This document shows, piece by piece, positions 1-64,000 of a DNA stretch of 64,000 nucleotides. A program made the position numbers and the translations under genes. The notes under the pieces are model-generated. The model was not told the DNA's origin and made no database searches. It saw only the letters and a program-made list of their open reading frames with translations. The stretch is from Hydrogenophaga sp. (lineage in GTDB: Bacteria > Pseudomonadota > Gammaproteobacteria > Burkholderiales > Burkholderiaceae_C): assembly GCF_019635465.1 (NCBI RefSeq), contig NZ_JAHBZK010000010.1, positions 86,819-150,818 on the forward strand. The letters run 5' to 3'. Position 1 is the stretch's first letter; every line of letters starts with the position of its first letter.

Positions 1-138
1 CCGCATCGAGTGCAATCGGTCCATGGGCGCGAGGATAGCGCGGATCGGTCGATTGTTTCCGAATCGGCAACCTGATCGGCATCTGTTGCAGGTTTTTCCT
101 TAATCTCCGCAACTTTGAAAGCCGCGCCCGCGCGAGGC
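1..138. other. Left-edge non-coding stretch
   Basis: No open frame here has a start and composition that I would call a gene. It lies just downstream of the minus-strand histidine kinase gene, so it should hold that operon's 3' end. I see no clear hairpin followed by a T tract. A partial gene beyond the left edge cannot be excluded. Confidence 0.4.
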
Positions 139-1521
139 TCAGGCAGCCGATTCGTGCACCGGCAAGCCCACCCGAACGCGCAGCCCGCCGCCTGCGCGCC
201 CATCCATGTCCACCTGTCCACCGTGCAACTGCGCGATCTGGGCCACGATGGCCAGCCCAAGCCCGCTGCCGGTGGTCTGCTCAGGGCGCAGTCGCACGAA
301 GCGCTGCAATGCGCGGCTGCGGTCTTCGGGCGCAATGCCAGGCCCGTCATCGGCCACGCTGAGCCAGGCGGTCTGTCCGTCGCGGCTCACCTCGACGTCG
401 ACGCGAGCGCCCTCGGGCGTGTGCCGCAGGGCGTTGTCGATCAGGTTGTCGAACACCACGCGGAGATCGTCGGGATCTGCCACCACGGTGACGGCTTCGC
501 TGTGCGACACACCCAGGTCGATGGCGCGCTCGTCGGCCTGGGCGGACAGCCCCGCGACCGATTCGGCCGCCAGCCGATCCAGCCGCACCGGCACCGCCTG
601 CGGCTCGCGCACGCCGGGTTCGAGCCGGGCCATCTGCAGCAACTGGGCCACCAGGTGGGTGGCCCTGGCAATGCCGCGGTCCAGTTCGTCCAGGGCCGCC
701 TGGCGTTGTTGCTCGGTCTCGTTGCTGCGTCGCGCCAGTTGCGCTTGCAGCTTGATGGCCGCCAGGGGCGTGTTCAGTTCGTGGGCCACGTCGGCCAGCA
801 GCACGCGTTGGCTGTCGAGCAGTTGTTGCACGCGCGCCAGCAGGGCATTCAGCGCATCGCCCAGTGGTTCAAGTTCCTCTGGCAGCGCATCGGTGGTCAC
901 GGCGTGCAACTGCCGCGCATCCCGTCGGCGCAGGTCTTTGCCCCAGGTGTCGATGGGTGCCAGCGCGCGTTCGACGGCGGTGTGGATCAGCAGCGACAGC
1001 AGGACCACCAGCAGGCCCAGCGGCGCGAGCAACCACGGCACAAGCTCGCTGAAGCTGGCGGCGCGGTCCGCGGTGGTGACGGCCACCTGTACCGTCTGCT
1101 GCCGGTCGATCACGGTGTACACGCGCCAATCCTCGTCGTTCCACCGCACGCCATGCAGGCCAACCGCCTGCAGCGGCGGGCCGCCCTCGGCCAACGAGCT
1201 GTACTGAAGTTGACGATCGGCCGACCAGATCTGGCTCACGAATTGACCCAGGTCTTCCGTCGGCACGATTTCGTCGCTCGGCTCAATGGCCGGCAAGGCC
1301 GGCGAAACGTCGGCCTCGGGCGGCTGCGCCGGCAGGCTGGCCGTGCCCATTGGCCGCACGCCGTGACGCACCACGGAGTAGGCAATCTGCTGCAAGCCAT
1401 AGTCGCGAATGCGGTTGAAGCCACTCCAGGCGACGCGGTAGGTGATGAAGCTGACCAGCACGGCCGTCAGCACTACGGCACCGATCTGCCACAGCAACAG
1501 GCGCTGGCGAATCGACCTCAT
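139..1521 (-). CDS. Two-component sensor histidine kinase, QseC-like
   Basis: A 460-residue inner-membrane sensor kinase that should phosphorylate the response regulator encoded just upstream. Membrane segments lie at about residues 10-30 and 162-183 and enclose a periplasmic sensor region of roughly 130 residues. The dimerisation/phosphoacceptor box AHELNTPLAAIK puts the catalytic His near residue 247. The N box (DNLIDNALRHTPEG) and G boxes (DDGPGI, GSGLGLAIV) follow in normal order. The ATG at 1521 overlaps the regulator's TGA (ATGA), so translation is probably coupled. The start is also right because it gives a clean first membrane helix; upstream sequence in the same frame is antisense-type shadow. 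The stimulus is unknown. The QseC-like assignment rests mainly on the partner regulator. Confidence 0.93.
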   Translation of the reverse strand: MRSIRQRLLLWQIGAVVLTAVLVSFITYRVAWSGFNRIRDYGLQQIAYSVVRHGVRPMGTASLPAQPPEADVSPALPAIEPSDEIVPTEDLGQFVSQIWSADRQLQYSSLAEGGPPLQAVGLHGVRWNDEDWRVYTVIDRQQTVQVAVTTADRAASFSELVPWLLAPLGLLVVLLSLLIHTAVERALAPIDTWGKDLRRRDARQLHAVTTDALPEELEPLGDALNALLARVQQLLDSQRVLLADVAHELNTPLAAIKLQAQLARRSNETEQQRQAALDELDRGIARATHLVAQLLQMARLEPGVREPQAVPVRLDRLAAESVAGLSAQADERAIDLGVSHSEAVTVVADPDDLRVVFDNLIDNALRHTPEGARVDVEVSRDGQTAWLSVADDGPGIAPEDRSRALQRFVRLRPEQTTGSGLGLAIVAQIAQLHGGQVDMDGRAGGGLRVRVGLPVHESAA

Positions 1522-2180
1522 GCAGGCGCCACCAGCTTGTAGCCCACGCCCCGCACGTTGCGAATCCAGTCTGCGCCGAGCTTGCGCCGCAGGTGGTGCA
1601 GGTGCACCTCCACCGCGTTGCTCTGCACCTCGTCCTGCCAGGAGTACAGGCGCTGCTCGAGCTGCTCGCGCGAGAGCACATGGCCGGGCCGTTCGATCAA
1701 CGCCATCAGCAAAGCGAATTCGCGCGGCGACAGCGCCACCGGTTGGCCTTGCAGTTGCGCTTCGCGTCGCAATGGGTCGACCACCAGTGCGCCCACGCGC
1801 ATCTCGGGCTGTGCGCGCCCCTGCTGGCGGCGCACCAGCGCGTGCACGCGGGCAATGAGTTCGTCGAGGTCGAACGGTTTGGTGAGGTAGTCGTCGGCGC
1901 CGAGGTTGAGGCCTGCGATCCGATCGGGCACAGCGTCGCGCGCGGAAACCACCAACACCGGCAGGCTGCGCTGGCCGGCACGCAGCCAGCGCAGCAGCGC
2001 CAGTCCATCCTGCTGCGGCAGACCGATGTCGAGCAACAGCACGTCGTGTGCATCGTTCTCCAGGGCAGTCTGCGCGCTGCGGCCGTCGCGCACCCAGTCG
2101 ACGACGAAGCCGGCCATGGCCAGACCCCGCTCCAGGCCGCGGCCGAGCATCGGATCGTCTTCGGCGAGCAGCAGTCGCAT
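1518..2180 (-). CDS. OmpR-family response regulator, QseB-like
   Basis: A 220-residue DNA-binding response regulator. The receiver domain begins MRLLLAEDDPMLG, with acidic residues near the N terminus, phosphoacceptor Asp51 (LLLDIGLP) and Lys100 (YLTKPFD). The C-terminal winged helix contains SNAVEVHLHHLRRKLG, a stretch typical of the QseB/PmrA/TctD subgroup. It overlaps the kinase start by four bases. The small secreted-protein gene lies 62 bases upstream on the same strand, separated by an intrinsic terminator. Members of this subgroup commonly bind CTTAA-type direct repeats and control their own operon. A matching repeat sits at 2468-2489, so autoregulation is a reasonable inference. Confidence 0.94.
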   Translation of the reverse strand: MRLLLAEDDPMLGRGLERGLAMAGFVVDWVRDGRSAQTALENDAHDVLLLDIGLPQQDGLALLRWLRAGQRSLPVLVVSARDAVPDRIAGLNLGADDYLTKPFDLDELIARVHALVRRQQGRAQPEMRVGALVVDPLRREAQLQGQPVALSPREFALLMALIERPGHVLSREQLEQRLYSWQDEVQSNAVEVHLHHLRRKLGADWIRNVRGVGYKLVAPA

Positions 2181-2196
2181 GGGCACAGTGTGCGCG

Positions 2197-2223
2197 AAAA
2201 AAAAGCGGGGTTGCCCCCGCTTT
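2197..2223 (-). terminator. Rho-independent terminator after small secreted protein gene
   Basis: A 9-bp stem (2202-2210 with 2215-2223), GC-rich at the loop end with a 4-base loop, is followed on the minus strand by eight T residues (2197-2204 as A on the plus strand). It lies between the small secreted-protein gene and the response regulator. It may therefore lower readthrough into the two-component genes rather than end the operon outright. Confidence 0.85.
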
Positions 2224-2242
2224 GGCCAAGCGATTCGGTCGA

Positions 2243-2401
2243 TCAGGACTTCTTCTCTTCCTTGCAGTCCTTGTCCTTCTTGGGGTCGCACTTCTTCATT
2301 TCTTCTTTCTTCTCGGCGGGCTTGGCGGCCGGGGTCGTTGCGTGGGCAATGCCCATGCTGAAGGCGGCGGCGCAGAACAGGGCGATCAGGGACTTGGTCA
2401 T
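2243..2401 (-). CDS. Small secreted lysine-rich protein
   Basis: A 52-residue protein. It has an N-terminal signal peptide (MTKSLIALFCAAAFSMGIAHA, cleavage expected after the AHA near residue 21). The mature part of about 31 residues is rich in Lys and Glu and carries two Cys (KKCDPKKDKDC). No family was recognised. The ATG at 2401 was chosen because it starts a standard signal peptide; the upstream in-frame extension spoils it. It is the first gene before the QseBC-like pair and has its own terminator. Small periplasmic proteins next to QseBC- or PmrAB-type systems are often targets or modulators of the sensor. That role is inference only. Confidence 0.8.
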   Translation of the reverse strand: MTKSLIALFCAAAFSMGIAHATTPAAKPAEKKEEMKKCDPKKDKDCKEEKKS

Positions 2402-2467
2402 GACGGTTGTCTCTCGGTGGAGGGGGCCCACGGGCACCGTGCCCGCGGTGTGCCGGATTCTGTTGGG

Positions 2468-2489
2468 GCAGACTTAGGGCAGATTTAAG
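2468..2489 (-). promoter_or_regulatory. Candidate response-regulator box (direct repeat)
   Basis: Two imperfect direct repeats, GCAGACTTAG and GCAGATTTAAG, start 11 bases apart. Read on the minus strand they give CTTAAAT-N5-CTAAGTC, close to the CTTAA-N6-CTTAA half-site pair known for QseB/PmrA-type regulators. The site is 67-88 bases upstream of the small secreted-protein start. It also lies in front of the divergent cupin gene, so it could act on both. Confidence 0.5.
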
Positions 2490-2530
2490 GCTCCCTGCCT
2501 TCAGACATGGTGGAAACCCCGAGGCCCTGC

Positions 2531-2914
2531 ATGACCACATTTGCGCAAGTCATCTTGTTTACCGATACCGACGGCCGTGCCCGTTTTCGAGAGGAAGCCA
2601 TCGCGCTGGGCGAGGGCACGCCGGCCGCGCGTCTGTCCGCGGTCCTGCCAGCCAGCGGCCTGCAATTGCGCGAGAGCCCGGTGGGCTTTCGCAGCAGCTT
2701 TCACTGCACCGGCGCACCGCAGTGGCTGTTCGTGTTGCGTGGTCGCATGGAGATCGGCCTGCAGGACGGCAGCAGCCGCATCTTCGGGCCGGGCGAACAC
2801 TTCTATTCGGCCGACACCCTGCCAGAGGGTGCCACCTTCGACCCCACGGTGCACGGCCACTGGAGCCGGCAGGTGGGCGACGAGCCACTGGTGACTGCCT
2901 TCGTCAAGGTCTGA
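2531..2914 (+). CDS. Cupin-domain protein
   Basis: A 127-residue single-domain cupin beta-barrel. The second cupin motif is visible around PGEHFYSADTLPEG, and the preceding strand region FVLRGRMEIGLQDGS matches the usual layout. The metal ligands of motif 1 are not classical, so a catalytic role is uncertain. The ATG at 2531 was chosen because GAGG lies six bases upstream; an in-frame ATG at 2507 has no ribosome site. The gene diverges from the small secreted-protein/QseBC-like operon across about 130 bases and could share its regulator box. A long hairpin follows the stop codon. Substrate and pathway are unknown. Confidence 0.8.
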   Translation: MTTFAQVILFTDTDGRARFREEAIALGEGTPAARLSAVLPASGLQLRESPVGFRSSFHCTGAPQWLFVLRGRMEIGLQDGSSRIFGPGEHFYSADTLPEGATFDPTVHGHWSRQVGDEPLVTAFVKV

Positions 2915-2929
2915 CACAGAACCCGACGC

Positions 2930-2967
2930 AACGAGGCCGCCACACCTTTCGATGTGGCGGCCTCGTT
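2930..2967. terminator. Hairpin between convergent genes
   Basis: A perfect 15-bp stem (2930-2944 with 2953-2967) with an 8-base loop lies between the 3' ends of the cupin gene and the helicase gene. Neither side has a T tract. It is probably a bidirectional transcript-end structure, but intrinsic termination is not certain. Confidence 0.6.
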
Positions 2968-3003
2968 GGGCGGCGGATGCCGCCCAGGATTCGGATGGAA
3001 ACC

Positions 3004-4731
3004 TCAGTTGGAGATGCGGCCGAAGCTGGTGCGCAAGGGATCCACCGCACCTTCGCCACGTTGGCCGCCACCGCCACCACCGCCGCCTTTGCCGCCGCGC
3101 TTCTTCTTGTTGTTGCGGTTGCCGGTGCGCATGGCGTCGATGCCAGTGCGCAGCGGATCGGGCTGGCCGTTGGGGTTGGCCTGGCGCGGACGCGGTTCGC
3201 GAATGCGCAGGCTGCCCAGGTGGGCGTTCGGGCCTGGCTGGCGCTCGTGGCCTTCTTCGCCTTCAAAGCGCGGCGGGCGATCGCCACGGGGAGGGCGCTG
3301 ACGCTGCTGACCGTCACCGCGAGCTTGACCTTCGGGGCGCGGGTGTCCGCTGCCTTGCCCTTGACCGCTCGGACGGGGGCCGCGTGCCTTCTGGCCCTGG
3401 CCGCGCGGCTGACCGTCGCCGCGACCCTGGCCCTGGCCATCGCCGGACTTCTTCTCGCGGATGCGTTGCATCATTTCCTGGCGCGCCACCTTGGCCGCGG
3501 CGGCCATCACGTCGCGGCTGGGCGGCTTGCCGGCGCCGCCCCACAGGGTCTGGCGGCCCATGGCGATCGGCTCGGCCTTTTCACCGGGCTCGGGCATGAA
3601 TTCGGCAAAGATCTCGACCGGAATCTGCTGCTTGGTGAAACGTTCGATCTCCATCATGAAGCCTTCCTCGTCGAGGCTGACGAGGTTGACCGCCTGGCCT
3701 TCACGGCCGGCGCGGCCCGTGCGGCCGATGCGGTGCACGTAGTCTTCGCAGATGTTGGGGATGTCGTAGTTGACGACGTGCGGCAGCTCGTCGATGTCGA
3801 TGCCGCGGGCGGCGATGTCGGTGGCCACCAGGGCGCGGATCTCGCCGCTCTTGAAGCCGGCCAGCGCCTGGGTGCGCGCGCCCTGGCTCTTGTTGCCGTG
3901 CAGGGCCATGGCGGTGACGCCATGCTTGTTGAGGTATTCGGCCACGTTGTTGGCGCCGAACTTGGTGCGGGTGAACACCAGCACCTGGCTCCAGTCGTGC
4001 TGCTGGATGATGTGCACCAGTAACGCCTTCTTCTTGCCGCGACCCACCGGGTGGATGACCTGGGTGATGCGCTGCACCGTGGTGTTGGGCGGCGTCACCT
4101 GGATGTGCTGCGGGTCCTTGAGCAGGCCGTTGGCCAGGTCGCGGATCTCGCTGCTGAAGGTGGCCGAGAACAGCAGGCTCTGCTTGCTTTGCGGCAACAG
4201 CGCCAGCACCTTCTTCACATCGTGAATGAAGCCCATGTCCAGCATGCGGTCGGCTTCGTCCAGCACCAGCACCTGCACGGTCGACAGGTCGAGGCGGCCC
4301 TGCTGGTTGAGGTCGAGCAGGCGGCCCGGCGTGGCCACCAGGATGTCGACGCCACGGCGCATGGCCTCGATCTGCGGGTTCATGCCCACGCCGCCGAAGA
4401 CGACGGCCGAGCTCAGGTCCACGTGCTTGCCATAGACGCGCACCGATTCTTCGACCTGTGCGGCCAGTTCGCGCGTGGGCGTGAGCACCAGGGCGCGGAT
4501 GCCGATGCCGCCAAATCGGTTGGCGCTGCGCTCGCCTTGCGACAGGCGCTGCAGCATCGGCAGGGTGAAGGCCGCGGTCTTGCCGGTGCCGGTCTGGGCG
4601 CCGGCGAGCAGGTCACGCCCGGCCAGCACGGCGGGGATGGCCTCCACCTGGATCGGGGTCGGGGTGTTGTAGCCGTGTTCGTGCACGGCTTGCACGATGG
4701 CCGGGGCCAGGTTCAGTTCTTCGAAAGTCAT
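3004..4731 (-). CDS. rhlE: DEAD-box ATP-dependent RNA helicase, RhlE-type
   Basis: A 575-residue RNA helicase acting on structured RNA, in bacteria typically ribosome-assembly intermediates or mRNA. Motifs appear in order: Q motif (TPTPIQVEAIPAVL), Walker A (AQTGTGKT), PTRELA, DEAD (DEADRMLD), SAT, and motif VI (HRIGRTGRAG). The core ends near residue 430. A tail of about 145 residues follows, rich in Gly, Arg, Gln and Pro with repeated GQG/RGDGQ patterns and ending in a lysine/glycine stretch. Such tails usually give non-specific RNA binding. The ATG at 4731 (MTFEELNL) is preferred over the in-frame ATG at 4746. It diverges from ettA. RhlE is favoured over other DEAD proteins because of the tail and the start sequence. 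Confidence 0.93.
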   Translation of the reverse strand: MTFEELNLAPAIVQAVHEHGYNTPTPIQVEAIPAVLAGRDLLAGAQTGTGKTAAFTLPMLQRLSQGERSANRFGGIGIRALVLTPTRELAAQVEESVRVYGKHVDLSSAVVFGGVGMNPQIEAMRRGVDILVATPGRLLDLNQQGRLDLSTVQVLVLDEADRMLDMGFIHDVKKVLALLPQSKQSLLFSATFSSEIRDLANGLLKDPQHIQVTPPNTTVQRITQVIHPVGRGKKKALLVHIIQQHDWSQVLVFTRTKFGANNVAEYLNKHGVTAMALHGNKSQGARTQALAGFKSGEIRALVATDIAARGIDIDELPHVVNYDIPNICEDYVHRIGRTGRAGREGQAVNLVSLDEEGFMMEIERFTKQQIPVEIFAEFMPEPGEKAEPIAMGRQTLWGGAGKPPSRDVMAAAAKVARQEMMQRIREKKSGDGQGQGRGDGQPRGQGQKARGPRPSGQGQGSGHPRPEGQARGDGQQRQRPPRGDRPPRFEGEEGHERQPGPNAHLGSLRIREPRPRQANPNGQPDPLRTGIDAMRTGNRNNKKKRGGKGGGGGGGGQRGEGAVDPLRTSFGRISN

Positions 4732-4979
4732 TGTGTGAAGCGGCACCCTTCCAGGGCGCTGGGGATCGGCCTTTCGGGGCTGCCGCTCAGGGCATGCACC
4801 CGCTCAGTGGGGGGCCGATGGATTTCCGGGGAGATTGGCGGCGTCCGCACGGGAGGCGCGCCCCAGCAGGCAGCTGGTGCCGGGCCTACTGACGTGCCCG
4901 ACGGGGCGTATTGTGGCATGGGTCGATAATCCCGGGGTCGCGCGCCCGTCCGGGGCGCTGCAAATTTCCCACAGACACC

Positions 4980-6641
4980 ATGGCTCAATACGTTTTTTCC
5001 ATGAACCGGGTCGGCAAGATCGTGCCGCCCAAACGCCAGATCCTCAAGGACATCTCCCTGTCCTTCTTCCCCGGCGCCAAGATCGGCGTGCTCGGCCTCA
5101 ACGGTTCGGGCAAGTCCACGCTGCTCAAGATCATGGCCGGCATCGACAAGGAGATCGAAGGCGAAGCGATCCCGATGGCCGGCATCCGCATTGGCTATCT
5201 GCCGCAGGAACCCAAGCTCAATGACGAGCAGACCGTGCGGGAGGCGGTGGAAGACAGCATGGGCGAGGTGCGCTCCGCGCAGAAGCGCCTGGACGAGGTC
5301 TATGCGGCCTACGCCGAACCCGATGCCGACTTCGACGCGCTGGCCGCCGAGCAGGCCCAGCTCGAGGCCATCATCGCCACCGCCGGCACCGATTCCGAGC
5401 ACCAGCTCGAAATCGCGGCCGATGCGCTGCGCCTGCCGCCCTGGGACGCGAAGATCGGCCTGCTCTCCGGTGGCGAGAAGCGCCGCGTGGCGCTGTGCTG
5501 CATGCTGTTGTCCAAGCCCGACATGCTGCTGCTGGACGAACCCACCAACCACCTGGACGCCGAATCGGTGGAGTGGCTGGAGCACTTCCTGCAGCGCTTC
5601 CCGGGTACCGTGGTGGCCATCACCCACGATCGGTACTTCCTCGACAACGCCGCCGAGTGGATTCTCGAACTCGACCGCGGCCACGGCATTCCCTACAAGG
5701 GCAACTACTCCAGCTGGCTGGAGCAGAAGGAGGCCCGCCTGGAGCAGGAGCAGCGTACCGAGGACGCGCGCCGCAAGGCCATGAAGGAAGAACTCAAGTG
5801 GGTGCGCTCCAACGCCAAGGGCCGTCAGGCCAAGAGCAAGGCGCGCCTGGCCCGCTTCGAGGAGCTGAGCGACGTCGAGTACCAGAAGCGCAACGAGACC
5901 AACGAGATCTTCATTCCCGTGGCCGATCGCCTGGGCAATGAAGTCATCGAATTCAAGGGCGTGAGCAAGAGCTACGGCGACCGCCTGCTGATCGACAACC
6001 TGAGCTTCTCGGTCCCCGCGGGCGCCATCGTCGGCATCATCGGTCCCAACGGCGCCGGCAAGTCAACGCTGTTCAAGCTGATCACCGGCAAGGAACAACC
6101 GGACAGCGGCACCGTGAAGATTGGCCAGACGGTGAAGATCGCCGCCGTGGACCAGAGCCGAGACGGGCTGGCCGGCGACAAGACGGTGTGGGAAGACATC
6201 TCCGGTGGCCTCGACATGATCACCGTGGGCAAGTTCCAGATGCCCAGCCGCGCCTACTGCGGCCGCTTCAACTTCTCCGGCGGCGACCAGCAGAAGATGG
6301 TGAAGAACCTCTCGGGGGGTGAACGTGGTCGCCTGCACCTGGCCAAGATGCTGGCAGAGGGAGGCAACGTGCTGCTGCTGGACGAACCTTCGAACGACCT
6401 CGACGTGGAAACCCTGCGCGCGCTGGAAGAGGCGCTGCTGGAATTCGCCGGCAGCGCGCTGGTGGTCAGCCACGACCGCTGGTTCCTCGACCGCATCTGC
6501 ACGCACATCCTCGCGGCCGAAGGCGACAGCCAGTGGTTCTTCTTCAACGGCAACTACCAGGAATACGAGGCCGACAAGAAGCAGCGACTGGGCGAGGAGG
6601 GTGCGGCACCCAAGCGCCCGCGCTTCAAGTCCCTGGCATGA
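4980..6641 (+). CDS. ettA: Energy-dependent translational throttle protein EttA (ABC-F)
   Basis: A 553-residue soluble ABC-F ATPase, essentially the length of E. coli EttA. Family knowledge: it binds the ribosomal E site and gates entry into the elongation cycle according to the ATP/ADP ratio. Two nucleotide-binding domains are visible. The first has GLNGSGKST, signature LSGGE and LLLDEPTNHLD; the second has GPNGAGKST, LSGGERGR and LLLDEPSNDLD. They are joined by the charged linker that includes EELKWVRSNAKGRQAKSKAR. The first domain carries the inserted arm seen in EttA. The start MAQYVFSMNRVGK at 4980 matches the family start exactly, so the 23-residue upstream extension was dropped. It is transcribed alone, divergent from the helicase gene. 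Confidence 0.96.
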   Translation: MAQYVFSMNRVGKIVPPKRQILKDISLSFFPGAKIGVLGLNGSGKSTLLKIMAGIDKEIEGEAIPMAGIRIGYLPQEPKLNDEQTVREAVEDSMGEVRSAQKRLDEVYAAYAEPDADFDALAAEQAQLEAIIATAGTDSEHQLEIAADALRLPPWDAKIGLLSGGEKRRVALCCMLLSKPDMLLLDEPTNHLDAESVEWLEHFLQRFPGTVVAITHDRYFLDNAAEWILELDRGHGIPYKGNYSSWLEQKEARLEQEQRTEDARRKAMKEELKWVRSNAKGRQAKSKARLARFEELSDVEYQKRNETNEIFIPVADRLGNEVIEFKGVSKSYGDRLLIDNLSFSVPAGAIVGIIGPNGAGKSTLFKLITGKEQPDSGTVKIGQTVKIAAVDQSRDGLAGDKTVWEDISGGLDMITVGKFQMPSRAYCGRFNFSGGDQQKMVKNLSGGERGRLHLAKMLAEGGNVLLLDEPSNDLDVETLRALEEALLEFAGSALVVSHDRWFLDRICTHILAAEGDSQWFFFNGNYQEYEADKKQRLGEEGAAPKRPRFKSLA

Positions 6642-6718
6642 ACGTGGCCCCCACGCTGCGCCGCCGTGCGGGTTCTGCAGAGCATCCCTAGGGGCGGCCC
6701 GGCGGCCAAACAGGTTTC

Positions 6719-7264
6719 ATGAACGAAGAGACTGTTCTCGCCGCGACGCGGCACTGGATCGAGATGGCCGTGATCGGCCTCAACCTGTGCCCGTTCGCGC
6801 GGGCTGTGTGGGTGAAGAACCAGGTGCGCATCGTGGTCAGCACGGCACGGCACGTGGATGCCTTCCTCGACGACCTGGACCGCGAGCTGGACCTGCTGGC
6901 CCAGACACCCGCGGAGCAGATCGATACCACGCTGATCGTGCACGCCTCGCTGTTCCCCGACTTCGAGGTCTTCAACGATTTTCTGGGTGTGGTCGACGAG
7001 ATCGTTGACGAGCACGAACTCGACGGCGTGATCCAGGTCGCCGCGTTTCACCCGCAGTGGCAGTTCGACGGCACCGAGGCCGAGGACATCACCAATGCCA
7101 CCAACCGCTCGCCGTTCCCCACCCTGCACCTGTTGCGCGAAGACAGCGTCTCGCGTGCGGTGGCCAGCGAAGGCGGTGACGCCGAGGCCATCGTGGCGCG
7201 CAACATTGAGACTCTGCGCCGCCTGGGGCCGCAGGGCTGGACCGACCTGCTCTCGAAAGCCTGA
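6719..7264 (+). CDS. DUF1415 family protein
   Basis: A 181-residue cytoplasmic protein of the DUF1415 family, of unknown function. Recognisable features are NLCPFA near residue 24, a central FHPQWQFDG, and NRSPFPTLHLLRE near residue 120; these are the conserved blocks of the family. It lies 77 bases after ettA and 94 bases before the DUF1631 gene on the same strand. Co-transcription is possible but not shown by overlap. Confidence 0.9.
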   Translation: MNEETVLAATRHWIEMAVIGLNLCPFARAVWVKNQVRIVVSTARHVDAFLDDLDRELDLLAQTPAEQIDTTLIVHASLFPDFEVFNDFLGVVDEIVDEHELDGVIQVAAFHPQWQFDGTEAEDITNATNRSPFPTLHLLREDSVSRAVASEGGDAEAIVARNIETLRRLGPQGWTDLLSKA

Positions 7265-7358
7265 TCTGGTGTGAGAAACCCCTCGATTTCCCGGGTTGTG
7301 GGATTGGCCAAGAGCGCAGAATGTGCGGCATCCGCCGCCACAAGCGACCGAACTGCCC

Positions 7359-9446
7359 ATGCCTGAAGAAATCTCCCCGGAGTTGACGCGCTGCCTGGCC
7401 GAGGCGCTGGAAGCCTCGCGCCAGTGGGTGCCTGCCTGGCTCGACAAGGTGCAGACCATCCTGCGCGAGCAGGAGCGCTCCGCGCCCAACTACTACGAGC
7501 GCACTGCGCTGATCGATGCCTACACCACGCTACAGCGCAGCCGCGATGCGGTGGCGCGGCATTGGCTGTCGGCGATTGCCGAAAGCCTGGAGGACGCGCC
7601 GTCTGAACTCTTGGGCTTGCCCAAGCGCACCTCGCTGAGACTGGACGAGCTCGAGCTCATGGGCGATGACCAGGTGGTTGAAAAGGTCGAGACGGCTCGC
7701 GTGCAGCAAGTTGCCATGATGAAGGCAGAGGATGCCTACCTCGAGTTCTCGGCGCGCCTGTCCACCGCGCAGGGTTTTCGCGTTGTCAACGCCGACGCGA
7801 ACCCGCTCAGCGTCACCGCCTTTGTCGAGTGCCTGATCGAGGCGCTCAAGGCGCTGGAGATCAGCCCTGCCGTGCGCGCCCGGTGGCTCAACGCCGGGGC
7901 GGCGCCGTTGGGCGAGGCGCTGGCCAAGCTCTACCAGCGGCTGGACCTGCTGCTGGCCGAGCAGAACGTCAAACCCGCAGGCTACGCCGTCATCACCGCA
8001 CCCGAATCGCGTGCCTTCACCGAGGAGGAGCTCGGCGGTGAAGACCTGCTGGGCGGCCCGATGACCGAGCGTCAGGCCTTGCTGACGCTGGATCACCTGC
8101 ACCAGCTGCTGGTGGGCAGCGAGGGCTCGGACATCTCGCAGAACGACGAGATGACGCGCTCGCTGGCGGCCGAAGTGGTCACGCTGCTGATGCAGCGCAT
8201 AGCGGGGGACAAGCGCTTGCTCAAACCGGTGCGCGCGCAGTTGCAGGACATGAAACCCGCGCTGCTGGAGCTGGCCAACAACGACCCGCGCTTTTTTGCC
8301 GACCGCAACAACCCGGCGCGCCGATTGCTTGACAACGTGACGGCGCGCAGCCTGGCCTATACCAGCGAGCAGGAAGCCGGTTTCACCGCCTACATGGGCG
8401 AGCTGCGCCAGATCGTCAACGACTTGCGTCGCCCGGGGGGCAACATCGCGTCGCGCATTCCGGCGCTGCTGGAGCGCGTGCAGCGCTCGCAGGATGCGGC
8501 GGTGCCCAGGGCCGAGATCGAGGCGCGTGGCCGAGCCATGCAGACCCTGGTCCGCGTGGAGCAGCGCAAGCTGCTGGCCGAGAAGATTGCCGAGGAATTT
8601 CGCGCGCGTGTCGACTACGCCAAGGCACCGGGTCCGGTGCGCCGCTTCCTCACCGGTGTGTGGGCCCTGGTGGTGGCCAAGGCGCGCATCGACGAGAGCG
8701 AACGCCCGCCCATGCTGTCTGGCGATTCACTGGCCAAGCGCTACGTCGACATCCTGGGCGACTTGCTGTGGTCGTGCCAGCTGAGCCTGGCCAGCCAGAA
8801 CCGGCCGCGCCTGGTGAAGGTCATCCCGCCCGTGCTACGCACGCTGCGCGAAGGTCTGGACTCGATCGACTACCCGCGCGAAAAGGTGGAAGCCTTCTTC
8901 CAGACGCTGATGGGCTTGCACGAAGCGGCGTACAAGACGCAGCGACCGAGTGGTCGCCCGGCGCCGACGTCGGCCGACAAAGCGCCCGAGGCAGAGGGCG
9001 ACGTCAGTGTGCTCAACATGGACGATGACGCCCTGTGGATGCGCCACCAGGAAGCCAAGGACACCAACTTCTACGACGACTCGCTGCCCGAGTCGACCCA
9101 GCCCGCCTTCATGAACACCGAGCCCATGCCGGTGCAGCGCGACTGGGCGGACATCAAGGCCGAGATGGCCTTGCGCGACGCCACCGGTCTCAAGGTTGGC
9201 GGCTGGTTCGATCTGCAGCAGGACGGCCAGATGTTGCGCGTGCAGCTCACCTGGGCCAGCCCGCACGGCACGCTGTTCCTGTTCGGCACGGCCTCCGGGC
9301 GCTCGTTGTCAATGACGCGCCGTGGCGTGGACCGCCTGATTGAACAAGGCAAGCTGCGCGTGGTGGCCGACTACAGCATGGTCGATGAGGCGCTGGACGC
9401 GGTGGCCGAGCAGGCACTCAAGAACTCCGGCAAGTCGAGCAAGTAG
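7359..9446 (+). CDS. DUF1631 family protein
   Basis: A 695-residue protein of the DUF1631 family found mainly in beta- and gammaproteobacteria. Such proteins are often mislabelled thymidine phosphorylase; nothing here resembles that enzyme. It is largely alpha-helical and charged. The C-terminal portion from about residue 600 (RDWADIKAEMALRDATGLKVGGWFDLQQDG, then a beta-rich stretch) resembles the PilZ-like C-terminal domain of the family, which suggests but does not prove cyclic-di-GMP or effector binding. The ATG at 7359 (MPEEISPELTRCL) was chosen; the extra 21 residues from 7296 look non-coding. No membrane segment or signal peptide is seen. Confidence 0.88.
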   Translation: MPEEISPELTRCLAEALEASRQWVPAWLDKVQTILREQERSAPNYYERTALIDAYTTLQRSRDAVARHWLSAIAESLEDAPSELLGLPKRTSLRLDELELMGDDQVVEKVETARVQQVAMMKAEDAYLEFSARLSTAQGFRVVNADANPLSVTAFVECLIEALKALEISPAVRARWLNAGAAPLGEALAKLYQRLDLLLAEQNVKPAGYAVITAPESRAFTEEELGGEDLLGGPMTERQALLTLDHLHQLLVGSEGSDISQNDEMTRSLAAEVVTLLMQRIAGDKRLLKPVRAQLQDMKPALLELANNDPRFFADRNNPARRLLDNVTARSLAYTSEQEAGFTAYMGELRQIVNDLRRPGGNIASRIPALLERVQRSQDAAVPRAEIEARGRAMQTLVRVEQRKLLAEKIAEEFRARVDYAKAPGPVRRFLTGVWALVVAKARIDESERPPMLSGDSLAKRYVDILGDLLWSCQLSLASQNRPRLVKVIPPVLRTLREGLDSIDYPREKVEAFFQTLMGLHEAAYKTQRPSGRPAPTSADKAPEAEGDVSVLNMDDDALWMRHQEAKDTNFYDDSLPESTQPAFMNTEPMPVQRDWADIKAEMALRDATGLKVGGWFDLQQDGQMLRVQLTWASPHGTLFLFGTASGRSLSMTRRGVDRLIEQGKLRVVADYSMVDEALDAVAEQALKNSGKSSK

Positions 9447-9475
9447 CTGTTGCGTTGCCGCCTCATTGGCGCGCG

Positions 9476-9576
9476 ATGACGGATGACTTGCCTCTGCGAG
9501 GCTGAATGACAAATGACTGTCTGGGCGCCTGCGCAGTCATCAAGCGCGCAGCGCGAAGTCATTCGTCATTTGTCAT
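9476..9576. repeat. Cluster of ATGAC/GTCAT inverted and direct repeats
   Basis: Five ATGAC- or GTCAT-containing units fall in about 100 bases between convergent genes. A perfect 12-base inverted pair lies at 9506-9517 and 9565-9576. A second pair at 9476-9489 and 9556-9569 has one mismatch over 14 bases. The arms are nested unevenly, so alternative foldings are possible. It may serve as a bidirectional end structure. No T tract is present. Confidence 0.6.
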
Positions 9577-9585
9577 CAAGGCACG

Positions 9586-10950
9586 TCACGCCGGCGCGCC
9601 CACCGCCTGTGCGCTGCCTTTGCGCAGCAGCTTCTTGCGCACCAGGTGGATGTTGCCGCGCAAGGCATAGAGCTCATCGGTGTACGACAGCGGCACCACC
9701 ACCTTCTCCACCTTGTGCTCCATGTCGTCGAGCTGGGCAATGAGTTCATCGGCCGACGCGCTGCCGGCTTCGTGGCGCTGCTCGATGTCGCGCAGCTCGG
9801 CGTACCAGCGGAACACGCGCGAGCGGATGCGGAAGGTGTAGAGCGGCGGCACGATGCGCGACAGCGGCAGTGCCAGCGCGATGATCAGGCCCATGGCCAG
9901 CCACATGCGCTCGATGACGTTGGCCAGCCAGAACGGCAGGTAGCGCTGCAGAAAGGGCAGGCCGCCCTTGAGGGCGCGCTCGGCCTCGGGCGCGACCGGC
10001 AGCTCGCTGTGGTCGAGGTTGGGGTATTCGCGCGCCCGGTTGAACCAGCCTGCGCCACCGTGCATCTCGACCGCCGTCTGCGCAAACAGCTGCAGCACGG
10101 CGGGGTGGGTGCCGGCACGCGCAAGCAGGCTGGTGGTCGAGGCCACCAGGCGCACGTTGCGTGGCGGCACGTTGTTGGCCAGATCCACCATGCCCTGCGG
10201 CATGGTCACGGGTGTGAGGTAGCCGAAGCGGCGCGAGTAGGCCTCGGCCTGCGCGAAGTCCAGCAGTTTCACGCCCGGCGTCTGCAGCAGCATCTGCACG
10301 ATCAGCGATTCGGGTGCCGAGGCGAACACGAGGGCGTCGAGCTGCCCGTCCAGAAAGGCCACCGTGGCCGGCGTCTGCTCCAGCTGGCTGAGCACGATCT
10401 CGCGTGGTTCGATGCGGTTGACCTGAAGCAAGGTGTTGAACAAGCGGGGCACACCGCTGCCGGGCGTGCCCACGTTGACCCGCCAGCCCTTGAGGTCGGC
10501 CAGGTTCTTCAGCACAGGTTCCTTCTGCAGGCGCTTGGCGGCGTCTTCGCGATAGAACAGCCACAGGGGTTCCACGAACAGGCTGCCCAGGGAGACGATG
10601 CTGTCCTCCTCGTCGTAGCCGAGGTCGGCCGAGCCGCCTTGCACGAAACCCAGGTCCACCTCGCCGCGGCGCAGGCGGTCGAGGTTGTCGGACGAACCCT
10701 CGGTGCGCACCATTTCAACGGTGATGCCGTAGCGCTTGAGGGCCTGTGCATAGCGCTGACCGAAGGCGTCGTAGGCGCTTTGTTCCGGCCCGGTGGCCAG
10801 CACCACCTTCTTGGGCGGGTTGGGGTTGAGCCACCACCAGGTGAAGCCCAGCAGGGCGATCGTGAGCAGCACGATCGGGCTGCCCGAGAGCAGCATCTCC
10901 TTGAGCGAGATCAGGGTGTAGCGCAGGGTCTTGGGCATGGGCGCGAACAT
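9586..10950 (-). CDS. TAXI-family TRAP solute-binding protein, membrane-anchored
   Basis: A 454-residue protein of the TAXI (TRAP-associated extracytoplasmic immunogenic) family. It has an N-terminal membrane anchor at about residues 21-41 and then a periplasmic-binding-protein fold: KVVLATGPEQSAYDAFGQRYAQAL near residue 48, EGSSDNLDRLRRGEVDLGFVQGG near residue 83, and WRVNVGTPGSG near residue 155. A second membrane helix at about residue 340-365 is followed by a cytoplasmic helical tail. Anchored TAXI proteins with a C-terminal tail are common in Burkholderiales as orphans without TRAP permease genes, as here. The ligand is unknown. An in-frame ATG at 10938 is an alternative start. Confidence 0.88.
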   Translation of the reverse strand: MFAPMPKTLRYTLISLKEMLLSGSPIVLLTIALLGFTWWWLNPNPPKKVVLATGPEQSAYDAFGQRYAQALKRYGITVEMVRTEGSSDNLDRLRRGEVDLGFVQGGSADLGYDEEDSIVSLGSLFVEPLWLFYREDAAKRLQKEPVLKNLADLKGWRVNVGTPGSGVPRLFNTLLQVNRIEPREIVLSQLEQTPATVAFLDGQLDALVFASAPESLIVQMLLQTPGVKLLDFAQAEAYSRRFGYLTPVTMPQGMVDLANNVPPRNVRLVASTTSLLARAGTHPAVLQLFAQTAVEMHGGAGWFNRAREYPNLDHSELPVAPEAERALKGGLPFLQRYLPFWLANVIERMWLAMGLIIALALPLSRIVPPLYTFRIRSRVFRWYAELRDIEQRHEAGSASADELIAQLDDMEHKVEKVVVPLSYTDELYALRGNIHLVRKKLLRKGSAQAVGAPA

Positions 10951-10965
10951 AGCACGCGACCCATG

Positions 10966-10991
10966 AAAAACGCCCGGCGTTGCCGGGCGTT
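10966..10991 (-). terminator. Rho-independent terminator of the chemoreceptor gene
   Basis: A 10-bp GC-rich stem (10969-10978 with 10982-10991) with a 3-base loop is followed by five T residues on the minus strand. It lies 28 bases past the chemoreceptor stop and just upstream of the TAXI gene start. Confidence 0.88.
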
Positions 10992-11018
10992 ACAGAAGCG
11001 TCGACGGCTTGGCCGCGC

Positions 11019-12602
11019 TCAGCCCTGCACCTTGCCGCGCTGGTGCAGGCGGAACACGCCGACCGCCTCGTACATCACCTGGGCCTGCGATTGCAGCGAG
11101 CTGGCCGCTGCAGCGAGCTGTTCGACCATGGCCGAGTTCTGCTGCGTCACGCTGTCGAGCTGACCGACCGCCTGGTTGATCTGCGCGATGCCGCTGGATT
11201 GTTCTTGCGTGGCGTGGGTGATGTCGCCGATCAGCGCGTTGACCTGCTCGACCGAGCCCACCACGCCGGCCATGGTCTGGCCGGTGCTGTGCACCAGCTG
11301 GTTGCCCTGCGCCACCTTGTGGGCTGATTCGTCGATCAACTGCTTGATTTCCTTGGCGGCGTCCAGCGTGCGCTGCGCCAGTTGTCGCACCTCGCCGGCC
11401 ACCACCGCAAAGCCACGGCCTTGCTCGCCAGCGCGCGCGGCTTCCACTGCGGCATTGAGCGCCAGGATGTTGGTCTGGAACGAGATGCCGTCGATGACCT
11501 GGATGATCTCGCCGATGCGCGCGGAGCTGCGGCTGATGTCTTCCATCGTGTTCACCACGTCGTGCATGGCCTGGTTGCCATCGCGCGCCACCGACGCAGC
11601 CTGCTGCGCCAGTCGGGCCGCTTCGCCCGCGGTGCTGGCACTTTGCGCCACCGTGCTGTTCATCTGGTCCATTGAAGCGGCGGTTTCTTCCAGGTTGCTG
11701 GCCTGCGCCTCGGTGCGCGAGGACAGGTCCTGGTTGCCGGCGGCGATTTCGCGGCTGGCAACCTGCACATGCTCCACTTCTTCGCGCACATCGGACACGA
11801 CGGCTTGCAGGTTGACGTTGAGCTGGTTCAGCGCCTTGGCCAGGCCACCAAACTCGCCCGAGCCGATGCGGCGCAGGCGGGTGGTGAGATCGCCAGCGGC
11901 CATGGTGTTGGCGAATGCGATCGCACTTTGCAGCGGTTCAACGACTTGCTGGCGCAGCAACCAGGCCGCCACACCAGCCGCGCCCAAAGCGGGCACCAGG
12001 GCGCCCAGCCAGGCCCAGCCATTGAGGCCGCTGCCCCAGTGGCCCAGGGCCATGCCGACGGCGGTGAGTGCAAGGCTCACAACACCGATGGTCTTGCCCA
12101 GGGTGGGGCGCAGCAGGCTCTGCAAGGCACCGCGCCAGCCGGCCAGCACCACGCGGCCGCTGTGCAGCGTGGTCAGGGCCTGGCCCTGCTCGCGTTCGGC
12201 GCGCATTTGCGCATAGAGCTTTTCAGCAGCCTGCACCTGCTCGCGCGTGGGTTTGGTGCGCACCGACATGTAGCCGACGGCCTGGCCGTTGTTCACGATG
12301 GGCGTGGCGTTGGCCATGACCCAGTAGTGGTCGCCGTTCTTGCGGCGGTTCTTCACCAGTGCCGACCAGGGCGAGCCGCTCTTGAGCGTGGCCCACATGT
12401 CGCGAAAGGCCTCCGCCGGCATGTCGGGGTGGCGGATCAGGTTGTGCGGCTGGCCCAGCAATTCCTCGCGGCTGTAGCCGCTGACGGCCACGAAGGCCGG
12501 GTTGCAGTAGGTGATGTGACTTTGCAGGTCGGTGGTCGAGACCAGCGTGACGCCGTCGGGAATGACGAACTCTTGTTGTGTGACGGGCAGATTCGTGCGC
12601 AT
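11019..12602 (-). CDS. Methyl-accepting chemotaxis protein with N-terminal PAS domain (Aer-like)
   Basis: A 527-residue chemoreceptor. An Aer-like PAS domain occupies about residues 15-130 ([34 protein letters not shown]), probably sensing redox or energy state through a bound cofactor. Two adjacent hydrophobic segments follow at about 175-220, then a HAMP region and a long signalling coiled coil. The conserved hairpin tip is readable around [20 protein letters not shown]. The ATG at 12602 ([13 protein letters not shown]) matches Aer-type starts; the 36-residue extension is non-coding. A FliA-type promoter precedes it and a terminator follows, so it is a single-gene unit. Signals should reach CheA/CheW encoded elsewhere. 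Confidence 0.95.
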
Positions 12603-12666
12603 GTGTAAGTCCTGGGTACTCTCGCCGGGCGCAGTGCGCCCCATTGCAAGAAAAGGTGCAAGAGAG

Positions 12667-12692
12667 TATCGGCACTTCAGGCCCTTTCTGAA
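12667..12692 (-). promoter_or_regulatory. Candidate FliA (sigma-28) promoter
   Basis: On the minus strand GCCGATA (12673-12667) is a seven-base match to the sigma-28 -10 element GCCGATAA. At the usual 15-base distance lies TTCA, a half match to TAAA. It would give a leader of about 55 bases before the chemoreceptor ATG. Chemoreceptor genes are commonly FliA-dependent, which fits the context. Confidence 0.5.
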
Positions 12693-12749
12693 CGCCGGAA
12701 CACAGGGCAAAACGCCCGTCTGACCGCTGCTTCGGGCGCCTTCGGTTGC

Positions 12750-13037
12750 TCAGGGTGCGCGCTCGATCGACAAGACCGTATAGGCGCCGTTGATCTGGTC
12801 GGCGGTGAAGCGCACCTTGTCGCCGGCTTTGAGCGCGGACAGCTGCGCCGGGTCCTTGACCTTGAAGACCATGGTCATGGGCGGCATGTCCAGGTTCTTG
12901 ATTTCACCGTGCTTGATCGTGACTTCCTGGCCTGCGCTGTTGACGCGGCGGACCTCGCCTTCGGTCACGGGCAGGTCGGCGGCCATCGCGGCGCCGGCCA
13001 GCAGCCAGGCGGCTGCGATGAGGGGTTTGAACGTCAT
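12750..13037 (-). CDS. CusF-like periplasmic copper-binding protein
   Basis: A 95-residue secreted protein. The signal peptide runs to about residue 20 (WLLAGAAMAA), followed by a small OB-fold domain. The CusF pattern is present: KHGEIKNLDMPPMTMVFKV near residues 43-60, providing the Met pair and His that bind Cu(I)/Ag(I), and ALKAGDKVRFTAD in the last strands. CusF proteins carry periplasmic Cu(I) to efflux pumps or other acceptors. It is the last gene of the copper operon, 32 bases after the DUF411 gene. No CusABC pump lies beside it, so its acceptor here is unknown. Confidence 0.92.
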   Translation of the reverse strand: MTFKPLIAAAWLLAGAAMAADLPVTEGEVRRVNSAGQEVTIKHGEIKNLDMPPMTMVFKVKDPAQLSALKAGDKVRFTADQINGAYTVLSIERAP

Positions 13038-13069
13038 GGGGACTCCATCGGGAACAGGGAAGAAATGCA

Positions 13070-13546
13070 TCAGCGGAAGTAGGACTGGAAGACGCGGGAC
13101 TGGCCGTTGCGCAGGACCAGCAGCACGTCGTGCGGGTCCTGGCGGCCGTTGTAGGCGGGGCCGTCCATGCCGGGGCTGCCCACCGGCATGCCGGGCACGG
13201 CCAGGCCCAGTGCATCGGGGCGTTCGGCGAGCAGGCGGTGAATGTCGCGCGCGGGTACGTGGCCCTCGATCACATAGCCACCGATGCGCGCGGTGTGGCA
13301 CGAGGCGTAGCGATCGGGCAGGCCCAGGCGTTTGCGCACGGCGGTGTTGCCGGTGTCGAAGGTCTGCACCGCGATGCCGTTGCTGCGCAGGTGGTTGACC
13401 CAGTCGTGGCAGCAGCCGCAGTTCGGGTCTTTCCAGACCTGCAGGGTGAGGGGTGTGGCGTCGGTGGTCGCACGCGCCAGCGGCAGCAGAGCCGACAGGG
13501 CGGCGGCGGTGATCAGTTGTCGTCGTGGGGTGGGCATGGGGTTCAT
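13070..13546 (-). CDS. DUF411 family metal-associated protein
   Basis: A 158-residue exported protein of the DUF411 family, often found in copper or metal-resistance clusters. The N terminus has an arginine pair followed by a hydrophobic stretch (PTPRRQLITAAALSALLPLARA), compatible with Tat or Sec export. The mature domain starts LTLQVWKDPNCGCCHDWV with clustered cysteines at about residues 43, 45 and 46, plus a further Cys and His (YASCHTARIGGYVIEGHVP), a plausible soft-metal site. Its ATG at 13546 overlaps the cupredoxin TGA (ATGA). An alternative ATG is at 13537. The biochemical activity is not established. Confidence 0.9.
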   Translation of the reverse strand: MNPMPTPRRQLITAAALSALLPLARATTDATPLTLQVWKDPNCGCCHDWVNHLRSNGIAVQTFDTGNTAVRKRLGLPDRYASCHTARIGGYVIEGHVPARDIHRLLAERPDALGLAVPGMPVGSPGMDGPAYNGRQDPHDVLLVLRNGQSRVFQSYFR

Positions 13547-14049
13547 CCTTTGGGGGTGACACGCAGCGTGCCGCGCATGCCGGCTTCGTAGTGGCCGGCG
13601 ATCAGGCAGGCGAATTCGAAGTCACCCGCGCGGTTGAAGTGCCAGACCACATCGCCCTGGCGCCCTGGGGGGACGTGGGCCATGTAGGGCTCGTCGTGCT
13701 GCATGCCGGGGAAGCGCTTCATCAGCGCGGCGTGTGCTTCGAGTTCTTCTCGGGTGCCGAGCACGATCTCGTGCATCACGGCACCGGCGTTGACCGCGCG
13801 GATGCGCAAGGTCTCGCCTTCGCGCACGGTGATGTGGTTGGGCGTGAGGCGCATGTCGTCGCTCATGCGCACGGTGAGGGTGCGGCGTACGTCTTTGACG
13901 TCGCCGGCGATCCCCCAAGGCTTTTGCTCCTTCGTTTGTTCCTTGACCACGGGCATGGCCTCGCCATGCTTCTGATCGCCATGGGCATGGGCCAGCGGCC
14001 AGGCCGCGGCCAGGGGCCAGCCCAGCAGGGTTCGTCGTGTGGTGTTCAT
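13543..14049 (-). CDS. Cupredoxin-domain copper protein
   Basis: A 168-residue exported cupredoxin (plastocyanin/azurin-like fold). The leader MNTTRRTLLGWPLAAAWPLA has a twin-arginine-like pair. The fold is shown by ITVREGETLRIRAVNAGAVMHEIVLG (first copper His in MHE) and the C-terminal ligand loop FEFACLIAGHYEAGMRG, supplying Cys, His and Met in the usual type-1 order. A His/Lys/Glu-rich spacer follows the leader. The start is one base after the oxidase stop and the 3' end overlaps DUF411 by four bases, so it is tightly coupled. Likely role: electron transfer or Cu(I) shuttling to the multicopper oxidase (inference from context). Confidence 0.92.
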   Translation of the reverse strand: MNTTRRTLLGWPLAAAWPLAHAHGDQKHGEAMPVVKEQTKEQKPWGIAGDVKDVRRTLTVRMSDDMRLTPNHITVREGETLRIRAVNAGAVMHEIVLGTREELEAHAALMKRFPGMQHDEPYMAHVPPGRQGDVVWHFNRAGDFEFACLIAGHYEAGMRGTLRVTPKG

Positions 14050-14050
14050 C

Positions 14051-15442
14051 TCAGTGCTCCATGCCGTGTTGGTGACCCGAGGGTTTGCGTGCGCGGCCGT
14101 CGGGCGGATTGGGGTTGGCGGGCGCCCGCACCGGGGCCGGGGCTTGTGCGCCCTCGACCAGCCGCGCCTGCGTGCCTGGGGGTTGTTTGAAGTCGCCAGG
14201 GTCGGCGTAGTCGCCGGGCTTGAGGTCGGCACGCACCTTGAGGGTGGTGAACATGCCGCCCATCTCGATGGCGCCATAGGGCCCGGTGCCGGTCATCATG
14301 GGGAAGGTGTTGGCGGGCAGCTCCATCTGCATCTCACCCATGTCGGCCATGCCGCGCTCGCCCATCACCATGTAGTCGGGTGCGGCGCGCTGCAGCGGGC
14401 CCACGAGGCCGCGGTGGTCAACGCCGATCATGGTGGGCACGGCATGGCCCATGGCGCCCATGGTGTGGTGGCTCTTGTGGCAGTGCATGGCCCAGTCACC
14501 GGGTTCGTCGGCGATGAACTCGATCTGGCGCATCTGCCCGACGGCCACGTCCACCGTCACTTCGGGCCAGCGCGCGGTCTTGGGGGTGGGGCCGCCATCG
14601 GTGCCGGTGACCTCGAACTCGATGCCGTGGATGTGCACCGGGTGGTTGGTCATGGTGAGGTTGCCCACGCGCACACGCACCCGCTCGCCCAGGCGGGCCA
14701 CCAGGGGGCTGATGCCCGGAAACACCCGGCTGTTCCAGGCCCAGATGTTCTGGTCGAGCATGGTGTTGACCTGCGGGGTGGCGCTGCCCGGTTCGACGTC
14801 GAAGGCATTGAGCAGGAAGCAGTAGTCGCGCTGCGCCTCGGCAATGAGCGGGTGTTTGCCTTTGGGGTGGGTCACCCACATGCCCATCATGCCCATGGCC
14901 ATCTGCACCATCTCGTCGGCATGCGGGTGGTACATGAAGGTGCCAGGTCGGCGCGCCACGAACTCGTAGACGAAGGTTTTGCCGGGCGCAATCTGCGGCT
15001 GGTTCAAGCCACCCACGCCGTCCATGCCGTTGGGCAATCGCTGACCGTGCCAATGCACTGTGGTGTGCTCGGGCAGGCGGTTGGTCACGAACAGGCGCAC
15101 GCGATCGCCTTCGACCACTTCGATGGTGGGGCCCGGGCTCTGGCCGTTGTAGCCCCACATGTTCACGTTGAAGCCGGGCGCCATCTCGCGCACCACCGGC
15201 TCGGCCACCAGGTGGAACTCCTTGACGCCGTCGTTCATGCGCCAGGGAAGGGTCCAGCCGTTGAGGGTGATCACGGGGTTGTAGGGGCGACCCGCGCCGG
15301 TCACACCCGGGGGCAGCCAGGGTGCGGCGGTCTCGGCCGATGTCTGTTGCACGGCCTCGGGCAGGGCAGCCATGGCCACGCGGCTGACGCTGGCGGCAGC
15401 CACCGCGGAGGCGCCGGCAGCGAAGAAATGTCGTCGTTGCAT
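14051..15442 (-). CDS. Multicopper oxidase, copper-tolerance type
   Basis: A 463-residue periplasmic multicopper oxidase. The N terminus has a twin-arginine motif (QRRHFFAAGASAVAAASV), consistent with Tat export of a folded copper enzyme. All four ligand blocks are intact: HWHG at 130-133, HPHADEM at 172-178, HPVHIHG at 267-273 and HCHKSHHTM at 320-328. Methionine-rich stretches near 180-188 and after residue 355 fit Cu(I) oxidation or binding. The C terminus ends in His-rich HQHGMEH. It probably oxidises periplasmic Cu(I) to the less toxic Cu(II) with O2. Spacings of 9 bases from the TolC-like gene and 1 base to the cupredoxin gene place it in the copper operon. Confidence 0.95.
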   Translation of the reverse strand: MQRRHFFAAGASAVAAASVSRVAMAALPEAVQQTSAETAAPWLPPGVTGAGRPYNPVITLNGWTLPWRMNDGVKEFHLVAEPVVREMAPGFNVNMWGYNGQSPGPTIEVVEGDRVRLFVTNRLPEHTTVHWHGQRLPNGMDGVGGLNQPQIAPGKTFVYEFVARRPGTFMYHPHADEMVQMAMGMMGMWVTHPKGKHPLIAEAQRDYCFLLNAFDVEPGSATPQVNTMLDQNIWAWNSRVFPGISPLVARLGERVRVRVGNLTMTNHPVHIHGIEFEVTGTDGGPTPKTARWPEVTVDVAVGQMRQIEFIADEPGDWAMHCHKSHHTMGAMGHAVPTMIGVDHRGLVGPLQRAAPDYMVMGERGMADMGEMQMELPANTFPMMTGTGPYGAIEMGGMFTTLKVRADLKPGDYADPGDFKQPPGTQARLVEGAQAPAPVRAPANPNPPDGRARKPSGHQHGMEH

Positions 15443-15451
15443 GGAGATTCC

Positions 15452-16831
15452 TCAGTGGGGGCTGTTGCCGGCGCTGTCGCCAGCGGCGGACTGGGCGGCA
15501 TCAAGGGCGAAGTCGGCGCCGCCGAGCAAGGCCTGCCAGGCGGCCTGGGCACGCCAGTAGCCGCGGCGGGCCTGGGTGGCGGCGTCGAGCGCGGCGCCGC
15601 GTTCGCGTGCGCTGGCCAGCAGTTGCCAGGTGCTCTCGAGCATGCCGTTGTAGCGCAGCAGGCTCTCTTGCTGACGGGCCTCGCCCAGTTGCACCAGCAC
15701 CGCGTCGGCGTGCAAGGCCTGGGCATGGCGCACCGTCAGTTGGGCCCAGGCCAGTCGCGCAGCGGCGCGGCGTTCGCTGGCCATGCGCAGCAACCTGGCC
15801 CGGTGTTCGTCGGCCTCCAGTGGTTGCGCCTCGCGCAGCATGCGTGGATCGTCCACGCGTGGCGGTTCGGGGCGCGCATTGCCAGGTTCGGGCATGGCCT
15901 TCAGCGCAGCGTCGCGGGCCTCGCGCCAGGCCTGCCAGCGACCGGTGGGCAAGCTGTCGAAGACCCGCTTCGACTCAGCCTGTTCAATGGGCAACACTGT
16001 GTCGGCTTGCAGCACGTCGCGCTCGGGCGAGCCACTGCCGCTCAAGCTTGGCGGCGGCGCGGGCAGGCTGGTCGGCAGTTGTTGCCCCAGCGCCTGCACG
16101 GCGTCGGCCCGCCAGATGCCCATAAGACCGGCCAGACGCTCCAATGCGACTTGCGCGCTCAGGGCGGCGTCGCTCTGTGCGCGCCAGGCCGTGGCCTCGC
16201 TGCGCTGCTCTTGTGCCAGCCGTGCCTGCGACCAGTTGCCTGCGCGCACCATGCGCCGGCCCAGTTCGACGCCGGTGCGCACGGCGTCCAGGGCGGCCGC
16301 GCTGGCACGCGCGCCGGCGTGGGTGGCGACGGCGTCGATCCACGCGCCCTGCAGATCGCGTACGTGGGCCGCATAGGCGGCGCGCACGCGCGCTTGCTCG
16401 ATCGGGCTCAAGCCGGGCCGGATGAACAGGTCGGGCCGCTGCTGCAGCGATACCCGCAAGGCCTCGGCGGGGGAGAGCGGTTCGCCGACGGACGCAGCTG
16501 CGTCCTGGGGTTGGCCGCCGGGCTGTCGCGCCTCCCAGCGCAGCAGGTCGATGTGGCCGCGCGGGAATTGCGCCACCTGTTGGTTGAGCTCGCGCCAGAT
16601 GGCGCGCGCCTGCGCCAGGTCGGCCGGTAGCTCGGGGGTGTCCAGGCGCTGTGGCGCGGGCATTGCCAGCGGCACCATAGCGGACGGTGTGTTCGGGTCG
16701 GCCGCGCGCAGGGCGTCGGCCGGGTCGGTCATGGGGAGCCGGGCCGAGGTGTCGTTCGTCGTCGGCGAGGCCAGCAACGGGCCGACCAGCAGCGCCAGGC
16801 ACCAGGGTGCCAGCCGCAAGGGGTGGGGCAT
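15452..16831 (-). CDS. TolC-family outer-membrane protein
   Basis: A 459-residue exported protein resembling TolC/CusC-type outer-membrane efflux channels. A signal peptide (MPHPLRLAPWCLALLVGPLLA) is followed by two long alpha-helical repeats rich in Ala, Gln, Arg and Glu, for example LSPAEALRVSLQQRPDLFIRPG and later ERRAAARLAWAQLTVRHAQAL. The start at 16831 has CAGGAG upstream. It is the first gene of the tightly packed copper block. No membrane-fusion protein or RND pump gene is nearby, which is unusual; it may pair with a pump encoded elsewhere. A CopB-like role is an alternative, but the sequence lacks the Met/His-rich repeats of CopB. Confidence 0.8.
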   Translation of the reverse strand: MPHPLRLAPWCLALLVGPLLASPTTNDTSARLPMTDPADALRAADPNTPSAMVPLAMPAPQRLDTPELPADLAQARAIWRELNQQVAQFPRGHIDLLRWEARQPGGQPQDAAASVGEPLSPAEALRVSLQQRPDLFIRPGLSPIEQARVRAAYAAHVRDLQGAWIDAVATHAGARASAAALDAVRTGVELGRRMVRAGNWSQARLAQEQRSEATAWRAQSDAALSAQVALERLAGLMGIWRADAVQALGQQLPTSLPAPPPSLSGSGSPERDVLQADTVLPIEQAESKRVFDSLPTGRWQAWREARDAALKAMPEPGNARPEPPRVDDPRMLREAQPLEADEHRARLLRMASERRAAARLAWAQLTVRHAQALHADAVLVQLGEARQQESLLRYNGMLESTWQLLASARERGAALDAATQARRGYWRAQAAWQALLGGADFALDAAQSAAGDSAGNSPH

Positions 16832-16865
16832 GGGGATCTCCTGAAGGTTCACGGAAGGCGCCCGT

Positions 16866-16885
16866 CGCGCGACTGCGGTCGCGCG
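16866..16885. other. Intercistronic hairpin upstream of the TolC-like gene
   Basis: A perfect 8-bp stem (16866-16873 with 16878-16885) with a TGCG loop lies between the small His/Cys protein gene and the TolC-like gene. There is no T tract. It could stabilise or process the message. Confidence 0.5.
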
Positions 16886-16909
16886 CGGACGCACCACGGG
16901 TGGGAACGC

Positions 16910-17290
16910 TCAGGCGATGGGGGGTTTGAGGTGGCGGCGCGGCGCCAGGCTGGCGTAGCGCACGCGGTGCACGGCCAAGGGCGTGGCCACGACGTCGGAG
17001 ACAGGCAGGGTGCTCAGCGCCATCTGCAATGCAGGGGCGTTGCACACGTCGCACAGCCGGTGGTCGTGGCTTCCCTGCGGGTCGGCTGGGTGCGCCGCGT
17101 CCTGGGGTGCCATGTGCGTCGTGGCGGCATCGCTGGCGTCGGCATGCGGGCAGGGCCCGTTGCCGTGACCCATGGCCGCCGCGGCCTGTGGCGCGTGCTG
17201 CCCGCTCGCCATGCCCAGTGCCATGGCATCGCCCACCCAGCCGCGCAAGGGCAGCAGGGCGATCAACAGGGCGATCCAGATCAGGCGCAT
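16910..17290 (-). CDS. Small exported His/Met/Cys-rich protein (DUF2946-like)
   Basis: A 126-residue exported protein. The signal peptide is MRLIWIALLIALLPLRGWVGDAMA. The mature part is rich in His, Met, Asp and Ala (GHGNGPCPHADASDAATTHM) and has HDHRLCDVCNAPA, a CxxC beside a His cluster that looks metal-binding. It resembles DUF2946-type proteins found near copper genes, but the match is by general character only. The ATG at 17290 fits the signal peptide; the longer upstream frame is a shadow of DUF1223. It lies 78 bases upstream of the TolC-like gene and is probably the first gene of the copper operon. Confidence 0.75.
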   Translation of the reverse strand: MRLIWIALLIALLPLRGWVGDAMALGMASGQHAPQAAAAMGHGNGPCPHADASDAATTHMAPQDAAHPADPQGSHDHRLCDVCNAPALQMALSTLPVSDVVATPLAVHRVRYASLAPRRHLKPPIA

Positions 17291-17349
17291 GGCTGGCAAT
17301 GATAAGGACCGGGCGATGAAAGTTCCTGCCGGCGGGCGGGCAGGGCCCG

Positions 17350-18084
17350 TCAACCCGGACAACGCATGACCACCGCCTGCACCGGCCGCGTGAGCGAGGT
17401 GTCGGTGACCACGAAGGCCACGCGGTGGGCGATCTTCAGCGGCAGGTACCAGCGCTCGGTGTGGGCGTCGCTGCCGGACCAGGCCGCCACGGGCTGGTAG
17501 TGCACCACCACATGGTCGTGGTGCAGCTGTTCGCCGGCGTTTTCGCCCGCGGTGACGCGGCTGCTCACGCCGTCCTGCAACAGCGCCCAGTAGCCCGCCA
17601 GTCGCCCAGGCGCGTCGCCCTTGCGCTCTACGCGTGCGATCAGATCGTCGCCTTCGCGCGTCAGACGGATGGCCGGCGCCTGGCCGCCCAGGCGGGGCAG
17701 TTCGTTGGACTTCTGGCGGTACCAGTCGCGATCGTCGCGGCCGTTGAGAACGACCTGCGGGGTGTAGACGGTGCGTCCGCCCAGCGTGTCGCGCAGGCGG
17801 TACTGGCGCTCGGTGGTGGCCGCGGTGGCGAAGGGGTCGCGCCAGCCGAGGTGGTTCCAGTAGTTGACGTGAAAGGACAGGGCCACCACGTCGTCCTGGC
17901 CCTTGAGGCCACTGAGCCAGCGATCGGCGGGCGGGCAAGAGCTGCAGCCTTCCGAGGTGTAGAGCTCGACGATGGCCGGTGCCTGGGTGCCACGGCTGGC
18001 CTCGCAGCGGACGTCGGCGGCACCGGCGCCGCCCGCGGACACAGCGAGCAGGCCGAGCAAGGCGCGTTGAAACAGGGTGGACAT
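17350..18084 (-). CDS. DUF1223 family secreted protein
   Basis: A 244-residue exported protein of the DUF1223 family. The signal peptide MSTLFQRALLGLLAVSAGGAGA precedes a thioredoxin-like start: IVELYTSEGCSSCPPADRWL with a CSSC pair near residue 47. SFHVNYWNHLGWRDPFA and TVYTPQVVLNG are the family's conserved blocks. Function is unknown; a periplasmic redox or metal role is often suggested by the CxxC. The ATG at 18084 has GGAGG five bases upstream, which decides the start over the in-frame GTG at 18090. It lies 45 bases after the 98-residue unknown gene and 59 bases before the His/Cys-rich protein gene. Confidence 0.9.
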   Translation of the reverse strand: MSTLFQRALLGLLAVSAGGAGAADVRCEASRGTQAPAIVELYTSEGCSSCPPADRWLSGLKGQDDVVALSFHVNYWNHLGWRDPFATAATTERQYRLRDTLGGRTVYTPQVVLNGRDDRDWYRQKSNELPRLGGQAPAIRLTREGDDLIARVERKGDAPGRLAGYWALLQDGVSSRVTAGENAGEQLHHDHVVVHYQPVAAWSGSDAHTERWYLPLKIAHRVAFVVTDTSLTRPVQAVVMRCPG

Positions 18085-18129
18085 GGGCACCTCCGCAAAG
18101 GAGGTGGGTCGCTGATGGCCGCGGGCGCC

Positions 18130-18426
18130 TTACGACGACGCAGGCAGGGCCGACAGACGGCGTTCAGTCTGGTCAACCCAGAAGCGCAGGCTGTCGTACA
18201 GGTCGTGCGCACTGAACGAGCAACTCTCGGCGTCGAACAGCGCGCTGAATTCGAGGCGATCGAGCAGGCCCTGCAGCACTTCACCGAAACGCGGCGGCAA
18301 TGTGTCCAGGCGCTCACCGATGTCGCGCAGCCGGCGTGCGGCCTCGGCGGCGCCGATGTCTTGCGCCTGCAGCGCCTGCAGCGTGCCGCGAAACGCGGTC
18401 AGGGCGTCATGGGTCGTGGGGTTCAT
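18130..18426 (-). CDS. Conserved-looking small protein of unknown function
   Basis: A 98-residue soluble protein with no recognised family. It is helical and amphipathic (ARRLRDIGERLDTLPPRFGEVLQGLLDRLEF), with a Cys-containing turn (FDAESCSFSAHDLYDSL). No signal peptide or membrane segment is present. It starts at ATG 18426, overlapping the TGA of the glycerophosphodiesterase gene (ATGA), which strongly supports it as a real, coupled gene. Confidence 0.78.
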   Translation of the reverse strand: MNPTTHDALTAFRGTLQALQAQDIGAAEAARRLRDIGERLDTLPPRFGEVLQGLLDRLEFSALFDAESCSFSAHDLYDSLRFWVDQTERRLSALPASS

Positions 18427-19472
18427 TCGGTGGTGGCGCGGTGGGCGGTGGTGCGTTGGGCAGTGACGGCAGGCGTCACCATCGGCGGCAAGGCGATGCC
18501 GCGTTGCTGCAGCACCTGGCGCAAGCGCTCGGGGTGATCGGTGATGAGGCCGTCGACACCCCAGTCGATCAGGCGCTCCATGTCGGGCACTTCGTTGACG
18601 GTCCAGGGAATCACGCGCAAGCCTTCGGCGCGTGCGCGCTCGAGGGTGTGCTGGTCGAGGTCGAGGTAGCTCGGTGACCACAACTTGCCGCCCGCGGCCG
18701 CGACCAGGGCGGGCGCGTCGTGGTGCTTGTCCAGGCGGGCACCGTCGGTCCATTCGCCACTGGCCAGCGTGTTGAAGCGCGGGCGTTGCGCGGTGAGGAA
18801 GCTCAAGGGCAGCTCGGGCGTCACGCGCCTGGCGGCCTTGAGCACGGCCCAGTCGAAACTTTGCAGGGTGCAGCGCATGCCCATGCCATGGCGCGCGATG
18901 ACAGCGGCCACCGCGTGCACGAATTCGTCGGGTGCAGGCGACTCGTGTGCGCGCATCGGGTTGCGCTTGAGTTCGATGTTGAAGCGCACATGGTCTGCGC
19001 GCAATCGGCGCACCAGCGCGAAGACCTCGTCCAGCGTCGGGATGCGCTGACCGTCGATGGCCTGTTGCTGCTCGAAATCACGCGCATAGCGGGACGCCGG
19101 GTTGATGCGGCCGACATCGAATTCGGCGATCTGCGCCAGCGTGAGGCTGTGAAAGGGCTGACCGCGGCTTTGCAGCCAGCGACCTTCGGCGTCGCGTGTG
19201 ATATCGGGGTTGGGCGCCGTGTCGTGCGAGACCACCGGCATGCCGTCGGCGCTGAGCACCACATCGAGCTCCAGCGTGCTGACCCCGATGGCCAGCGCCC
19301 GCTCGAAGCCGGCCAGGGTGTTCTCGGGTGCCAGGGCCCTGGCGCCGCGGTGGCCCTGCAGGTCAAAGGCGAGCGCGGCGCCTGCGCACCACAGCGACAG
19401 GCCCAGCGCCGTGGTGCAGCCCCAGCGCAGCCAGGTCAGGCGCTGCGCGGCAGGCGGGGTCGAAATTTGCAT
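18423..19472 (-). CDS. Periplasmic glycerophosphodiester phosphodiesterase
   Basis: A 349-residue exported enzyme that hydrolyses glycerophosphodiesters to sn-glycerol-3-phosphate and an alcohol. A signal segment occupies residues 11-36. The TIM-barrel GDPD domain starts DLQGHRGARALAPENTLAGF with catalytic His41 and metal ligands, followed by STLELDVVLSADGMPVVSHD (second catalytic His). The domain closes with GLRVIPWTVNEVPDMERLIDWGVDGLITDHP. The ATG at 19472 was chosen for the leader; the longer frame adds an implausible N terminus. It overlaps the 98-residue gene by four bases and lies 54 bases past the aap ATPase gene on the same strand. Confidence 0.94.
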   Translation of the reverse strand: MQISTPPAAQRLTWLRWGCTTALGLSLWCAGAALAFDLQGHRGARALAPENTLAGFERALAIGVSTLELDVVLSADGMPVVSHDTAPNPDITRDAEGRWLQSRGQPFHSLTLAQIAEFDVGRINPASRYARDFEQQQAIDGQRIPTLDEVFALVRRLRADHVRFNIELKRNPMRAHESPAPDEFVHAVAAVIARHGMGMRCTLQSFDWAVLKAARRVTPELPLSFLTAQRPRFNTLASGEWTDGARLDKHHDAPALVAAAGGKLWSPSYLDLDQHTLERARAEGLRVIPWTVNEVPDMERLIDWGVDGLITDHPERLRQVLQQRGIALPPMVTPAVTAQRTTAHRATTE

Positions 19473-19526
19473 GGTGGTCTCCTCGCGGGCGCCGGCATTG
19501 TGCGCCCGCGCCGTGACCACCTCAAG

Positions 19527-20273
19527 TCAATGGCCGAGGATCTTGGACAGAAAGTCCTTGCTGCGCTCGTTCTGCGGGTTGTTGAAAAACTCGTGCGGCG
19601 AGTTCTGCTCGACGATCTGCCCCTGGTCCATGAAGATCACGCGGTCGGCGACGGCCTTGGCGAAGCCCATCTCGTGCGTGACGCACAACATGGTGATGCC
19701 CTGGTTGGCCAGCTCGATCATGACGTCGAGCACCTCCTTGATCATCTCGGGGTCGAGTGCAGAGGTGGGCTCATCGAACAGCATGATCTTGGGCGTGAGG
19801 CACAGGGCGCGCGCAATGGCCACGCGCTGCTGCTGGCCACCCGAGAGCTGCAGCGGAAACTTCTTGGCCTGCTCGGCAATGCGCACGCGCTGCAACTGCT
19901 GCATGGCGCGTTCCTCGGCCTCCTTCTTGGGCATCTTGCCCACCCACATGGGCGACAGCGTCAGGTTCTCCAGCACCGTCAGGTGCGGGAAGAGGTTGAA
20001 CTGCTGGAACACCATGCCGACGTTCTTGCGCACCTTGTCGATGGCCTTCACGTCGTCGGTGAGTTCGGTGCCGTCGACGGTGAGCGTGCCTTGCTGGTGC
20101 TCCTCAAGCCGGTTGATGCAGCGGATCAGCGTGGACTTGCCCGAGCCCGACGGCCCGCAGATCACGATGCGTTCGCCCTTGGCGACCGACAGGTCGATGT
20201 CGCGCAGCACGTGGAAATCGTTGCCGTACCACTTGTTGACCTTGTCGAAGCTGATGATGGCTGGTTCTGACAT
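19527..20273 (-). CDS. aapP: Polar amino acid ABC transporter ATP-binding protein AapP
   Basis: A 248-residue ABC ATPase energising amino acid import. Walker A is GPSGSGKST, the signature is [15 protein letters not shown], and Walker B is [14 protein letters not shown], followed by the switch His in [16 protein letters not shown]. This is the GltL/GlnQ/AapP subfamily and the last gene of aapJQMP, 13 bases after the second permease gene. With the two long permeases, general L-amino acid (glutamate/aspartate-type) uptake is most likely. The exact substrate cannot be read from sequence. Confidence 0.95.
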
Positions 20274-20286
20274 GTGCGACTCTCGT

Positions 20287-21390
20287 TCATCGCGCCTTGC
20301 TGGCGCTGAGTTGTTTTTCGACCCACAGGCTGTAGCGCGACATGGCGAAGCAGCCGGTGAAGTAGATGAGGGTGATGAAGAAGTAGGCCTCGAGCTTGAA
20401 CGGGCGCCATTGCACGTCGGAGTTCAGGGCCAGCGACAGCGCACCGGTGAGCTCGTAGAGCGAGACGATGGTGACCAGCGAGGTGTCCTTGAACAGCGAA
20501 ATGAAGGTATTCATGATGCTGGGCACCACCAGCGACAGCGCCTGCGGCAGCACGATCAGCCGCTGTGTCTGCCAGTAGCCGAGCCCGAGCGAATCGGCCG
20601 CTTCGAACTGGCCCTTGGGTACCGCCTGCAGACCGCCGCGCACGGTCTCGGCCATGTAGGCCGCAATGAACAGCGTGAGCCCGGCGATCACCCGCACCAG
20701 CACGTCCACCGTCACGCCCTGCGGCACGAACAGCGGGAACATGAACGACGCCATGAAGAGCACCGAGATCAGCGGCACGCCGCGGATCAGCTCGACGTAC
20801 AGCACGCAGATGGTGCGAATGGCGGGCAGCTTGGCACGCCGCCCCAGGGCCACCACCACCGACAGCGGGAACGCCAGGAACAGCGAGAGCACCGCCAGCA
20901 TGATGGTCAGCGGCAGGCCACCCCAGACCTCGGTGCGCACCGATTCCAGGCCGAGGACGCCGCCACCCATCAGCGTGAAGAACACGGCCAGGATGCCCAC
21001 CCACAGCAAGCCGAGCCAGGGCTTCCAGAAGGCGCGCATGCAGCTCACGATGAGGCCGCCGATCACCAGCAAGGTGGCCACCAGCGGACGCCATTGGTCT
21101 TCAAAGGGGTAGCGGCCGAACAGGATGATTCGGTACTTCTCGGCCACCACGCCCCAGCAGGCGCCCACGCCGCGAGCGGCCTGGCAGGCTTCCGGATCAG
21201 GGCGGAACACGGCGCCCGCGATGACCCAGCGCCACAGGCCCGGCAGGGCCCAGACCAGCACGGCCGCCACGATGACCGTGGCCAGCACCGACTTCCAGTC
21301 GGCGAACAGATTGCGGCGGACCCACACCATCGGGCCCGACTGGCGCACCGGAGATGGGCGCGCTGCGATGGGTTGAAACTGCGTGCTCAT
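20287..21390 (-). CDS. aapM: Amino acid ABC transporter permease AapM
   Basis: A 367-residue inner-membrane permease. It is longer than GltJ/K-type permeases because of extra N-terminal membrane segments ([18 protein letters not shown] and later helices) before the core six-helix permease region. The EAA-like loop that contacts the ATPase is visible as [23 protein letters not shown] near residue 283. The start ATG at 21390 ([14 protein letters not shown]) was chosen; 35 upstream in-frame residues belong to the preceding gene's region. Five bases separate it from aapQ. The length pattern matches AapM of alpha- and betaproteobacteria. Confidence 0.93.
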
Positions 21391-21395
21391 GGCGA

Positions 21396-22598
21396 TCAAC
21401 GCTCCTTGATCGCCATTCGGCGGTTGTACCAGTTCATCACCAGTGAGGTGGTGAGCGAGGTGCTGAGGTAGACCAGCATGATGATGGCGATGCACTCCAC
21501 CGCACGCCCGCTCTGGTTGATGGTGGTGTTGGCAATCGACACCACGTCCGGGTAGCCCACGACAACCGCCAGCGACGAGTTCTTGGTGAGGTTGAGGTAC
21601 TGGTTGGTCAGCGGCGGAATGATCACGCGCATGGCCTGCGGCAGGATCACCAGCTTCATCTTCTGCCCCGGGTTCAGGCCCAGTGCCGACGCCGCTTCGT
21701 CCTGACCACGTCCCACCGACTGGATACCGCCGCGCACCACCTCGGCCACGAAGGACGAGGTGTACATGACCAAGCCGATCAGCAGCGCCAGGAACTCAGG
21801 CGTGAGCGCCACGCCGCCGTCCACCATGAAGGGCAGCTGTTCGGGAATGCGCCACTCGCGCGGCATGCCCGCCACCACCCAGCCGACGATGGCGAAGGCC
21901 AGCAACATGGCCAGCGGCGCCCACACGCGGTCACCGTCCTGCCCGGTTGCCTCGAAGCGTTTGTGTACGCGTCGGCGCCACAACAGGCCCGCGATCAAAC
22001 CCACCAGCAGACCCAGCAGCACGTGGCCCACGCCCGCGGCGGGCCAGGGCGTCGACAGGCCGCCCTTGCTCAGAAAGAACAGGTCGGCCAGGTTCCATGC
22101 CTCGTTGGACGGCGGCAGGATCTCGATGAAGACCAGGTACCACATGAGCAGCTGCAGCAGCAGCGGCACGTTGCGAAATGCTTCGACGTAGCCGTAGCTC
22201 AGGCCGCGCACCAACGCATTGCGCGAGAAGCGCCCCACGCCGAGCAAGACGCCCAGCAAGGTGGTGAGGATGATGCCGGCGATGGCCACCTTGACCGTGT
22301 TGAGCACACCCACCCAGATGGCCTTGCCGTAGCTCTGGCTGGGGTCATAGGGCACAACGGTTTCGCCGATGTCGAAGCCGGCGCTGGCCTGCAGAAAGTC
22401 AAAACCGCTCTGGATGCCACGCGCCTGCATATTGGCCTGCGTGTTGTGCGCCAGGTACCACAGGCCCAGCGCCAGCAGAGCAATGGCGATGACCTGGTAG
22501 ATCAGGCCTCGCGTGGCCCGGCTGTTGAGCGAGAAGTGCCGGGTCTTGGGAGGGGGGGATGCAGAGATGGCCAAAGGAGTCCTCGCCGATGTGTCCAC
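21396..22598 (-). CDS. aapQ: Amino acid ABC transporter permease AapQ
   Basis: A permease of about 400 residues with an N-terminal helix (GLIYQVIAIALLALGLWYLA), a long insert between early helices, and the core permease region. The coupling loop is DEAASALGLNPGQKMKLVILPQAM near residue 310. The start is uncertain. The GTG at 22598 gives 400 residues, but a TTG at 22574 has AGGA five bases upstream and would give 392. It follows aapJ after a hairpin at 22697-22728, which probably gives lower expression of the membrane subunits than of the binding protein. Confidence 0.92.
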   Translation of the reverse strand: MDTSARTPLAISASPPPKTRHFSLNSRATRGLIYQVIAIALLALGLWYLAHNTQANMQARGIQSGFDFLQASAGFDIGETVVPYDPSQSYGKAIWVGVLNTVKVAIAGIILTTLLGVLLGVGRFSRNALVRGLSYGYVEAFRNVPLLLQLLMWYLVFIEILPPSNEAWNLADLFFLSKGGLSTPWPAAGVGHVLLGLLVGLIAGLLWRRRVHKRFEATGQDGDRVWAPLAMLLAFAIVGWVVAGMPREWRIPEQLPFMVDGGVALTPEFLALLIGLVMYTSSFVAEVVRGGIQSVGRGQDEAASALGLNPGQKMKLVILPQAMRVIIPPLTNQYLNLTKNSSLAVVVGYPDVVSIANTTINQSGRAVECIAIIMLVYLSTSLTTSLVMNWYNRRMAIKER

Positions 22599-22696
22599 AC
22601 CAGTGCGCCATCACCCCCGTCCGCCATGGCTTTCGAAGGAGAAGGCACCACGATCACGGTGCGTGGCCACCAACGCGGCCACGGTTCCGCAACAAA

Positions 22697-22728
22697 GCAT
22701 GGGCGAGGCGCCAGGGCCTCGCTCATGC
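22697..22728 (-). terminator. Intercistronic hairpin between aapJ and aapQ
   Basis: A 13-bp stem with one mismatch (22697-22709 with 22716-22728) and a 6-base loop; on the minus strand it is followed by TTTGTTG. It lies right after the binding-protein gene. Such structures after solute-binding protein genes act as partial terminators or mRNA 3'-end protectors, raising the binding-protein to permease ratio. Confidence 0.7.
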
Positions 22729-22733
22729 GCCGG

Positions 22734-23771
22734 TCAGCGGACCGGCGGGGAGTACATCAGGCCGCCTTGCGTCCAGAGGTTGTTGACGCCGCGCGGCAGA
22801 CCGATCGCAGTCTTCGGGCCCACGTGGCGCTCGAACTGCTCGCCGTAGTTGCCGACGGCCTTGATGGCGCGGTACGCCCATTCCTTGTCGAGACCCAGCA
22901 GCTTGCCGGTGTCTTCGTTGCCCATGCCGAGCAGGCGCATGACGCTGGGGTTGGTGCTGGAGCCCTTCATTTCGTCGACGTTGGCCTGGGTGATGCCGTA
23001 TTCCTCGGCTTCGATCAGGGCAAAGCCCACCCATTTGACGATGGCGAAGAAGTCATCGTCGCCGCGGCGCACGGACGGGCCCAGCGGCTCTTTGGAAATC
23101 AGCTCGGGCAGGATGACGTGGTCATCGGGCTTGGCCATGTCTTTGGCGCGGGTGGAGGCCAGGCCGGATGCGTCGGTGGTGTACGCCTGGCAACGGCCGG
23201 AGGCGTAGGCGCCAACGGCGGCTTCGAGCTTCTCGAACACCACCGGCTTGATGTTGAGTTTGTTGGCGCGCGAGTAGTCGGTGAGGTTCAGCTCGGTGGT
23301 GGTGCCCGACTGCACGCAGACGGTGGCGCCCTTGAGCTGTTTGGCGCTCTTGACGTTGAGCTTCTTGGGCACCATGAAGCCCTGGCCGTCGTAGAAGTTC
23401 ACGCCCGTGAAGTCGATGCCCAGCGAGGCGTCGCGCGTCAGCGTCCAGGTCGTGTTGCGCGCCAGCATGTCGATCTCGCCGGACTGCAGTGCGGTGAAGC
23501 GTTGCTGCGCCGTCAGGGGCACGAAGCGAACCTTGTTGGGGTCGCCCAGCAGGGCGGCGGCCACCGAGCGGCAGACGTCGACATCCATGCCGCTCCATTT
23601 GCCTTGGCTGTCAGCCGCCGAGAAGCCGGGCAGGCCGGTGTTCACACCGCAGTTGAGTTCGCCGCGCTTCTTGATGGCGTCGACGTCCTTGCCCGCGAAA
23701 GCGGGGGCGGCCATGAGGGCTGCGGTGGCGCCCAGGGTCAGGGCGGTCAGCTTCAGGCTCTGAAATTTCAT
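22734..23771 (-). CDS. aapJ: Amino acid ABC transporter substrate-binding protein AapJ
   Basis: A 345-residue periplasmic binding protein. The signal peptide ends at AAPAFA near residue 26; the mature protein starts GKDVDAIKKRGELNCGVNTGLPGFS, the standard AapJ-type start. Further signatures are MDVDVCRSVAAALLGDPNKVRFVPL and WTLTRDASLGIDFTGVNFYDGQGFM, which form the ligand cleft of family-3 binding proteins. The ATG at 23771 was chosen for the signal peptide. It is the promoter-proximal gene of the transporter and is followed by a hairpin. An NtrC-like dyad sits 36-69 bases upstream of its start. Confidence 0.95.
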   Translation of the reverse strand: MKFQSLKLTALTLGATAALMAAPAFAGKDVDAIKKRGELNCGVNTGLPGFSAADSQGKWSGMDVDVCRSVAAALLGDPNKVRFVPLTAQQRFTALQSGEIDMLARNTTWTLTRDASLGIDFTGVNFYDGQGFMVPKKLNVKSAKQLKGATVCVQSGTTTELNLTDYSRANKLNIKPVVFEKLEAAVGAYASGRCQAYTTDASGLASTRAKDMAKPDDHVILPELISKEPLGPSVRRGDDDFFAIVKWVGFALIEAEEYGITQANVDEMKGSSTNPSVMRLLGMGNEDTGKLLGLDKEWAYRAIKAVGNYGEQFERHVGPKTAIGLPRGVNNLWTQGGLMYSPPVR

Positions 23772-24108
23772 GCGGTCTCTCCGTGCTTGTGGAAGGTTGT
23801 GAGGCACCGGTCAGTTGCACCCGATCGGTGCACTGGCCGGCTGCGGGGCACTGTATTCCCGGGGTTTCCACCAGGGGATCGGGGTTTACGTGGGAAAGCC
23901 ATGCAAAGGATGTATTGGTTCATCGCACCACAATGGCCCGTGCGCCTGCGGTGGCGGTGTCAGCAGGTTCCATGCCACGGCGCTTCGTCCCTGTGGCGAC
24001 ATACAGACCTGTCGGCCCAGGCCGCAGGCCCGTATGCTGCGGCGGGAGCGCGCCACGCAGGGCCATTGCCCTGAACCACCAGAGCGTGCCCGATCGGAGA
24101 CAAGCCAC
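23772..24108. other. Divergent intergenic region (337 bases) between aapJ and the acyl-CoA synthetase gene
   Basis: No gene is supported here. It holds the NtrC-like dyad at 23807-23840 near the aapJ side and, on the other side, the ribosome site GGAGA eight bases before the synthetase ATG at 24109. I could not identify convincing -35/-10 or sigma-54 elements. Confidence 0.6.
23807..23840. promoter_or_regulatory. Candidate NtrC-type dyad upstream of aapJ
   Basis: The core TGCAC-N7-GTGCA at 23816-23832 fits the NtrC consensus (GCAC-N7-GTGC). It lies inside a longer imperfect palindrome with CCGG ends (23807-23840). Nitrogen control of an amino acid importer is plausible. However, the site is only 36 bases from the aapJ start and no sigma-54 promoter was found, so it might instead be an mRNA hairpin. 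Confidence 0.4.
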
Positions 24109-25881
24109 ATGCCATCTGCCCCTACCGTGCCCGTGGGCGCGCACCACCGTTTCTGGCCGCGCCGACTGCCGCACGCCATCCGACCACCCGCAACGTCGCT
24201 GTGGGTCAACCTCGAAGTCAGCGCGCGCCGCTACCCCGACAAGCCGGCGCTGGTGTTCTTCGACCGGAGCATCACTTACGCCGAGCTGCAAACGCAGGCC
24301 GAGGCGCTGGCGGCGCATTTGCGCGAGCAAGGGGTGCAGGACGGCGATCGCGTGATCGTCTTCATGCAGAACTGCCCGCAGTGGATCGTCGCGTACTACG
24401 CCGTGCTGCGCGCCAATGCGGTGGTGGTGCCGGTGAACCCCATGAACAAGGCCGACGAGCTCGGTCACTACATCACCGACCCGGATGCGCGCGTGGCCAT
24501 CTGTGCGGCCGACCTGGCGCCCGAGCTGGTCAAGGCCAACGCCGAGGTACCAGCCGCCGAGCAACTGCGCCATCTGGTGGTGACCCACTACAGCGATGCC
24601 TACGGACCCCAGGCCGAGGTCCCACCGGCCTGGCAACCGTGGTTGAACACACAGCACGAACGGCCCACGCTGATCAGTGGCAGCGTAGCCACCTGGGCCG
24701 AGGCGCTGGCCTGCCAGGCGGCGCTGCCCGCGCACAACCGCGGGCCGAATGACCTGGCCGTGTTGCCCTACACCAGCGGTACCACGGGTCTGCCCAAGGG
24801 CTGCATGCACCCGCACAGCAGCCTGATGCACAACGCGGTGGCAGGCAGTCTGTGGGCCGGCAACTCGCCCGAGACCGTGGCTTTGCTGGTGGTGCCCTTG
24901 TTTCACATCACCGGCATGGTGACGGGCATGCACACCGCGATCTACGGTGGCTCCACCCTGGTGGTCATGCCGCGCTGGGACCGCGAACTCGCGGGGCGGC
25001 TCATCTCGCGCTGGCGCGTCACGCACTGGACCAACATCCCGACCATGGTGATCGACCTGCTGGCCAGCCCCAGCTTCGATCAGTACGACCTGTCGAGCCT
25101 GGTCTACATCGGCGGTGGCGGTGCGGCCATGCCGCAGGCCGTCGCCCAGCGCTTGCTCGAGCTTTTCTGCTTGCGCTTCGTCGAAGGCTACGGCCTGACC
25201 GAAACCGCGGCGCCGTCGCACAGCAACCCGCCCGACAACCCCAAGCAGCAGTGCCTGGGCATTCCGTTCATGAGCACCGACGCGCGCGTCATCGACCCCG
25301 AGACACTCAAGGAGGTGCCGCAAGGCGAGACCGGCGAGATCGTGATCCACGGTCCCGAGGTCTTCAACGGTTACTGGAAGCGCCCCGAGGCCACGGCCGC
25401 GGCCTTCATCGAGATCGACGGCAAGCGCTTCTTCCGCTCGGGCGACCTGGGGCGCGTCGATGAGGACGGCTACTTCTTCATCACCGACCGCCTCAAACGC
25501 ATGATCAACGCCAGCGGCTTCAAGGTCTGGCCGGCCGAGGTCGAGGCGCTGATGTTCAAGCACCCCGCCATCGCCGAGGCCTGCGTGATCGCCACGCGCG
25601 ACGCCTACCGCGGTGAAAGCGTCAAGGCCGTTGTGGTGCTGCGCGGTGACGCCAAAGGCAAGACCAGCGAAGCCGACATCCTGGCCTGGTGCCGCGAGCA
25701 CATGGCGGTCTACAAGGCGCCGCGCGAGGTCGAGTTCGTTGACGCGCTGCCCAAGAGCGGCAGCGGCAAGGTGATGTGGCGCTGGCTGCAGGAGCAGGAA
25801 GCTGCGCGCGCACCAGCTGCCGACAAGCCGGGTCAGAAAGCGGATGAGAAGGCTGATAAGAAAGCGGCCTCGGCACAATGA
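24109..25881 (+). CDS. AMP-dependent acyl-CoA synthetase (fatty-acid-CoA ligase type)
   Basis: A 590-residue acyl-adenylate-forming enzyme converting a carboxylic acid, ATP and CoA to acyl-CoA. Motifs: the phosphate-binding loop YTSGTTGLPKGC near residue 222, GYGLTET near 362, RSGDLGRVDEDGYFFITDR near 445, and the C-terminal lysine region PKSGSGKVMWRWL. The ATG at 24109 has GGAGA upstream; earlier in-frame sequence is non-coding. The C terminus has an extra Lys/Ala/Glu-rich tail of about 30 residues. It starts an apparent operon with a small membrane protein (3-base gap) and an AcuI-like reductase. This suggests short- or medium-chain acid degradation, though chain length cannot be read from the sequence. 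Confidence 0.92.
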   Translation: MPSAPTVPVGAHHRFWPRRLPHAIRPPATSLWVNLEVSARRYPDKPALVFFDRSITYAELQTQAEALAAHLREQGVQDGDRVIVFMQNCPQWIVAYYAVLRANAVVVPVNPMNKADELGHYITDPDARVAICAADLAPELVKANAEVPAAEQLRHLVVTHYSDAYGPQAEVPPAWQPWLNTQHERPTLISGSVATWAEALACQAALPAHNRGPNDLAVLPYTSGTTGLPKGCMHPHSSLMHNAVAGSLWAGNSPETVALLVVPLFHITGMVTGMHTAIYGGSTLVVMPRWDRELAGRLISRWRVTHWTNIPTMVIDLLASPSFDQYDLSSLVYIGGGGAAMPQAVAQRLLELFCLRFVEGYGLTETAAPSHSNPPDNPKQQCLGIPFMSTDARVIDPETLKEVPQGETGEIVIHGPEVFNGYWKRPEATAAAFIEIDGKRFFRSGDLGRVDEDGYFFITDRLKRMINASGFKVWPAEVEALMFKHPAIAEACVIATRDAYRGESVKAVVVLRGDAKGKTSEADILAWCREHMAVYKAPREVEFVDALPKSGSGKVMWRWLQEQEAARAPAADKPGQKADEKADKKAASAQ

Positions 25882-25884
25882 CGC

Positions 25885-26154
25885 ATGTCTTCCCGTTCCC
25901 CTGGGTGGCGCCGCATCTGGCGCCCGCATCACCCGCTGTTCTGGCTTGTCGCGGCGTTTCAACTGCTGACCGCGGTGCTGGTTCTCTTTCTGCAAATCTC
26001 CGATCCGGCCAGCGCCTTGCGCTGGCTGCTGGCCGCCGTGGCGCTGCTCAATTCCGTGGTGGGCTGGTGGCTATTGGCGCGTCTGTGGCGGGCGCCACCC
26101 TTACCCCAGGAGCAACCCTCTGATGTTCAACGGTCTGCTGATCACCAAGCCTGA
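25885..26154 (+). CDS. Small inner-membrane protein, two helices
   Basis: An 89-residue protein. After a basic N terminus ([16 protein letters not shown]) come two predicted membrane helices, about residues 18-38 ([20 protein letters not shown]) and 45-66, and then a polar tail. No family was recognised. It begins three bases after the synthetase stop and overlaps the reductase gene by 32 bases. The overlap region still reads as a plausible soluble tail, so the true 3' end may be as given. Tight spacing suggests co-translation; a role in acid uptake or anchoring would be speculation. Confidence 0.65.
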
Positions 26155-27121
26155 GAGCGGCTACCGCTGCGACCTCGCCCGCATCGACGAAGCCCAGTTG
26201 CCCACGACCGGCGACGTGAGCGTTGCCGTCGCCTACTCCACGATCAACTACAAGGACGGCCTGGCCATCACCGGCAAGTCGCCGGTGGTGCGCAGCTTCC
26301 CCCTGGTGCCGGGCATCGATTTCGCCGGCACCGTCACCGCCAGCGATCACCCTGCCTACAAGGCGGGCGACGCGGTGGTGCTTAATGGCTGGGGCGTGGG
26401 CGAGGCGCATTGGGGCGGTCTGGCACAGATGGCGCGCGTCAAGGGCGACTGGCTGCTGCCGCTGCCGAGTGCCTTCACGCCGCGCCAGGCCATGGCGATC
26501 GGCACGGCGGGCTACACCGCCATGCTGTGCGTGCAGGCGCTGCAGCGCCATTGGGCCGAGCAGGGCGTGGCGGCCGGCAGCGGCGAAGTGCTGGTGACCG
26601 GTGCGGGCGGTGGCGTGGGCAGCGTGGCGATTGCCCTGCTGGCCGCGCTGGGGCACACCGTGGTGGCCTCCACCGGGCGCCCTCAGGAGGCCGACTATCT
26701 CAAGGGCCTGGGCGCTGCGGCGGTAATCGACCGCGCCGAGCTGTCCGGCCCCGGCAAGCCGCTGCAGAAGGAACGCTGGATCGGGGTGGTTGACGCCGTC
26801 GGCAGCCACACGCTGGCCAACGCCTGCGCCAGCACCCGCTACGGCGGCGCTGTGGCGGCCTGTGGCCTGGCACAGGGCATGGACCTGCCCGCCAGCGTGG
26901 CGCCGTTCATCCTGCGCGGGGTGGCGCTGTACGGCATCGACAGCGTCATGGCGCCCAAGGCCCGGCGCGAAGCCGCATGGGCCGGTCTGGCCCAGCACCT
27001 GGACCGCGCCCGGCTGGACGCCATCACCCAGGAAATCGCCCTGGGCGAGGCCATCGAGGCCGGAGCGAAGGTGCTGGCCGGGCAGGTGCGCGGGCGCCTG
27101 GTGGTCGACGTCAACCGCTGA
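26123..27121 (+). CDS. acuI: MDR-family NADPH-dependent acryloyl-CoA reductase (AcuI/YhdH type)
   Basis: A 332-residue oxidoreductase of the AcuI/YhdH branch of medium-chain dehydrogenases, which reduce acryloyl-CoA to propionyl-CoA with NADPH. Diagnostic stretches are [21 protein letters not shown] near residue 36, [12 protein letters not shown] near 59, the nucleotide-binding motif [10 protein letters not shown] near 156, and [14 protein letters not shown] near 258. There is no structural zinc-lobe Cys cluster, as expected for this branch. AGGAG lies ten bases before the ATG. Following an acyl-CoA synthetase, it fits detoxification or use of acrylate or 3-hydroxypropionate. A terminator follows. 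Confidence 0.92.
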
Positions 27122-27144
27122 AAGCACCCCTGGCATGTGGGGAG

Positions 27145-27179
27145 AACCGGGGTCATCGGCGGGGAAACCCGGTTTTTTT
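27145..27179 (+). terminator. Rho-independent terminator after acuI
   Basis: A 7-bp AACCGGG/CCCGGTT stem (27145-27151 with 27168-27174) with a 16-base loop is followed directly by a run of T residues to 27179. It ends the synthetase-acuI operon. Confidence 0.8.
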
Positions 27180-27291
27180 GCACCAATTTCGCCCTGAGAG
27201 TTACGCAAAGGTCAAATTTGTGCTGGAATCTCGCCGCTGATCGGCTGTCACAAACCTCCCATCGTTACCCCTCTCGCACGCCGAACCCCGA

Positions 27292-27654
27292 ATGAAGCAG
27301 TTCTTCTCGACCTTGTTCGACACCGTCGCTCAGCGTCTGCACAGCGAGACCCGTCACGAAGACCCGCACCGCCTGATGCGCATCCGCCAGGCCATGGTGG
27401 AGCTGGTGGGCCCGGTCAATGACTGGGAATCCGAGCTGTTGCGTCACCGTGTGCTGGTGGCCGATTCGGCCAAATCGCTGTGGTTCTTGCGACCCGCTTT
27501 GCTGCAGTGGCTGTGCCGTCGCCACGACGAGCGCGCCGCCATGGGGCTGGTGATGTCGCTTCAGCCGCTGTTTGAAGGCATGGTCGAGGCCTCGCTGCTC
27601 ACGCCGTCGGCCGCTGCGCGCCGCGCCCGACGCGACTCATCGCTCGGTCTTTGA
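27292..27654 (+). CDS. Small hypothetical protein
   Basis: A 120-residue soluble protein with no recognised domain. It is helical, with basic and acidic patches (HSETRHEDPHRLMRIRQAMVELV, LLRHRVLVADSAKSLWFLRPALLQWLC) and a basic C terminus (SAAARRARRD). No signal peptide is present. It stands alone between the acuI terminator and the convergent DUF2189 gene. The ATG at 27292 has no strong ribosome site. Composition and codon use match the neighbours, so it is probably real. Confidence 0.68.
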   Translation: MKQFFSTLFDTVAQRLHSETRHEDPHRLMRIRQAMVELVGPVNDWESELLRHRVLVADSAKSLWFLRPALLQWLCRRHDERAAMGLVMSLQPLFEGMVEASLLTPSAAARRARRDSSLGL

Positions 27655-27672
27655 GCCCGTCGTCGGCTCGGC

Positions 27673-28497
27673 TCAGGCCCCGTCGCGGTTGGGTGCGTTG
27701 ACGGTGGCGTCGTAGGCGTGCCAGGTGGCATGCCCGATCACCGGCCCGATCACAAGCAACCCCAGGAACCAGGGCGCCATCGCCAGCGCCACCGTCAGCG
27801 CGATCAATGCACCCCAGCACAGCATCACGCCCGGGTTTTGCAGACACGCGCGGATGCTGGTCAGCCCGGCCGAGATCGCGTCGGTGCCACGGTCCAGGAT
27901 CATGGGGATGCTCACCACACTGGTGACGAAGATCAGCCCCGCGAAGATGGCGCCCACCACCGTCCAGGTGATCAGGAATTCGATGTTCTGGCCGCTGAGC
28001 AGTTGCGTCAGCAGGTTGTGCGCGTCGGGCATGGTGTTGAAGGTGACGGCAAACACCACCAGCGAGGCCCGGCCCCACAGCATCTCGAGGATCAGCAGCA
28101 CACCCGCAAAGATGGCCATGGTGCCCTTGGTGGGCACCCAGGCGCGCAGCGAGCGCCGCAGCGACGGACGCTCCCCGCGTTGCAGGGCGCGACTGGCGTC
28201 GTACAGACCCAGGCAGAGGAAGGGCCCCATCAGCAGAAAGCCCGCGGACAACGCCAGCACGTAGGCCGGCGCCTGCTGGAACACCCACAGCAGCGCATGC
28301 CCCATCAGGAAGAAGCAGGCGCCGTAGAACAGGCCGATGCGCGGGCAGCGCACAAAGTCGGCCCAACCGGCGCGCAACCAGGCGAGGGGTGCAGACACGT
28401 TCAGCGCGGCAATGCGCAGATTGAAAACCGATGACTCTGACGCGGCAGGCGCGGGTTCCTGGGTGTCGGGTGGCGTGGGGTCCGTGGTGGCGTTCAT
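27673..28497 (-). CDS. DUF2189 family integral membrane protein
   Basis: A 274-residue inner-membrane protein of the DUF2189 family, with about six predicted helices. Family blocks are LRAGWADFVRCPRIGLFYGACFFLMG near residue 41, LMGPFLCLGLYDASRALQRGE near 88, and WHAYDATVN near the C terminus. The first ~35 residues are soluble and Pro/Ala-rich. Function is unknown. Its start codon directly abuts the left arm of the 273-bp palindromic element at 28498-28770. The ribosome-binding stretch (AAGG, six bases upstream) is therefore contributed by that element, a possible route for control. Confidence 0.88.
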   Translation of the reverse strand: MNATTDPTPPDTQEPAPAASESSVFNLRIAALNVSAPLAWLRAGWADFVRCPRIGLFYGACFFLMGHALLWVFQQAPAYVLALSAGFLLMGPFLCLGLYDASRALQRGERPSLRRSLRAWVPTKGTMAIFAGVLLILEMLWGRASLVVFAVTFNTMPDAHNLLTQLLSGQNIEFLITWTVVGAIFAGLIFVTSVVSIPMILDRGTDAISAGLTSIRACLQNPGVMLCWGALIALTVALAMAPWFLGLLVIGPVIGHATWHAYDATVNAPNRDGA

Positions 28498-28770
28498 CTA
28501 GGGCCTTTTCACACTATTTTTCCAAGTGCGAACGGGGTGAAAACAGCGCCAATCCAGGCGCGGGACGACGGCCAGGCTGGCTGCCTGGCCTGGGAGTGCA
28601 ACGAAGAGTGGCGCTGTTTTCACCCCGTTCCCTGCGGGTTGCGGCCAAAAAGGGCCATGCGCCGCGTTGCGAAGCCTCGCCGGGCCACCGGCCCGTCTGC
28701 GTTTCGCGCCTTGCGCATGGCCTTTTTGATCCGCAACGCATCTTGGAAAAATAGTGTGAACAGGCCCTAG
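28498..28770. repeat. 273-bp nested inverted-repeat element (MITE-like or structured RNA)
   Basis: Terminal inverted repeats of 29 bases (28498-28526 with 28742-28770) differ at one position and begin CTAGGGCCT. Inside are two separate hairpin arms. Arm A pairs 28531-28550 perfectly with 28610-28629 (20 bp) and has an inner 8-bp hairpin at 28570-28590. Arm B pairs 28653-28662 with 28713-28722 (10 bp), extended by CAAAAA/TTTTTG with one bulge, and has an apical hairpin CGGGCC-ACC-GGCCCG at 28681-28695. No reading frame of substance lies inside. The layout is a three-way junction closed by the terminal repeats. Confidence 0.85.
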
Positions 28771-28841
28771 CGATTGGGCCACCGACAGCGCATGGCCCTG
28801 ATGCGGGCTTTCCCCGAGGGCGCCCCCTACACTCGCCGGCC

Positions 28842-29585
28842 ATGAGCACGTCCGAGTTTTCCCCGCCCTACCTGTCGCCCCACGCCATGGACACCGCCTT
28901 GCGCGAGCGCGGGGTGGGCTTGCTCAGTGGTGCAGACACCGCGGCCTGGATCGGCGTGCCGCTGGCCGCGCTGCGTGAACTCGAGCCGTTCTGGCACCGT
29001 CTCGCACCCGACAACTACCTCAAGGACGGTGGCCGCTACCGCCAGCGCCGGCACAGCTGCTTTGTGGTCGACGGCGAGCGACTCACCCAGGTGCCGCACC
29101 GGGCCCATTGGCAACCGGTGGAATACAACGCCTTGCACGGCGGCATGCAGCGCTGGTTTGAACCGATGGAAGACGCCATGGTGGCGTCAGCCGCGTGGCA
29201 GCGCTTGCTGCTGCGCCTGGGCGCCGCGGCCAGCGCCTTGCGCGGCCCGCAGCCCTGGTTCGTGGAGGCACATCCGTTTCGCATCGACACCACCGACGGC
29301 ATTGGCCGACCCACGCCCGAAGGCGCCCACCGCGACGGCGTGGACCTGGTGGCGGTTTTCCTGGTCGGGCGCCACGCCATCAAGGGCGGCGAGAGCCGGG
29401 TATTCGACGCCAACGGCCCCGGCGGCCAGCGCTTCACGCTGCGCGATCCGTGGTCGTTGCTGTTGCTCGACGACCCGCGCGTGATCCACGAAAGCACACC
29501 CATTCAGCCCGACCCGGCCGATGGGCTGGGCTGGCGCGACACGCTGGTGGTGACCCTGCGCGCGGGCGGCTTTCAGGGGGCGTGA
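28842..29585 (+). CDS. 2OG-Fe(II) dioxygenase family protein
   Basis: A 247-residue protein of the bacterial 2OG-Fe dioxygenase family (related to PF10014). The likely iron ligands are His163 and Asp165 (GAHRDGVD) and His216 (RVIHEST), with a later Arg in DTLVVTLRAGG suited to 2-oxoglutarate binding. Members hydroxylate free amino acids or related small molecules in studied cases; the substrate here is unknown. There is no signal peptide. It starts 71 bases right of the palindromic element and its end overlaps the convergent MOSC gene by 13 bases. Confidence 0.88.
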   Translation: MSTSEFSPPYLSPHAMDTALRERGVGLLSGADTAAWIGVPLAALRELEPFWHRLAPDNYLKDGGRYRQRRHSCFVVDGERLTQVPHRAHWQPVEYNALHGGMQRWFEPMEDAMVASAAWQRLLLRLGAAASALRGPQPWFVEAHPFRIDTTDGIGRPTPEGAHRDGVDLVAVFLVGRHAIKGGESRVFDANGPGGQRFTLRDPWSLLLLDDPRVIHESTPIQPDPADGLGWRDTLVVTLRAGGFQGA

Positions 29586-30139
29586 CCGACGGGTGGGGCG
29601 TGCACGTCAGCCCCGGTGGCGGCGTGCACGATGCGCACCTGGTCGCCCACGGTCAACAGGCCGCCGGCCAGCACGCGCGCAGTGAGGCCGCCGTGTCCCC
29701 GCATGGCGTTGTAGCCACCTGGCCCCAGCAGGGTCTCCATGCGCGAGCACGGTGCGCAGTCACCGGTGGCTTCGAGCACCACCGACGTGCCGATGTGGAT
29801 GTGCATGGTTTCGCCCGCAAACGGGTTGAGCGCGGCCCTCAGGTTCAGGCCCGAGATCACCAGGTTGCGGCGCAAGGTCTCGGGTTTCACCACTTGATGG
29901 GTGAGGGCGGCGATCACGGGCAGATGCTCGGCCTGGATCAGCGTCACCTGGCGCCGGGCACTGCGGCGCAACGCCGTGTGATCGCCCTGCAGGCCGCGCC
30001 CCGCGATGGCCTCGACCTGATCGACGAGTTCGGCTGGCACCAGCCGCGCGCCGCGCAGCACGATCGCCTGCAGCCGGCCCGTGCCCGGCACGTGGGCGGT
30101 CAGGGCGTGCAGCCCGCTTGCTGGTCCGCGCCCGTTCAC
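29573..30139 (-). CDS. MOSC-domain protein
   Basis: A 188-residue MOSC-domain protein, the sulfur-carrier domain of molybdenum-cofactor sulfurases, also found alone in YiiM-like proteins that bind or transfer sulfur or molybdenum cofactor. Visible blocks are GLQGDHTALRRSARRQVTLIQAEHL, NLVISGLNLRAAL and GDCAPCSRMETLLGPGGYNAMRGHGG with the conserved Cys pair. The start is a GTG at 30139 overlapping the upstream cupin TGA (GTGA), so translation is probably coupled. Its 3' end overlaps the 2OG-Fe dioxygenase gene by 13 bases. Confidence 0.9.
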   Translation of the reverse strand: MNGRGPASGLHALTAHVPGTGRLQAIVLRGARLVPAELVDQVEAIAGRGLQGDHTALRRSARRQVTLIQAEHLPVIAALTHQVVKPETLRRNLVISGLNLRAALNPFAGETMHIHIGTSVVLEATGDCAPCSRMETLLGPGGYNAMRGHGGLTARVLAGGLLTVGDQVRIVHAATGADVHAPPVGHAP

Positions 30140-30648
30140 ACCCCACCCGTGGGGTGTGTCGGGTCCACCCACAGCACCGTCTCGGGCTTTTCCGCCGGTT
30201 CGATGTCGAGGTTGACCGCCACCGCCTGCCCGTCGCTGCGGCACAGCACACACTCCAGCACCTCGGTGGGGCTGGCGTTGATCTCCTGGTGCGGCACGTA
30301 GGGCGGCACGTAGATGAAATCGCCCGGGCCGGCTTCGGCGGTGAATTCCAGCTGGTCGCCCCAGCGCATGCGCGCGCGGCCTTTGACCACGTAGATCACG
30401 CTCTCCAGGTGGCCGTGGTGGTGGGCGCCGGTCTTGGCGTCGGGGTGGATGGTCACCGTGCCGGCCCACAGCTTCTGGGCGCCGACCCGAGCGAAGGTGA
30501 TGGCCGCCTTGCGGTCCATGCCGGGCGTGGACGGCACGTTGCCGTCGAGCTGGTTGCCCGGGATCACCCGCACGCCGTTGTGCTTCCAGGGCGGGTCTTC
30601 TTCGTGCGCGGGGTCGTGCGCATGTTCGTGGTCGTGGTCGTGGGCCAT
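30136..30648 (-). CDS. Cupin-domain protein with His-rich N terminus
   Basis: A 170-residue cupin. The start MAHDHDHEHAHDPAHEEDPP holds seven His and may bind metal, or may simply act as a metallochaperone-like tail. The cupin core has GAHHHGHLESVIYVVKGRARMRWG (metal ligands near residue 75-85) and PGDFIYVPPYVPHQEIN. The ATG at 30648 has CCGGAG ten bases upstream and was preferred over a longer frame. It overlaps the downstream MOSC gene by four bases, so the two form an operon. The substrate is unknown. Confidence 0.88.
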   Translation of the reverse strand: MAHDHDHEHAHDPAHEEDPPWKHNGVRVIPGNQLDGNVPSTPGMDRKAAITFARVGAQKLWAGTVTIHPDAKTGAHHHGHLESVIYVVKGRARMRWGDQLEFTAEAGPGDFIYVPPYVPHQEINASPTEVLECVLCRSDGQAVAVNLDIEPAEKPETVLWVDPTHPTGGV

Positions 30649-30731
30649 GGCGCTGCTCCGGTGGGAGACGCCAGTGTGCCAGCGCAGATCGCGCGATAGA
30701 CCGACAATCCAGGGTTTTCCCCGAGCCTGGA

Positions 30732-31334
30732 GTGCCCGCCTTGCCATTGCCCGCCCCCGCCCCCCGCACCCCCATGCACACCCGCCGCGTCACCTACCAG
30801 GGCTTCCAGCGCGACGACGGCCTTTGGGACATCGAAGGCGAGCTGCACGACAGCAAGCCCTTTGACTTCGAGATTCGCGGCGAACGCCGCTGGGAGGCCG
30901 GCGAGCCGGTACACCACATGCGCCTGCGCGTCACCTTTGACGAGCGCATGGTGATCCACGCGATCGACGTTGCGATGGACGCCTTCCCGCACGAGCCCTG
31001 CCCCCAGGTGATGCCCGCGATGCAGCGCATGGTGGGCGAGACGCTGGGCCGGGGCTGGCGCCACACCATCCAGCGCCACCTGGGTGGCCTGCAGGGCTGC
31101 ACCCACTTGCGCGAGCTGCTCTACAACCTCGCCACCGCCGCCATGCAATCGCGCTCGGGCTCGTTTGCGCCCAGCGGCAACCGCCCGCCGCCGCACCTGG
31201 GCCAATGCCACACCTGGGACTTCGACGGCCCGGTGGTGGAGAAGGTCTACCCGATGTTCTTTCGCTGGCGCGCGCCGGCCAAAGACGAGCCGAGCGCAGG
31301 CACAACGGTCAACGACCCGCAGGCCGTTCGCTGA
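30732..31334 (+). CDS. DUF2889 family protein
   Basis: A 200-residue protein of the DUF2889 family. Its hallmark blocks are present: HTRRVTYQGFQRDDGLWDIEGELHDSKPF near the start, PVHHMRLRVTFDERMVIHAIDVAMD, GWRHTIQRHLGGLQGCTHLRELL and CHTWDFDGPVVEKVYPMFFRW. Function is unknown; members often sit near aromatic-acid or quinate genes. The start is uncertain. The GTG at 30732 was kept because homologous proteins have a short Pro/Ala-rich lead before HTRR, but a TTG at 30741 has GGAG eight bases upstream, and an ATG lies at 30774. It diverges from the cupin/MOSC operon. Confidence 0.85.
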   Translation: MPALPLPAPAPRTPMHTRRVTYQGFQRDDGLWDIEGELHDSKPFDFEIRGERRWEAGEPVHHMRLRVTFDERMVIHAIDVAMDAFPHEPCPQVMPAMQRMVGETLGRGWRHTIQRHLGGLQGCTHLRELLYNLATAAMQSRSGSFAPSGNRPPPHLGQCHTWDFDGPVVEKVYPMFFRWRAPAKDEPSAGTTVNDPQAVR

Positions 31335-31372
31335 TCGGCCCCCGGCCTGGCCAGCGCCGGTTCAGTGCCGGT

Positions 31373-32104
31373 TCATCGCCAGAGCTTGCCGCACAGCCCG
31401 CGGTACACGAAGGGCGAGCTTGGGGCAGTGGGCTGGCTGCCCACCGGCTCCAGCGACACCGCCAGCTCCACCGCCGGGAAGAACACCTGCTCGGCCGGCT
31501 CGGCCAGCGTGAGGCGGGTGAAGGGGGCCTGCGCCACCTGTGGCATAGGCGCCACCGCTGTGACCACGCCCGCTTTGTCGATGCGCCACAGGTACAGCGT
31601 CTGTCCCTCGGGCACATCTACCGGCGTCACGCGCTTGATGTCCACCACCGTGCCCCGGCGCAGGCTGGAGATGATCAGCCCCGGCTGCCCCTGGGCCGTG
31701 CCCAGCACGCCCACATAGCTGTCGGGCAGTTCCATGCCGCGGCGCTGGTCGATCTGCATCTGCCAGACTACCGGCACCACCATGCCCACCGCCAGCCCCA
31801 TGGCCAGCGCGCTTGCCGGGATGGGGGCCAGCCAGCGTTGCCACCACGAGGGCGCCGTCGCCGCAGGCGCCTTGCCGGTGGTGGCGCCGGCGATGCGTTG
31901 CCACAGCGCGGTGCTGGGCGCCTGCTCGGGCAGGGCTCGGTGCAAGGGGGCCAGCCGCTGCGTCCAGTCGTTCACTGCGCTCACCAGCGCAGGGTGGTGG
32001 TGCATCGCGGCCTCAAACCGGCGGCGCGCGGGGCCTTGCAGCGTGCCGGCCACGTAGGCCGCCGCCAGCGGTTCGATGGCCGATGGGTTGCGGTACCAGT
32101 TCAT
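31373..32104 (-). CDS. Anti-sigma factor, RskA type
   Basis: A 243-residue single-pass membrane protein. An N-terminal cytoplasmic region of about 90 residues holds the sigma-binding part (AAAYVAGTLQGPARRRFEAAMHHHP, matching the zinc-less anti-sigma pattern). A membrane helix lies at about 92-116, and the periplasmic RskA-like domain includes LYLWRIDKAGVV and FTRLTLAEPAEQVFFPAVELAVSLEP. It starts with ATGA overlapping the ECF sigma gene, the usual sigma/anti-sigma pairing. The inducing stress is unknown, but a secreted COG4315-type protein is encoded just upstream. Confidence 0.9.
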   Translation of the reverse strand: MNWYRNPSAIEPLAAAYVAGTLQGPARRRFEAAMHHHPALVSAVNDWTQRLAPLHRALPEQAPSTALWQRIAGATTGKAPAATAPSWWQRWLAPIPASALAMGLAVGMVVPVVWQMQIDQRRGMELPDSYVGVLGTAQGQPGLIISSLRRGTVVDIKRVTPVDVPEGQTLYLWRIDKAGVVTAVAPMPQVAQAPFTRLTLAEPAEQVFFPAVELAVSLEPVGSQPTAPSSPFVYRGLCGKLWR

Positions 32105-32670
32105 GCCACGGCCTCCATGCAGCCCTTGAGCCGCATCAGGCTGCGCCGCGTCCAGGCTTTCACGGTGCCCAGCGGTCGCGCCATGCGCTGCGCAATCTCG
32201 TTGTGGGTCAGACCCTCGTAGAAGGCCAGCAGCAAGGCCTGGCGGGGCTCGGTCTCCAGCGTGCCCATGCAACGCGTGAGTTGCGCGTCGTCGGCGTGGG
32301 ACAGCAGCTGATCCAGCGGCGAGCCACCGTCGGCCGCCACGTCGTGCGTTTGCTCTTCGCCGCTGTCACTGCGCCAGTGCAGTGGCTCTTCGGGCTTGCG
32401 CTGGCGCAGCAGGTCGATGGCCCTGTGACGGGTGACCACACACAGCCAGGCCAGCGTGCGGTGCTGGCCGGGTGCTGCCGTGGCCGTGCGGTGCCAGATG
32501 GCGGTGAACACCTCCTGCAGCACGTCTTCTGCCATGGCGCGCTCCTGTGTCACGCGCATGGCCACCGCCAGCAAGCGGCTGGCGACCTGGTGGTACAGGG
32601 CTTCAAACGCCTTGGCGTCGCGCAAGGCCACGCGTGCGAGCAGTTGGCCGACTTCTTCTCGGTCATCCAT
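32101..32670 (-). CDS. ECF-type RNA polymerase sigma factor
   Basis: A 189-residue sigma factor with regions 2 and 4 only. Region 2 covers LYHQVASRLLAVAMRVTQERAMAEDVLQEVF and TLAWLCVVTRHRAIDLLRQRK. Region 4 covers RQALLLAFYEGLTHNEIAQRMARPLGTVKAWTRRSLMRLK. Its 3' end overlaps the anti-sigma start by four bases. The ATG at 32670 is preceded by GGGGGAGG; a 49-residue upstream extension was rejected. With RskA-type partners such sigma factors usually respond to envelope or oxidative stress. The neighbouring secreted-repeat gene is a plausible target. Confidence 0.93.
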   Translation of the reverse strand: MDDREEVGQLLARVALRDAKAFEALYHQVASRLLAVAMRVTQERAMAEDVLQEVFTAIWHRTATAAPGQHRTLAWLCVVTRHRAIDLLRQRKPEEPLHWRSDSGEEQTHDVAADGGSPLDQLLSHADDAQLTRCMGTLETEPRQALLLAFYEGLTHNEIAQRMARPLGTVKAWTRRSLMRLKGCMEAVA

Positions 32671-32759
32671 CGGGACAGGCCTCCCCCATGCGAAGCGGCC
32701 GAGCATACCTTGGCGATATGCCCGGCCACATTCCTGTTCCTCCAGGCGCTGGCGCTTGC

Positions 32760-33146
32760 TCAGTACACCGGATTGAAGGACGAAGGCACCAGCGGCTTGG
32801 ACGAGATCACGTGCCACACACCGCCCGAGCCGTCGCCGTTGCGCTCGCCGGGCTTGGTGTCACCGGCAAAGTAGTAGAGCGGCTTGCCATTGACCGTCCA
32901 CTGGCGCGTGTCGCTGATCAGGCCGAACTCGCCCGTGGCCGCGGCGTCGGCCTTGGCGGTGAAGGCGGGCCAGGCCGCCAGGCAGCCGCCGCTGCAGTTG
33001 CTCTTGTTGGGTGCGTCCTTGTCGAAGATGTAGAGCGTGCGCCCGGTCTTGTCGGCCAGCACGCCGTTGTGCATGACGGGTTGGGCCTGGGCGGCGGCGG
33101 CGAGGAGGGACAGGCCGCAGGCGGCCAAGAGTGCACGGGTGTTCAT
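32760..33146 (-). CDS. Secreted COG4315-type repeat protein
   Basis: A 128-residue exported protein of the COG4315 (secreted repeat of unknown function) family. A signal peptide ends near LLAAAAQA (residue 19). Two repeats of the Y/F-x-F/Y-x-x-D type are visible: RTLYIFDKDAPNKSNCSGGCLAAWPAF and GKPLYYFAGDTKPGERNGDGSGGVWHV. Two Cys lie in the first repeat. The ATG at 33146 was chosen for the signal peptide. It is encoded just upstream of the ECF sigma gene on the same strand. Family members are often sigma-regulated envelope proteins of unknown activity. Confidence 0.9.
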   Translation of the reverse strand: MNTRALLAACGLSLLAAAAQAQPVMHNGVLADKTGRTLYIFDKDAPNKSNCSGGCLAAWPAFTAKADAAATGEFGLISDTRQWTVNGKPLYYFAGDTKPGERNGDGSGGVWHVISSKPLVPSSFNPVY

Positions 33147-33277
33147 GGTGTCATAGTCCTTGGTAGGTGGTTGGAACGGCGCGCAACATTGCGTGCCTGC
33201 CTTCAGAACGGACGACATGCGCGTCTGGATGCACCTGCCTCAAAAAAAACTTTCTGCCCAGGCGAATGCGCCGCTGT

Positions 33278-34816
33278 TCAGCCCGTCAGCCCGGCCGCCT
33301 GCACCCGGAGCTCGGTCTTGAGCACCTTGCCGTAGTGGTTCTTGGGCAAGGCGTCGACGAAGACATAGCGCTTGGGGCGCTTGAAGCGCGCGATCCGGGC
33401 CAGGCAGTGCGCGTCCAGACCCTGGGCGTCCACCGCCGCACCGGGCGCGGTCACCACGAAGGCCACCACGATCTCGCCCCATTCGGCGTCGGGCGCACCC
33501 ACCACCGCCACCTCGCTCACGCCGGGTGCGGTCAGCAGCACTTCTTCCACCTCGCGCGGGTAGATGTTGGAGCCGCCGCTGATGAGCAGGTCCTTGCTGC
33601 GGTCCTTGAGTGTGAGGAAGCCCTGCGGGTCGAGCGCACCCATGTCGCCGGTCCAGAGCCAGCCGTCGCGGATGGCGGCGGCCGTGGCCTCGGGGTTGCG
33701 CCAGTAGCCGGCCATGACCGAGTCGCCGCGCACCAGCACCTCGCCAACCTCGTTGGCGGCCAGGCTTTGGCCGTCGGCGTCGGCCACGCGCACCTGTACC
33801 GGCGTCTGTGCCACGCCCACCGAGGCCAGCCGCGCTGCGTGGTCGGGGTGTGCGCCGTCGGCAATGTGCGCACGCGAGAGCGCGGTGGCGGTCATAGGTG
33901 TCTCGCCCTGGCCGTAGATCTGCACGAAGCGCGGACCCATCACGCGCAACGCGCGCTGCATGTCGGCCACGTACATGGGCGCGCCGCCATAGACGATGGT
34001 CTTGAACGCGCGGGCCGCGTCGGTGGGCGTGAGGCCCTGCGCCTCGGCGTGGTCGACCAGCCGCTTCACGATGGTGGGCGCCGCGAAGGTCGACAAGGGC
34101 CCCAACGCATCGCCAAGCGCGAACAGCTCGGCCGCGTCCACCCCGCCCGACGCCGGCACCACATGCCGCGCACCCGCCATGAGATGCGGAATGGCGTACA
34201 GCCCGCAGCCGTGCGACATGGGGGCGGCATAGACGATGGCGTCGCCCGGTGCCACCGCATCCACGTCCGCAAAGTAGCCCATGCCCATGGTCATGAGGTT
34301 GCGCTGCGTGATCATCACGCCCTTGGGGCGCCCGGTGGTGCCGCTGGTGTAGAACAGCCAGGCCAGGTCGTCGGGTGCGCTCTCGTGCGGCGCAGGCAGG
34401 GCCGCATCGGGCAGTGGCGCCAGCAGGGCGTCGGCCTCGCTCGATTCGACATCGATCTGCCGCTGCAGGCCCGCCAGCGGCCGCGGCGCCACGTCGCGCG
34501 TGACGAAGGCCCAGCGGGCCTGCGCGTTGTCGACGATCCATTCCACCTCGGCCGGGTGCAGCTTGGCGTTGACCGGCACCACCGCCAGCCCGGCCCACCA
34601 TGCGCCCCACAGCAGTTCGAGGTAGCGCGGGTGGTTGCGCATGAACAGCACCAGCCGGTCACCGGGTTGCAGGCCGGCCGCACGCAGGCGTTGCGCCAGA
34701 GCGGCACTGCGCTGCGCCCACAGCGCGTGCGTGGCCCACACATCGGTGCCGTTGAAGATGGCGGGACCATCCGGCGCAAGGAGGGCCTGGCGGACGAGCA
34801 GTGGCGCAAGTGACAT
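33278..34816 (-). CDS. AMP-dependent acyl-CoA synthetase
   Basis: A 512-residue acyl-CoA ligase of the AMP-forming superfamily. Motifs: YTSGTTGRPKGVMITQ near residue 159, IYGQGETPMTATALS near 283, LWTGDMGALDPQGFLTLKDRSKDLLISGG near 383, and NHYGKVLKTEL at the C terminus with the catalytic Lys. The second motif has GQGET rather than GLTET, a small variation seen in several branches. The ATG at 34816 (MSLAPLLVRQALLAPDG) was chosen over a 95-residue upstream frame. It diverges from the LuxR-type regulator, which may control it. The substrate is unknown. Confidence 0.92.
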   Translation of the reverse strand: MSLAPLLVRQALLAPDGPAIFNGTDVWATHALWAQRSAALAQRLRAAGLQPGDRLVLFMRNHPRYLELLWGAWWAGLAVVPVNAKLHPAEVEWIVDNAQARWAFVTRDVAPRPLAGLQRQIDVESSEADALLAPLPDAALPAPHESAPDDLAWLFYTSGTTGRPKGVMITQRNLMTMGMGYFADVDAVAPGDAIVYAAPMSHGCGLYAIPHLMAGARHVVPASGGVDAAELFALGDALGPLSTFAAPTIVKRLVDHAEAQGLTPTDAARAFKTIVYGGAPMYVADMQRALRVMGPRFVQIYGQGETPMTATALSRAHIADGAHPDHAARLASVGVAQTPVQVRVADADGQSLAANEVGEVLVRGDSVMAGYWRNPEATAAAIRDGWLWTGDMGALDPQGFLTLKDRSKDLLISGGSNIYPREVEEVLLTAPGVSEVAVVGAPDAEWGEIVVAFVVTAPGAAVDAQGLDAHCLARIARFKRPKRYVFVDALPKNHYGKVLKTELRVQAAGLTG

Positions 34817-34910
34817 GACGCTGAACGGGGCGAGGTGACGAAGGCGCACACCATAGCGGCGGCAGCGCGCGTCCGCCAGCACGCTGGCGCCAGGCACGTG
34901 ATCGCGGCGT

Positions 34911-34932
34911 TGTTGCGACGCTGTTGCGACGC
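34911..34932. repeat. Two perfect tandem 11-bp repeats
   Basis: The unit TGTTGCGACGC occurs twice back to back, one DNA turn apart, in the 185-base region between the divergent acyl-CoA synthetase and LuxR-type genes. An AATAAT sequence that could be a -10 for the LuxR-type gene lies 21 bases to the right. The geometry suits a regulator bound to one face of the helix. Confidence 0.5.
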
Positions 34933-35001
34933 ACCAAACGGCCGCCGCGCTGGAATAATCGCGCTCCTCGGCACCACCGGTGCCCACTGGTGGAGCCGCC
35001 C

Positions 35002-35994
35002 ATGCTGGATGGATCGGGACAGCGACTGCACGGCCGTTTGCTGGGTCATGCCGACCTGGCCGAGGCGCTGGCCCTGGTGCCGGCCTGGCTGCCCCTGCCA
35101 CCGGCCTTGCGCGCCGACCTGCCGTCCGTGTGGACGCGTCTGCTGGGCCACAGCGGCTTCAACGCCGACCTCATCGAAGACCTCGACCGCCCGCCGGGCC
35201 AGCGCATCGTCGGCCTGGGCGTGGCCGTTGCGCTCGACGCCACCTGGGCGCAGCGCCTGATCGACGACCCGCCACCGTTTGCCGCCGCGCACCTGTACGC
35301 CGCGCTGGCCGATGGCAGCTTCCAGCCCCCCAGCGACAAGGAGCTGGCCCGACTGAGCGGCCAGGGCGAGGTGAGCTTCTTCGTGCTGCACTACGAGCAG
35401 GTGCTCAACGACCTGGCCGACCCCGACACGCTGGAGCTGCTGGGGGTGGCGATGACGCTGTTTCGCCAGGCGCACGCCGGTTACCGCCTGCAGCACCTCT
35501 ACCAGGAGGGCCTGGGCGAGCAGGGGGCCTACCTGCAGAGCATGGGCTTTCGGACCCGCACCGCGCGCGCGCAGGACGGCGTGCCCGAGCTCTACGGGCT
35601 CAGCCGCGCCGAGGCCGCGCGCCTGTTGCCCGGCTCGCCGGTGCGCGACGCCTTTCAGTTCACGCCGCCGCACTTCGGCTTTTCGGCGGCCGAGCGGCGC
35701 CTGTTGCGCCTGGCGGTGACGCAACTCAGCGACGACGAGATCGGCGACGAACTGGGCGTGTCGGTGCATGGCGTCAAGAAGCTCTGGCGCTCGGTCTACC
35801 AGCGCGCCATGGGGGCCATGCCGGGCCTGTTCGATGAGGCAGGCGCCGAGGCCGACGCCGGCACGCGCGGCCCCGAGAAGCGGCGCGCGCTGCTGCACTA
35901 CCTGCGTCAGCACCCCGAAGAGCTGCGCCCCTACGCAGCCATGGCGGATTCGCCCCGGCGCGCGGCCGCACCACCCAACCCGGTGGCGGGTTGA
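35002..35994 (+). CDS. LuxR-type helix-turn-helix regulator of unusual architecture
   Basis: A 330-residue protein with a LuxR-like helix-turn-helix near residues 226-270 (FSAAERRLLRLAVTQLSDDEIGDELGVSVHGVKKLWRSVY), which sits in the middle rather than at the C terminus. The N-terminal 220 residues show no PAS, receiver or acyl-HSL-binding signature that I recognise. It reads as a helical sensor-like domain with LRLGHLYQ- and GYRLQHLYQEG-type stretches. About 60 residues follow the DNA-binding part. The ATG at 35002 has GGAG six bases upstream. It stands between an acyl-CoA synthetase (divergent) and a hemerythrin-like gene (downstream, 132 bases). Confidence 0.78.
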   Translation: MLDGSGQRLHGRLLGHADLAEALALVPAWLPLPPALRADLPSVWTRLLGHSGFNADLIEDLDRPPGQRIVGLGVAVALDATWAQRLIDDPPPFAAAHLYAALADGSFQPPSDKELARLSGQGEVSFFVLHYEQVLNDLADPDTLELLGVAMTLFRQAHAGYRLQHLYQEGLGEQGAYLQSMGFRTRTARAQDGVPELYGLSRAEAARLLPGSPVRDAFQFTPPHFGFSAAERRLLRLAVTQLSDDEIGDELGVSVHGVKKLWRSVYQRAMGAMPGLFDEAGAEADAGTRGPEKRRALLHYLRQHPEELRPYAAMADSPRRAAAPPNPVAG

Positions 35995-36033
35995 GCCTCG
36001 GCGCGGGCGTTCCCTCACCCGTGGAGGCGGGTG

Positions 36034-36056
36034 CCCAAATAGGGCAGTACCCAAAT
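36034..36056. promoter_or_regulatory. Paired CCCAAAT direct repeats upstream of the hemerythrin-like gene
   Basis: CCCAAAT at 36034-36040 recurs at 36050-36056, exactly 16 bases on, about 70-93 bases before the ATG at 36127. Regular spacing upstream of an isolated gene suggests a transcription-factor site, possibly for the adjacent LuxR-type regulator. The regulator is not identified. Confidence 0.45.
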
Positions 36057-36126
36057 TGAGGTCTGCCGCCCAAGGCGGCGCCTGGCGACCATCGCGGCTG
36101 TGCTGTTCACTGCCGATGCGTCCGCC

Positions 36127-36903
36127 ATGCCTCAAGCCCAACCCCGCCCCACCACCGCTGCCGACGAACCCCAGCCGCGCGACGATGCGCTGACCACCGC
36201 CTGTGCGACGCGCCGGCTGCAGCCCTACCGCCTGGCCCACAAGGCCTTGCGCGCCACGCTGTCGCAGGTGCTGCACAACGCCGGCGCGCTGGACGCCGCC
36301 GACCCGCAGGAGCGCGCCCGGCTGGTGGACGACGTGGAACGCTTGCTGGCGGTGTGCGCCGACCACCTGGCACACGAGAACCGCTACCTGCACGAGCCGC
36401 TGCGCGAGCGCTCGGCGCACGCGGTGCTGGCCTTTCACTACGACCACCTCGATCACCTCGACGCCATCGACAACATGCGGCTGTTGCTGCAACGCCTGCG
36501 CGACGCCGGGGCCCATGGCGACGATGTCGAGGCACTGGGCTACGAGCTGTACCTGCGGCTGTCGCAATTCGTCGGCGACAGTCTGGCGCACATGTCGGAA
36601 GAGGAGGGCACGCTCACCTGTGCGCTGTGGGCGCACTTCAGCGACGACGAGCTGCAGGCGCTGATCGATCGCCTGCGCGACGCGCTCTCGCCGGCCGAAA
36701 TGGAGGGCTTCGTGCGCACGCTGGCGGGTGCGCTCAACACCAGCGAGCTCGCCCACCTGATCGACGACATGCAGCACAGCCTGCCACCAGCGCGAGCGCG
36801 CGGCCTGTTGGGCCTGCTGCGCGACGAGCTGCACGCCCTTCGACGCACCGACGTCGCCGCGCGCCTGGGCCTGCCGCCCGAGCCCTTGTTGTTCGCCACC
36901 TGA
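36127..36903 (+). CDS. Hemerythrin-like domain protein
   Basis: A 258-residue cytoplasmic protein with a hemerythrin-like four-helix bundle. The candidate diiron ligands are His38 (LAHKAL), His80/His83/Glu84/His89 (DHLAHENRYLHE), His104 and His107 (FHYDHLDH), and His155 with Glu158-160 (HMSEEE). About 90 further residues follow, with no known fold. Such proteins bind O2 or NO, or regulate iron or redox responses. The ATG at 36127 is favoured; a GTG at 36100 could add nine residues. The CCCAAAT repeat pair lies upstream and a LuxR-type regulator precedes it, suggesting regulated expression. Confidence 0.8.
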   Translation: MPQAQPRPTTAADEPQPRDDALTTACATRRLQPYRLAHKALRATLSQVLHNAGALDAADPQERARLVDDVERLLAVCADHLAHENRYLHEPLRERSAHAVLAFHYDHLDHLDAIDNMRLLLQRLRDAGAHGDDVEALGYELYLRLSQFVGDSLAHMSEEEGTLTCALWAHFSDDELQALIDRLRDALSPAEMEGFVRTLAGALNTSELAHLIDDMQHSLPPARARGLLGLLRDELHALRRTDVAARLGLPPEPLLFAT

Positions 36904-36990
36904 GTTCCGCGGCCCGCGCGCCTGTGGCGCGGGTCGCTGCCAGCCCCTTTCTCATCCATCGACGCGGCTGTGCCCGCCAAGGACCTTGTC

Positions 36991-38574
36991 ATGCCTCCTG
37001 TTTTCACCGACGCCGAATCAACGGCCACCGATGCGCCGCAGCGCGCACCCCTGGCCGCCTGGCGCGCCGCGCTGGCGCTGCTGTTCTCCACCGCCTTCCT
37101 GTTCACCGGTTGCGGTGGCGGTGGGGGCGACGCCGTGGCGGGGGCGCCAGCGACCGCTGGCGCCCCCAGCACACCGGCCCAGGCGCCGACCACCCCCGCT
37201 GGCTCGGCCGAGGGCGTGATGACCACCGCCAGCATTGGCCCGGCCGGTGGCACGCTGCGCAGCGTGGATGGCGCGCTCACGCTGGAGGTGCCGGTAGGCG
37301 CGTTGGCACAGGCCACCACGCTGAGCATCCAGCCCATCGGTAACGCCGCCCATGGCGGGCGGGGCCGCGCCTTTCGCATCTCACCGGAGGGCCTGCACAG
37401 CGCCGTGCCCATGACGCTGCGCTTCGCGGTCGACGACGCCATGCTCGAGGGCAGCGCCATGGGTGTGATGCAGGTCGCGACGCAAAGCGCCGATGGCAGC
37501 TGGCAGGTCTACCGCAACGCGGTGCGCGACCTGGGCGGGCGCACGCTGAGCGTGCAGACCTCGCACTTCAGCGACTGGGCTGTGATCGCAGGCGCGCAGT
37601 TGCGCCCGGGCACCGCCACCCTGCCGGTCGGCCAGTCGATCGACCTCACACTGGTGACCTGCAAGGCGCAGCCCGGCCAGGGCGAGACGTCCACGCTCGA
37701 CGCCTGCACCGAGCAGCCGGTGTTCGTGGGTGAGCTCTCCCAGTGGTCGGTCAGTGGCGTGCCGGGCGGCACGCAGGCCACGGGCGTGATCACCGAAATC
37801 CCGCTCAGCGGCCCGGCACAGGGCGAGGCGCCGCACCGTGCGCGCTTTGACGCCCCGGTGCTGCTGCCTTCTCCCAACCCGGTGGCGGTGTCGGTGGTGT
37901 ACGACGAGGTGGCGCCGGGCGCGGTGCCGGTCACGCTGGTGTCGAACATCCTGATCACCCGCTACCAGGGTTGCCAGTGGCTGCGCGACGTGGCCACCCT
38001 GCACTTCGAGACCGAACTGGCCTATGACTTCACCGGCAGCGGCCCCTTGGGGGCTCTGCAACTGCATCAGCAGGGCGTGCTGCGCGGCGAGCTGCAAAGC
38101 ATCGACCAGAACGACTTCTTTGGCACCTTCCGCGGGCTGAGCACGCAGGGCAGCGCCACGCTGGACGATCGCCACACCAGCGACGGCGTCACCACGCGCC
38201 TGTTCGGCGACGGGCAGCCGGCCATCGGCACCGGCATCGACCAGAACCAGATCAGCGGCGCCACCTTCGTCATCGACTACCGCACCTGCACCTACACCAT
38301 CCAGACCCAGATCGCGGTCGTGGCCACCAGCGGCGAGCCGGGCGACGTGCCACGCCCCGCCGTGGTGGGCGGCTTCACGCGCGGCAACGTGGCCATCGAC
38401 GAAATCAACGGCATCGGGGGCTACCAGGACATGCCGGTGCGCGGCGAGCCGGACGCGGCAGGCACCTACGCGCCCGGCGGCCTGGGCATCGGCCTGGTGT
38501 CCGACGGCTACGCCACCGATGCCACCAGCGGCACGGCCGCGGTGCGCTGGGTGATCCACCGCATGACCTTCTGA
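36991..38574 (+). CDS. Putative outer-membrane lipoprotein with ZU5-like domain
   Basis: A 527-residue predicted lipoprotein. A soluble lead and hydrophobic segment (WRAALALLFSTAFLFTGC) place the lipobox Cys at residue 41, followed by a GGGGG linker and an Ala/Pro/Thr-rich spacer. Around residues 78-150 a ZU5-like pattern is visible: ASIGPAGGTLRSVDGALTLEVPVGAL and FRISPEGLHSAVPMTLRF. The remaining region is beta-rich with a few Cys and is unrecognised. The ATG at 36991 has AAGGA seven bases upstream. It is the first gene of a three-gene set with a secreted unknown protein and a diheme cytochrome c. Confidence 0.78.
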   Translation: MPPVFTDAESTATDAPQRAPLAAWRAALALLFSTAFLFTGCGGGGGDAVAGAPATAGAPSTPAQAPTTPAGSAEGVMTTASIGPAGGTLRSVDGALTLEVPVGALAQATTLSIQPIGNAAHGGRGRAFRISPEGLHSAVPMTLRFAVDDAMLEGSAMGVMQVATQSADGSWQVYRNAVRDLGGRTLSVQTSHFSDWAVIAGAQLRPGTATLPVGQSIDLTLVTCKAQPGQGETSTLDACTEQPVFVGELSQWSVSGVPGGTQATGVITEIPLSGPAQGEAPHRARFDAPVLLPSPNPVAVSVVYDEVAPGAVPVTLVSNILITRYQGCQWLRDVATLHFETELAYDFTGSGPLGALQLHQQGVLRGELQSIDQNDFFGTFRGLSTQGSATLDDRHTSDGVTTRLFGDGQPAIGTGIDQNQISGATFVIDYRTCTYTIQTQIAVVATSGEPGDVPRPAVVGGFTRGNVAIDEINGIGGYQDMPVRGEPDAAGTYAPGGLGIGLVSDGYATDATSGTAAVRWVIHRMTF

Positions 38575-38599
38575 CATCCCCACCACAAGAGCCATCACC

Positions 38600-39751
38600 A
38601 TGAACCACCTGAACCCGCTTCAACGCCTGCGCGCCGTGTGTGCCGCTGTGGCCCTGTGCAGCCTCTCGGCCACCGCCTTGGCCGACATCGACTGCTGGAT
38701 GGATGCCGAGCACCCGCGCACGGCCGACCAGCTTGCGGTCGGCGACCAGCGCGCCGCACCCACGCGCGCCACCCTGCACGCCCTCAACGCCTTGCTGCAC
38801 CGCCAGGCCGAGCTGCATGCGCTGCCGCGCAGCCGTTTGCGCAGCAGCTGGCAGATCGGCGGACAGTGGACGGCGCCTGCGCGATCGGCGCACTTTCTGC
38901 TGCGCGACCACCGCGAGTCGATGTGGCAAGGCCGTTGCGACGTGCTCAAAGGGGCCGACCGCCTGCCGCCGCGCGCCAGCATCGTGGTCGGTGTCAACGC
39001 GCCCAACACCTTCTTCGTCAGCAGCGTGCCCGACGTCAAGGACGACCAGCTCGAGGCCTTCCGCGAACTGCCGGCCACCGGCCAGATTGGCGGCCACACG
39101 CTCTACGACGGCCACATGCTGGTGTTCACCGCCAATGGCCGCCTGCCCTGGGTGCCTGTCACCGTCGCCGAGTACCTCGACTTCACCGAGCGTGATCTGC
39201 AGCGCCAGATCGCCGAAGCCGATGGCAACCGGCGCGAGGTCCAGCAAGCCAGCGCACCCGGCGCCGACGAGGCCATGCTGCAGCGCGTGGCCGAAGGCCT
39301 GCGCAAGGCCAACCCCGCTGGCGCAGAGAAGCTGATCGCCGAGATCCGTGCCCAGCACGCGGCCGCCCGCGCCCAGGCCGAGGCAACCGAAGCGCGCCGT
39401 CGCGCCAACCCGGCCTTCGACAACGACCCGCTGCGCACCATGCTGGCCAAGGTGCGGGCCTGGCGTGCGGGTCGCACGCCAGCGCAACTGGCGGCGCAGG
39501 CGCGCCTCGGGCTCAACGGCCTGCAGCCGGCCGACACGCCCGACGAGCGCTTTGCCCTGCTGGCCAGACCCGACCCCGCCTTCGCCTGGGACCGCGAGCA
39601 CCCCGCACGGGTGCAGATGCTGATGGTGTCGGTGCGCGGGGGTGCCGAATTCGAAGCGCCCATGCAGCGCGTGCTGCAGACACTGGATGTGGCGGGCCTG
39701 CAGGCGCTGGTGTCTTCCCCTGTCGGCGCGCACAATGCCGCCGCGCGTTGA
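38600..39751 (+). CDS. Exported protein of unknown function
   Basis: A 383-residue exported protein. The signal peptide is RLRAVCAAVALCSLSATALA (cleavage near residue 28). No known family is recognisable. The mature protein is mostly hydrophilic, with a globular first half (LLRDHRESMWQGRCDVLKG; VVGVNAPNTFFVSSVPDVKDDQ) and a charged Arg/Ala/Glu-rich helix around residue 200-270 that looks like a coiled coil. It starts 25 bases after the lipoprotein gene and ends 12 bases before the cytochrome gene, so co-expression is likely. A role tied to envelope redox chemistry is only inferred from this neighbourhood. Confidence 0.72.
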   Translation: MNHLNPLQRLRAVCAAVALCSLSATALADIDCWMDAEHPRTADQLAVGDQRAAPTRATLHALNALLHRQAELHALPRSRLRSSWQIGGQWTAPARSAHFLLRDHRESMWQGRCDVLKGADRLPPRASIVVGVNAPNTFFVSSVPDVKDDQLEAFRELPATGQIGGHTLYDGHMLVFTANGRLPWVPVTVAEYLDFTERDLQRQIAEADGNRREVQQASAPGADEAMLQRVAEGLRKANPAGAEKLIAEIRAQHAAARAQAEATEARRRANPAFDNDPLRTMLAKVRAWRAGRTPAQLAAQARLGLNGLQPADTPDERFALLARPDPAFAWDREHPARVQMLMVSVRGGAEFEAPMQRVLQTLDVAGLQALVSSPVGAHNAAAR

Positions 39752-39763
39752 ACCGGAGCTGTC

Positions 39764-40675
39764 ATGAGCACTCGCAAGAAGAACGGACGCTGGGTGCGTC
39801 TCGTTGCCATCGTGTTGGGGTCGTTGGTGGTGCTGGCGGCGGTGGCGCTGGGCACCGGTGTGCTGCTGGCCGAGCGCAAGCAGCAGCGCCAGGTCGCGCT
39901 CACGGTGCAAGCCGTGGCCTACAGGAACGACGCCGTCGCTCTTGAACGCGGGCGCTACCTCTACGCATCGCGCGGCTGTGTGGACTGCCACGGCGCCAAC
40001 GGCGCCGGCCGCACCTTTGTGGACGACGGTGGCCTCACCATTGCCGGGCCCAACATCACGACCGGCTCCGGTGGCGTGGTCGGGGCCTACCAGCCCGTTG
40101 ACTGGGTGCGCACCATCCGCCACGGCGTCACCCCGCAAGGCCGCGCCCTGATGGTGATGCCCAGCGAGGACTACAACCGCTTCACCGACGACGACCTCGC
40201 TGCGCTGGTAGCGCACATCCGTGCCTTGCCAGCGCAAAGCGGGCAGGGCGCCGTGGTGAAGCTGCCCCTGCCGGTCAAAGCGCTGTATGGCTTTGGCGTG
40301 ATCAAGGATGCGGCCGCCAGAATCGACCACAGCCTGCCACCGCAGGCGCCGGTGGCCGAAGGCGTCACCCTCGAACACGGCCGCTACGTCGCCAACATGT
40401 GCGTGGGCTGTCACGGCGTGGGTCTGGCTGGCGGCAAAATCCCTGGCGGCCCGCCCGACTGGCCCTCGGCGGCCAACCTCACGCCGGGCGAGGGCAGCGT
40501 GATGGGCCACTACCCCGACGCCGATGCGCTGATCGCGATGTTTCGCAGCGGCCAGCGCAGCGACGGCACGGCGGTGCAGGTGATGCCGTTCGAGTCTCTG
40601 CGCGAGATGAACGAGACCGATCTGCGCGCCCTGCACCTGTTCCTCAAGGCACTGCCGGCGCGCCCGCACGGGTGA
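39764..40675 (+). CDS. Membrane-anchored diheme cytochrome c
   Basis: A 303-residue c-type cytochrome. A single N-terminal membrane anchor (VRLVAIVLGSLVVLAAVALGTG, residues 11-32) is uncleaved in appearance. Two heme-binding motifs are present, CVDCH at 72-76 and CVGCH at 213-217. Each is followed by distal Met candidates, as in the cytochrome c subunits of alcohol and aldehyde dehydrogenases. No dehydrogenase gene is adjacent, which is unusual. Its partner may be the lipoprotein or secreted protein upstream, or a terminal oxidase elsewhere. Maturation requires the Ccm system. Confidence 0.92.
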   Translation: MSTRKKNGRWVRLVAIVLGSLVVLAAVALGTGVLLAERKQQRQVALTVQAVAYRNDAVALERGRYLYASRGCVDCHGANGAGRTFVDDGGLTIAGPNITTGSGGVVGAYQPVDWVRTIRHGVTPQGRALMVMPSEDYNRFTDDDLAALVAHIRALPAQSGQGAVVKLPLPVKALYGFGVIKDAAARIDHSLPPQAPVAEGVTLEHGRYVANMCVGCHGVGLAGGKIPGGPPDWPSAANLTPGEGSVMGHYPDADALIAMFRSGQRSDGTAVQVMPFESLREMNETDLRALHLFLKALPARPHG

Positions 40676-40704
40676 GGGCGACCTCGGGTGGGGCAAAGAC
40701 CCCC

Positions 40705-40728
40705 TGAATATGATGGGCATCATATTCA
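40705..40728. promoter_or_regulatory. TetR-type operator upstream of the TetR-family gene
   Basis: A perfect 11-bp inverted repeat, TGAATATGATG with spacer GG and its complement CATCATATTCA, lies 49-72 bases before the TetR-family start. AT-rich arms stand out in this GC-rich region. A close variant recurs at 41417-41440 before the SDR gene. Confidence 0.75.
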
Positions 40729-40776
40729 AGGGTATGCTCCGCCACCAGATTCAGTGCCTGCTACCGAGCCAGCCCC

Positions 40777-41370
40777 ATGCCCGCCCAGACCGCCACGCCC
40801 CGCAAACAGCAAAGCCACGACCGCATCCTCGATGTCGCGTCCAAGGCCCTGCGCGAAGGTGGGTTCCAGGGCGTGGGTGTAGCCGATGTGATGAAGCGCG
40901 CCGGCCTCACGCACGGCGGCTTCTACGCCCACTTTGCCTCGCGTGAGGCCTTGCTGGCCGAGGCGCTGGACCGCGCCGGGCAGGACAGCCAGACGCGTTT
41001 GCAGAAATCGGTGGCCACCGGCGAAGCCAAGGCCATCAGCCCGTTTCGGGCCCTGGTCGAAGGCTATCTGTCGGAGCGCCACCTGCAATCGCCCGGCTCG
41101 GGTTGCCCGGTGGCTTCGCTGGCCTCCGATGTGCCGCGCCAGGCCGACGTGGTGCGTGAGGCTGCGCTGCGGCGCATCGATGGCTTGACCGATGCGGTCG
41201 CGCGCGCACTGGGGCCCACCCACCGCCCGGACGCTGCGGCGATCGTGGTGGCGCAGCTGGTGGGTGCCTTGCAGATCGCCAGGGCCTACGGCAACAACGC
41301 CCGGGGGCGGCGTCACCTGGCCATCAGCCGCGAGCATTTGCTGGGGCAGTTCGAGCCGCTGCCCGCCTGA
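40777..41370 (+). CDS. TetR/AcrR-family transcriptional regulator
   Basis: A 197-residue repressor-like protein. The helix-turn-helix lies at about residues 31-55 (FQGVGVADVMKRAGLTHGGFYAHFASREAL), the typical TetR recognition region. The C-terminal ligand domain is less conserved, with PGSGCPVASLASDVPRQADVV. A 24-base palindromic operator lies just upstream and a near-copy before the SDR gene, so it most likely represses itself and the SDR-MATE genes. The inducer is unknown; a small electrophile or drug would fit the effector genes. A terminator follows. Confidence 0.94.
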   Translation: MPAQTATPRKQQSHDRILDVASKALREGGFQGVGVADVMKRAGLTHGGFYAHFASREALLAEALDRAGQDSQTRLQKSVATGEAKAISPFRALVEGYLSERHLQSPGSGCPVASLASDVPRQADVVREAALRRIDGLTDAVARALGPTHRPDAAAIVVAQLVGALQIARAYGNNARGRRHLAISREHLLGQFEPLPA

Positions 41371-41381
41371 AATCCTTCACC

Positions 41382-41407
41382 AGGCACGCCGTGAGGCGGG
41401 CCTTTTT
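41382..41407 (+). terminator. Terminator after the TetR-family gene
   Basis: An imperfect stem (AGGC-A-CGCC with GGCG-G-GCCT) is followed by five T residues around 41403-41407. It separates the regulator transcript from the downstream SDR-MATE promoter. Confidence 0.65.
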
Positions 41408-41416
41408 CTTCGTCAT

Positions 41417-41440
41417 TGAATATGACGATCATCATATGGA
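41417..41440. promoter_or_regulatory. Second TetR-type operator, overlapping the SDR ribosome site
   Basis: TGAATATGACG with spacer AT and right arm CATCATATGGA matches the 40705-40728 palindrome except at a few positions. Its right end touches the GGAG ribosome site of the SDR gene at 41450, so binding could block both transcription and translation initiation. Confidence 0.7.
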
Positions 41441-41449
41441 GAGCGCTTC

Positions 41450-42151
41450 ATGGAACTCAAGGACGCAGTCGTTTTCATCACCGGCGCCAATCGCGGCATC
41501 GGTGAGGCCTTTGTGCAGGAGGCCTTGGCGCGTGGCGCACGCAAGGTCTACGCCGCCAGCCGCCGCCCGATGGCCAATCTGCCAGACCGCGTGGTGCCCG
41601 TGACGCTGGACGTGACCGACCCCGCCCAGGTGGCCCAGGCGGCGCAAACCTGCGCCGACGTGACCGTGCTGGTGAACAACGCGGGCGTGGCCGAGACCGG
41701 CGGCTTTCTGAGCGCGGACGCGCTGGATTCGATGCAGCGCCAGCTCGACGTGAATGTGTTCGGCATGTGGCGTTTGGCCAGCGCGTTTGCGCCAGTGCTG
41801 GCCAGCCATGGTGGCGGCGCGCTGCTCAATGTGCTGTCGATCGCCAGCTGGATCAATCGCCCGATGCTGGGCACCTATGGCGCCACCAAGTCGGCGGCCT
41901 GGGCGCTCACCAATGGCCTGCGCCAGGAGCTGAGCGCGCAGGGCACGCAGGTGACGGCCTTGCACATGGGCTTCGTGGACACCGACCTTACGCGTGGCAT
42001 CGACATGCCCAAGTCCACACCGCAAGCCATCGTGCGCGAGGCCTTTGACGGCCTGGAATCGGGCGCACCAGAGGTGCTGGCCGATGCGCTGACCCGCCAG
42101 GTGAAGCTCTCGCTCAGCGGCGACGCCGCGGCTTACCTGGCCACCGCATGA
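41450..42151 (+). CDS. Short-chain dehydrogenase/reductase
   Basis: A 233-residue classical SDR. The cofactor motif is TGANRGIG (11-18), NNAG follows near residue 76, and the catalytic residues are Ser130, Tyr143 and Lys147 (TYGATK). The cofactor is probably NADP(H), given the Arg after the Gly-rich turn (inference). It is operonic with the MATE transporter through ATGA overlap at 42148-42151. The upstream operator suggests induction with the TetR-family regulator. The substrate is unknown; detoxification of reactive carbonyls is plausible in a TetR-SDR-efflux set. Confidence 0.93.
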   Translation: MELKDAVVFITGANRGIGEAFVQEALARGARKVYAASRRPMANLPDRVVPVTLDVTDPAQVAQAAQTCADVTVLVNNAGVAETGGFLSADALDSMQRQLDVNVFGMWRLASAFAPVLASHGGGALLNVLSIASWINRPMLGTYGATKSAAWALTNGLRQELSAQGTQVTALHMGFVDTDLTRGIDMPKSTPQAIVREAFDGLESGAPEVLADALTRQVKLSLSGDAAAYLATA

Positions 42152-43500
42152 AGGCGCAGGCTGCGCAGCCCATGCTGCATGGGCCATTGCTGCCCACGCT
42201 GTTGCGCCTGGCCACGCCCAACGCGATCGGCCTGTTTGCCAACACCGTGGTCATCGGCTGGGACGGCTACATCGTGGGTCGGCTCGGACCGGACGCGCTG
42301 GCCGGCGTGGCCGTGGTGTTGCCCGTGGCCATGCTGATGCTGCAGATGTCGGCCGGGGCGTTGGGAGGCAGCACCACGGCCGTGGTGGCGCGCGCCTTGG
42401 GCGCGGGCGACACACCGCGCGCTGTGCGACTGGCGCAGCACGCCCTGATGGTGGGCTGGCTGGCCTCGTTGTTGTTCACCCTGGCCTTTGCCTGGCCCCT
42501 GGTCTATGGCCTGATGGGCGCACGCCAGGCGGTGCTGGCGCACGCCAGCCAGTACGCCGCGGTGCTGTTCTCTGGCGCGTTTGCGGTGTGGACGATCAAC
42601 GTGTTGGCGGGCATCGCGCGCGGCGCTGGCGACATGAAGGCCGCGGCACTGGCCTTGATCGCCACCACCGTGATGCACGTGGGTCTGAGCTCCGTGCTGG
42701 TGTTCGGCGCCGCCGGCTTGCCACCGCTAGGTGTGGCCGGCGCAGCGGCCAGCACGGTGCTGTGCAACGCGGTCTCCGCGGTGGCGCTGCTCATGTGGTT
42801 GTCTCGCCGATCGAGCGCGGTGCGGGTGCTGGGGTCGGCCTGGCGCGTGCGGCGCGATGCCTTCGCGCAGGTGCTGCGTCTGGCCCTGCCGTCGGCACTG
42901 AGCCCGGTGCTCAGTAACGGCTCGATCGCACTGGCCACCGCCTTCATGGCGGGCCTGGGCAGCCTGGCGGTGGCGGGCTACGGCATCGCCGCGCGGCTGG
43001 AATATGTGCTGGTACCGATCGCCTTCGGCGTGGGTGGCGCGCTCACCGCGATGGTGGCGGCCAACCTGGGCGCCGGACAGGTGGCCCGCGCGCGGCGTGT
43101 GACCTGGCAGGGCGCGGCATTGGTGTGTGGCATCACCGGCGCGATCGGCCTGGTGGCTGCACTGCAGCCGCAGTGGTGGATGGCCATGTTCACCAGCGAC
43201 GCCGCGGTGCAGGCGGCGGGTGCCGGTTACCTGCGCGTCGTGGGTGGCAGCTACGGCTTCTTTGGCCTGGGCCTGGCCTTGTTCTTTGCCTCGCAAGGCG
43301 CGGGGCGTCTGGCGGCGCCGCTGATGTCGAGCGCCGCGCGTCTGCTCGTGGTGGGCGTGGGGGGCTGGATGGCGCTGCACGTCCTGCAGGCCGGTACCAC
43401 CAGCCTGTACGCGGTGATCGCGCTGAGCCTGACGGTGATGGGCGTGGCGCTGGCCTGGGCGGTGTACCGCGCGGACTGGTCCTCGCCCGTGCCGGCCTGA
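42148..43500 (+). CDS. MATE-family efflux transporter
   Basis: A 450-residue polytopic inner-membrane protein with about 12 helices, matching the MATE family length. Stretches such as VVIGWDGYIVGRLGPDALAGVAVVLPVAMLM and VGLGSLAVAGYGIAARLEYVLVPIAFGVGGAL-type repeats in the two halves (ALAGVAV, SLAVAGYGIAAR) are family-typical. MATE proteins export cationic drugs in exchange for Na+ or H+. It overlaps the SDR gene by four bases and is presumably induced with it by the TetR-family regulator. Confidence 0.92.
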   Translation: MKAQAAQPMLHGPLLPTLLRLATPNAIGLFANTVVIGWDGYIVGRLGPDALAGVAVVLPVAMLMLQMSAGALGGSTTAVVARALGAGDTPRAVRLAQHALMVGWLASLLFTLAFAWPLVYGLMGARQAVLAHASQYAAVLFSGAFAVWTINVLAGIARGAGDMKAAALALIATTVMHVGLSSVLVFGAAGLPPLGVAGAAASTVLCNAVSAVALLMWLSRRSSAVRVLGSAWRVRRDAFAQVLRLALPSALSPVLSNGSIALATAFMAGLGSLAVAGYGIAARLEYVLVPIAFGVGGALTAMVAANLGAGQVARARRVTWQGAALVCGITGAIGLVAALQPQWWMAMFTSDAAVQAAGAGYLRVVGGSYGFFGLGLALFFASQGAGRLAAPLMSSAARLLVVGVGGWMALHVLQAGTTSLYAVIALSLTVMGVALAWAVYRADWSSPVPA

Positions 43501-43583
43501 ACCATGGGACGAGGACGGCGCTGCGGCTTGGCCGCATCGGTGCGCGCACCTACGATGTCGCTCCGCTCCCGGCAAAGCACACT

Positions 43584-44036
43584 GTGCCCACCCTTGACCC
43601 CGCACTCGTCGACTCGCTCGAACGCTTCGTGCGCGCCCAGTCCGACGCCTACGCCCAGGCCCTGGTCGAACTGCGTGCCGGCCACAAGCAGACGCACTGG
43701 ATCTGGTACGTGCTGCCGCAGTTGCGTGCGCTGGGCCGCAGCCCCATGGCGCGGTACTACGGCATGGCCGACCGGCGCGAGGCCGCGGCGTATGCCGCGC
43801 ACCCGGTGCTCGGGCCGCGGTTGATCGAATGTGTGCTTGCCTTGCAAGCCCATGCGGATCGCAGCGCCGTTGACATGCTGGGCGAGGTGGACGCCATGAA
43901 GTGGCGCTCCTGCCTGACGCTGTTTGCCCTGGTCGCGCCGCATGAACCGTGTTTCCTGGCGGCGCTGAGTACCTTTTATGGCGGTCAACTCGACCCTCAG
44001 ACCGTGCGCTGGCTTGACGCAGATGAGGCCGCTTGA
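43584..44036 (+). CDS. DUF1810 family protein
   Basis: A 150-residue protein of the DUF1810 family. The diagnostic sequence is LERFVRAQSDAYAQALVELRAGHKQTHWIWYVLPQL, then AYAAHPVLGPRLIECVLAL and DAMKWRSCLTLFALVAP. Function is unknown. The likely start is GTG at 43584 (PTLDPALVDSLERF follows), but the ribosome site is weak, so an earlier non-ATG start is possible. Its last 40 bases overlap the convergent MFS gene. Confidence 0.85.
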   Translation: MPTLDPALVDSLERFVRAQSDAYAQALVELRAGHKQTHWIWYVLPQLRALGRSPMARYYGMADRREAAAYAAHPVLGPRLIECVLALQAHADRSAVDMLGEVDAMKWRSCLTLFALVAPHEPCFLAALSTFYGGQLDPQTVRWLDADEAA

Positions 44037-45475
44037 GTCCGTGCCATGAGCGTTGCCGCCGCTGCCAGCAGCACGGCCAGGGTGGCCGCAGCGAAGCTCC
44101 AGCGCAGGCCCGCTGTCAGTGCTGGCGCGCTGGCGTCGGCGAGCGAGACCGTGCGCGCGCCCAGCTGGAACACGGTGCCCATGGCCGAGGCCCCGGTGAT
44201 GAGGCCGAGGTTGCGCGACAGATTGAGCAAACCGGAGACCAGACCGCGCTGGTCGGCACTCGCGCTGGCCATCACCCCCGTGTTGTTGGCGGCCTGGAAG
44301 GCGGCGTAGCCAGCGGTGAGCAAGGCCAGCGCGCCGGCGTAGCCTGCCGCACCCCACAGTGGCGCCGACCAGGGCATGGTCACGCTGCCGGCCAGCATCA
44401 GGCCCAGGCCGGCGTGGCCGACGCGGGTGTGGCCCATCCGGTCGACCAGGCGGCCAGCCGGCGCACCCACCAGCGCCGCCACCAGCGGCCCGACCGACAT
44501 GAGCAAGCCCATGCGGGTGGTGGTCAAGCCCAACGCACCGGCCAGGTAGAACGGCCCGACCACCAGCGTGGCCATCACCACCGCTGTGACCAGCGCGTTG
44601 GCAACAAAGCCTGCGGCCAAGGTGGGTTGGCGCAGAAGCGCCGGGCGAATCAAAGGCGCTGTTGCGCGCCGCTGTGTCCACACGAACGCCGCCGCGCCCA
44701 GCGTTGTCGCCAGCCACAGGGCGGCGCGAACACTGCCTGCCTGCCCCTGGCCCAGCGTCAATGCCAGGGCATAGCTGCTCAATGTGGCGGTGAGCAGCAC
44801 GGTGCCCGTCAGGTCGAAGCGCACTTTGGCGGCGGTAATGGGGGTGGTTCGCGGCAAGTGGCGCACGGCCATGGCCCAGGCCACCATGCCCAGCGGCACG
44901 TTGATCCAGAACACCGCGGACCACCCGGCCATGCCGATCAACACCCCGCCCAGGGTAGGGCCCAGTGCCGTGCCGACGGCCGATACCGTGCCCAGCCAGC
45001 CCATTGCGGCGCCGGCCTTGCCCTTGGGCACCACCTCACTCACCAACGCCAGCGTGAGCGCCATCAGGGTGGCCGCGCCCGCACCTTGCGCCACGCGTGC
45101 TGCAATCAGCCAGCCCAGGCCGGGGGCGATGGCGGCGGCCGCACTGGCCAGGGTAAAGACCGCCAGACCGCTCAGCAGCAAGCGGCGACGGCCCACCAGA
45201 TCGCCCAGGCGACCGGCGCTGACCACCAGCGCGGTGATGGTCAGCAGGTAGGCAATCACCACCCATTGCACCGTGGCGAACGCCGCGCCGAAAGTCTGTG
45301 TGAGGCTGGGCAAGGCCACGTTGGCAATGCTGGTGCCCAGCGCCGGCAGCAGCATCACCAGCGACAGGGCGGCCATCACCGGGCGACGGTTCGTTGGCTC
45401 GGTCGTCGAGGCCCCGGGTTGGGCGTGTGGGGAGAGGGGGGCATCGTCGGTGCGATGCGGTGCTGGCGCGTTCAT
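43997..45475 (-). CDS. MFS drug exporter, DHA2 (EmrB/QacA) type
   Basis: A 492-residue major-facilitator transporter with about 14 predicted helices, matching the DHA2 family. Signature blocks are LPSLTQTFGAAFATVQWVVIAYLL, the motif GRLGDLVGRRRLL near residue 92, and LGPTLGGVLIGMAGWSAVFWINVPLG near 150. The N-terminal 40 residues are soluble and Pro/Thr-rich. It is divergent from a LysR-type regulator across 132 bases that contain a 31-base dyad, so LysR control is likely. The substrate is unknown. Confidence 0.93.
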   Translation of the reverse strand: MNAPAPHRTDDAPLSPHAQPGASTTEPTNRRPVMAALSLVMLLPALGTSIANVALPSLTQTFGAAFATVQWVVIAYLLTITALVVSAGRLGDLVGRRRLLLSGLAVFTLASAAAAIAPGLGWLIAARVAQGAGAATLMALTLALVSEVVPKGKAGAAMGWLGTVSAVGTALGPTLGGVLIGMAGWSAVFWINVPLGMVAWAMAVRHLPRTTPITAAKVRFDLTGTVLLTATLSSYALALTLGQGQAGSVRAALWLATTLGAAAFVWTQRRATAPLIRPALLRQPTLAAGFVANALVTAVVMATLVVGPFYLAGALGLTTTRMGLLMSVGPLVAALVGAPAGRLVDRMGHTRVGHAGLGLMLAGSVTMPWSAPLWGAAGYAGALALLTAGYAAFQAANNTGVMASASADQRGLVSGLLNLSRNLGLITGASAMGTVFQLGARTVSLADASAPALTAGLRWSFAAATLAVLLAAAATLMARTQAASSASSQRTV

Positions 45476-45546
45476 GAGGGGGTTCCTGCGGCGGTGTTGA
45501 TCTGGGTGGACCGATGCTAGGAACCGCCCCCGTTGGGCGGAAGGCG

Positions 45547-45577
45547 CGTGGCGCGCACGCCCATCGTGCACGCCACG
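45547..45577. promoter_or_regulatory. 31-base dyad in the LysR/MFS divergent region
   Basis: Two 13-base arms (45547-45559 and 45565-45577) with one mismatch and spacer CCCAT. The dyad lies 31 bases before the LysR-type ATG and 72 before the MFS ATG, a typical position for an autoregulated LysR operator. The classical T-N11-A core was not clear, so the assignment rests on symmetry and position. Confidence 0.5.
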
Positions 45578-45607
45578 CCATGCCAGGGAGTGCTATGTTG
45601 CCGCTCC

Positions 45608-46501
45608 ATGTCCGATCCCGACTACAACCTGCTGCGCACCCTGCACGTGCTGCTGACCGAGCAGAACGTGGCGCGCGCGGCCAGGCGCTTGCAGCTCAGC
45701 CCATCGGCCATGAGCCGTGCCCTGGCCCGGCTGCGCGAGAGCACCGGCGACGCCTTGCTGGTGCGCGCGGGCCGGGGCCTGGTGCTCACGCCGCGGGCGC
45801 TGGAACTGCGCGAGCAGGTTGGCCCTTTGGTGCAGCAGGCCGAGACGGTGCTGCGCCCCCTGCAACGGCTGGACCTGGCGACCTTGCAGCGCACGTTCAC
45901 CCTGCGCTGCAGCGACGGTTTCGTCGAGAACTTCGGCGCAGCTTTGTTCCAACGCGTGGCCACCGAAGCGCCCGGCGTGCGCCTGCGCTTCGTGCCAAAG
46001 CCCGACAAGGACAGCACCGGCTTGCGCGAAGGCAGCATCGACCTCGAGACCGCGGTCATCGGCCCGGCCATGGGCCCCGAGATCCGCACCCAGGCCCTGT
46101 TTCGCGACCGCTGGGTTGCCGTCGTCCGCGAGGGCCATCTCCTCATGGGCCGCACCCTCACGGCGCAAGACATCGCGGCCCATCCGCAGGTGTCGGTCTC
46201 GCGGCGCGGCATCACCGGTGGCCCGGTGGACGAGGCGCTGACCGCACTGGCGCTGCGGCGCAACGTCGTCGCCATCACCAGCGGCTACGTTGCCGCGCTG
46301 GCCCTGGTGCGCGGTACCGACTTGCTCACCTGCGTGCCCGATCGCCACACCGCCAACCTGCGCGCCGGCCTGCATGCGCTGCCGCTGCCCTTTGCCACGC
46401 CTGAACTCAGCATCGCCCTGTGCTGGCACCCGCGCATGCAGTCGGATGCGGCGCATGTCTGGCTGCGGGGCGTGGTGATGGGGTGTTGCGGCGAGCAGTG
46501 A
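45608..46501 (+). CDS. LysR-family transcriptional regulator
   Basis: A 297-residue LysR-type regulator. The N-terminal winged helix-turn-helix is NLLRTLHVLLTEQNVARAARRLQLSPSAMSRALARLRE (residues 7-45). The effector domain of about 200 residues follows, with typical stretches RTFTLRCSDGFVENFG and LFRDRWVAVVREGHLLMG. The ATG at 45608 was chosen; the longer frame lacks a plausible start. It is divergent from the MFS exporter, likely its target, in the common LysR arrangement. Confidence 0.93.
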   Translation: MSDPDYNLLRTLHVLLTEQNVARAARRLQLSPSAMSRALARLRESTGDALLVRAGRGLVLTPRALELREQVGPLVQQAETVLRPLQRLDLATLQRTFTLRCSDGFVENFGAALFQRVATEAPGVRLRFVPKPDKDSTGLREGSIDLETAVIGPAMGPEIRTQALFRDRWVAVVREGHLLMGRTLTAQDIAAHPQVSVSRRGITGGPVDEALTALALRRNVVAITSGYVAALALVRGTDLLTCVPDRHTANLRAGLHALPLPFATPELSIALCWHPRMQSDAAHVWLRGVVMGCCGEQ

Positions 46502-46547
46502 GGCGGGCGGTGAGGCAGTAGGCTAAGGTCGCCGCCACTCGAAAACC

Positions 46548-46553
46548 TATAAT
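46548..46553 (+). promoter_or_regulatory. Candidate -10 element TATAAT of the SulP gene
   Basis: A full TATAAT match in very GC-rich sequence, 47 bases past the LysR stop. The -35 region at the right distance (46525-46530) is poor. Transcription would start near 46560, giving a leader of about 190 bases. Confidence 0.55.
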
Positions 46554-46572
46554 GCTGCGCCGCACAACAGGC

Positions 46573-46620
46573 GTGCGCTGCCCTGCCGTGACAGACCTCT
46601 TGGCGGCAGGGATTGCGCGC
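46573..46620 (+). ncRNA. Structured leader element upstream of the SulP gene
   Basis: Part of a ~190-base 5' leader. The main hairpin is a 6-bp outer stem (46573-46578 with 46615-46620), a short internal bulge, and a perfect 8-bp inner stem (46581-46588 with 46604-46611) closing a 15-base loop. A weaker second hairpin follows near 46672-46695. There is no reading frame of note. It could be a riboswitch or other cis-regulatory RNA; no known class was matched. Confidence 0.45.
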
Positions 46621-46749
46621 CCTTGATGCCGCTCTGCATCTCTGCCCTCCGGTTCGCAATCACTGCACCGTTGCGGTTCCTGGGTTCAACCCGCACTCTG
46701 TTTCCGCTCACTGATCCCGTCGCCGCTTCATCGCGGTGGCCGCTTCGTC

Positions 46750-48231
46750 ATGACCCTTCAATCACTTCGCACCGTGTGGTTCTCCAACACACGCAACGAC
46801 CTGCTGGCGGGGCTGGTGGTGGCGCTTGCGCTCATACCCGAGGCCATCGCGTTTTCCATCATCGCGGGCGTGGACCCCAAGGTGGGCCTCTATGCCTCGT
46901 TCTCCATCGCGACCATCATTGCCTTCGCGGGTGGGCGCCCGGGCATGATCTCAGCGGCCACCGGCGCGATGGCGCTGGTCATGGCGAGTCTGGTGAAGAA
47001 CCACGGTCTGGACTACCTGCTGGCCGCCACGGTGCTCGCGGGCGTGCTGCAGGTGTTGGCGGGCTGGGCGCGGCTGGGCTCGCTGATGCGCTTCGTGTCC
47101 CGTTCGGTGGTCACCGGATTCGTGAACGCGCTGGCCATCCTCATCTTCCTGGCGCAGTTGCCCGAACTCATCAACGTCACCTGGCATGTGTACGCGATGA
47201 CGGCGGCGGGGCTGGTCATCATCTATGGCCTGCCATACCTCACCAAGGTGGTGCCGTCGCCGCTGGTCACCATCGTCGTGCTCACTGCAGTCGCCATCGC
47301 GCTGGGGCTGGACATTCGCACCGTGGGCGACATGGGGGCCTTGCCCGACAGCCTGCCGTCGTTCCTCGTGCCCAACGTGCCATGGACGCTCGAGACGCTG
47401 GCCATCGTCCTGCCCTATTCGGCGACGCTGATGGTGGTGGGGCTGCTGGAGTCGCTGATGACCGCCACCATCGTGGACGACATGACGGACACCCGGAGCA
47501 ACAAGAACCGCGAGTGTGTGGGGCAGGGCGTGGCCAACATCGCCACCGGTTTCATCGGCGGCATGGCGGGCTGCGCCATGATCGGCCAGTCCGTCATCAA
47601 CGTGAAGTCTGGTGGGCGCGGGCGCCTGTCCACACTCACCGCAGGTGTCGTGCTGCTCATCCTGGTGGTGTTCCTTGGCGACTGGGTGGCCCGCATCCCG
47701 ATGGCGGCCCTGGTGGCCGTGATGATCATGGTCTCCATCAGCACCTTCAACTGGGCGTCGTTTCGCAACCTGCGGGCCCACCCCAAGAGCTCCAGCGTGG
47801 TGATGCTGGCCACCGTGGCCGTCACCGTGTACACGCACGACCTGGCCCAGGGTGTGCTCACCGGTGTGTTGTTGTCGGGCTTCTTCTTCGCCCACAAGAT
47901 CGGGCAGATCCTGCTCATTCAGGTGTCGGCAGACGATGTGCAGGAGCGGCGCACCTACAGCATCTACGGGCAGGTGTTCTTCGCCTCAGCCGACCGCTTT
48001 GTGGAAGCCTTCGACGTCGACACGCCGCCGAAGCAGGTGCGCATCGACCTCACCCACGCGCACTTCTGGGACATCACGGCCGTGAGCGCACTCGACAAGG
48101 TCGTGTTCAAGCTGCGTCGCAAGGGCGTGGACGTCGAGGTGCTGGGATTGAACGAGGCCAGCGCCACGCTGGTGGACAAGTTCGGTGTCCACGACAAGCA
48201 GGTTGCCGACGACATGCTCAAGGGGCACTGA
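46750..48231 (+). CDS. SulP-family anion transporter with STAS domain
   Basis: A 493-residue inner-membrane transporter. The SulP membrane part has the signature stretches [21 protein letters not shown] near the start and [22 protein letters not shown] near residue 280. A C-terminal STAS domain occupies about residues 405-490 ([27 protein letters not shown]). SulP proteins move sulfate, bicarbonate or dicarboxylates; the substrate cannot be chosen from sequence. It is preceded by a strong -10 and a long structured leader, suggesting condition-specific expression, and is followed by a hairpin shared with the convergent kinase gene. Confidence 0.92.
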
Positions 48232-48249
48232 CCGCGTTCAGTGGCCGTC

Positions 48250-48280
48250 GAGGTGCCTGCGTGGCCTGCAGGGGCACCTC
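48250..48280. terminator. Hairpin between SulP and histidine kinase genes
   Basis: A perfect 8-bp stem (48250-48257 with 48273-48280) between convergent genes. The right arm reaches into the kinase stop codon. There is no T tract, so it is a possible bidirectional terminator. Confidence 0.5.
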
Positions 48281-50204
48281 AGGTTGGCATCGCTTGTGCC
48301 ACGACAGGCTCGCCTTCCTGCCAGGGCAGATCAAGCCTTACCTGGGTGCCCGCAGTCGGACGCGAGACCACAACAAAGTGGGCCCCCAGCGATCGCGCCC
48401 GCTTCTCCATGCCACCCAGTCCCTTGCCCCGCGGCGTCGTTGCGGGGTCGAAGCCTTTGCCGTCGTCGGTGATCTCGACCTGCAGCCCCTGAGCGCTGCT
48501 GGCGACGTGCACGCGGATCTGTTGGGCACACGAGTGCCGGATCGCATTGCTCAGGCACTCCTGCACGATGCGCAGCAGTGGCAGGGCCTGTACCGGTGTG
48601 GGCAGGTGCGCGTCGTCGAGCTCGGCACATTGCCATTGCAGACCCATGCCCGCGGCGCGCAGCCGAGGCGCCATTCGGAAGCGCAGGTTGCCCAGCATCA
48701 CGGCAAATGAGTCGCTGCCTTCGGCCATGCTGTCGATGGCCAGGCGCAGGTCGTCCAGGCAGTCGCGCAGCAAGGCGCTGGTCTGGGCTGCGCCGAGCGC
48801 GCCACGCTCGGCCAGGGCCAGCGAGCTCACGAGCTGAGAGCCCAGTCCGTCGTGCATGTCCTGCATGATGCGTTGGCGCTCCTGCACGGCGGCGCGTTCG
48901 CGCTCGCGCTTTTGCGTGTCGGCATGCAGGCGCTGCAATTCGATCTGTTGCTCCTGCAGGCGCCAGGCCAACTCCTGTTGCTGGCGCCGCTGCTGGGCCA
49001 GAAAGCCCGCGAAATCGCGCACCAGCACCAGCACGATGGCGCTGAACCAGATGGGTGAGGTCGCCTGCGTCACATAGCCGGTGTTGTGGAACACGCTGCT
49101 GCCGGAGCCGGCGAGGCTCACGTCGGCAACGCCCGCCAACAGGCCCGCTGTCGCGGCCACCAGGAAGGCCGCGTGGCGCCAGTCCCAGCTGCGCACCAAT
49201 GACCTGGCCATCAACGCGAGGGGATAGACCCCCAGCAGCAGAAGGGACACGCCCCAGAGCGTCTCGAACGTGGGGGCGTAGATGAGGTCGCGTGTCCAGA
49301 CGTTCAGCAAATGGCCCAGCGGGCCTACCGCTGCCCAGGCAATGCACAGCGCGGCATATCGCCGATGGCCGCGGCCGGTCTCGCCAATGAGAAACAGCCA
49401 GGTGGCGCAGGCTGTGACCGCGATGCCGGCCAGGCGCAGCGCGTGCCAATAGGGATAGAGCGGCGCCGGCATGGGTGGCAGAAAGTAGGCCACGCAGACC
49501 ACCGCCCAGCCCAGCGAGGTGATCCCCATCAACAGGTAGCGTCGTTCTTCGCGCCGCATGGCGTGAATGCCGAGCAGCAGGGCTGCGCTGACGATCGCCA
49601 GATCGAAGCCCACGCCCGCCATGGTGTTCTGCCAGAAGAGGCGGCGCTCGTAGGCCGCCATCACCACGTCGGCCGGACCGAGGTAGGCCTGCGCCAGGTG
49701 CTGCAGGCTGTCGTGGCTGGTCCAGGTCACGGTGACTTCGTTGTGGCCGGTGTGCAGCAGCGCTGGCGACACAACGAAGTAGAAGGGGCGCACATGCTGC
49801 ACGGCGACCGTGGGGGTGGAGCTGGGCACCTCACCCACCACCGTGCCGTTGACGGCGATGCGCCCGCCGTCGTTGAGCGACACGAAGTACAGCGCCCACA
49901 AGGGTGCGGCCGTCGGGTCCGGGACGCTCAGGTTCAGGGTGAGGCGAAAGTGCCGGTGATGGCGCGCAGCCAGCGTGCGCCGGGCAGGCAGGTGATCGAT
50001 CTGGTGGCGGCTGCCGTCGTCGAGGTCTTCGACGGTACCGTACATCAACGGGACGACCAGCGCCTCATCGGCACGCACCACGGGTGTTGAAAAGACCGCA
50101 AGGGCCGCAAATGCCGCAAATGCCGCCATGGCCAAAGCCCGTGCAACGCCAAGCGCTGTGCGCCCGCGCACCTTCCCTCGCCACCAGACAAAGACAGCCT
50201 GCAT
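48279..50204 (-). CDS. 7TMR-DISM-type sensor histidine kinase
   Basis: A 641-residue membrane kinase. After a signal-like segment (RALAMAAFAAFAALAVFSTPVVRA) comes a periplasmic 7TMR-DISM extracellular domain (GRIAVNGTVVGEV, FYFVVSPALLHTGHNEVTVTW). About seven membrane helices follow between residues 193 and 398, then a coiled coil. The HisKA_3 phosphoacceptor His451 is in ERQRIMQDMHDGLGSQLVSSL, and the ATPase part has DDGKGFDP and GKGLGGMEKRA. The ATG at 50204 has GGAG six bases upstream, which decides the start. The NarL-type regulator encoded two genes upstream is the natural partner. DISM7 domains often bind carbohydrate-like ligands in family studies. Confidence 0.9.
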   Translation of the reverse strand: MQAVFVWWRGKVRGRTALGVARALAMAAFAAFAALAVFSTPVVRADEALVVPLMYGTVEDLDDGSRHQIDHLPARRTLAARHHRHFRLTLNLSVPDPTAAPLWALYFVSLNDGGRIAVNGTVVGEVPSSTPTVAVQHVRPFYFVVSPALLHTGHNEVTVTWTSHDSLQHLAQAYLGPADVVMAAYERRLFWQNTMAGVGFDLAIVSAALLLGIHAMRREERRYLLMGITSLGWAVVCVAYFLPPMPAPLYPYWHALRLAGIAVTACATWLFLIGETGRGHRRYAALCIAWAAVGPLGHLLNVWTRDLIYAPTFETLWGVSLLLLGVYPLALMARSLVRSWDWRHAAFLVAATAGLLAGVADVSLAGSGSSVFHNTGYVTQATSPIWFSAIVLVLVRDFAGFLAQQRRQQQELAWRLQEQQIELQRLHADTQKRERERAAVQERQRIMQDMHDGLGSQLVSSLALAERGALGAAQTSALLRDCLDDLRLAIDSMAEGSDSFAVMLGNLRFRMAPRLRAAGMGLQWQCAELDDAHLPTPVQALPLLRIVQECLSNAIRHSCAQQIRVHVASSAQGLQVEITDDGKGFDPATTPRGKGLGGMEKRARSLGAHFVVVSRPTAGTQVRLDLPWQEGEPVVAQAMPT

Positions 50205-50250
50205 TGCACGCTCCGCGCGTGGCATGCCCATCAACCTCGCGCGACGCGGA

Positions 50251-51192
50251 TCATGCCACCAGCCGCGGCTGCGCTCCCTGCAGGGCGTCCCACAGCTCGG
50301 GGAGGCAGGCTTCGGCCGCTGCACGACCGGCTTCGCACAAGGTCGGCATGGCCGCGGTTTCCCAGATGCCTACGCGGCCTCGTACGCGCAGGTGCAGGGG
50401 CACGATGCGCTGGCCGTTGGCGCGAGCCGCGTCCAGACGTGCCTGCATCAGGTTGTTGATCAGCGACGTGGCGGCCTGCGCCGCCATGCGGCCGGCGTTG
50501 CGCGGTCGACGCGGCACCGCACCGAAGAAGCCGAGCGAAATGACGACCTGGGCATCGTGCGCGACGGCCACCGGCAGCGGGTCGCTCACCACGCCGTCGA
50601 CGAGGCGCAGGTTGCCGATCTTCACGCTGGGGAACAGAAAGGGAACGGCCATGCTGGCCAACAGGGCGTCGACCACGCTGCCCTCCTCAAGCACCACGCG
50701 TTGACCCGTGGCCGCTGCCGTGGCCACCACCCGCAACGGGGTGGGCAACTGGTCAAACCGCAAGGAGCCAAAAGCGCTGCGCAGGCGTTCGGCGATCAGG
50801 CGGTTGTCGCGCAGTGCGAAGTCGGCGTCAAAGCCCGCCAGTCGCGGTGCAAGCAGTTGCAGCAGCGAGCGCCATCGCTTCTGGCGGGTGAGTTCTGCCG
50901 TCCACAGCGACGTGGCGGCGTCCAGGGCTTCATCGGGCGCCATGCCGCAGGCGATGGTGGCGCCGAACAGGGCGCCCGAGCTGCAACCGACGATCACATC
51001 AGGGCGGATGCCCTCGCGCGCCAGCCGATCGACGATGCCGATGGCGGCCACGCTGCGCACCCCGCCGCTGCCCAGCACCAAGGCGATACGGGGTCGGGCT
51101 TTGGCGCCGCCCGCCACCGGAAAGACGGGCGGAGGAAGGGAGAGGGCGGAAGGACCCGAGGTGGCTGAGAACGAAGAAAGGGCGGACTGCAT
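50251..51192 (-). CDS. Patatin-like phospholipase
   Basis: A 313-residue patatin-family lipase. The oxyanion-type glycine-rich loop is LVLGSGGVRSVAAIGIVDRL near residue 38, the nucleophile elbow is GCSSG (Ser71), and the catalytic Asp199 is in LRLVDGVVSDPLPV. No cleavable signal peptide is evident, so it is cytoplasmic or membrane-associated. The ATG at 51192 was chosen over a 47-residue extension. It lies between the kinase and the response regulator genes of one cluster, which is unusual. The substrate (phospholipid or other ester) is unknown. Confidence 0.9.
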   Translation of the reverse strand: MQSALSSFSATSGPSALSLPPPVFPVAGGAKARPRIALVLGSGGVRSVAAIGIVDRLAREGIRPDVIVGCSSGALFGATIACGMAPDEALDAATSLWTAELTRQKRWRSLLQLLAPRLAGFDADFALRDNRLIAERLRSAFGSLRFDQLPTPLRVVATAAATGQRVVLEEGSVVDALLASMAVPFLFPSVKIGNLRLVDGVVSDPLPVAVAHDAQVVISLGFFGAVPRRPRNAGRMAAQAATSLINNLMQARLDAARANGQRIVPLHLRVRGRVGIWETAAMPTLCEAGRAAAEACLPELWDALQGAQPRLVA

Positions 51193-51383
51193 GTTGCACT
51201 GCTCCAGGACGCCGGGACAGAGGCACCCGGCTTGCCGCGCGGTGGGCACAGACCCCTCGCTGCATGGTCCTGGATTCTTCGAGTCCGTCCCGGGTTTGTA
51301 TGTCCCCAAGCCTTGCGCAATGGCCGCGGGCATGTCCCCAGAATTTGCGACAGAGGCCTGTGGCGGTGCCGGCCGCCGGGCGC

Positions 51384-52061
51384 TCAGATCAGGCCGCGCT
51401 GGCGTGCTTCAAAAACCGCTTCGCCGCGGGAGCCCACCTGCAGCTTGCGATAGACACGGCGCAGATGCGCGGTGACGGTGTGCCAGGAGATCTCCAGAAC
51501 CTGGGCCACCTCGTCGTAGGTCATGCCCTTTTCGATCAGGCGCAGCACCTCCAGCTCCCGGGCGCTCAGGGGGTTTTGCTCCGGGGTGCCCATGGCCGCC
51601 GGCGCCGTGGTCCGCGCAAAGCGGCGAATGACGGAACGCGCCACCGACGCACTGATGGGAGAGCCGCCGGCATGCATCTCCACGATGCGTTCGGCGATCT
51701 CACTGCCCGGCGTGTCTTTGAGTAGGTAGCCCATGGCGCCCGCCTCGAAGCTGCTGAGCACATGCTCCTCATCGGCGAACACCGTGACGACCATGGCCAG
51801 GGCCTCGGGGTACTGATGCACCAGCCACCGCATGAAATCGCGCCCGTCCCGGTCGGGCAGACCCAGGTCCACCAGGTAGACGTCCGCCGGGCGCTGGGCC
51901 GTCAGGCTGATGGCTTCGGCGACCGTCGATGCCGAGAACTGCCACGACAAACGCGGGTGCGCGCGAACCGCGTCCTCGAACCGCCGACGCACGTCGGGCT
52001 CGTCTTCAACGATGCCGACGAGGATCGGAAGTGCAGGAGAAGAAGCGTCGGGTTGTGTCAC
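51384..52061 (-). CDS. NarL/FixJ-family response regulator
   Basis: A 225-residue response regulator. The receiver domain carries acidic residues in IVEDEPDV, the phosphoacceptor Asp65 (YLVDLGLPDRDG) and the switch Lys in YLLKDTPGS. The LuxR-type helix-turn-helix is LSARELEVLRLIEKGMTYDEVAQVLEISWHTVTAHLRRVYRKL near residue 156-200. The start is a GTG at 52061; an ATG start is not available in frame nearby. It is the first gene of a regulator-patatin-kinase cluster, and the HisKA_3 kinase downstream is its likely partner. Confidence 0.93.
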   Translation of the reverse strand: MTQPDASSPALPILVGIVEDEPDVRRRFEDAVRAHPRLSWQFSASTVAEAISLTAQRPADVYLVDLGLPDRDGRDFMRWLVHQYPEALAMVVTVFADEEHVLSSFEAGAMGYLLKDTPGSEIAERIVEMHAGGSPISASVARSVIRRFARTTAPAAMGTPEQNPLSARELEVLRLIEKGMTYDEVAQVLEISWHTVTAHLRRVYRKLQVGSRGEAVFEARQRGLI

Positions 52062-52163
52062 GGAGGCTTCGGCAGGCTGAGACCGGACAACGTTGATTGC
52101 CAGGGCGTTGACTCTTTGGCTGGAAGATCGAATGTGGCGGGTGCGTTGGTTGCGTCGGACGCG

Positions 52164-52661
52164 TTAGCGATCGGCCAGCGCGCTGTCGATCTTCTTGCGG
52201 TCGGCGAACCGTTCAAAGCTTCCCAGCGTGCGGGTCACATTCTGGTTGGTCATGAGCTCTTTCATGGCGAGCTCCCCCAGCGTGCCGAAGGCGGCTTGCA
52301 TGCCGGCACTGCCTTCGAGCTTGACGGCCGCCTTGGCCTGCGCCGCGCAGTCTTCGCTGAGCAAGCGCGTGAAGAGCACGCCCACGCGCTGCATGGCCTG
52401 ATCGCGCTCTGCGTCCGTGATCGTGGACAGGCCGGCGAACTCCGGGTGTGCCGCCATGCTGACCAAGAACCACCGGGCCACGTCCTTGCGGTCCTTGCCG
52501 GTGGTGCTTTCGGCGACACAGGTGCGAAACGCTTCGCTGGCCGGACCCGCAAGGGCAGGCTGGCCCACCAATGCCCAAGCGGCGCTTGCGGCCAGAGTGA
52601 TCCGGGTGGCGGCAGGGACAAAGCGCTTGATCGATGCGATGGTTGTGGGCAGTGGTGTCAT
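52164..52661 (-). CDS. Small exported protein of unknown function
   Basis: A 165-residue exported protein with a signal peptide (ITLAASAAWALVGQPALA, cleavage near residue 38). The mature part has two Cys (FRTCVAESTTGKDRKDVARWF and LLSEDCAAQAKAAVKLEGS) and helical, charged segments. No family is recognised. It is on the same strand as the response-regulator cluster but separated by about 100 bases. Function is unknown. Confidence 0.75.
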   Translation of the reverse strand: MTPLPTTIASIKRFVPAATRITLAASAAWALVGQPALAGPASEAFRTCVAESTTGKDRKDVARWFLVSMAAHPEFAGLSTITDAERDQAMQRVGVLFTRLLSEDCAAQAKAAVKLEGSAGMQAAFGTLGELAMKELMTNQNVTRTLGSFERFADRKKIDSALADR

Positions 52662-52733
52662 GGCACGAAGTGGGTGGTTGGCTGTTTGATGGGATGGGCC
52701 CGAAGATGGTGCATTGCTCTCGCCCGCGGCGTC

Positions 52734-53918
52734 TCAGTCCACCACCGCCGCGTACACCAGATGCCGCATCAGCGTGCGGTAGTGCACGCGCTGGTTGGGC
52801 GCCTGGGCCATGAAGATGGCGTAGAGATCTTGCGCCGGGTCGACGAAGAAGTGCGTGCCGCCGATGCCGCTCCAGTGGTAGGTGCCGATCGAGCCCGGCA
52901 CCGCTGCAACACCGGCGTGGGTGCGCACCGCAAAGCCCAGGCCAAAGCCATGGCCAGGTGGCAGCAGCGGGTTGTCGCGCACGTCGATGTGGCCCAGGTG
53001 GTCGGCCGTCATGAAGGCCAGCGTGGCGGGCGACAGCAAGCGTTGCCCGTCGAGCTCGCCGCCGTTGCGCAGGCATTGCAGAAAGCGCGCGTAGTCGTGC
53101 AGCGTGGACATCAGGCCGCCGCCACCCATCTCCATCAGCGGCACTTCGCGCGGATCGTGCATGGGCATCTGCACACCACCGTCGGGGTCGTGCGCAAAGG
53201 CCTCTGCGATGCGGTGGTGCTGTGCCGGGGGCACGAAGAACGCGGTCTCGTGCATGCCCAGGGGCTGCAGGATGTGGGCGTGCAGCCAGGCGCCGAGCGG
53301 GCCATCGGTCACGACCTCGATCACGCGGCCCAGAACGTCGGTGGCGCGGCTGTAGGCCCACTCGGTGCCGGGCTGATGGGCCAGCGGCAAAGCGGCCAGG
53401 CGTTCGCACAGCTCGGCATTGGTCTGCTGCCGGTTGCCCAGCCCGGCCTGCGCGTACAACGCATTCACATGGCCGTTGCCGGTGAACTCGTAGGTGAGGC
53501 CGGCGGTGTGGCGCAGCAGGTCCTGCACGGTGGACGGCCGTTCGGCGGCCAGCAGCCGCACGCCGTGAGGGCCGGGCACGGCAACCTGTTGCTGCAGGAA
53601 GCCCGGGATGTACTTGCCCACCGGGTCGCTCAGCAGCAGGCGGCCTTGCTCGGCCAGCATCATGACCGCCAGCGAGACGATGGGCTTGGTCATGGAATAG
53701 ATGCGAAAGATGGCATCGGTGCCCATGGGCGCATCGCGCGCGGGGTCCAGGCGGCCCAGCCCGGTGTCCAGCACCACGCGCCCGCGCCGCGCAATGAGCA
53801 CGGCCGCACCGGGCAGGTAGCCGCGGTCCACGTCGCGCTGCAGCACGTCGACGATGGCTTGCGTGCGGTCGGGGCACAGCCCCACCTCGGCCGGGTTGGC
53901 CGTTGGCAAATGGTGCAT
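52734..53918 (-). CDS. Beta-lactamase/serine hydrolase family protein
   Basis: A 394-residue serine hydrolase of the class C beta-lactamase/esterase family. The SxxK motif is SMTK at residues 75-78, and a Tyr motif near YSRATD fits the second element. HSG-type and GGGGLMST stretches follow. No signal peptide is evident, suggesting a cytoplasmic esterase or peptidase rather than a periplasmic lactamase. The ATG at 53918 was chosen; the 36-residue extension overlaps the methionine synthase region. It starts two bases after the core methionine synthase stop and is probably co-transcribed. Confidence 0.9.
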   Translation of the reverse strand: MHHLPTANPAEVGLCPDRTQAIVDVLQRDVDRGYLPGAAVLIARRGRVVLDTGLGRLDPARDAPMGTDAIFRIYSMTKPIVSLAVMMLAEQGRLLLSDPVGKYIPGFLQQQVAVPGPHGVRLLAAERPSTVQDLLRHTAGLTYEFTGNGHVNALYAQAGLGNRQQTNAELCERLAALPLAHQPGTEWAYSRATDVLGRVIEVVTDGPLGAWLHAHILQPLGMHETAFFVPPAQHHRIAEAFAHDPDGGVQMPMHDPREVPLMEMGGGGLMSTLHDYARFLQCLRNGGELDGQRLLSPATLAFMTADHLGHIDVRDNPLLPPGHGFGLGFAVRTHAGVAAVPGSIGTYHWSGIGGTHFFVDPAQDLYAIFMAQAPNQRVHYRTLMRHLVYAAVVD

Positions 53919-53920
53919 GT

Positions 53921-54946
53921 TCAAACCCCGAAGCGTTGGCGCGCCAGTGCGGCACCCTTGGCCAGCGCGTCGAGCTTGGCCATGGCGACTTCGCGGCTCA
54001 TGGGGGCGAGGCCGCAGTTGGTGCACGCGATCAGCTTGTCCCTGGGCACGTACTGCAGCGCGGTGCCAATGGTCTCGGCCACCTGCTCGGGTGTTTCGAT
54101 GGTGTCGCTGGCGACATCGATGACGCCAACCATGACTTCCTTGCCCTTGAGCAGCGCCATCAACTCAGGCGGCACGTGCGAGTGGAAGCATTCCAGGCTC
54201 ACCTGGTCGATGCGGCTGGCGGCCAGCGCCGGGAACACCTGCTCGTACTGGCGCCATTCTTCGCCCAGGGTTTCCTTCCACTTCACGTTGGCCTCGATGC
54301 CGTAGCCGTAGCAGATGTGCACCGCGGTCTTGCAGGTGAGGCCTTGCGCGGCACGCTCCAGCGCCTTCACGCCCCAGTCGGCGGCCTCGGCCATGTAGAC
54401 GTTGAAGGCCGGCTCGTCGAACTGGATGATGTCCACGCCATCGGCCTGCAGCGCGAGCGCTTCCTGATTCAGCAGCTCTGCAAAGGCCATGGCCATCTTC
54501 ACCTTGTCGCCGTAGTAGCGGTCGGCGACGGTGTCGACGATGGTCATGGGCCCGGGCAGGGTGAACTTGAGTTTTCGCTGGGTGTGGGCGCGCGCCAGTT
54601 GCGCCTCGAAGGCGTGCACGCGGCCCTTGAGCTTCAGCGGCGCCACCACCTGCGGCACCATGGCGTCGTAGCGGTTGTTGCGGATGCCCATCTTGACCTT
54701 GTTCTCAAAGTCGATGCCTTCCACGTGCTCCACGAACCCGTGCACGAAGTGCTGGCGCGCCTGTTCACCGTCGCCGATCACGTCCAGGCCCGCGTCCTCC
54801 TGCGCCTTGATCCACAACAGGGTGGCATCGGCCTTGGCCTGATCGAGCTCCTTGCCCTGGGCCTTCCATTGCGGCCAGAGTTTCTGGGTCTCGGCGAGCC
54901 ACGCGGGCTTGGGCAGGCTGCCGGCGATGGCGGTGGTGAACAGCAT
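53921..54946 (-). CDS. Core methionine synthase (MetE C-terminal-like)
   Basis: A 341-residue protein corresponding only to the catalytic C-terminal half of cobalamin-independent MetE. The zinc ligands are His210, Cys212 (TAVHICYGYG), Glu252 (SLECFHS) and Cys311 (CTNCGLAP). QFDEPAFNVYM matches the substrate region. The N-terminal half of MetE is absent, as in the core-MetE (MesA-D type) enzymes. Members like this often work with a DUF1852-type partner and may use methyl donors other than the usual folate. No DUF1852 gene is in the window. The start is at 54946 with CGGAG upstream. Confidence 0.9.
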   Translation of the reverse strand: MLFTTAIAGSLPKPAWLAETQKLWPQWKAQGKELDQAKADATLLWIKAQEDAGLDVIGDGEQARQHFVHGFVEHVEGIDFENKVKMGIRNNRYDAMVPQVVAPLKLKGRVHAFEAQLARAHTQRKLKFTLPGPMTIVDTVADRYYGDKVKMAMAFAELLNQEALALQADGVDIIQFDEPAFNVYMAEAADWGVKALERAAQGLTCKTAVHICYGYGIEANVKWKETLGEEWRQYEQVFPALAASRIDQVSLECFHSHVPPELMALLKGKEVMVGVIDVASDTIETPEQVAETIGTALQYVPRDKLIACTNCGLAPMSREVAMAKLDALAKGAALARQRFGV

Positions 54947-54978
54947 GAGGTGGTCTCCGTGGTTTTGGTCAAGAGGCG

Positions 54979-55047
54979 CCGCAGAACCGGCTTCGCCGGG
55001 CTGCGGGCGCCGCCCCCTTGAGTGGGTCGCGCGCAGCGCGGCGGGGG
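54979..55047. repeat. Comamonad-type intergenic repeat with hairpin
   Basis: A stem-loop (54979-55006) with arms CCGCAG-AA-CCGGC and GCCGG-G-CTGCGG is followed by a C-rich/G-rich stretch (55013-55017 with 55043-55047). Similar sequence blocks are frequent between genes in Comamonadaceae (general knowledge, not checked). It lies between the methionine synthase start and the bktB end, and may act as an mRNA-stabilising or termination element. Confidence 0.5.
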
Positions 55048-55088
55048 TGTGCGCTGGATGCGCGCTGGATGTGCGCTATGCGCGCTCG
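55048..55088. repeat. Short tandem repeat at the bktB 3' end
   Basis: Units TGTGCGCTGGA and TGCGCGCTGGA (11 bases each) are followed by two shorter copies. The array runs into the last codons of bktB. Too short and degenerate for a CRISPR; probably slippage. Confidence 0.5.
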
Positions 55089-56260
55089 AATATCGCCGCA
55101 ATGCCCTGGCCACCGCCAATGCACATCGTCACCAGCGCGTACCTGCCGCCGGTGCGTTGCAGCTCGTACAAGGCCTTCACGGTGATCAGCGCGCCGGTGG
55201 CGCCGATGGGGTGGCCCAGCGAAATGCCCGAGCCGTTGGGGTTGACCTTGGCCGGGTCCAGGCCCAGGTCGCGGGTGACGGCGCAGGCTTGTGCGGCGAA
55301 GGCTTCGTTGGCCTCGATCACGTCCAGGTCCTTCACGCTCAGGCCGGTTTTCTTGAGCACGGCCTGTGTCGCGGGCACCGGGCCAATGCCCATGTACTTG
55401 GGGTCCACGCCGGCGTGCGCATAGCCCACCAGCCGTGCCAGCGGCTTGGCGCCGCGCGCCTTCACCTGCTCGCCACTCATGAGCACAACGGCCGCAGCGG
55501 CATCGTTGATGCCCGAGGCGTTGCCGGCGGTGACGCTGCCGTTCTCCTTGACGAACACCGGCTTGAGCTTGGCCATGTCCTCGATGGTGGCGTTGGGGCG
55601 GAAGTGCTCATCGGTTGCGTAGGCCACCTCGCCTTTGCGGCTCTTGAGCATCACCGGCACGATCTGATTCTTGAAGTAGCCGGCTTCGGTGGCGCGCTGC
55701 GCGCGGTTGTGGCTTTCCACTGCGAGCTTGTCCTGGTCATCGCGGCTGATGCCCCATTTGGCGGCGATGTTCTCGGCCGTCACACCCATGTGGATGGTGT
55801 GAAAAGGGTCGTGCAGCGCGCCGAGCATCATGTCGATCAGCTTGGCGTCGCCCATGCGCGCGCCAAAGCGGGTGTTGAGGCTGGCGTAGGGCGCGCGGCT
55901 CATGTTCTCGGCACCGCCGCCGATGGCGATGTCGGTGTCGCCCAGCAGGATGCTTTGTGAGGCCGAGACGATGGCCTGCAGGCCCGAGCCGCACAGGCGG
56001 TTGACGTTGAAGGCCGGCGTGCCCTGTGCGCAGCCACCGTCGAGTGCGGCGACACGCGAGAGGTACATGTCGCGCGGCTCGGTGTTGACCACGTGGCCGA
56101 ACACCACATGGCCCACGTCCTGGCCCTCGACCTTGGCGCGGGCCAGCGATTCACGCACCACCAGGGCACCGAGCGCGGTGGGTGGGGTGTCTTTCAGGCT
56201 GCCGCCAAAGGTGCCAATGGCGGTGCGCACGGCGCTGACGACGAAGACTTCTTTGGACAT
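55076..56260 (-). CDS. bktB: Beta-ketothiolase BktB
   Basis: A 394-residue thiolase. The nucleophile is Cys90 (NRLCGSGLQAIVSA), with the C-terminal catalytic block GISLGHPIGATGALI and CIGGGQGIAAIFERA. The overall sequence closely follows Cupriavidus BktB from the start (VRTAIGTFGGSLKD) to the end. BktB condenses acetyl-CoA with acetyl- or propionyl-CoA for polyhydroxyalkanoate synthesis and can act in beta-oxidation. The ATG at 56260 is the natural start. Its 3' end carries the short tandem repeat. PHA synthase genes are not in the window. Confidence 0.95.
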   Translation of the reverse strand: MSKEVFVVSAVRTAIGTFGGSLKDTPPTALGALVVRESLARAKVEGQDVGHVVFGHVVNTEPRDMYLSRVAALDGGCAQGTPAFNVNRLCGSGLQAIVSASQSILLGDTDIAIGGGAENMSRAPYASLNTRFGARMGDAKLIDMMLGALHDPFHTIHMGVTAENIAAKWGISRDDQDKLAVESHNRAQRATEAGYFKNQIVPVMLKSRKGEVAYATDEHFRPNATIEDMAKLKPVFVKENGSVTAGNASGINDAAAAVVLMSGEQVKARGAKPLARLVGYAHAGVDPKYMGIGPVPATQAVLKKTGLSVKDLDVIEANEAFAAQACAVTRDLGLDPAKVNPNGSGISLGHPIGATGALITVKALYELQRTGGRYALVTMCIGGGQGIAAIFERA

Positions 56261-56316
56261 GGCGTCTCTCCAGGGTTGTCGTTGGTGGGGTACCCCGGGA
56301 TGGTACGCCGGGCGCC

Positions 56317-56880
56317 TCAGGGCACGTGTCGCGCGATCACCTGCAGGCGCTCGCCGCTGGCGTCGGGCCGGGTGGCAAACAGCTCGCCCATGGCCAGCGT
56401 TTCGCCAGTGAGTGCGGTGATGTTGACCTGGTGGGTGACGTACACCCAGGTGGCCCCGGCGGGCAGGGTGCGTACTTCAGCAAGCACCGCGCGGGTCTGT
56501 GCCTCGCGCGCACCCTGGCCACCAAAGAACGAATTGAGCGGCGCCCACACCGCATGCGCACCGAAGGCCAGTTGCGCGGTATCGACGCAGCGGCACCAGG
56601 CGCTGCTGCGCACAGCGTCCACGCGCACACCTTCGCGCCCGAAGGCCGCACCCACCCGGCGTGCCTGCTCGCGACCGAGGTCACTGAGGTTGCGCTGCGT
56701 GCGGCACTCGCCCAGCCGAAGGTCCGGCGGGTCGCCCACACCGGGTTCGGTGATGGCGTGGCGCATCAGCACGATGTGGCCGCCTGCGCGCAAGGTGGCC
56801 CAGAAGTCGCCTGGCTGGGCGTGCAGCGCCGGTGTGCCCAGCAGCAGGGAGGCGGTGATGAAACGTCGTCGTTGCAGCAT
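56317..56880 (-). CDS. Exported histidine phosphatase family protein
   Basis: A 187-residue exported protein of the histidine phosphatase superfamily. An N-terminal leader (MLQRRRFITASLLLGTPALHA) has an Arg-rich, Tat-like start. The catalytic motif is LMRHA (Arg40-His41), and a second His/Glu region lies around VYVTHQVNITALTGE. Four Cys in the central part may form disulfides. It sits alone between bktB and the SDR gene. The substrate is unknown. Confidence 0.88.
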   Translation of the reverse strand: MLQRRRFITASLLLGTPALHAQPGDFWATLRAGGHIVLMRHAITEPGVGDPPDLRLGECRTQRNLSDLGREQARRVGAAFGREGVRVDAVRSSAWCRCVDTAQLAFGAHAVWAPLNSFFGGQGAREAQTRAVLAEVRTLPAGATWVYVTHQVNITALTGETLAMGELFATRPDASGERLQVIARHVP

Positions 56881-56904
56881 GGTCGCCTCCGTGCCTGAGG
56901 TGCG

Positions 56905-57675
56905 TCAGGCGTCGCGCACGTCGGCCACCGGGTTGGCGCCGAAGTCGGGGCGGTCCAGCCAGCCCAGCACGCGTGCGGCTGCCTCGTCGGGCGAGCTCAG
57001 CATGCCCTTTTCGCGCAGGTCGACGAAGCGCTGGCGGTCGGGGAAGCTGCCGGCGTCGCTGCCACGCAGGTGGATCTGCATGTCGGTGTCGATCACGCCC
57101 GGCGCCAGCGACACGAGCCGCGCACCGTTGGCCTGTTGCGCCTCTTCGAGCGCGCAGCAGCGGGTGAAGTGGTCCATGCCGGCCTTGGCCGCGCAGTAGG
57201 CGGCCTGCGAGGCCATGGCGTTGCGGCCCAGGCCCGACGAGATGTTGATGACCTTGCGCGGGCCCTGCCAGCCGGCCTGCACCCAGGCGCGTGTGGCCGC
57301 GAGGAAGGCGGCCGTCAGGTGCATGGGCGCTTCAAGGCCGACGCGCAGTGCGTTGGTGAGTTGCGTCTCGGGCACATCGGGCAGCGGCACGATGTCGGGC
57401 AGCACGCCGGCGTTGTTGATGAGCGTGGCGCTGGCGAAGTCGCCGGCGTTGAGGTCGGTCAGCCAGCGGGTCACGCGCTCGCGCGCACCCGTGCTGTCGG
57501 CCAGGTCTTGCGACCACTGGATCAGGCGCGCGCCGCGTTGCTGCGCCTCGGCGTCGAGTTCGGCGCTGATCTGGCGCGACAGGCACAGCAGCGTGTGATC
57601 GCTCGCAAGCAGTTGGCGGGCCATGGCCAGGCCCATGCCGCGGGAGGCGCCGGTGAGGATGTAGAGGTGGTGCAT
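56905..57675 (-). CDS. Short-chain dehydrogenase/reductase
   Basis: A 256-residue classical SDR. The cofactor motif is TGASRGMG (8-15), followed by INNAG (86-90). The catalytic residues are Ser146/147, Tyr160 and Lys164 (AYCAAKAGMDHF), and VSLAPGVIDTDMQ forms the typical late block. Resemblance to sepiapterin-reductase-like SDRs is possible but not certain. The ATG at 57675 is preceded by a threefold TTGTGCG repeat, so its own leader is unusual. It is probably in an operon with rluA upstream. Confidence 0.9.
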   Translation of the reverse strand: MHHLYILTGASRGMGLAMARQLLASDHTLLCLSRQISAELDAEAQQRGARLIQWSQDLADSTGARERVTRWLTDLNAGDFASATLINNAGVLPDIVPLPDVPETQLTNALRVGLEAPMHLTAAFLAATRAWVQAGWQGPRKVINISSGLGRNAMASQAAYCAAKAGMDHFTRCCALEEAQQANGARLVSLAPGVIDTDMQIHLRGSDAGSFPDRQRFVDLREKGMLSSPDEAAARVLGWLDRPDFGANPVADVRDA

Positions 57676-57680
57676 CGTGG

Positions 57681-57701
57681 TTGTGCGTTGTGCGTTGTGC
57701 G
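57681..57701. repeat. Threefold 7-bp tandem repeat TTGTGCG
   Basis: Three exact copies in the gap between rluA and the SDR gene, just upstream of the SDR start. Seven-base units can change copy number, but three copies are too few to claim phase variation. Confidence 0.5.
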
Positions 57702-57708
57702 AAGCGTG

Positions 57709-58401
57709 TCAGAAAGGGCAGGGGCTCTCGAACGCGATGAGGTTGTCGGTGATCGGGTGAGGCAGTGACAGCCAGGTGGCGTGCAGCAGCAGGCGGTCGC
57801 TCAGCGCGCGTTGCGCCTCGCTGGCGTACAGCGGGTCGCCCACGATGGGGTGGCCAATGGCCTGCAGATGCACGCGCAACTGGTGGGTGCGCCCGGTCAC
57901 GGGTTCGAGTTCTAACCGCGTGCCGATGTCCGTGTGGTGTCCCGGGTCTTGTGGGTGCAGCCGCCAGCGGGTGAGGCTGGGTTTGCCCAGCTTGGCGTGC
58001 ACGATGCTGCGTGGCCGGTTGAGCCAGTCAATGGTCAGTGGCAGATCGATCGCCTGCCAGCCGTTGTCCGCGTCGGGGTTGCGCAGCTCGCCGGCCACCA
58101 CCGCGACGTAGCGCTTGTGTGAGCGGCGCTTCTCGAAACTCGACGACAAGCGCCGCTGCATGTCGATGCCGCGCGCCATCACCATCAGGCCCGAGGTGGC
58201 CATGTCCAGCCGATGCACGATCAGGGCTTCGGGCCAGCGCGCTTGCACGCGCGCGCTCAGGCAGTCCTGGTTCTCGGGGCCGCGCCCGGGCACGGCCAGC
58301 AGGCCCGAGGGTTTGTCGAAGACGAGCAAGGCCTCGTCCTCGTACACCAGGCTGACTTCGCCCACGCTGGTTGAGTGGCTCAGGTTGCTCACGTTGTTCA
58401 A
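57709..58401 (-). CDS. rluA: RluA-family pseudouridine synthase
   Basis: A 230-residue pseudouridine synthase. The catalytic motif is IVHRLDMATSGLMVMA with the active Asp. The RluA-specific block DWLNRPRSIVHAKLGKPSLTRW and ITGRTHQLRVHLQAIGHPIVGDPLY follow. RluA modifies 23S rRNA U746 and certain tRNA positions. The start is probably TTG at 58401, overlapping the upstream TGA; a GTG two codons later is an alternative. It is coupled to the PNPOx-like gene upstream. Confidence 0.92.
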   Translation of the reverse strand: MNNVSNLSHSTSVGEVSLVYEDEALLVFDKPSGLLAVPGRGPENQDCLSARVQARWPEALIVHRLDMATSGLMVMARGIDMQRRLSSSFEKRRSHKRYVAVVAGELRNPDADNGWQAIDLPLTIDWLNRPRSIVHAKLGKPSLTRWRLHPQDPGHHTDIGTRLELEPVTGRTHQLRVHLQAIGHPIVGDPLYASEAQRALSDRLLLHATWLSLPHPITDNLIAFESPCPF

Positions 58402-58886
58402 GGCGCGGGCCCCAGCGCCAGCCGCAGTTCGTCCTCGTCCACGGTGCGCGCCGCGCCAAAGCCGGCGATCTGTCGCGCGGCGACGGGCTCGAGCAATACA
58501 AAGCGGAAGTCGCTGAGTTCGGTCATGGGCGCGGCCTCGGGGAAGCGTTCAAGGTAGGCCACACGCGCCGACGCGGCATCGGGTGCTTCGGGCGCCGGCG
58601 TGAACGCCAGCACCTGGATGCTCACCCGCGGCAGCGCATGCACCGGCTCACCGGGCACCTCACCTTGCGCCACCAGCAGCGCCGCGCGCGGCTGGCGCTG
58701 CAACTGGGCGGTGTGGGGCGCCAGTGCGCTCAGGTGCAGCACGATGCAGCGCTGCGTTTCATCCACCGCAAACGGCACCATGGACACCGCGGGCGCGCCG
58801 TGTTCGTCCACGGTGGCGAGCGCGGCGGTGCGCCGCGTGTGCAGCATGTCGCGCAGCAGGGTGGTCAGGCGGGGTTCGTGCGTCAT
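58398..58886 (-). CDS. Pyridoxamine 5'-phosphate oxidase-like flavin-binding protein
   Basis: A 162-residue protein of the PNPOx-like split-barrel family. The family start LLRDMLHTRRTAALATVDEHGAPAVSMVPFAVD and ALLVAQGEV, DAASARVAYLERFPEA and FRFVLLEPVAARQIAGFG follow the HugZ-like pattern. It lacks the C-terminal heme-binding part of HugZ. It probably binds FMN, but the substrate is unknown. The ATG at 58886 was chosen over a 16-residue extension. Its TGA overlaps the TTG start of rluA. Confidence 0.88.
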   Translation of the reverse strand: MTHEPRLTTLLRDMLHTRRTAALATVDEHGAPAVSMVPFAVDETQRCIVLHLSALAPHTAQLQRQPRAALLVAQGEVPGEPVHALPRVSIQVLAFTPAPEAPDAASARVAYLERFPEAAPMTELSDFRFVLLEPVAARQIAGFGAARTVDEDELRLALGPAP

Positions 58887-58942
58887 GGGGGCGATTGTCG
58901 GGCTGGCTTGGGCGTTTTGGCAGGCACAGGACAATACGGTCC

Positions 58943-59929
58943 ATGCTGCTGCTCGCCCCCATGGAAGGATTGCTCGACGCCACCCTGCGCGATGTGCTCA
59001 CGCGCCTGGGTGGGGTAGACCGCTGCACCAGCGAATTCATCCGCGTGACCAACACCGTGCTGCCCGAGCGCGCCTTCATCCGCGTGGTGCCCGAGCTGCT
59101 CAACGGGGGCCGCACGGCGGCCGGCGTGCCGGTGCGCCCGCAGCTGCTGGGCTCCGACCCGCAATTGCTGGCCGAGAACGCGGCCCGCCTGGCCACGCTG
59201 GGGCCGCCCGGCATCGACCTCAACTTCGGCTGCCCGGCCAAGACGGTCAACAACAGCCGTGGTGGTGCGGTGCTGCTCGACGAGCCCGAGCTGGTGGGGC
59301 GCATCGTGGCCGCGGTGCGGCGCGCCGTGCCGGCGCACATTCCGGTGTCGGCCAAGATGCGGCTGGGCTACCACGACGACGACCGTGCCGAAGACAACGC
59401 GCTGGCCATCACCGACGCCGGTGCCGACGAACTGGTGATCCATGCGCGCACCAAGGCCCAGGGCTACAAGCCGCCCGCGCACTGGGAGCGCATTGCCCAC
59501 GTGGCGCAGGCCCTGCCGGCGCAGCGGCCGGTGCTGATCGCCAACGGCGAAATCTGGACCACCGAGGACGCCGAACGTTGTCGCGCCGTCACTGGCTGCG
59601 ATCACCTGATGATTGGCCGCGGGCAGATCACGGACCCCGGCCTGGCGCAGCAGATACAAGGCGGAGAGCCGGTGGCGTGGTCGCGCATCGTGCCGCTGCT
59701 GCCGGTGTTCTGGGCCCGCGTCAGCGCCCGCGTGGAACCGCGCCACCGCGCCGGGCGACTCAAGCAGTGGCTCAACTACCTGCGTCACCGCCATGCCCAG
59801 GCGCAGCAGGCCTTTGACGAGCTGCGCCTACAACACGATCCGCGACTGATTTCTGCCTGGATCGAGCAGGCCCAGGTCCGCTGGGGCTGCCCCGATCCGG
59901 TCAAGGCAGAAACCGCGCAGGCGTGGTAA
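58943..59929 (+). CDS. dusC: tRNA dihydrouridine synthase DusC
   Basis: A 328-residue flavoenzyme that reduces uridine to dihydrouridine in tRNA, in DusC at position 16. The start MLLLAPMEGLLDATLRDVLT matches DusC closely. The catalytic Cys97 lies in IDLNFGCPAKTVN, followed by KMRLGYHDDD, VIHARTKAQGYKPPAHW, IANGEIWTTEDA and LMIGRGQI. The C-terminal helical domain (RLKQWLNYLRHRHAQAQQAFDELR) completes the fold. The ATG at 58943 fits the family; the upstream in-frame extension is antisense to the PNPOx-like gene. Confidence 0.95.
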   Translation: MLLLAPMEGLLDATLRDVLTRLGGVDRCTSEFIRVTNTVLPERAFIRVVPELLNGGRTAAGVPVRPQLLGSDPQLLAENAARLATLGPPGIDLNFGCPAKTVNNSRGGAVLLDEPELVGRIVAAVRRAVPAHIPVSAKMRLGYHDDDRAEDNALAITDAGADELVIHARTKAQGYKPPAHWERIAHVAQALPAQRPVLIANGEIWTTEDAERCRAVTGCDHLMIGRGQITDPGLAQQIQGGEPVAWSRIVPLLPVFWARVSARVEPRHRAGRLKQWLNYLRHRHAQAQQAFDELRLQHDPRLISAWIEQAQVRWGCPDPVKAETAQAW

Positions 59930-59960
59930 CTTCCGGCCCCATTTCGCGAGAGTGTCATTT

Positions 59961-61529
59961 ATGTCTGCACTGCAACAACGGCTGGCCGCCCTGGGCCCCG
60001 AGCGCCTTCGCGGCATGCGCCGTGGCCTCGAGAAAGAAAGCCTGCGTTCGCAGCCCGATGGCAAGCTGGCGCTCACGCCGCACCCCACGCCGCTGGGCAG
60101 CGCGCTGACCCACCCGCACATCACCACCGATTACAGCGAGTCGCAGCTCGAACTGATCACCGGCGTGCACGCCAGCGTGGACGCCTGCCTGGCCGAACTC
60201 ACCGAGGTGCACCAGTTCGTGGTGCGCACCCTCAAGGCCAAGGGCGATGAAATGCTCTGGGTCTCGAGCATGCCCTGCGGCCTGCCCACCGACGAGACGA
60301 TTCCGCTGGGGCGCTACGGCTCGTCCAACGTGGGCCGTGCCAAAAGCGTGTACCGCATGGGCCTGGGCCACCGCTACGGCCGGCGCATGCAGACGATTTC
60401 GGGCATCCACTACAACTGGTCGCTCCCGGGTGTGAACAACGAAGGCTATTTCGGCCTGATCCGCAACTTCCGCCGGCACGCATTTCTGCTGCTGACGCTG
60501 TTCGGCGCGTCGCCGACGGTGTGTTCGAGCTTTGTCGAAGGCCGCAACCACGAACTGCAGAAGCTGGGCGCCAGCGGCACGCTGTACATGCCGCACGGCA
60601 CCACGCTGCGCATGGGGCGTCTGGGCTACCAGAGCGAGGCGCAGGGCACGCTGGCGGTGAGCTACAACAGCCTCGAAGGCTATGCCGCGTCGCTGCACGA
60701 CGCCCTCACGCGCCCCTGGCCGGCCTACGAGACGGTCGGCATCCGCAACCCGGGTGGCGACTACAACCAGCTGGCCACCACGCTGCTGCAGATCGAGAAC
60801 GAGTTCTACGGCACCATCCGCCCCAAGCGCGTGATCTTCCCGGGCGAGCGCCCCCTGCACGCGCTGCGCGAGCGCGGCGTCGAGTACATCGAGGTTCGCC
60901 TGATGGACCTCAACCCCTTCGAGCCCATCGGCATCGACGCGATGACGCTGCGCTTTCTGGACGTGTTCCTGCTGCACTGCCTGCTGGCCGACAGCCCGCC
61001 CGACACGCCCAGCGAAATCCGCGAGCTGGCCCAGAACCAGCACCTCACGGCCGCACGCGGTCGCGAGCCCGGTCTCGAACTGCTGCGCCACGGCTCGCCG
61101 GTCAAGCTGACCGATTGGGGCCTGGAGCTCATCGAGCAACTGCAGCCGATTGCCGACGCCCTGGACGACCTCGACGGCACCGATGCCCACGCCATGGCGG
61201 TGGCCCATGCGCGCAGCACCTTGCGTCAGCCCGATCTGTTGCCCTCGGCGCGAGTGCTCAAGGCCATGGCCGCAGGCTACGAGGACTGCTTCATCGACTT
61301 TGCACGCGCGCAGTCGCTGCGCACCCACCAGCACCTGCTGGGACTGCCCTGGGGCGAGGATCAGCAACAGCGCTTCGAGACCATGGCCGCGCAATCGGTG
61401 CAGAAGCAGCGCGAGATCGAGGCCGGCGACACCATGCCGTTCGAGATCTACCGCCAGGAATACGTCTCGCCCGAGCGGCTGGGCCACGCACCGGTCACGG
61501 CGCCGGCGCTGGGCGCGATGACGGTCTGA
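59961..61529 (+). CDS. gshA: Glutamate-cysteine ligase GshA
   Basis: A 522-residue enzyme making gamma-glutamylcysteine from glutamate, cysteine and ATP, the first step of glutathione synthesis. It is the proteobacterial gshA type (E. coli 518 residues). Recognisable blocks are GLEKESLR near residue 25, TDYSESQLELIT, GIHYNWSLP, NEFYGTIRPKR and EYIEVRLMDLNPFEPIGID. The ATG at 61529 side is fixed by the stop; at the 5' end ATG 59961 is favoured over a GTG at 59952. It is convergent with the SRPBCC gene 12 bases away. Confidence 0.95.
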   Translation: MSALQQRLAALGPERLRGMRRGLEKESLRSQPDGKLALTPHPTPLGSALTHPHITTDYSESQLELITGVHASVDACLAELTEVHQFVVRTLKAKGDEMLWVSSMPCGLPTDETIPLGRYGSSNVGRAKSVYRMGLGHRYGRRMQTISGIHYNWSLPGVNNEGYFGLIRNFRRHAFLLLTLFGASPTVCSSFVEGRNHELQKLGASGTLYMPHGTTLRMGRLGYQSEAQGTLAVSYNSLEGYAASLHDALTRPWPAYETVGIRNPGGDYNQLATTLLQIENEFYGTIRPKRVIFPGERPLHALRERGVEYIEVRLMDLNPFEPIGIDAMTLRFLDVFLLHCLLADSPPDTPSEIRELAQNQHLTAARGREPGLELLRHGSPVKLTDWGLELIEQLQPIADALDDLDGTDAHAMAVAHARSTLRQPDLLPSARVLKAMAAGYEDCFIDFARAQSLRTHQHLLGLPWGEDQQQRFETMAAQSVQKQREIEAGDTMPFEIYRQEYVSPERLGHAPVTAPALGAMTV

Positions 61530-61541
61530 ACGCCGAGAGGC

Positions 61542-62027
61542 TCAGACCTCGCCGCCGAACTTCTTGATGAGGTTGGCGATGTATTTGTCGACCAGCTTCT
61601 CGAACTCGCCCTCGACCACCGGGGCCACCACCATCTTCATGAGACCCGGCAGGGGCACATCCACGGTGCCCACGATGGACAGCTCGATGGCGGTGGATTT
61701 GCCGGCCTGATCGGCGATCTTCCAGTGACCCCCCACCTGGGCGTTGCCCACGCCCTTGACCGGCGTCCATTTCACGGTGCCGGTGCCCTTGGCGGCGTCG
61801 AACTTGCTGGTGTACTTGCTCGCATACACCGTCTGGATGTTGACCTGCGCGGTGCCCACCTTCTCCATCTCCCACTGGTAGGCGCCGTCGCCCAGGTCGG
61901 TGAGTTTCTCGACCTTGGGGAAATGGCTCACCGAAGCAGGCACGTCGGACAGCAGCTTGAAAACGTCGGCCGCCTTGGCCTTGACGGCGAATTCGTAGCC
62001 GAGGTCGATCTTGACGGTGATGGCCAT
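61542..62027 (-). CDS. SRPBCC-family protein
   Basis: A 161-residue START/SRPBCC (Bet v 1-like) domain protein, a ligand-binding beta-barrel with a long C-terminal helix. The start MAITVKIDLGYEFAVKAKAADVFKLLSDVPASVSHFP and the end GEFEKLVDKYIANLIKKFGGEV match the family. The ligand is unknown. The ATG at 62027 was chosen; the upstream 40 residues are antisense to ylqF's leader. It lies between convergent gshA and divergent ylqF. Confidence 0.88.
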   Translation of the reverse strand: MAITVKIDLGYEFAVKAKAADVFKLLSDVPASVSHFPKVEKLTDLGDGAYQWEMEKVGTAQVNIQTVYASKYTSKFDAAKGTGTVKWTPVKGVGNAQVGGHWKIADQAGKSTAIELSIVGTVDVPLPGLMKMVVAPVVEGEFEKLVDKYIANLIKKFGGEV

Positions 62028-62145
62028 GTCTGCCTTTCGGGTGGGTTGCGGGCGCGGCCATTCTAGGCAGGAGCCCTCAGGCCTGCGCTGCGGGCTTACC
62101 CCCGGGGCAGGGCACAATCCCCGCCTTTCGTTGCAGCATCTCCCC

Positions 62146-63111
62146 ATGAGCGTCCAGTGGTTCCCCGGTCACATGCACCTCACGCGACAGGCCATTGCCG
62201 ATCGCGTGAAGACCATCGACGTTGTGATCGAAATGCTGGACGCGCGCCTGCCCGGCTCCAGTGCCAACCCGCTGCTCGCGGAACTCACGCGCGGCAAGCC
62301 GGCGCTCAAGATCCTGAACAAGCAGGACCTCGCCGACCCGCAGCAGACGGCGGCTTGGCTGGCCCATTACCAGGCCCAGGCCGGCACCCGGGCGCTGGCG
62401 CTGGACGCCAGCGACACCGCACCGGCCCGTCGGTTGATCGCGGCCTGCCGCGAACTGGCACCGTTGCGCGGCGGCATGGTCAAGCCGATGCGGGTGCTGA
62501 TCTGCGGCATCCCCAACGTGGGCAAGTCGACGCTGGTCAACACGCTGCGCGGCGGCAAGCGCGCCGCCAAGACCGGCGACGAGGCTGGCATCACCAAGGT
62601 CGAGCAGCGCATCGTGCTGGCGGACGATTTCTACCTGTTCGATACACCCGGCATGTTGTGGCCGCGTATCGCCATCGAAGCCAGCGGCTACCTGCTGGCC
62701 GCCAGCGGCGCCGTGGGGCGGAACGCCTACGACGACGAAGAAGTTGCGCTGGCCTTGCTGGTGCAGATGTTGCGCCACCACGCCGACCGGCTGCAGGCCC
62801 GCTACAAGTTGGGCGACCTCGCCGGCCTGAGCGACGAAGCCGTGCTGGCCGAGATCGGCCGCAAGCGCGCGCCGCTGCTGCCCGGCGGCCGGCCGCATAT
62901 GCAGAAGGCCGCCGAGATCGCGATCCACGACTTTCGCAGCGGCGCCTGGGGGCCGGTTACGCTGGAGACGCTGGAAGAGTTCAAGCAGTGGGAGGCGCAG
63001 GCGAAGCTGCTGGATGCCGAGCGCGAGGCCAGGCGGGCGGCGCGCAGTCACAAGAAGAAAAAGCTGCCGCAACGCGGGCAGGGCGGCGATGACGGGGGCG
63101 GCGTGGGCTGA
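62146..63111 (+). CDS. ylqF: Ribosome biogenesis GTPase YlqF (RbgA)
   Basis: A 321-residue circularly permuted GTPase. The motif order is G4 NKQD (residues 58-61) before G1 GIPNVGKSTLVNTL (near 121) and G3 DTPG (near 166), diagnostic for the YlqF/YawG family. The start MSVQWFPGHMHLTRQAIADRVKTIDVVIEMLDARLPGSSANP is typical. RbgA-type proteins assist late maturation of the large ribosomal subunit. The C terminus has a Lys-rich and Gly-rich tail. The ATG at 62146 was chosen. Confidence 0.94.
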   Translation: MSVQWFPGHMHLTRQAIADRVKTIDVVIEMLDARLPGSSANPLLAELTRGKPALKILNKQDLADPQQTAAWLAHYQAQAGTRALALDASDTAPARRLIAACRELAPLRGGMVKPMRVLICGIPNVGKSTLVNTLRGGKRAAKTGDEAGITKVEQRIVLADDFYLFDTPGMLWPRIAIEASGYLLAASGAVGRNAYDDEEVALALLVQMLRHHADRLQARYKLGDLAGLSDEAVLAEIGRKRAPLLPGGRPHMQKAAEIAIHDFRSGAWGPVTLETLEEFKQWEAQAKLLDAEREARRAARSHKKKKLPQRGQGGDDGGGVG

Positions 63112-63197
63112 CCCGCGTTGACAGGGGATACGAGCCGGCCCCGCCGCCGCGCAATGCGGCATCATCCGGGGTAACACGCCCACCCCGGAGTTCTCCC

Positions 63198-64000
63198 ATG
63201 CAGCCCGCCCCGATCCGCTCGATCCTGATCGCCAACCGTTCCGAAATCGCGATCCGCGTCATGCGCGCGGCCAACGAGATGCGTATCCGCACCGTGGCCA
63301 TCTACTCGCAACAGGACCGGCAATCGTTGCACCGCTTCAAGGCCGACGAGAGTTACCTCGTCGGCGAAGGCAAGAAGCCGCTGGCGGCCTACCTGGACGG
63401 CGAGGACATCCTGCGCATCGCGCGTGATGCCGGTGTCGACGCCATCCACCCCGGCTACGGTTTCCTGTCCGAGAATCCCGACTTCGCCGACGCCGTGGTG
63501 GCCGCCGGCCTGCGCTGGATCGGCCCGCGCGCCGAGGTGATGCGCACGCTGGGCAACAAGGTCGCGGCGCGCCACGCGGCGGTGGCGGCCGGCGTGCCGG
63601 TGATGCCGGCCACGCCGCCGCTGCCGCTGGACCTGGACGAATGCCGCCGCCTGGCCGAAGGCATCGGATTTCCGGTGATGCTCAAGGCCAGCTGGGGTGG
63701 TGGCGGGCGCGGCATGCGTGTCATCGAGTCCGCGGCCGACCTGCCGGGCGCGCTGGAAGCCTCGCGGCGCGAGGCGCTGGCGGCCTTCGGCAACGACGAG
63801 GTCTATTTCGAGAAGCTGATCCGGCGCGCGCGCCATGTCGAGGTGCAGATACTCGGCGACACGCATGGCAACGTCGTGCATCTCTTCGAACGCGACTGCT
63901 CCATCCAGCGGCGCAACCAGAAGGTCGTGGAACGCGCGCCGGCTCCCTATCTGAGCGACGAACTGCGCCAGGAACTGTGCGGCTATGCGCTGAAGATCGC
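63198..64000 (+). CDS. pyc: Pyruvate carboxylase, N-terminal part (runs off the window)
   Basis: The first 267 residues of a biotin carboxylase, open at the right edge. The start MQPAPIRSILIANRSEIAIRVMRAANEMRIRT and YSQQDRQSLHRFKADESYLVGEGKKPL, then DAIHPGYGFLSENPDFADAV, is the pattern of pyruvate carboxylase rather than acetyl-CoA carboxylase (longer ADESYLVGEG-type block). The ATP-grasp region begins near VMLKASWGGGGRGMRV. GGAG lies seven bases upstream of the ATG. It should form oxaloacetate from pyruvate. The downstream domains lie outside the window. Confidence 0.93.
   Translation, partial: MQPAPIRSILIANRSEIAIRVMRAANEMRIRTVAIYSQQDRQSLHRFKADESYLVGEGKKPLAAYLDGEDILRIARDAGVDAIHPGYGFLSENPDFADAVVAAGLRWIGPRAEVMRTLGNKVAARHAAVAAGVPVMPATPPLPLDLDECRRLAEGIGFPVMLKASWGGGGRGMRVIESAADLPGALEASRREALAAFGNDEVYFEKLIRRARHVEVQILGDTHGNVVHLFERDCSIQRRNQKVVERAPAPYLSDELRQELCGYALKI

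Follow-up and report, generated by a model that had tools for sequence, protein, structure and literature searches.

The element described here is located in a stretch of 64,000 nt from a Hydrogenophaga sp. genome (contig NZ_JAHBZK010000010.1), which is referred to as the window. It occupies the gap between the divergent genes for a DUF2189 membrane protein and a 2OG-Fe dioxygenase. The annotated start of the DUF2189 gene adjoins the element, as had been noted when the region was first described from its sequence (the original prediction). The locus contains the following features:

27673..28497, minus strand: gene for a DUF2189 membrane protein (Pfam PF09955), its ATG touching the element
28498..28770, plus strand: MITE copy including the target bases (CTA at 28498-28500, TAG at 28768-28770)
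28501..28526, plus strand: left terminal inverted repeat, GGGCCTTTTCACACTATTTTTCCAAG; the consensus has G at 28507
28530..28630, unstranded: arm 1, a hairpin with a 25-nt stem and a small hairpin as cap; missing from the forms of ~164-169 bp
28630..28638, unstranded: stretch joining the two arms, CCCTGCGGG; the consensus of 34 copies reads CCCTTCGGG
28638..28737, unstranded: arm 2, a hairpin which bears the conserved core
28660..28716, plus strand: core of 57 nt, an imperfect hairpin with the conserved unpaired sides GCGTTGC and GCGCCTTGC, common to elements with other ends
28742..28767, minus strand: right terminal inverted repeat
28842..29585, plus strand: gene for a 2OG-Fe dioxygenase (PF10014), divergent from the DUF2189 gene

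The sequence from 28498 to 28770 is a three-way nested palindrome made of inverted ends and two arms. Including the target bases, the terminal inverted repeats (28498-28526 / 28742-28770) are 29 nt long and 97% complementary, while the 25-nt stems of arm 1 (28530-28554 / 28606-28630) and arm 2 (28638-28662 / 28713-28737) are 96% and 84% complementary, respectively. On our reading, the outermost CTA and TAG represent the insertion site and the element proper corresponds to 28501-28767 (267 bp). The calculated folding energy of the DNA is -111.4 kcal/mol, compared to -55.2 +/- 3.9 kcal/mol in 200 dinucleotide shuffles (z -14.6), and the z value for RNA is -13.4; none of the 200 shuffles folded equally well, neither as DNA nor as RNA. 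Complementarity and folding thus bear out the nested palindrome with 29-base inverted ends and two arms that was originally proposed, and its order indeed goes beyond chance. The additional statement that no coding frame lies inside does not hold in the strict sense: four frames of 77 to 111 aa cross the element, but none of them found support as a gene, which was sought without protein-library comparison.

On the minus strand, the motif AAAAGG is present within the element end, 6 nt before the DUF2189 ATG, and judging from this sequence it is possible that the element supplies the ribosome site of the gene. At position 28507, solely the window copy among 34 aligned copies has T instead of G. 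This turns GAACAGG into GAAAAGG near the DUF2189 ATG (minus strand), which is nearer to a ribosome site.

Copies of the element at several unrelated loci, which the original prediction had named as a sign of mobility, were found in the source genome and in the genus. The source genome contains 10 near-full copies (E<=1.7e-58, identity 79-100%), four copies of ~45 bp, two truncated copies and two pieces ending at contig ends. At E<=1e-5, matches were obtained in 18 of 60 genomes including the source, namely in 16 of the 36 Hydrogenophaga genomes and in 2 of the 24 others, where both matches are weak. Two of the genus genomes (G033 and G035) match in short stretches only, mainly in the core of arm 2. 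Scanning of a collection of named genomes with the exact 23-nt end revealed 35 stretches, 26 of them labelled as Hydrogenophaga. A pair of ends is present in 21 of the 35, spaced 265-267 bp in 18 cases, 164 bp in two and 297 bp in one; the others comprise short forms, one truncated copy and pieces that break off at the end of a contig or locus. No match to the 273-bp element was obtained by blastn in plasmids or phages. Draft contigs often stop inside elements (contigs C9 and C22 of the source genome, G000, and contig ends of G015, G111 and G165), and thus copy numbers are probably underestimated.

Empty sites were detected at two loci. In G022 and G028, both flanks of the window copy are kept and the element is absent. 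In these genomes 6 bases separate the CAT of the DUF2189 start from ATTGGGCC, versus 8 bases (CTA, TAG and CG) plus the element in the window, which fits an insertion with duplication of 2 bases. The second locus is filled in G032 (L029) and G017 (L030), which are 91% alike across a query of 1,470 bases, and is empty in ten other relatives examined. Here, two close empty relatives have 8 bases and the filled sites 9, a difference of 1 nt and not of 2 nt. At both loci the insertion is just before an apparent start codon. Of the 40 distinct copies whose flanks were compared, 22 are bordered by TA at either end and 13 by TA at one end and TG or CA at the other, while 5 show neither pattern; TA is missing from at least one side of 18 copies. 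The proposed target-site duplications would be in line with the 22 copies and with the 2 nt gained at the window site, whereas the single nucleotide gained at the L029 site leaves their size doubtful. In the 13 copies with TA at one end, TG and CA at the other represent the same change when read into the element; it seems to be commoner than changes within the ends.

Of the features by which MITEs are recognized, the element shows short length without a supported gene, terminal inverted repeats, multiple dispersed copies and ends shared with an autonomous element. An IS5-family element, whole or in pieces, is present in 15 of 67 genomes of the genus. It contains frames for DUF4096 and DDE_Tnp_1 and matches the NCBIfam model transpos_IS5_3 (NF033580 group), one frame being above the cut-off. 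Its ends are GGGC(C/G)TGTTAACAC preceded by YTA, read as GGGCCTGTTAACAC and GGGCGTGTTAACAC, each after YTA, and its sites are Y-TA-R, the same as those of the MITE. Each of its ends agrees with the MITE end at 14 of the 16 terminal bases, the likeness being limited to the outer ~16 bases. In contrast to the MITE, the IS5-family element is ~0.83 kb long and has a transposase, and its locus L152 is without the core hairpin. An autonomous IS with the exact MITE ends was not found among the 35 exact-end stretches, several of which are cut by contig ends, and the available DNA around them does not contain a second end at IS distance. In the source genome, which is 88% complete, PF01609 and PF13358 gave no match, and therefore no mover is known there. 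Another transposase of 333 aa with a DDE_Tnp_1 domain was observed in G025, in an element with GGGAAGGTCTGC(A/C)AAAC-like ends and 8 matches of equal score (for example L141 and L158); this element seems to have expanded recently.

The copies were next compared for changes in the paired positions. Six of the 40 copies, five differing in length and one lying at a contig start, were left out, so that the alignment comprised 34. Both sides have changed in 45 of 105 pairs, compared to 10.4 in shuffles and 4 to 8 with slid partners, and 98.1% of the cells are paired; none of 500 shuffles was as high. The one-sided leftovers consist of 36 G-U and 32 A-C cells (28 and 27 distinct states) besides 33 cells with other mismatches, a count from which the pair at the target site and three almost invariably G-U pairs were excluded. 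Selection acting on a transcript would be expected to preserve G-U but to remove A-C pairs. The absence of a G-U excess in these sequences points to pairing at the level of DNA, or to copying of one arm onto the other.

The shorter forms differ in their junctions. In the one-arm forms L083 and L078 the junction is at GGGTTG, at the base of both arms; in L037 it shows a two-base match; in the ~45-bp forms it is at or near GTGYGAAC, and in L082 at AACAG. These differing junctions at short repeats fit slipped replication across an extruded hairpin, by which the arms may have been lost. The forms of 45 to 54 bp (L022-L025, L089 and L082) are scarcely more than two ends.

Based on these data it can be asked whether the palindrome acts on its neighbours. 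According to the original prediction, it could be a structured RNA or DNA switch, i.e. a leader whose folding controls DUF2189. The position between the ATG and the upstream region, the strong RNA fold and the weak ribosome-site-like AAAAGG inside the element end agree with such a role. However, a cis-regulatory RNA is expected to keep its place before one gene family and to covary in a way that tolerates G-U on the strand that is transcribed, whereas copies of the element are present at unrelated loci, relatives have DUF2189 without it, and one-sided leftovers are about equally A-C and G-U. Moreover, no promoter-like site and no Rfam family were detected within 28300-29000, the four Rfam matches for this region being far below the gathering scores. 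With copies elsewhere and empty sites in relatives, this candidate was rejected, and we give it almost no credence. Hardly any more plausible is a transcription terminator or attenuator, spread through its effect on neighbouring genes. Its strong hairpins would be suitable, and one terminator-like match exists on the minus strand, but shuffles contain on average 0.6 such matches, which leaves no clear excess, and this reading was rejected as well. Convergent genes are also not in excess around the copies (8 convergent, 10 divergent and 21 tandem, n=39), as judged from a rough orientation count in which open frames ran to the flank ends and distances were discarded. The element is best regarded as a gene-less small mobile element with many copies in Hydrogenophaga, a MITE rather than a DUF2189 switch, and the MITE-like alternative of the original prediction is the one upheld by copies at unrelated loci, empty sites and TA at both ends of 22 of the 40 copies.

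The family to which this MITE belongs is wider than its ends suggest. With the whole element as blast query, arm 2 was also matched in palindromes whose ends are clearly unlike those of the MITE. From 19 arm-2 hairpins of four end families, a covariance model of the core (57 positions) was built, and hence matches to these four families are given by construction; the elements of G104, G135 and G149 are outside the training set, although the G104 ends are similar to those of L041, a family used for training. At E<=1e-4, the model matched 42 of 200 genomes and 27 of 108 genera of one order, which we take to be Burkholderiales from the taxonomy of Hydrogenophaga and on which the search was concentrated; three genomes have more than 20 matches. 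Most matches lie in palindromes whose ends are of another kind. In 75 sources, with 40 further places added, 90 matches were found, 82 of them distinct. In 15 elements a second, weaker match is present on the opposite strand ~108 bases away (E 4.6e-6 to 0.0073), indicating that their two arms are inverted relatives; arm 1 of the window copy gave no match to the core model at E<=0.01. In the source genome itself, two nested palindromes of 268 bp (L229 at C25:58568 and L230 at C6:22072) contain the same core between other ends (GGGGTCTGCTGATGC and GTCCAATGAATCAGAG).

Among the 75 best cores, 7 are too near an end to be judged. Of the 68 assessable ones, 63 are enclosed by an inverted repeat and 5 are not; a repeat score of >=13 was reached at 59 of the 68 core loci versus 3 of 135 random windows. 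Of these 63 elements, 37 are 260-289 bp long and, by a crude test, 36 are flanked by TA at either end; as the search takes the best-scoring inverted repeat, some outer ends may be misplaced, as seems to be the case in L253 and L261. Across the 82 cores, 16 of 18 core pairs change on both sides (331 cells versus 101 in shuffles), while the unpaired sides GCGTTGC and GCGCCTTGC are retained. The covariation amounts to 0.567 versus at most 0.110 in the slide control, which is the fairer comparison because the alignment of the 82 cores was fitted to the model structure. The leftovers in this wider set (7 G-U versus 32 A-C cells, with two G-U-rich pairs set aside, one of them T-G in 77 of the 82 cores) give no sign of a plus-strand RNA, and in Rfam the 19 sibling loci have no match at gathering. 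The core model gave no match in seven IS loci, so that an origin of the core as a remnant from inside an IS seems unlikely. In viral contigs, the core pattern was found in one contig, with two matches, both in one-arm elements. This contig (L339) carries them around 4780-4836 and 7213-7269, with GGAACCTCTGAACAATTCC-like ends.

The ends that surround the core are diverse. The types comprise GGGCCTGTTCACAC, GAGCCTGTTCA, GGGCTCGTTAATG, GGAGCCTGTCGGACTTAA, GAGCTTGTCCGTAAATAA and GAGCGTGTTATGCAC, and further GAACGTGTTTACG, GTCCAATGAATC, CTAGTGTCCTGAGT, CTAGTGTAGTGCTTC and GGGAAACGCTGAACAAG. In 2 of the 24 genomes tested, the ends of core elements match an IS of the same genome, and no such partner was identified in the other 22. 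In G104, the GGGAAACGCTGAACAAG ends agree at 17 of 19 bases with those of an IS5-like element, whose transposase matches NF033580 below the cut-off (E 3e-14). In G135, the CTAGTGTAGTGCTTC ends agree at 18 and 19 of 20 bases with those of an element encoding a DDE_3 transposase above the cut-off, of the IS630 kind. Overall, NF033580 matched in 7 of 14 genomes, in 2 of them above the cut-off (the elements of G104 and G158 being below), and PF13358 in 5 of 10 genomes. Similarly, the GGCAACGCTGAACAAGT ends of the one-arm family L041 of the genus resemble the IS ends GGCTACGCTGAACAAGT (L143 and L144), and the GGAACCTCTGAACAATTCC ends of the viral contig are alike at 15 of 18 bases to those of an IS of G158.

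These matches suggest a single DNA passenger carried by several movers unrelated to each other, and the simplest reading of the sequences is that the core may have outlived changes of mover. It is tempting to speculate, with considerable reserve, that the core hairpin pair is itself the mobile unit: a DNA structure recognised by a widely shared protein, which would pass between unrelated TA-targeting transposons or capture their ends and thus be a non-coding passenger on several transposase superfamilies across the order. As regards the shared passenger only, it is also conceivable, though again doubtful, that an old palindromic lineage kept the core by descent while its ends drifted with IS5-type transposases, without any exchange. 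This would agree with the IS5-like ends of the GRGCYYGTT kind and the like length of most two-arm families (the 260-289 bp class given above), and within family A both ends have changed in a paired manner. However, the IS630-like ends shared with the IS of G135 and those shared with the IS of G104 look underivable by drift. A different mover is also to be considered. REPs and BIMEs, which occur with a RAYT, are built from imperfect hairpins that come in inverted pairs and contain conserved unpaired bases, and the two arms described here resemble a BIME in this respect, so that a RAYT (Y1) transposase recognising the bulged core hairpins could move or maintain the repeat. Indeed, Y1_Tnp is present in 34 of 42 core-bearing versus 89 of 158 other genomes (Fisher p 0.004, in a test which ignores kinship and genome size and treats both 200-genome draws as the same genomes). 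On the other hand, such a repeat is expected together with a RAYT in the genome, and Y1_Tnp has no match in 8 of the 42 core-bearing genomes, including G126 with three core matches (E 1.4e-15 to 4.5e-11); a Y1_Tnp gene is not needed here. The ends and the Y-TA-R sites fit DDE transposases, whereas REPs are not known to have inverted ends of this type. What is left is a loose statistical link; a RAYT partner was rejected and appears improbable to us.

Taken together, the element is very probably a MITE moved by an IS5-family transposase, with a palindrome kept as DNA and a core shared with elements of other ends. It codes for nothing known, and an IS5-family transposase provided by another element would bind the GGGCCTGTTCACAC ends and insert the MITE at Y-TA-R sites, with a probable duplication of the TA. 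The nested palindrome would be kept as DNA, a change in one half being matched in the other, either since paired DNA is selected or since replication copies one arm onto the other. Deletion of arms at short repeats at the hairpin bases may then give rise to the forms of ~164-169 and ~45-54 bp. The core is shared with elements whose ends correspond to further IS5-like groups or to an IS630-like element, and the conserved unpaired bases in it would most likely be explained by a bound protein.

A MITE is commonly defined through the single IS whose ends it copies; here the inside is conserved and the ends change. The Correia elements (NIMEs) of Neisseria contain internal sequences of up to 156 bp between inverted repeats of 26 bp; their end sequence is different, and they are not known to contain a two-arm palindrome. 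The nearest precedent for one core between different ends, in build only, is provided by the BOX elements of streptococci, which are short non-coding modular repeats with a variable inner module; Streptococcus suis has two BOX families with the outer modules A/C and E/F around the same boxB module (PMC3049150). BOX differs from the Hydrogenophaga element, in which two hairpin arms in inverted orientation form the inside, the outer parts match IS5-like and IS630-like ends, and the core extends over 27 of 108 genera within one order. RUP of pneumococcus, a repeat of 107 bp with ends like those of the resident IS630-Spn1, its proposed mover, is described as a simple repeat with one end type and not nested (PMC3049150). 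No prior description of the element was found among the papers listed in literature searches, as judged from titles and the beginnings of abstracts; with subscription papers thinly covered, this negative result counts as weak evidence.

The identification of this family could be important for several reasons. If the relationships hold on a proper tree, they would show a DNA structure without genes to be capable of changing its mover, and would give reason to seek a core-binding protein. They would also offer a natural record of palindrome evolution, in which dozens of copies document paired substitutions and the deletion of arms. Last but not least, the elements may account for contig breaks in the draft genomes of this group.
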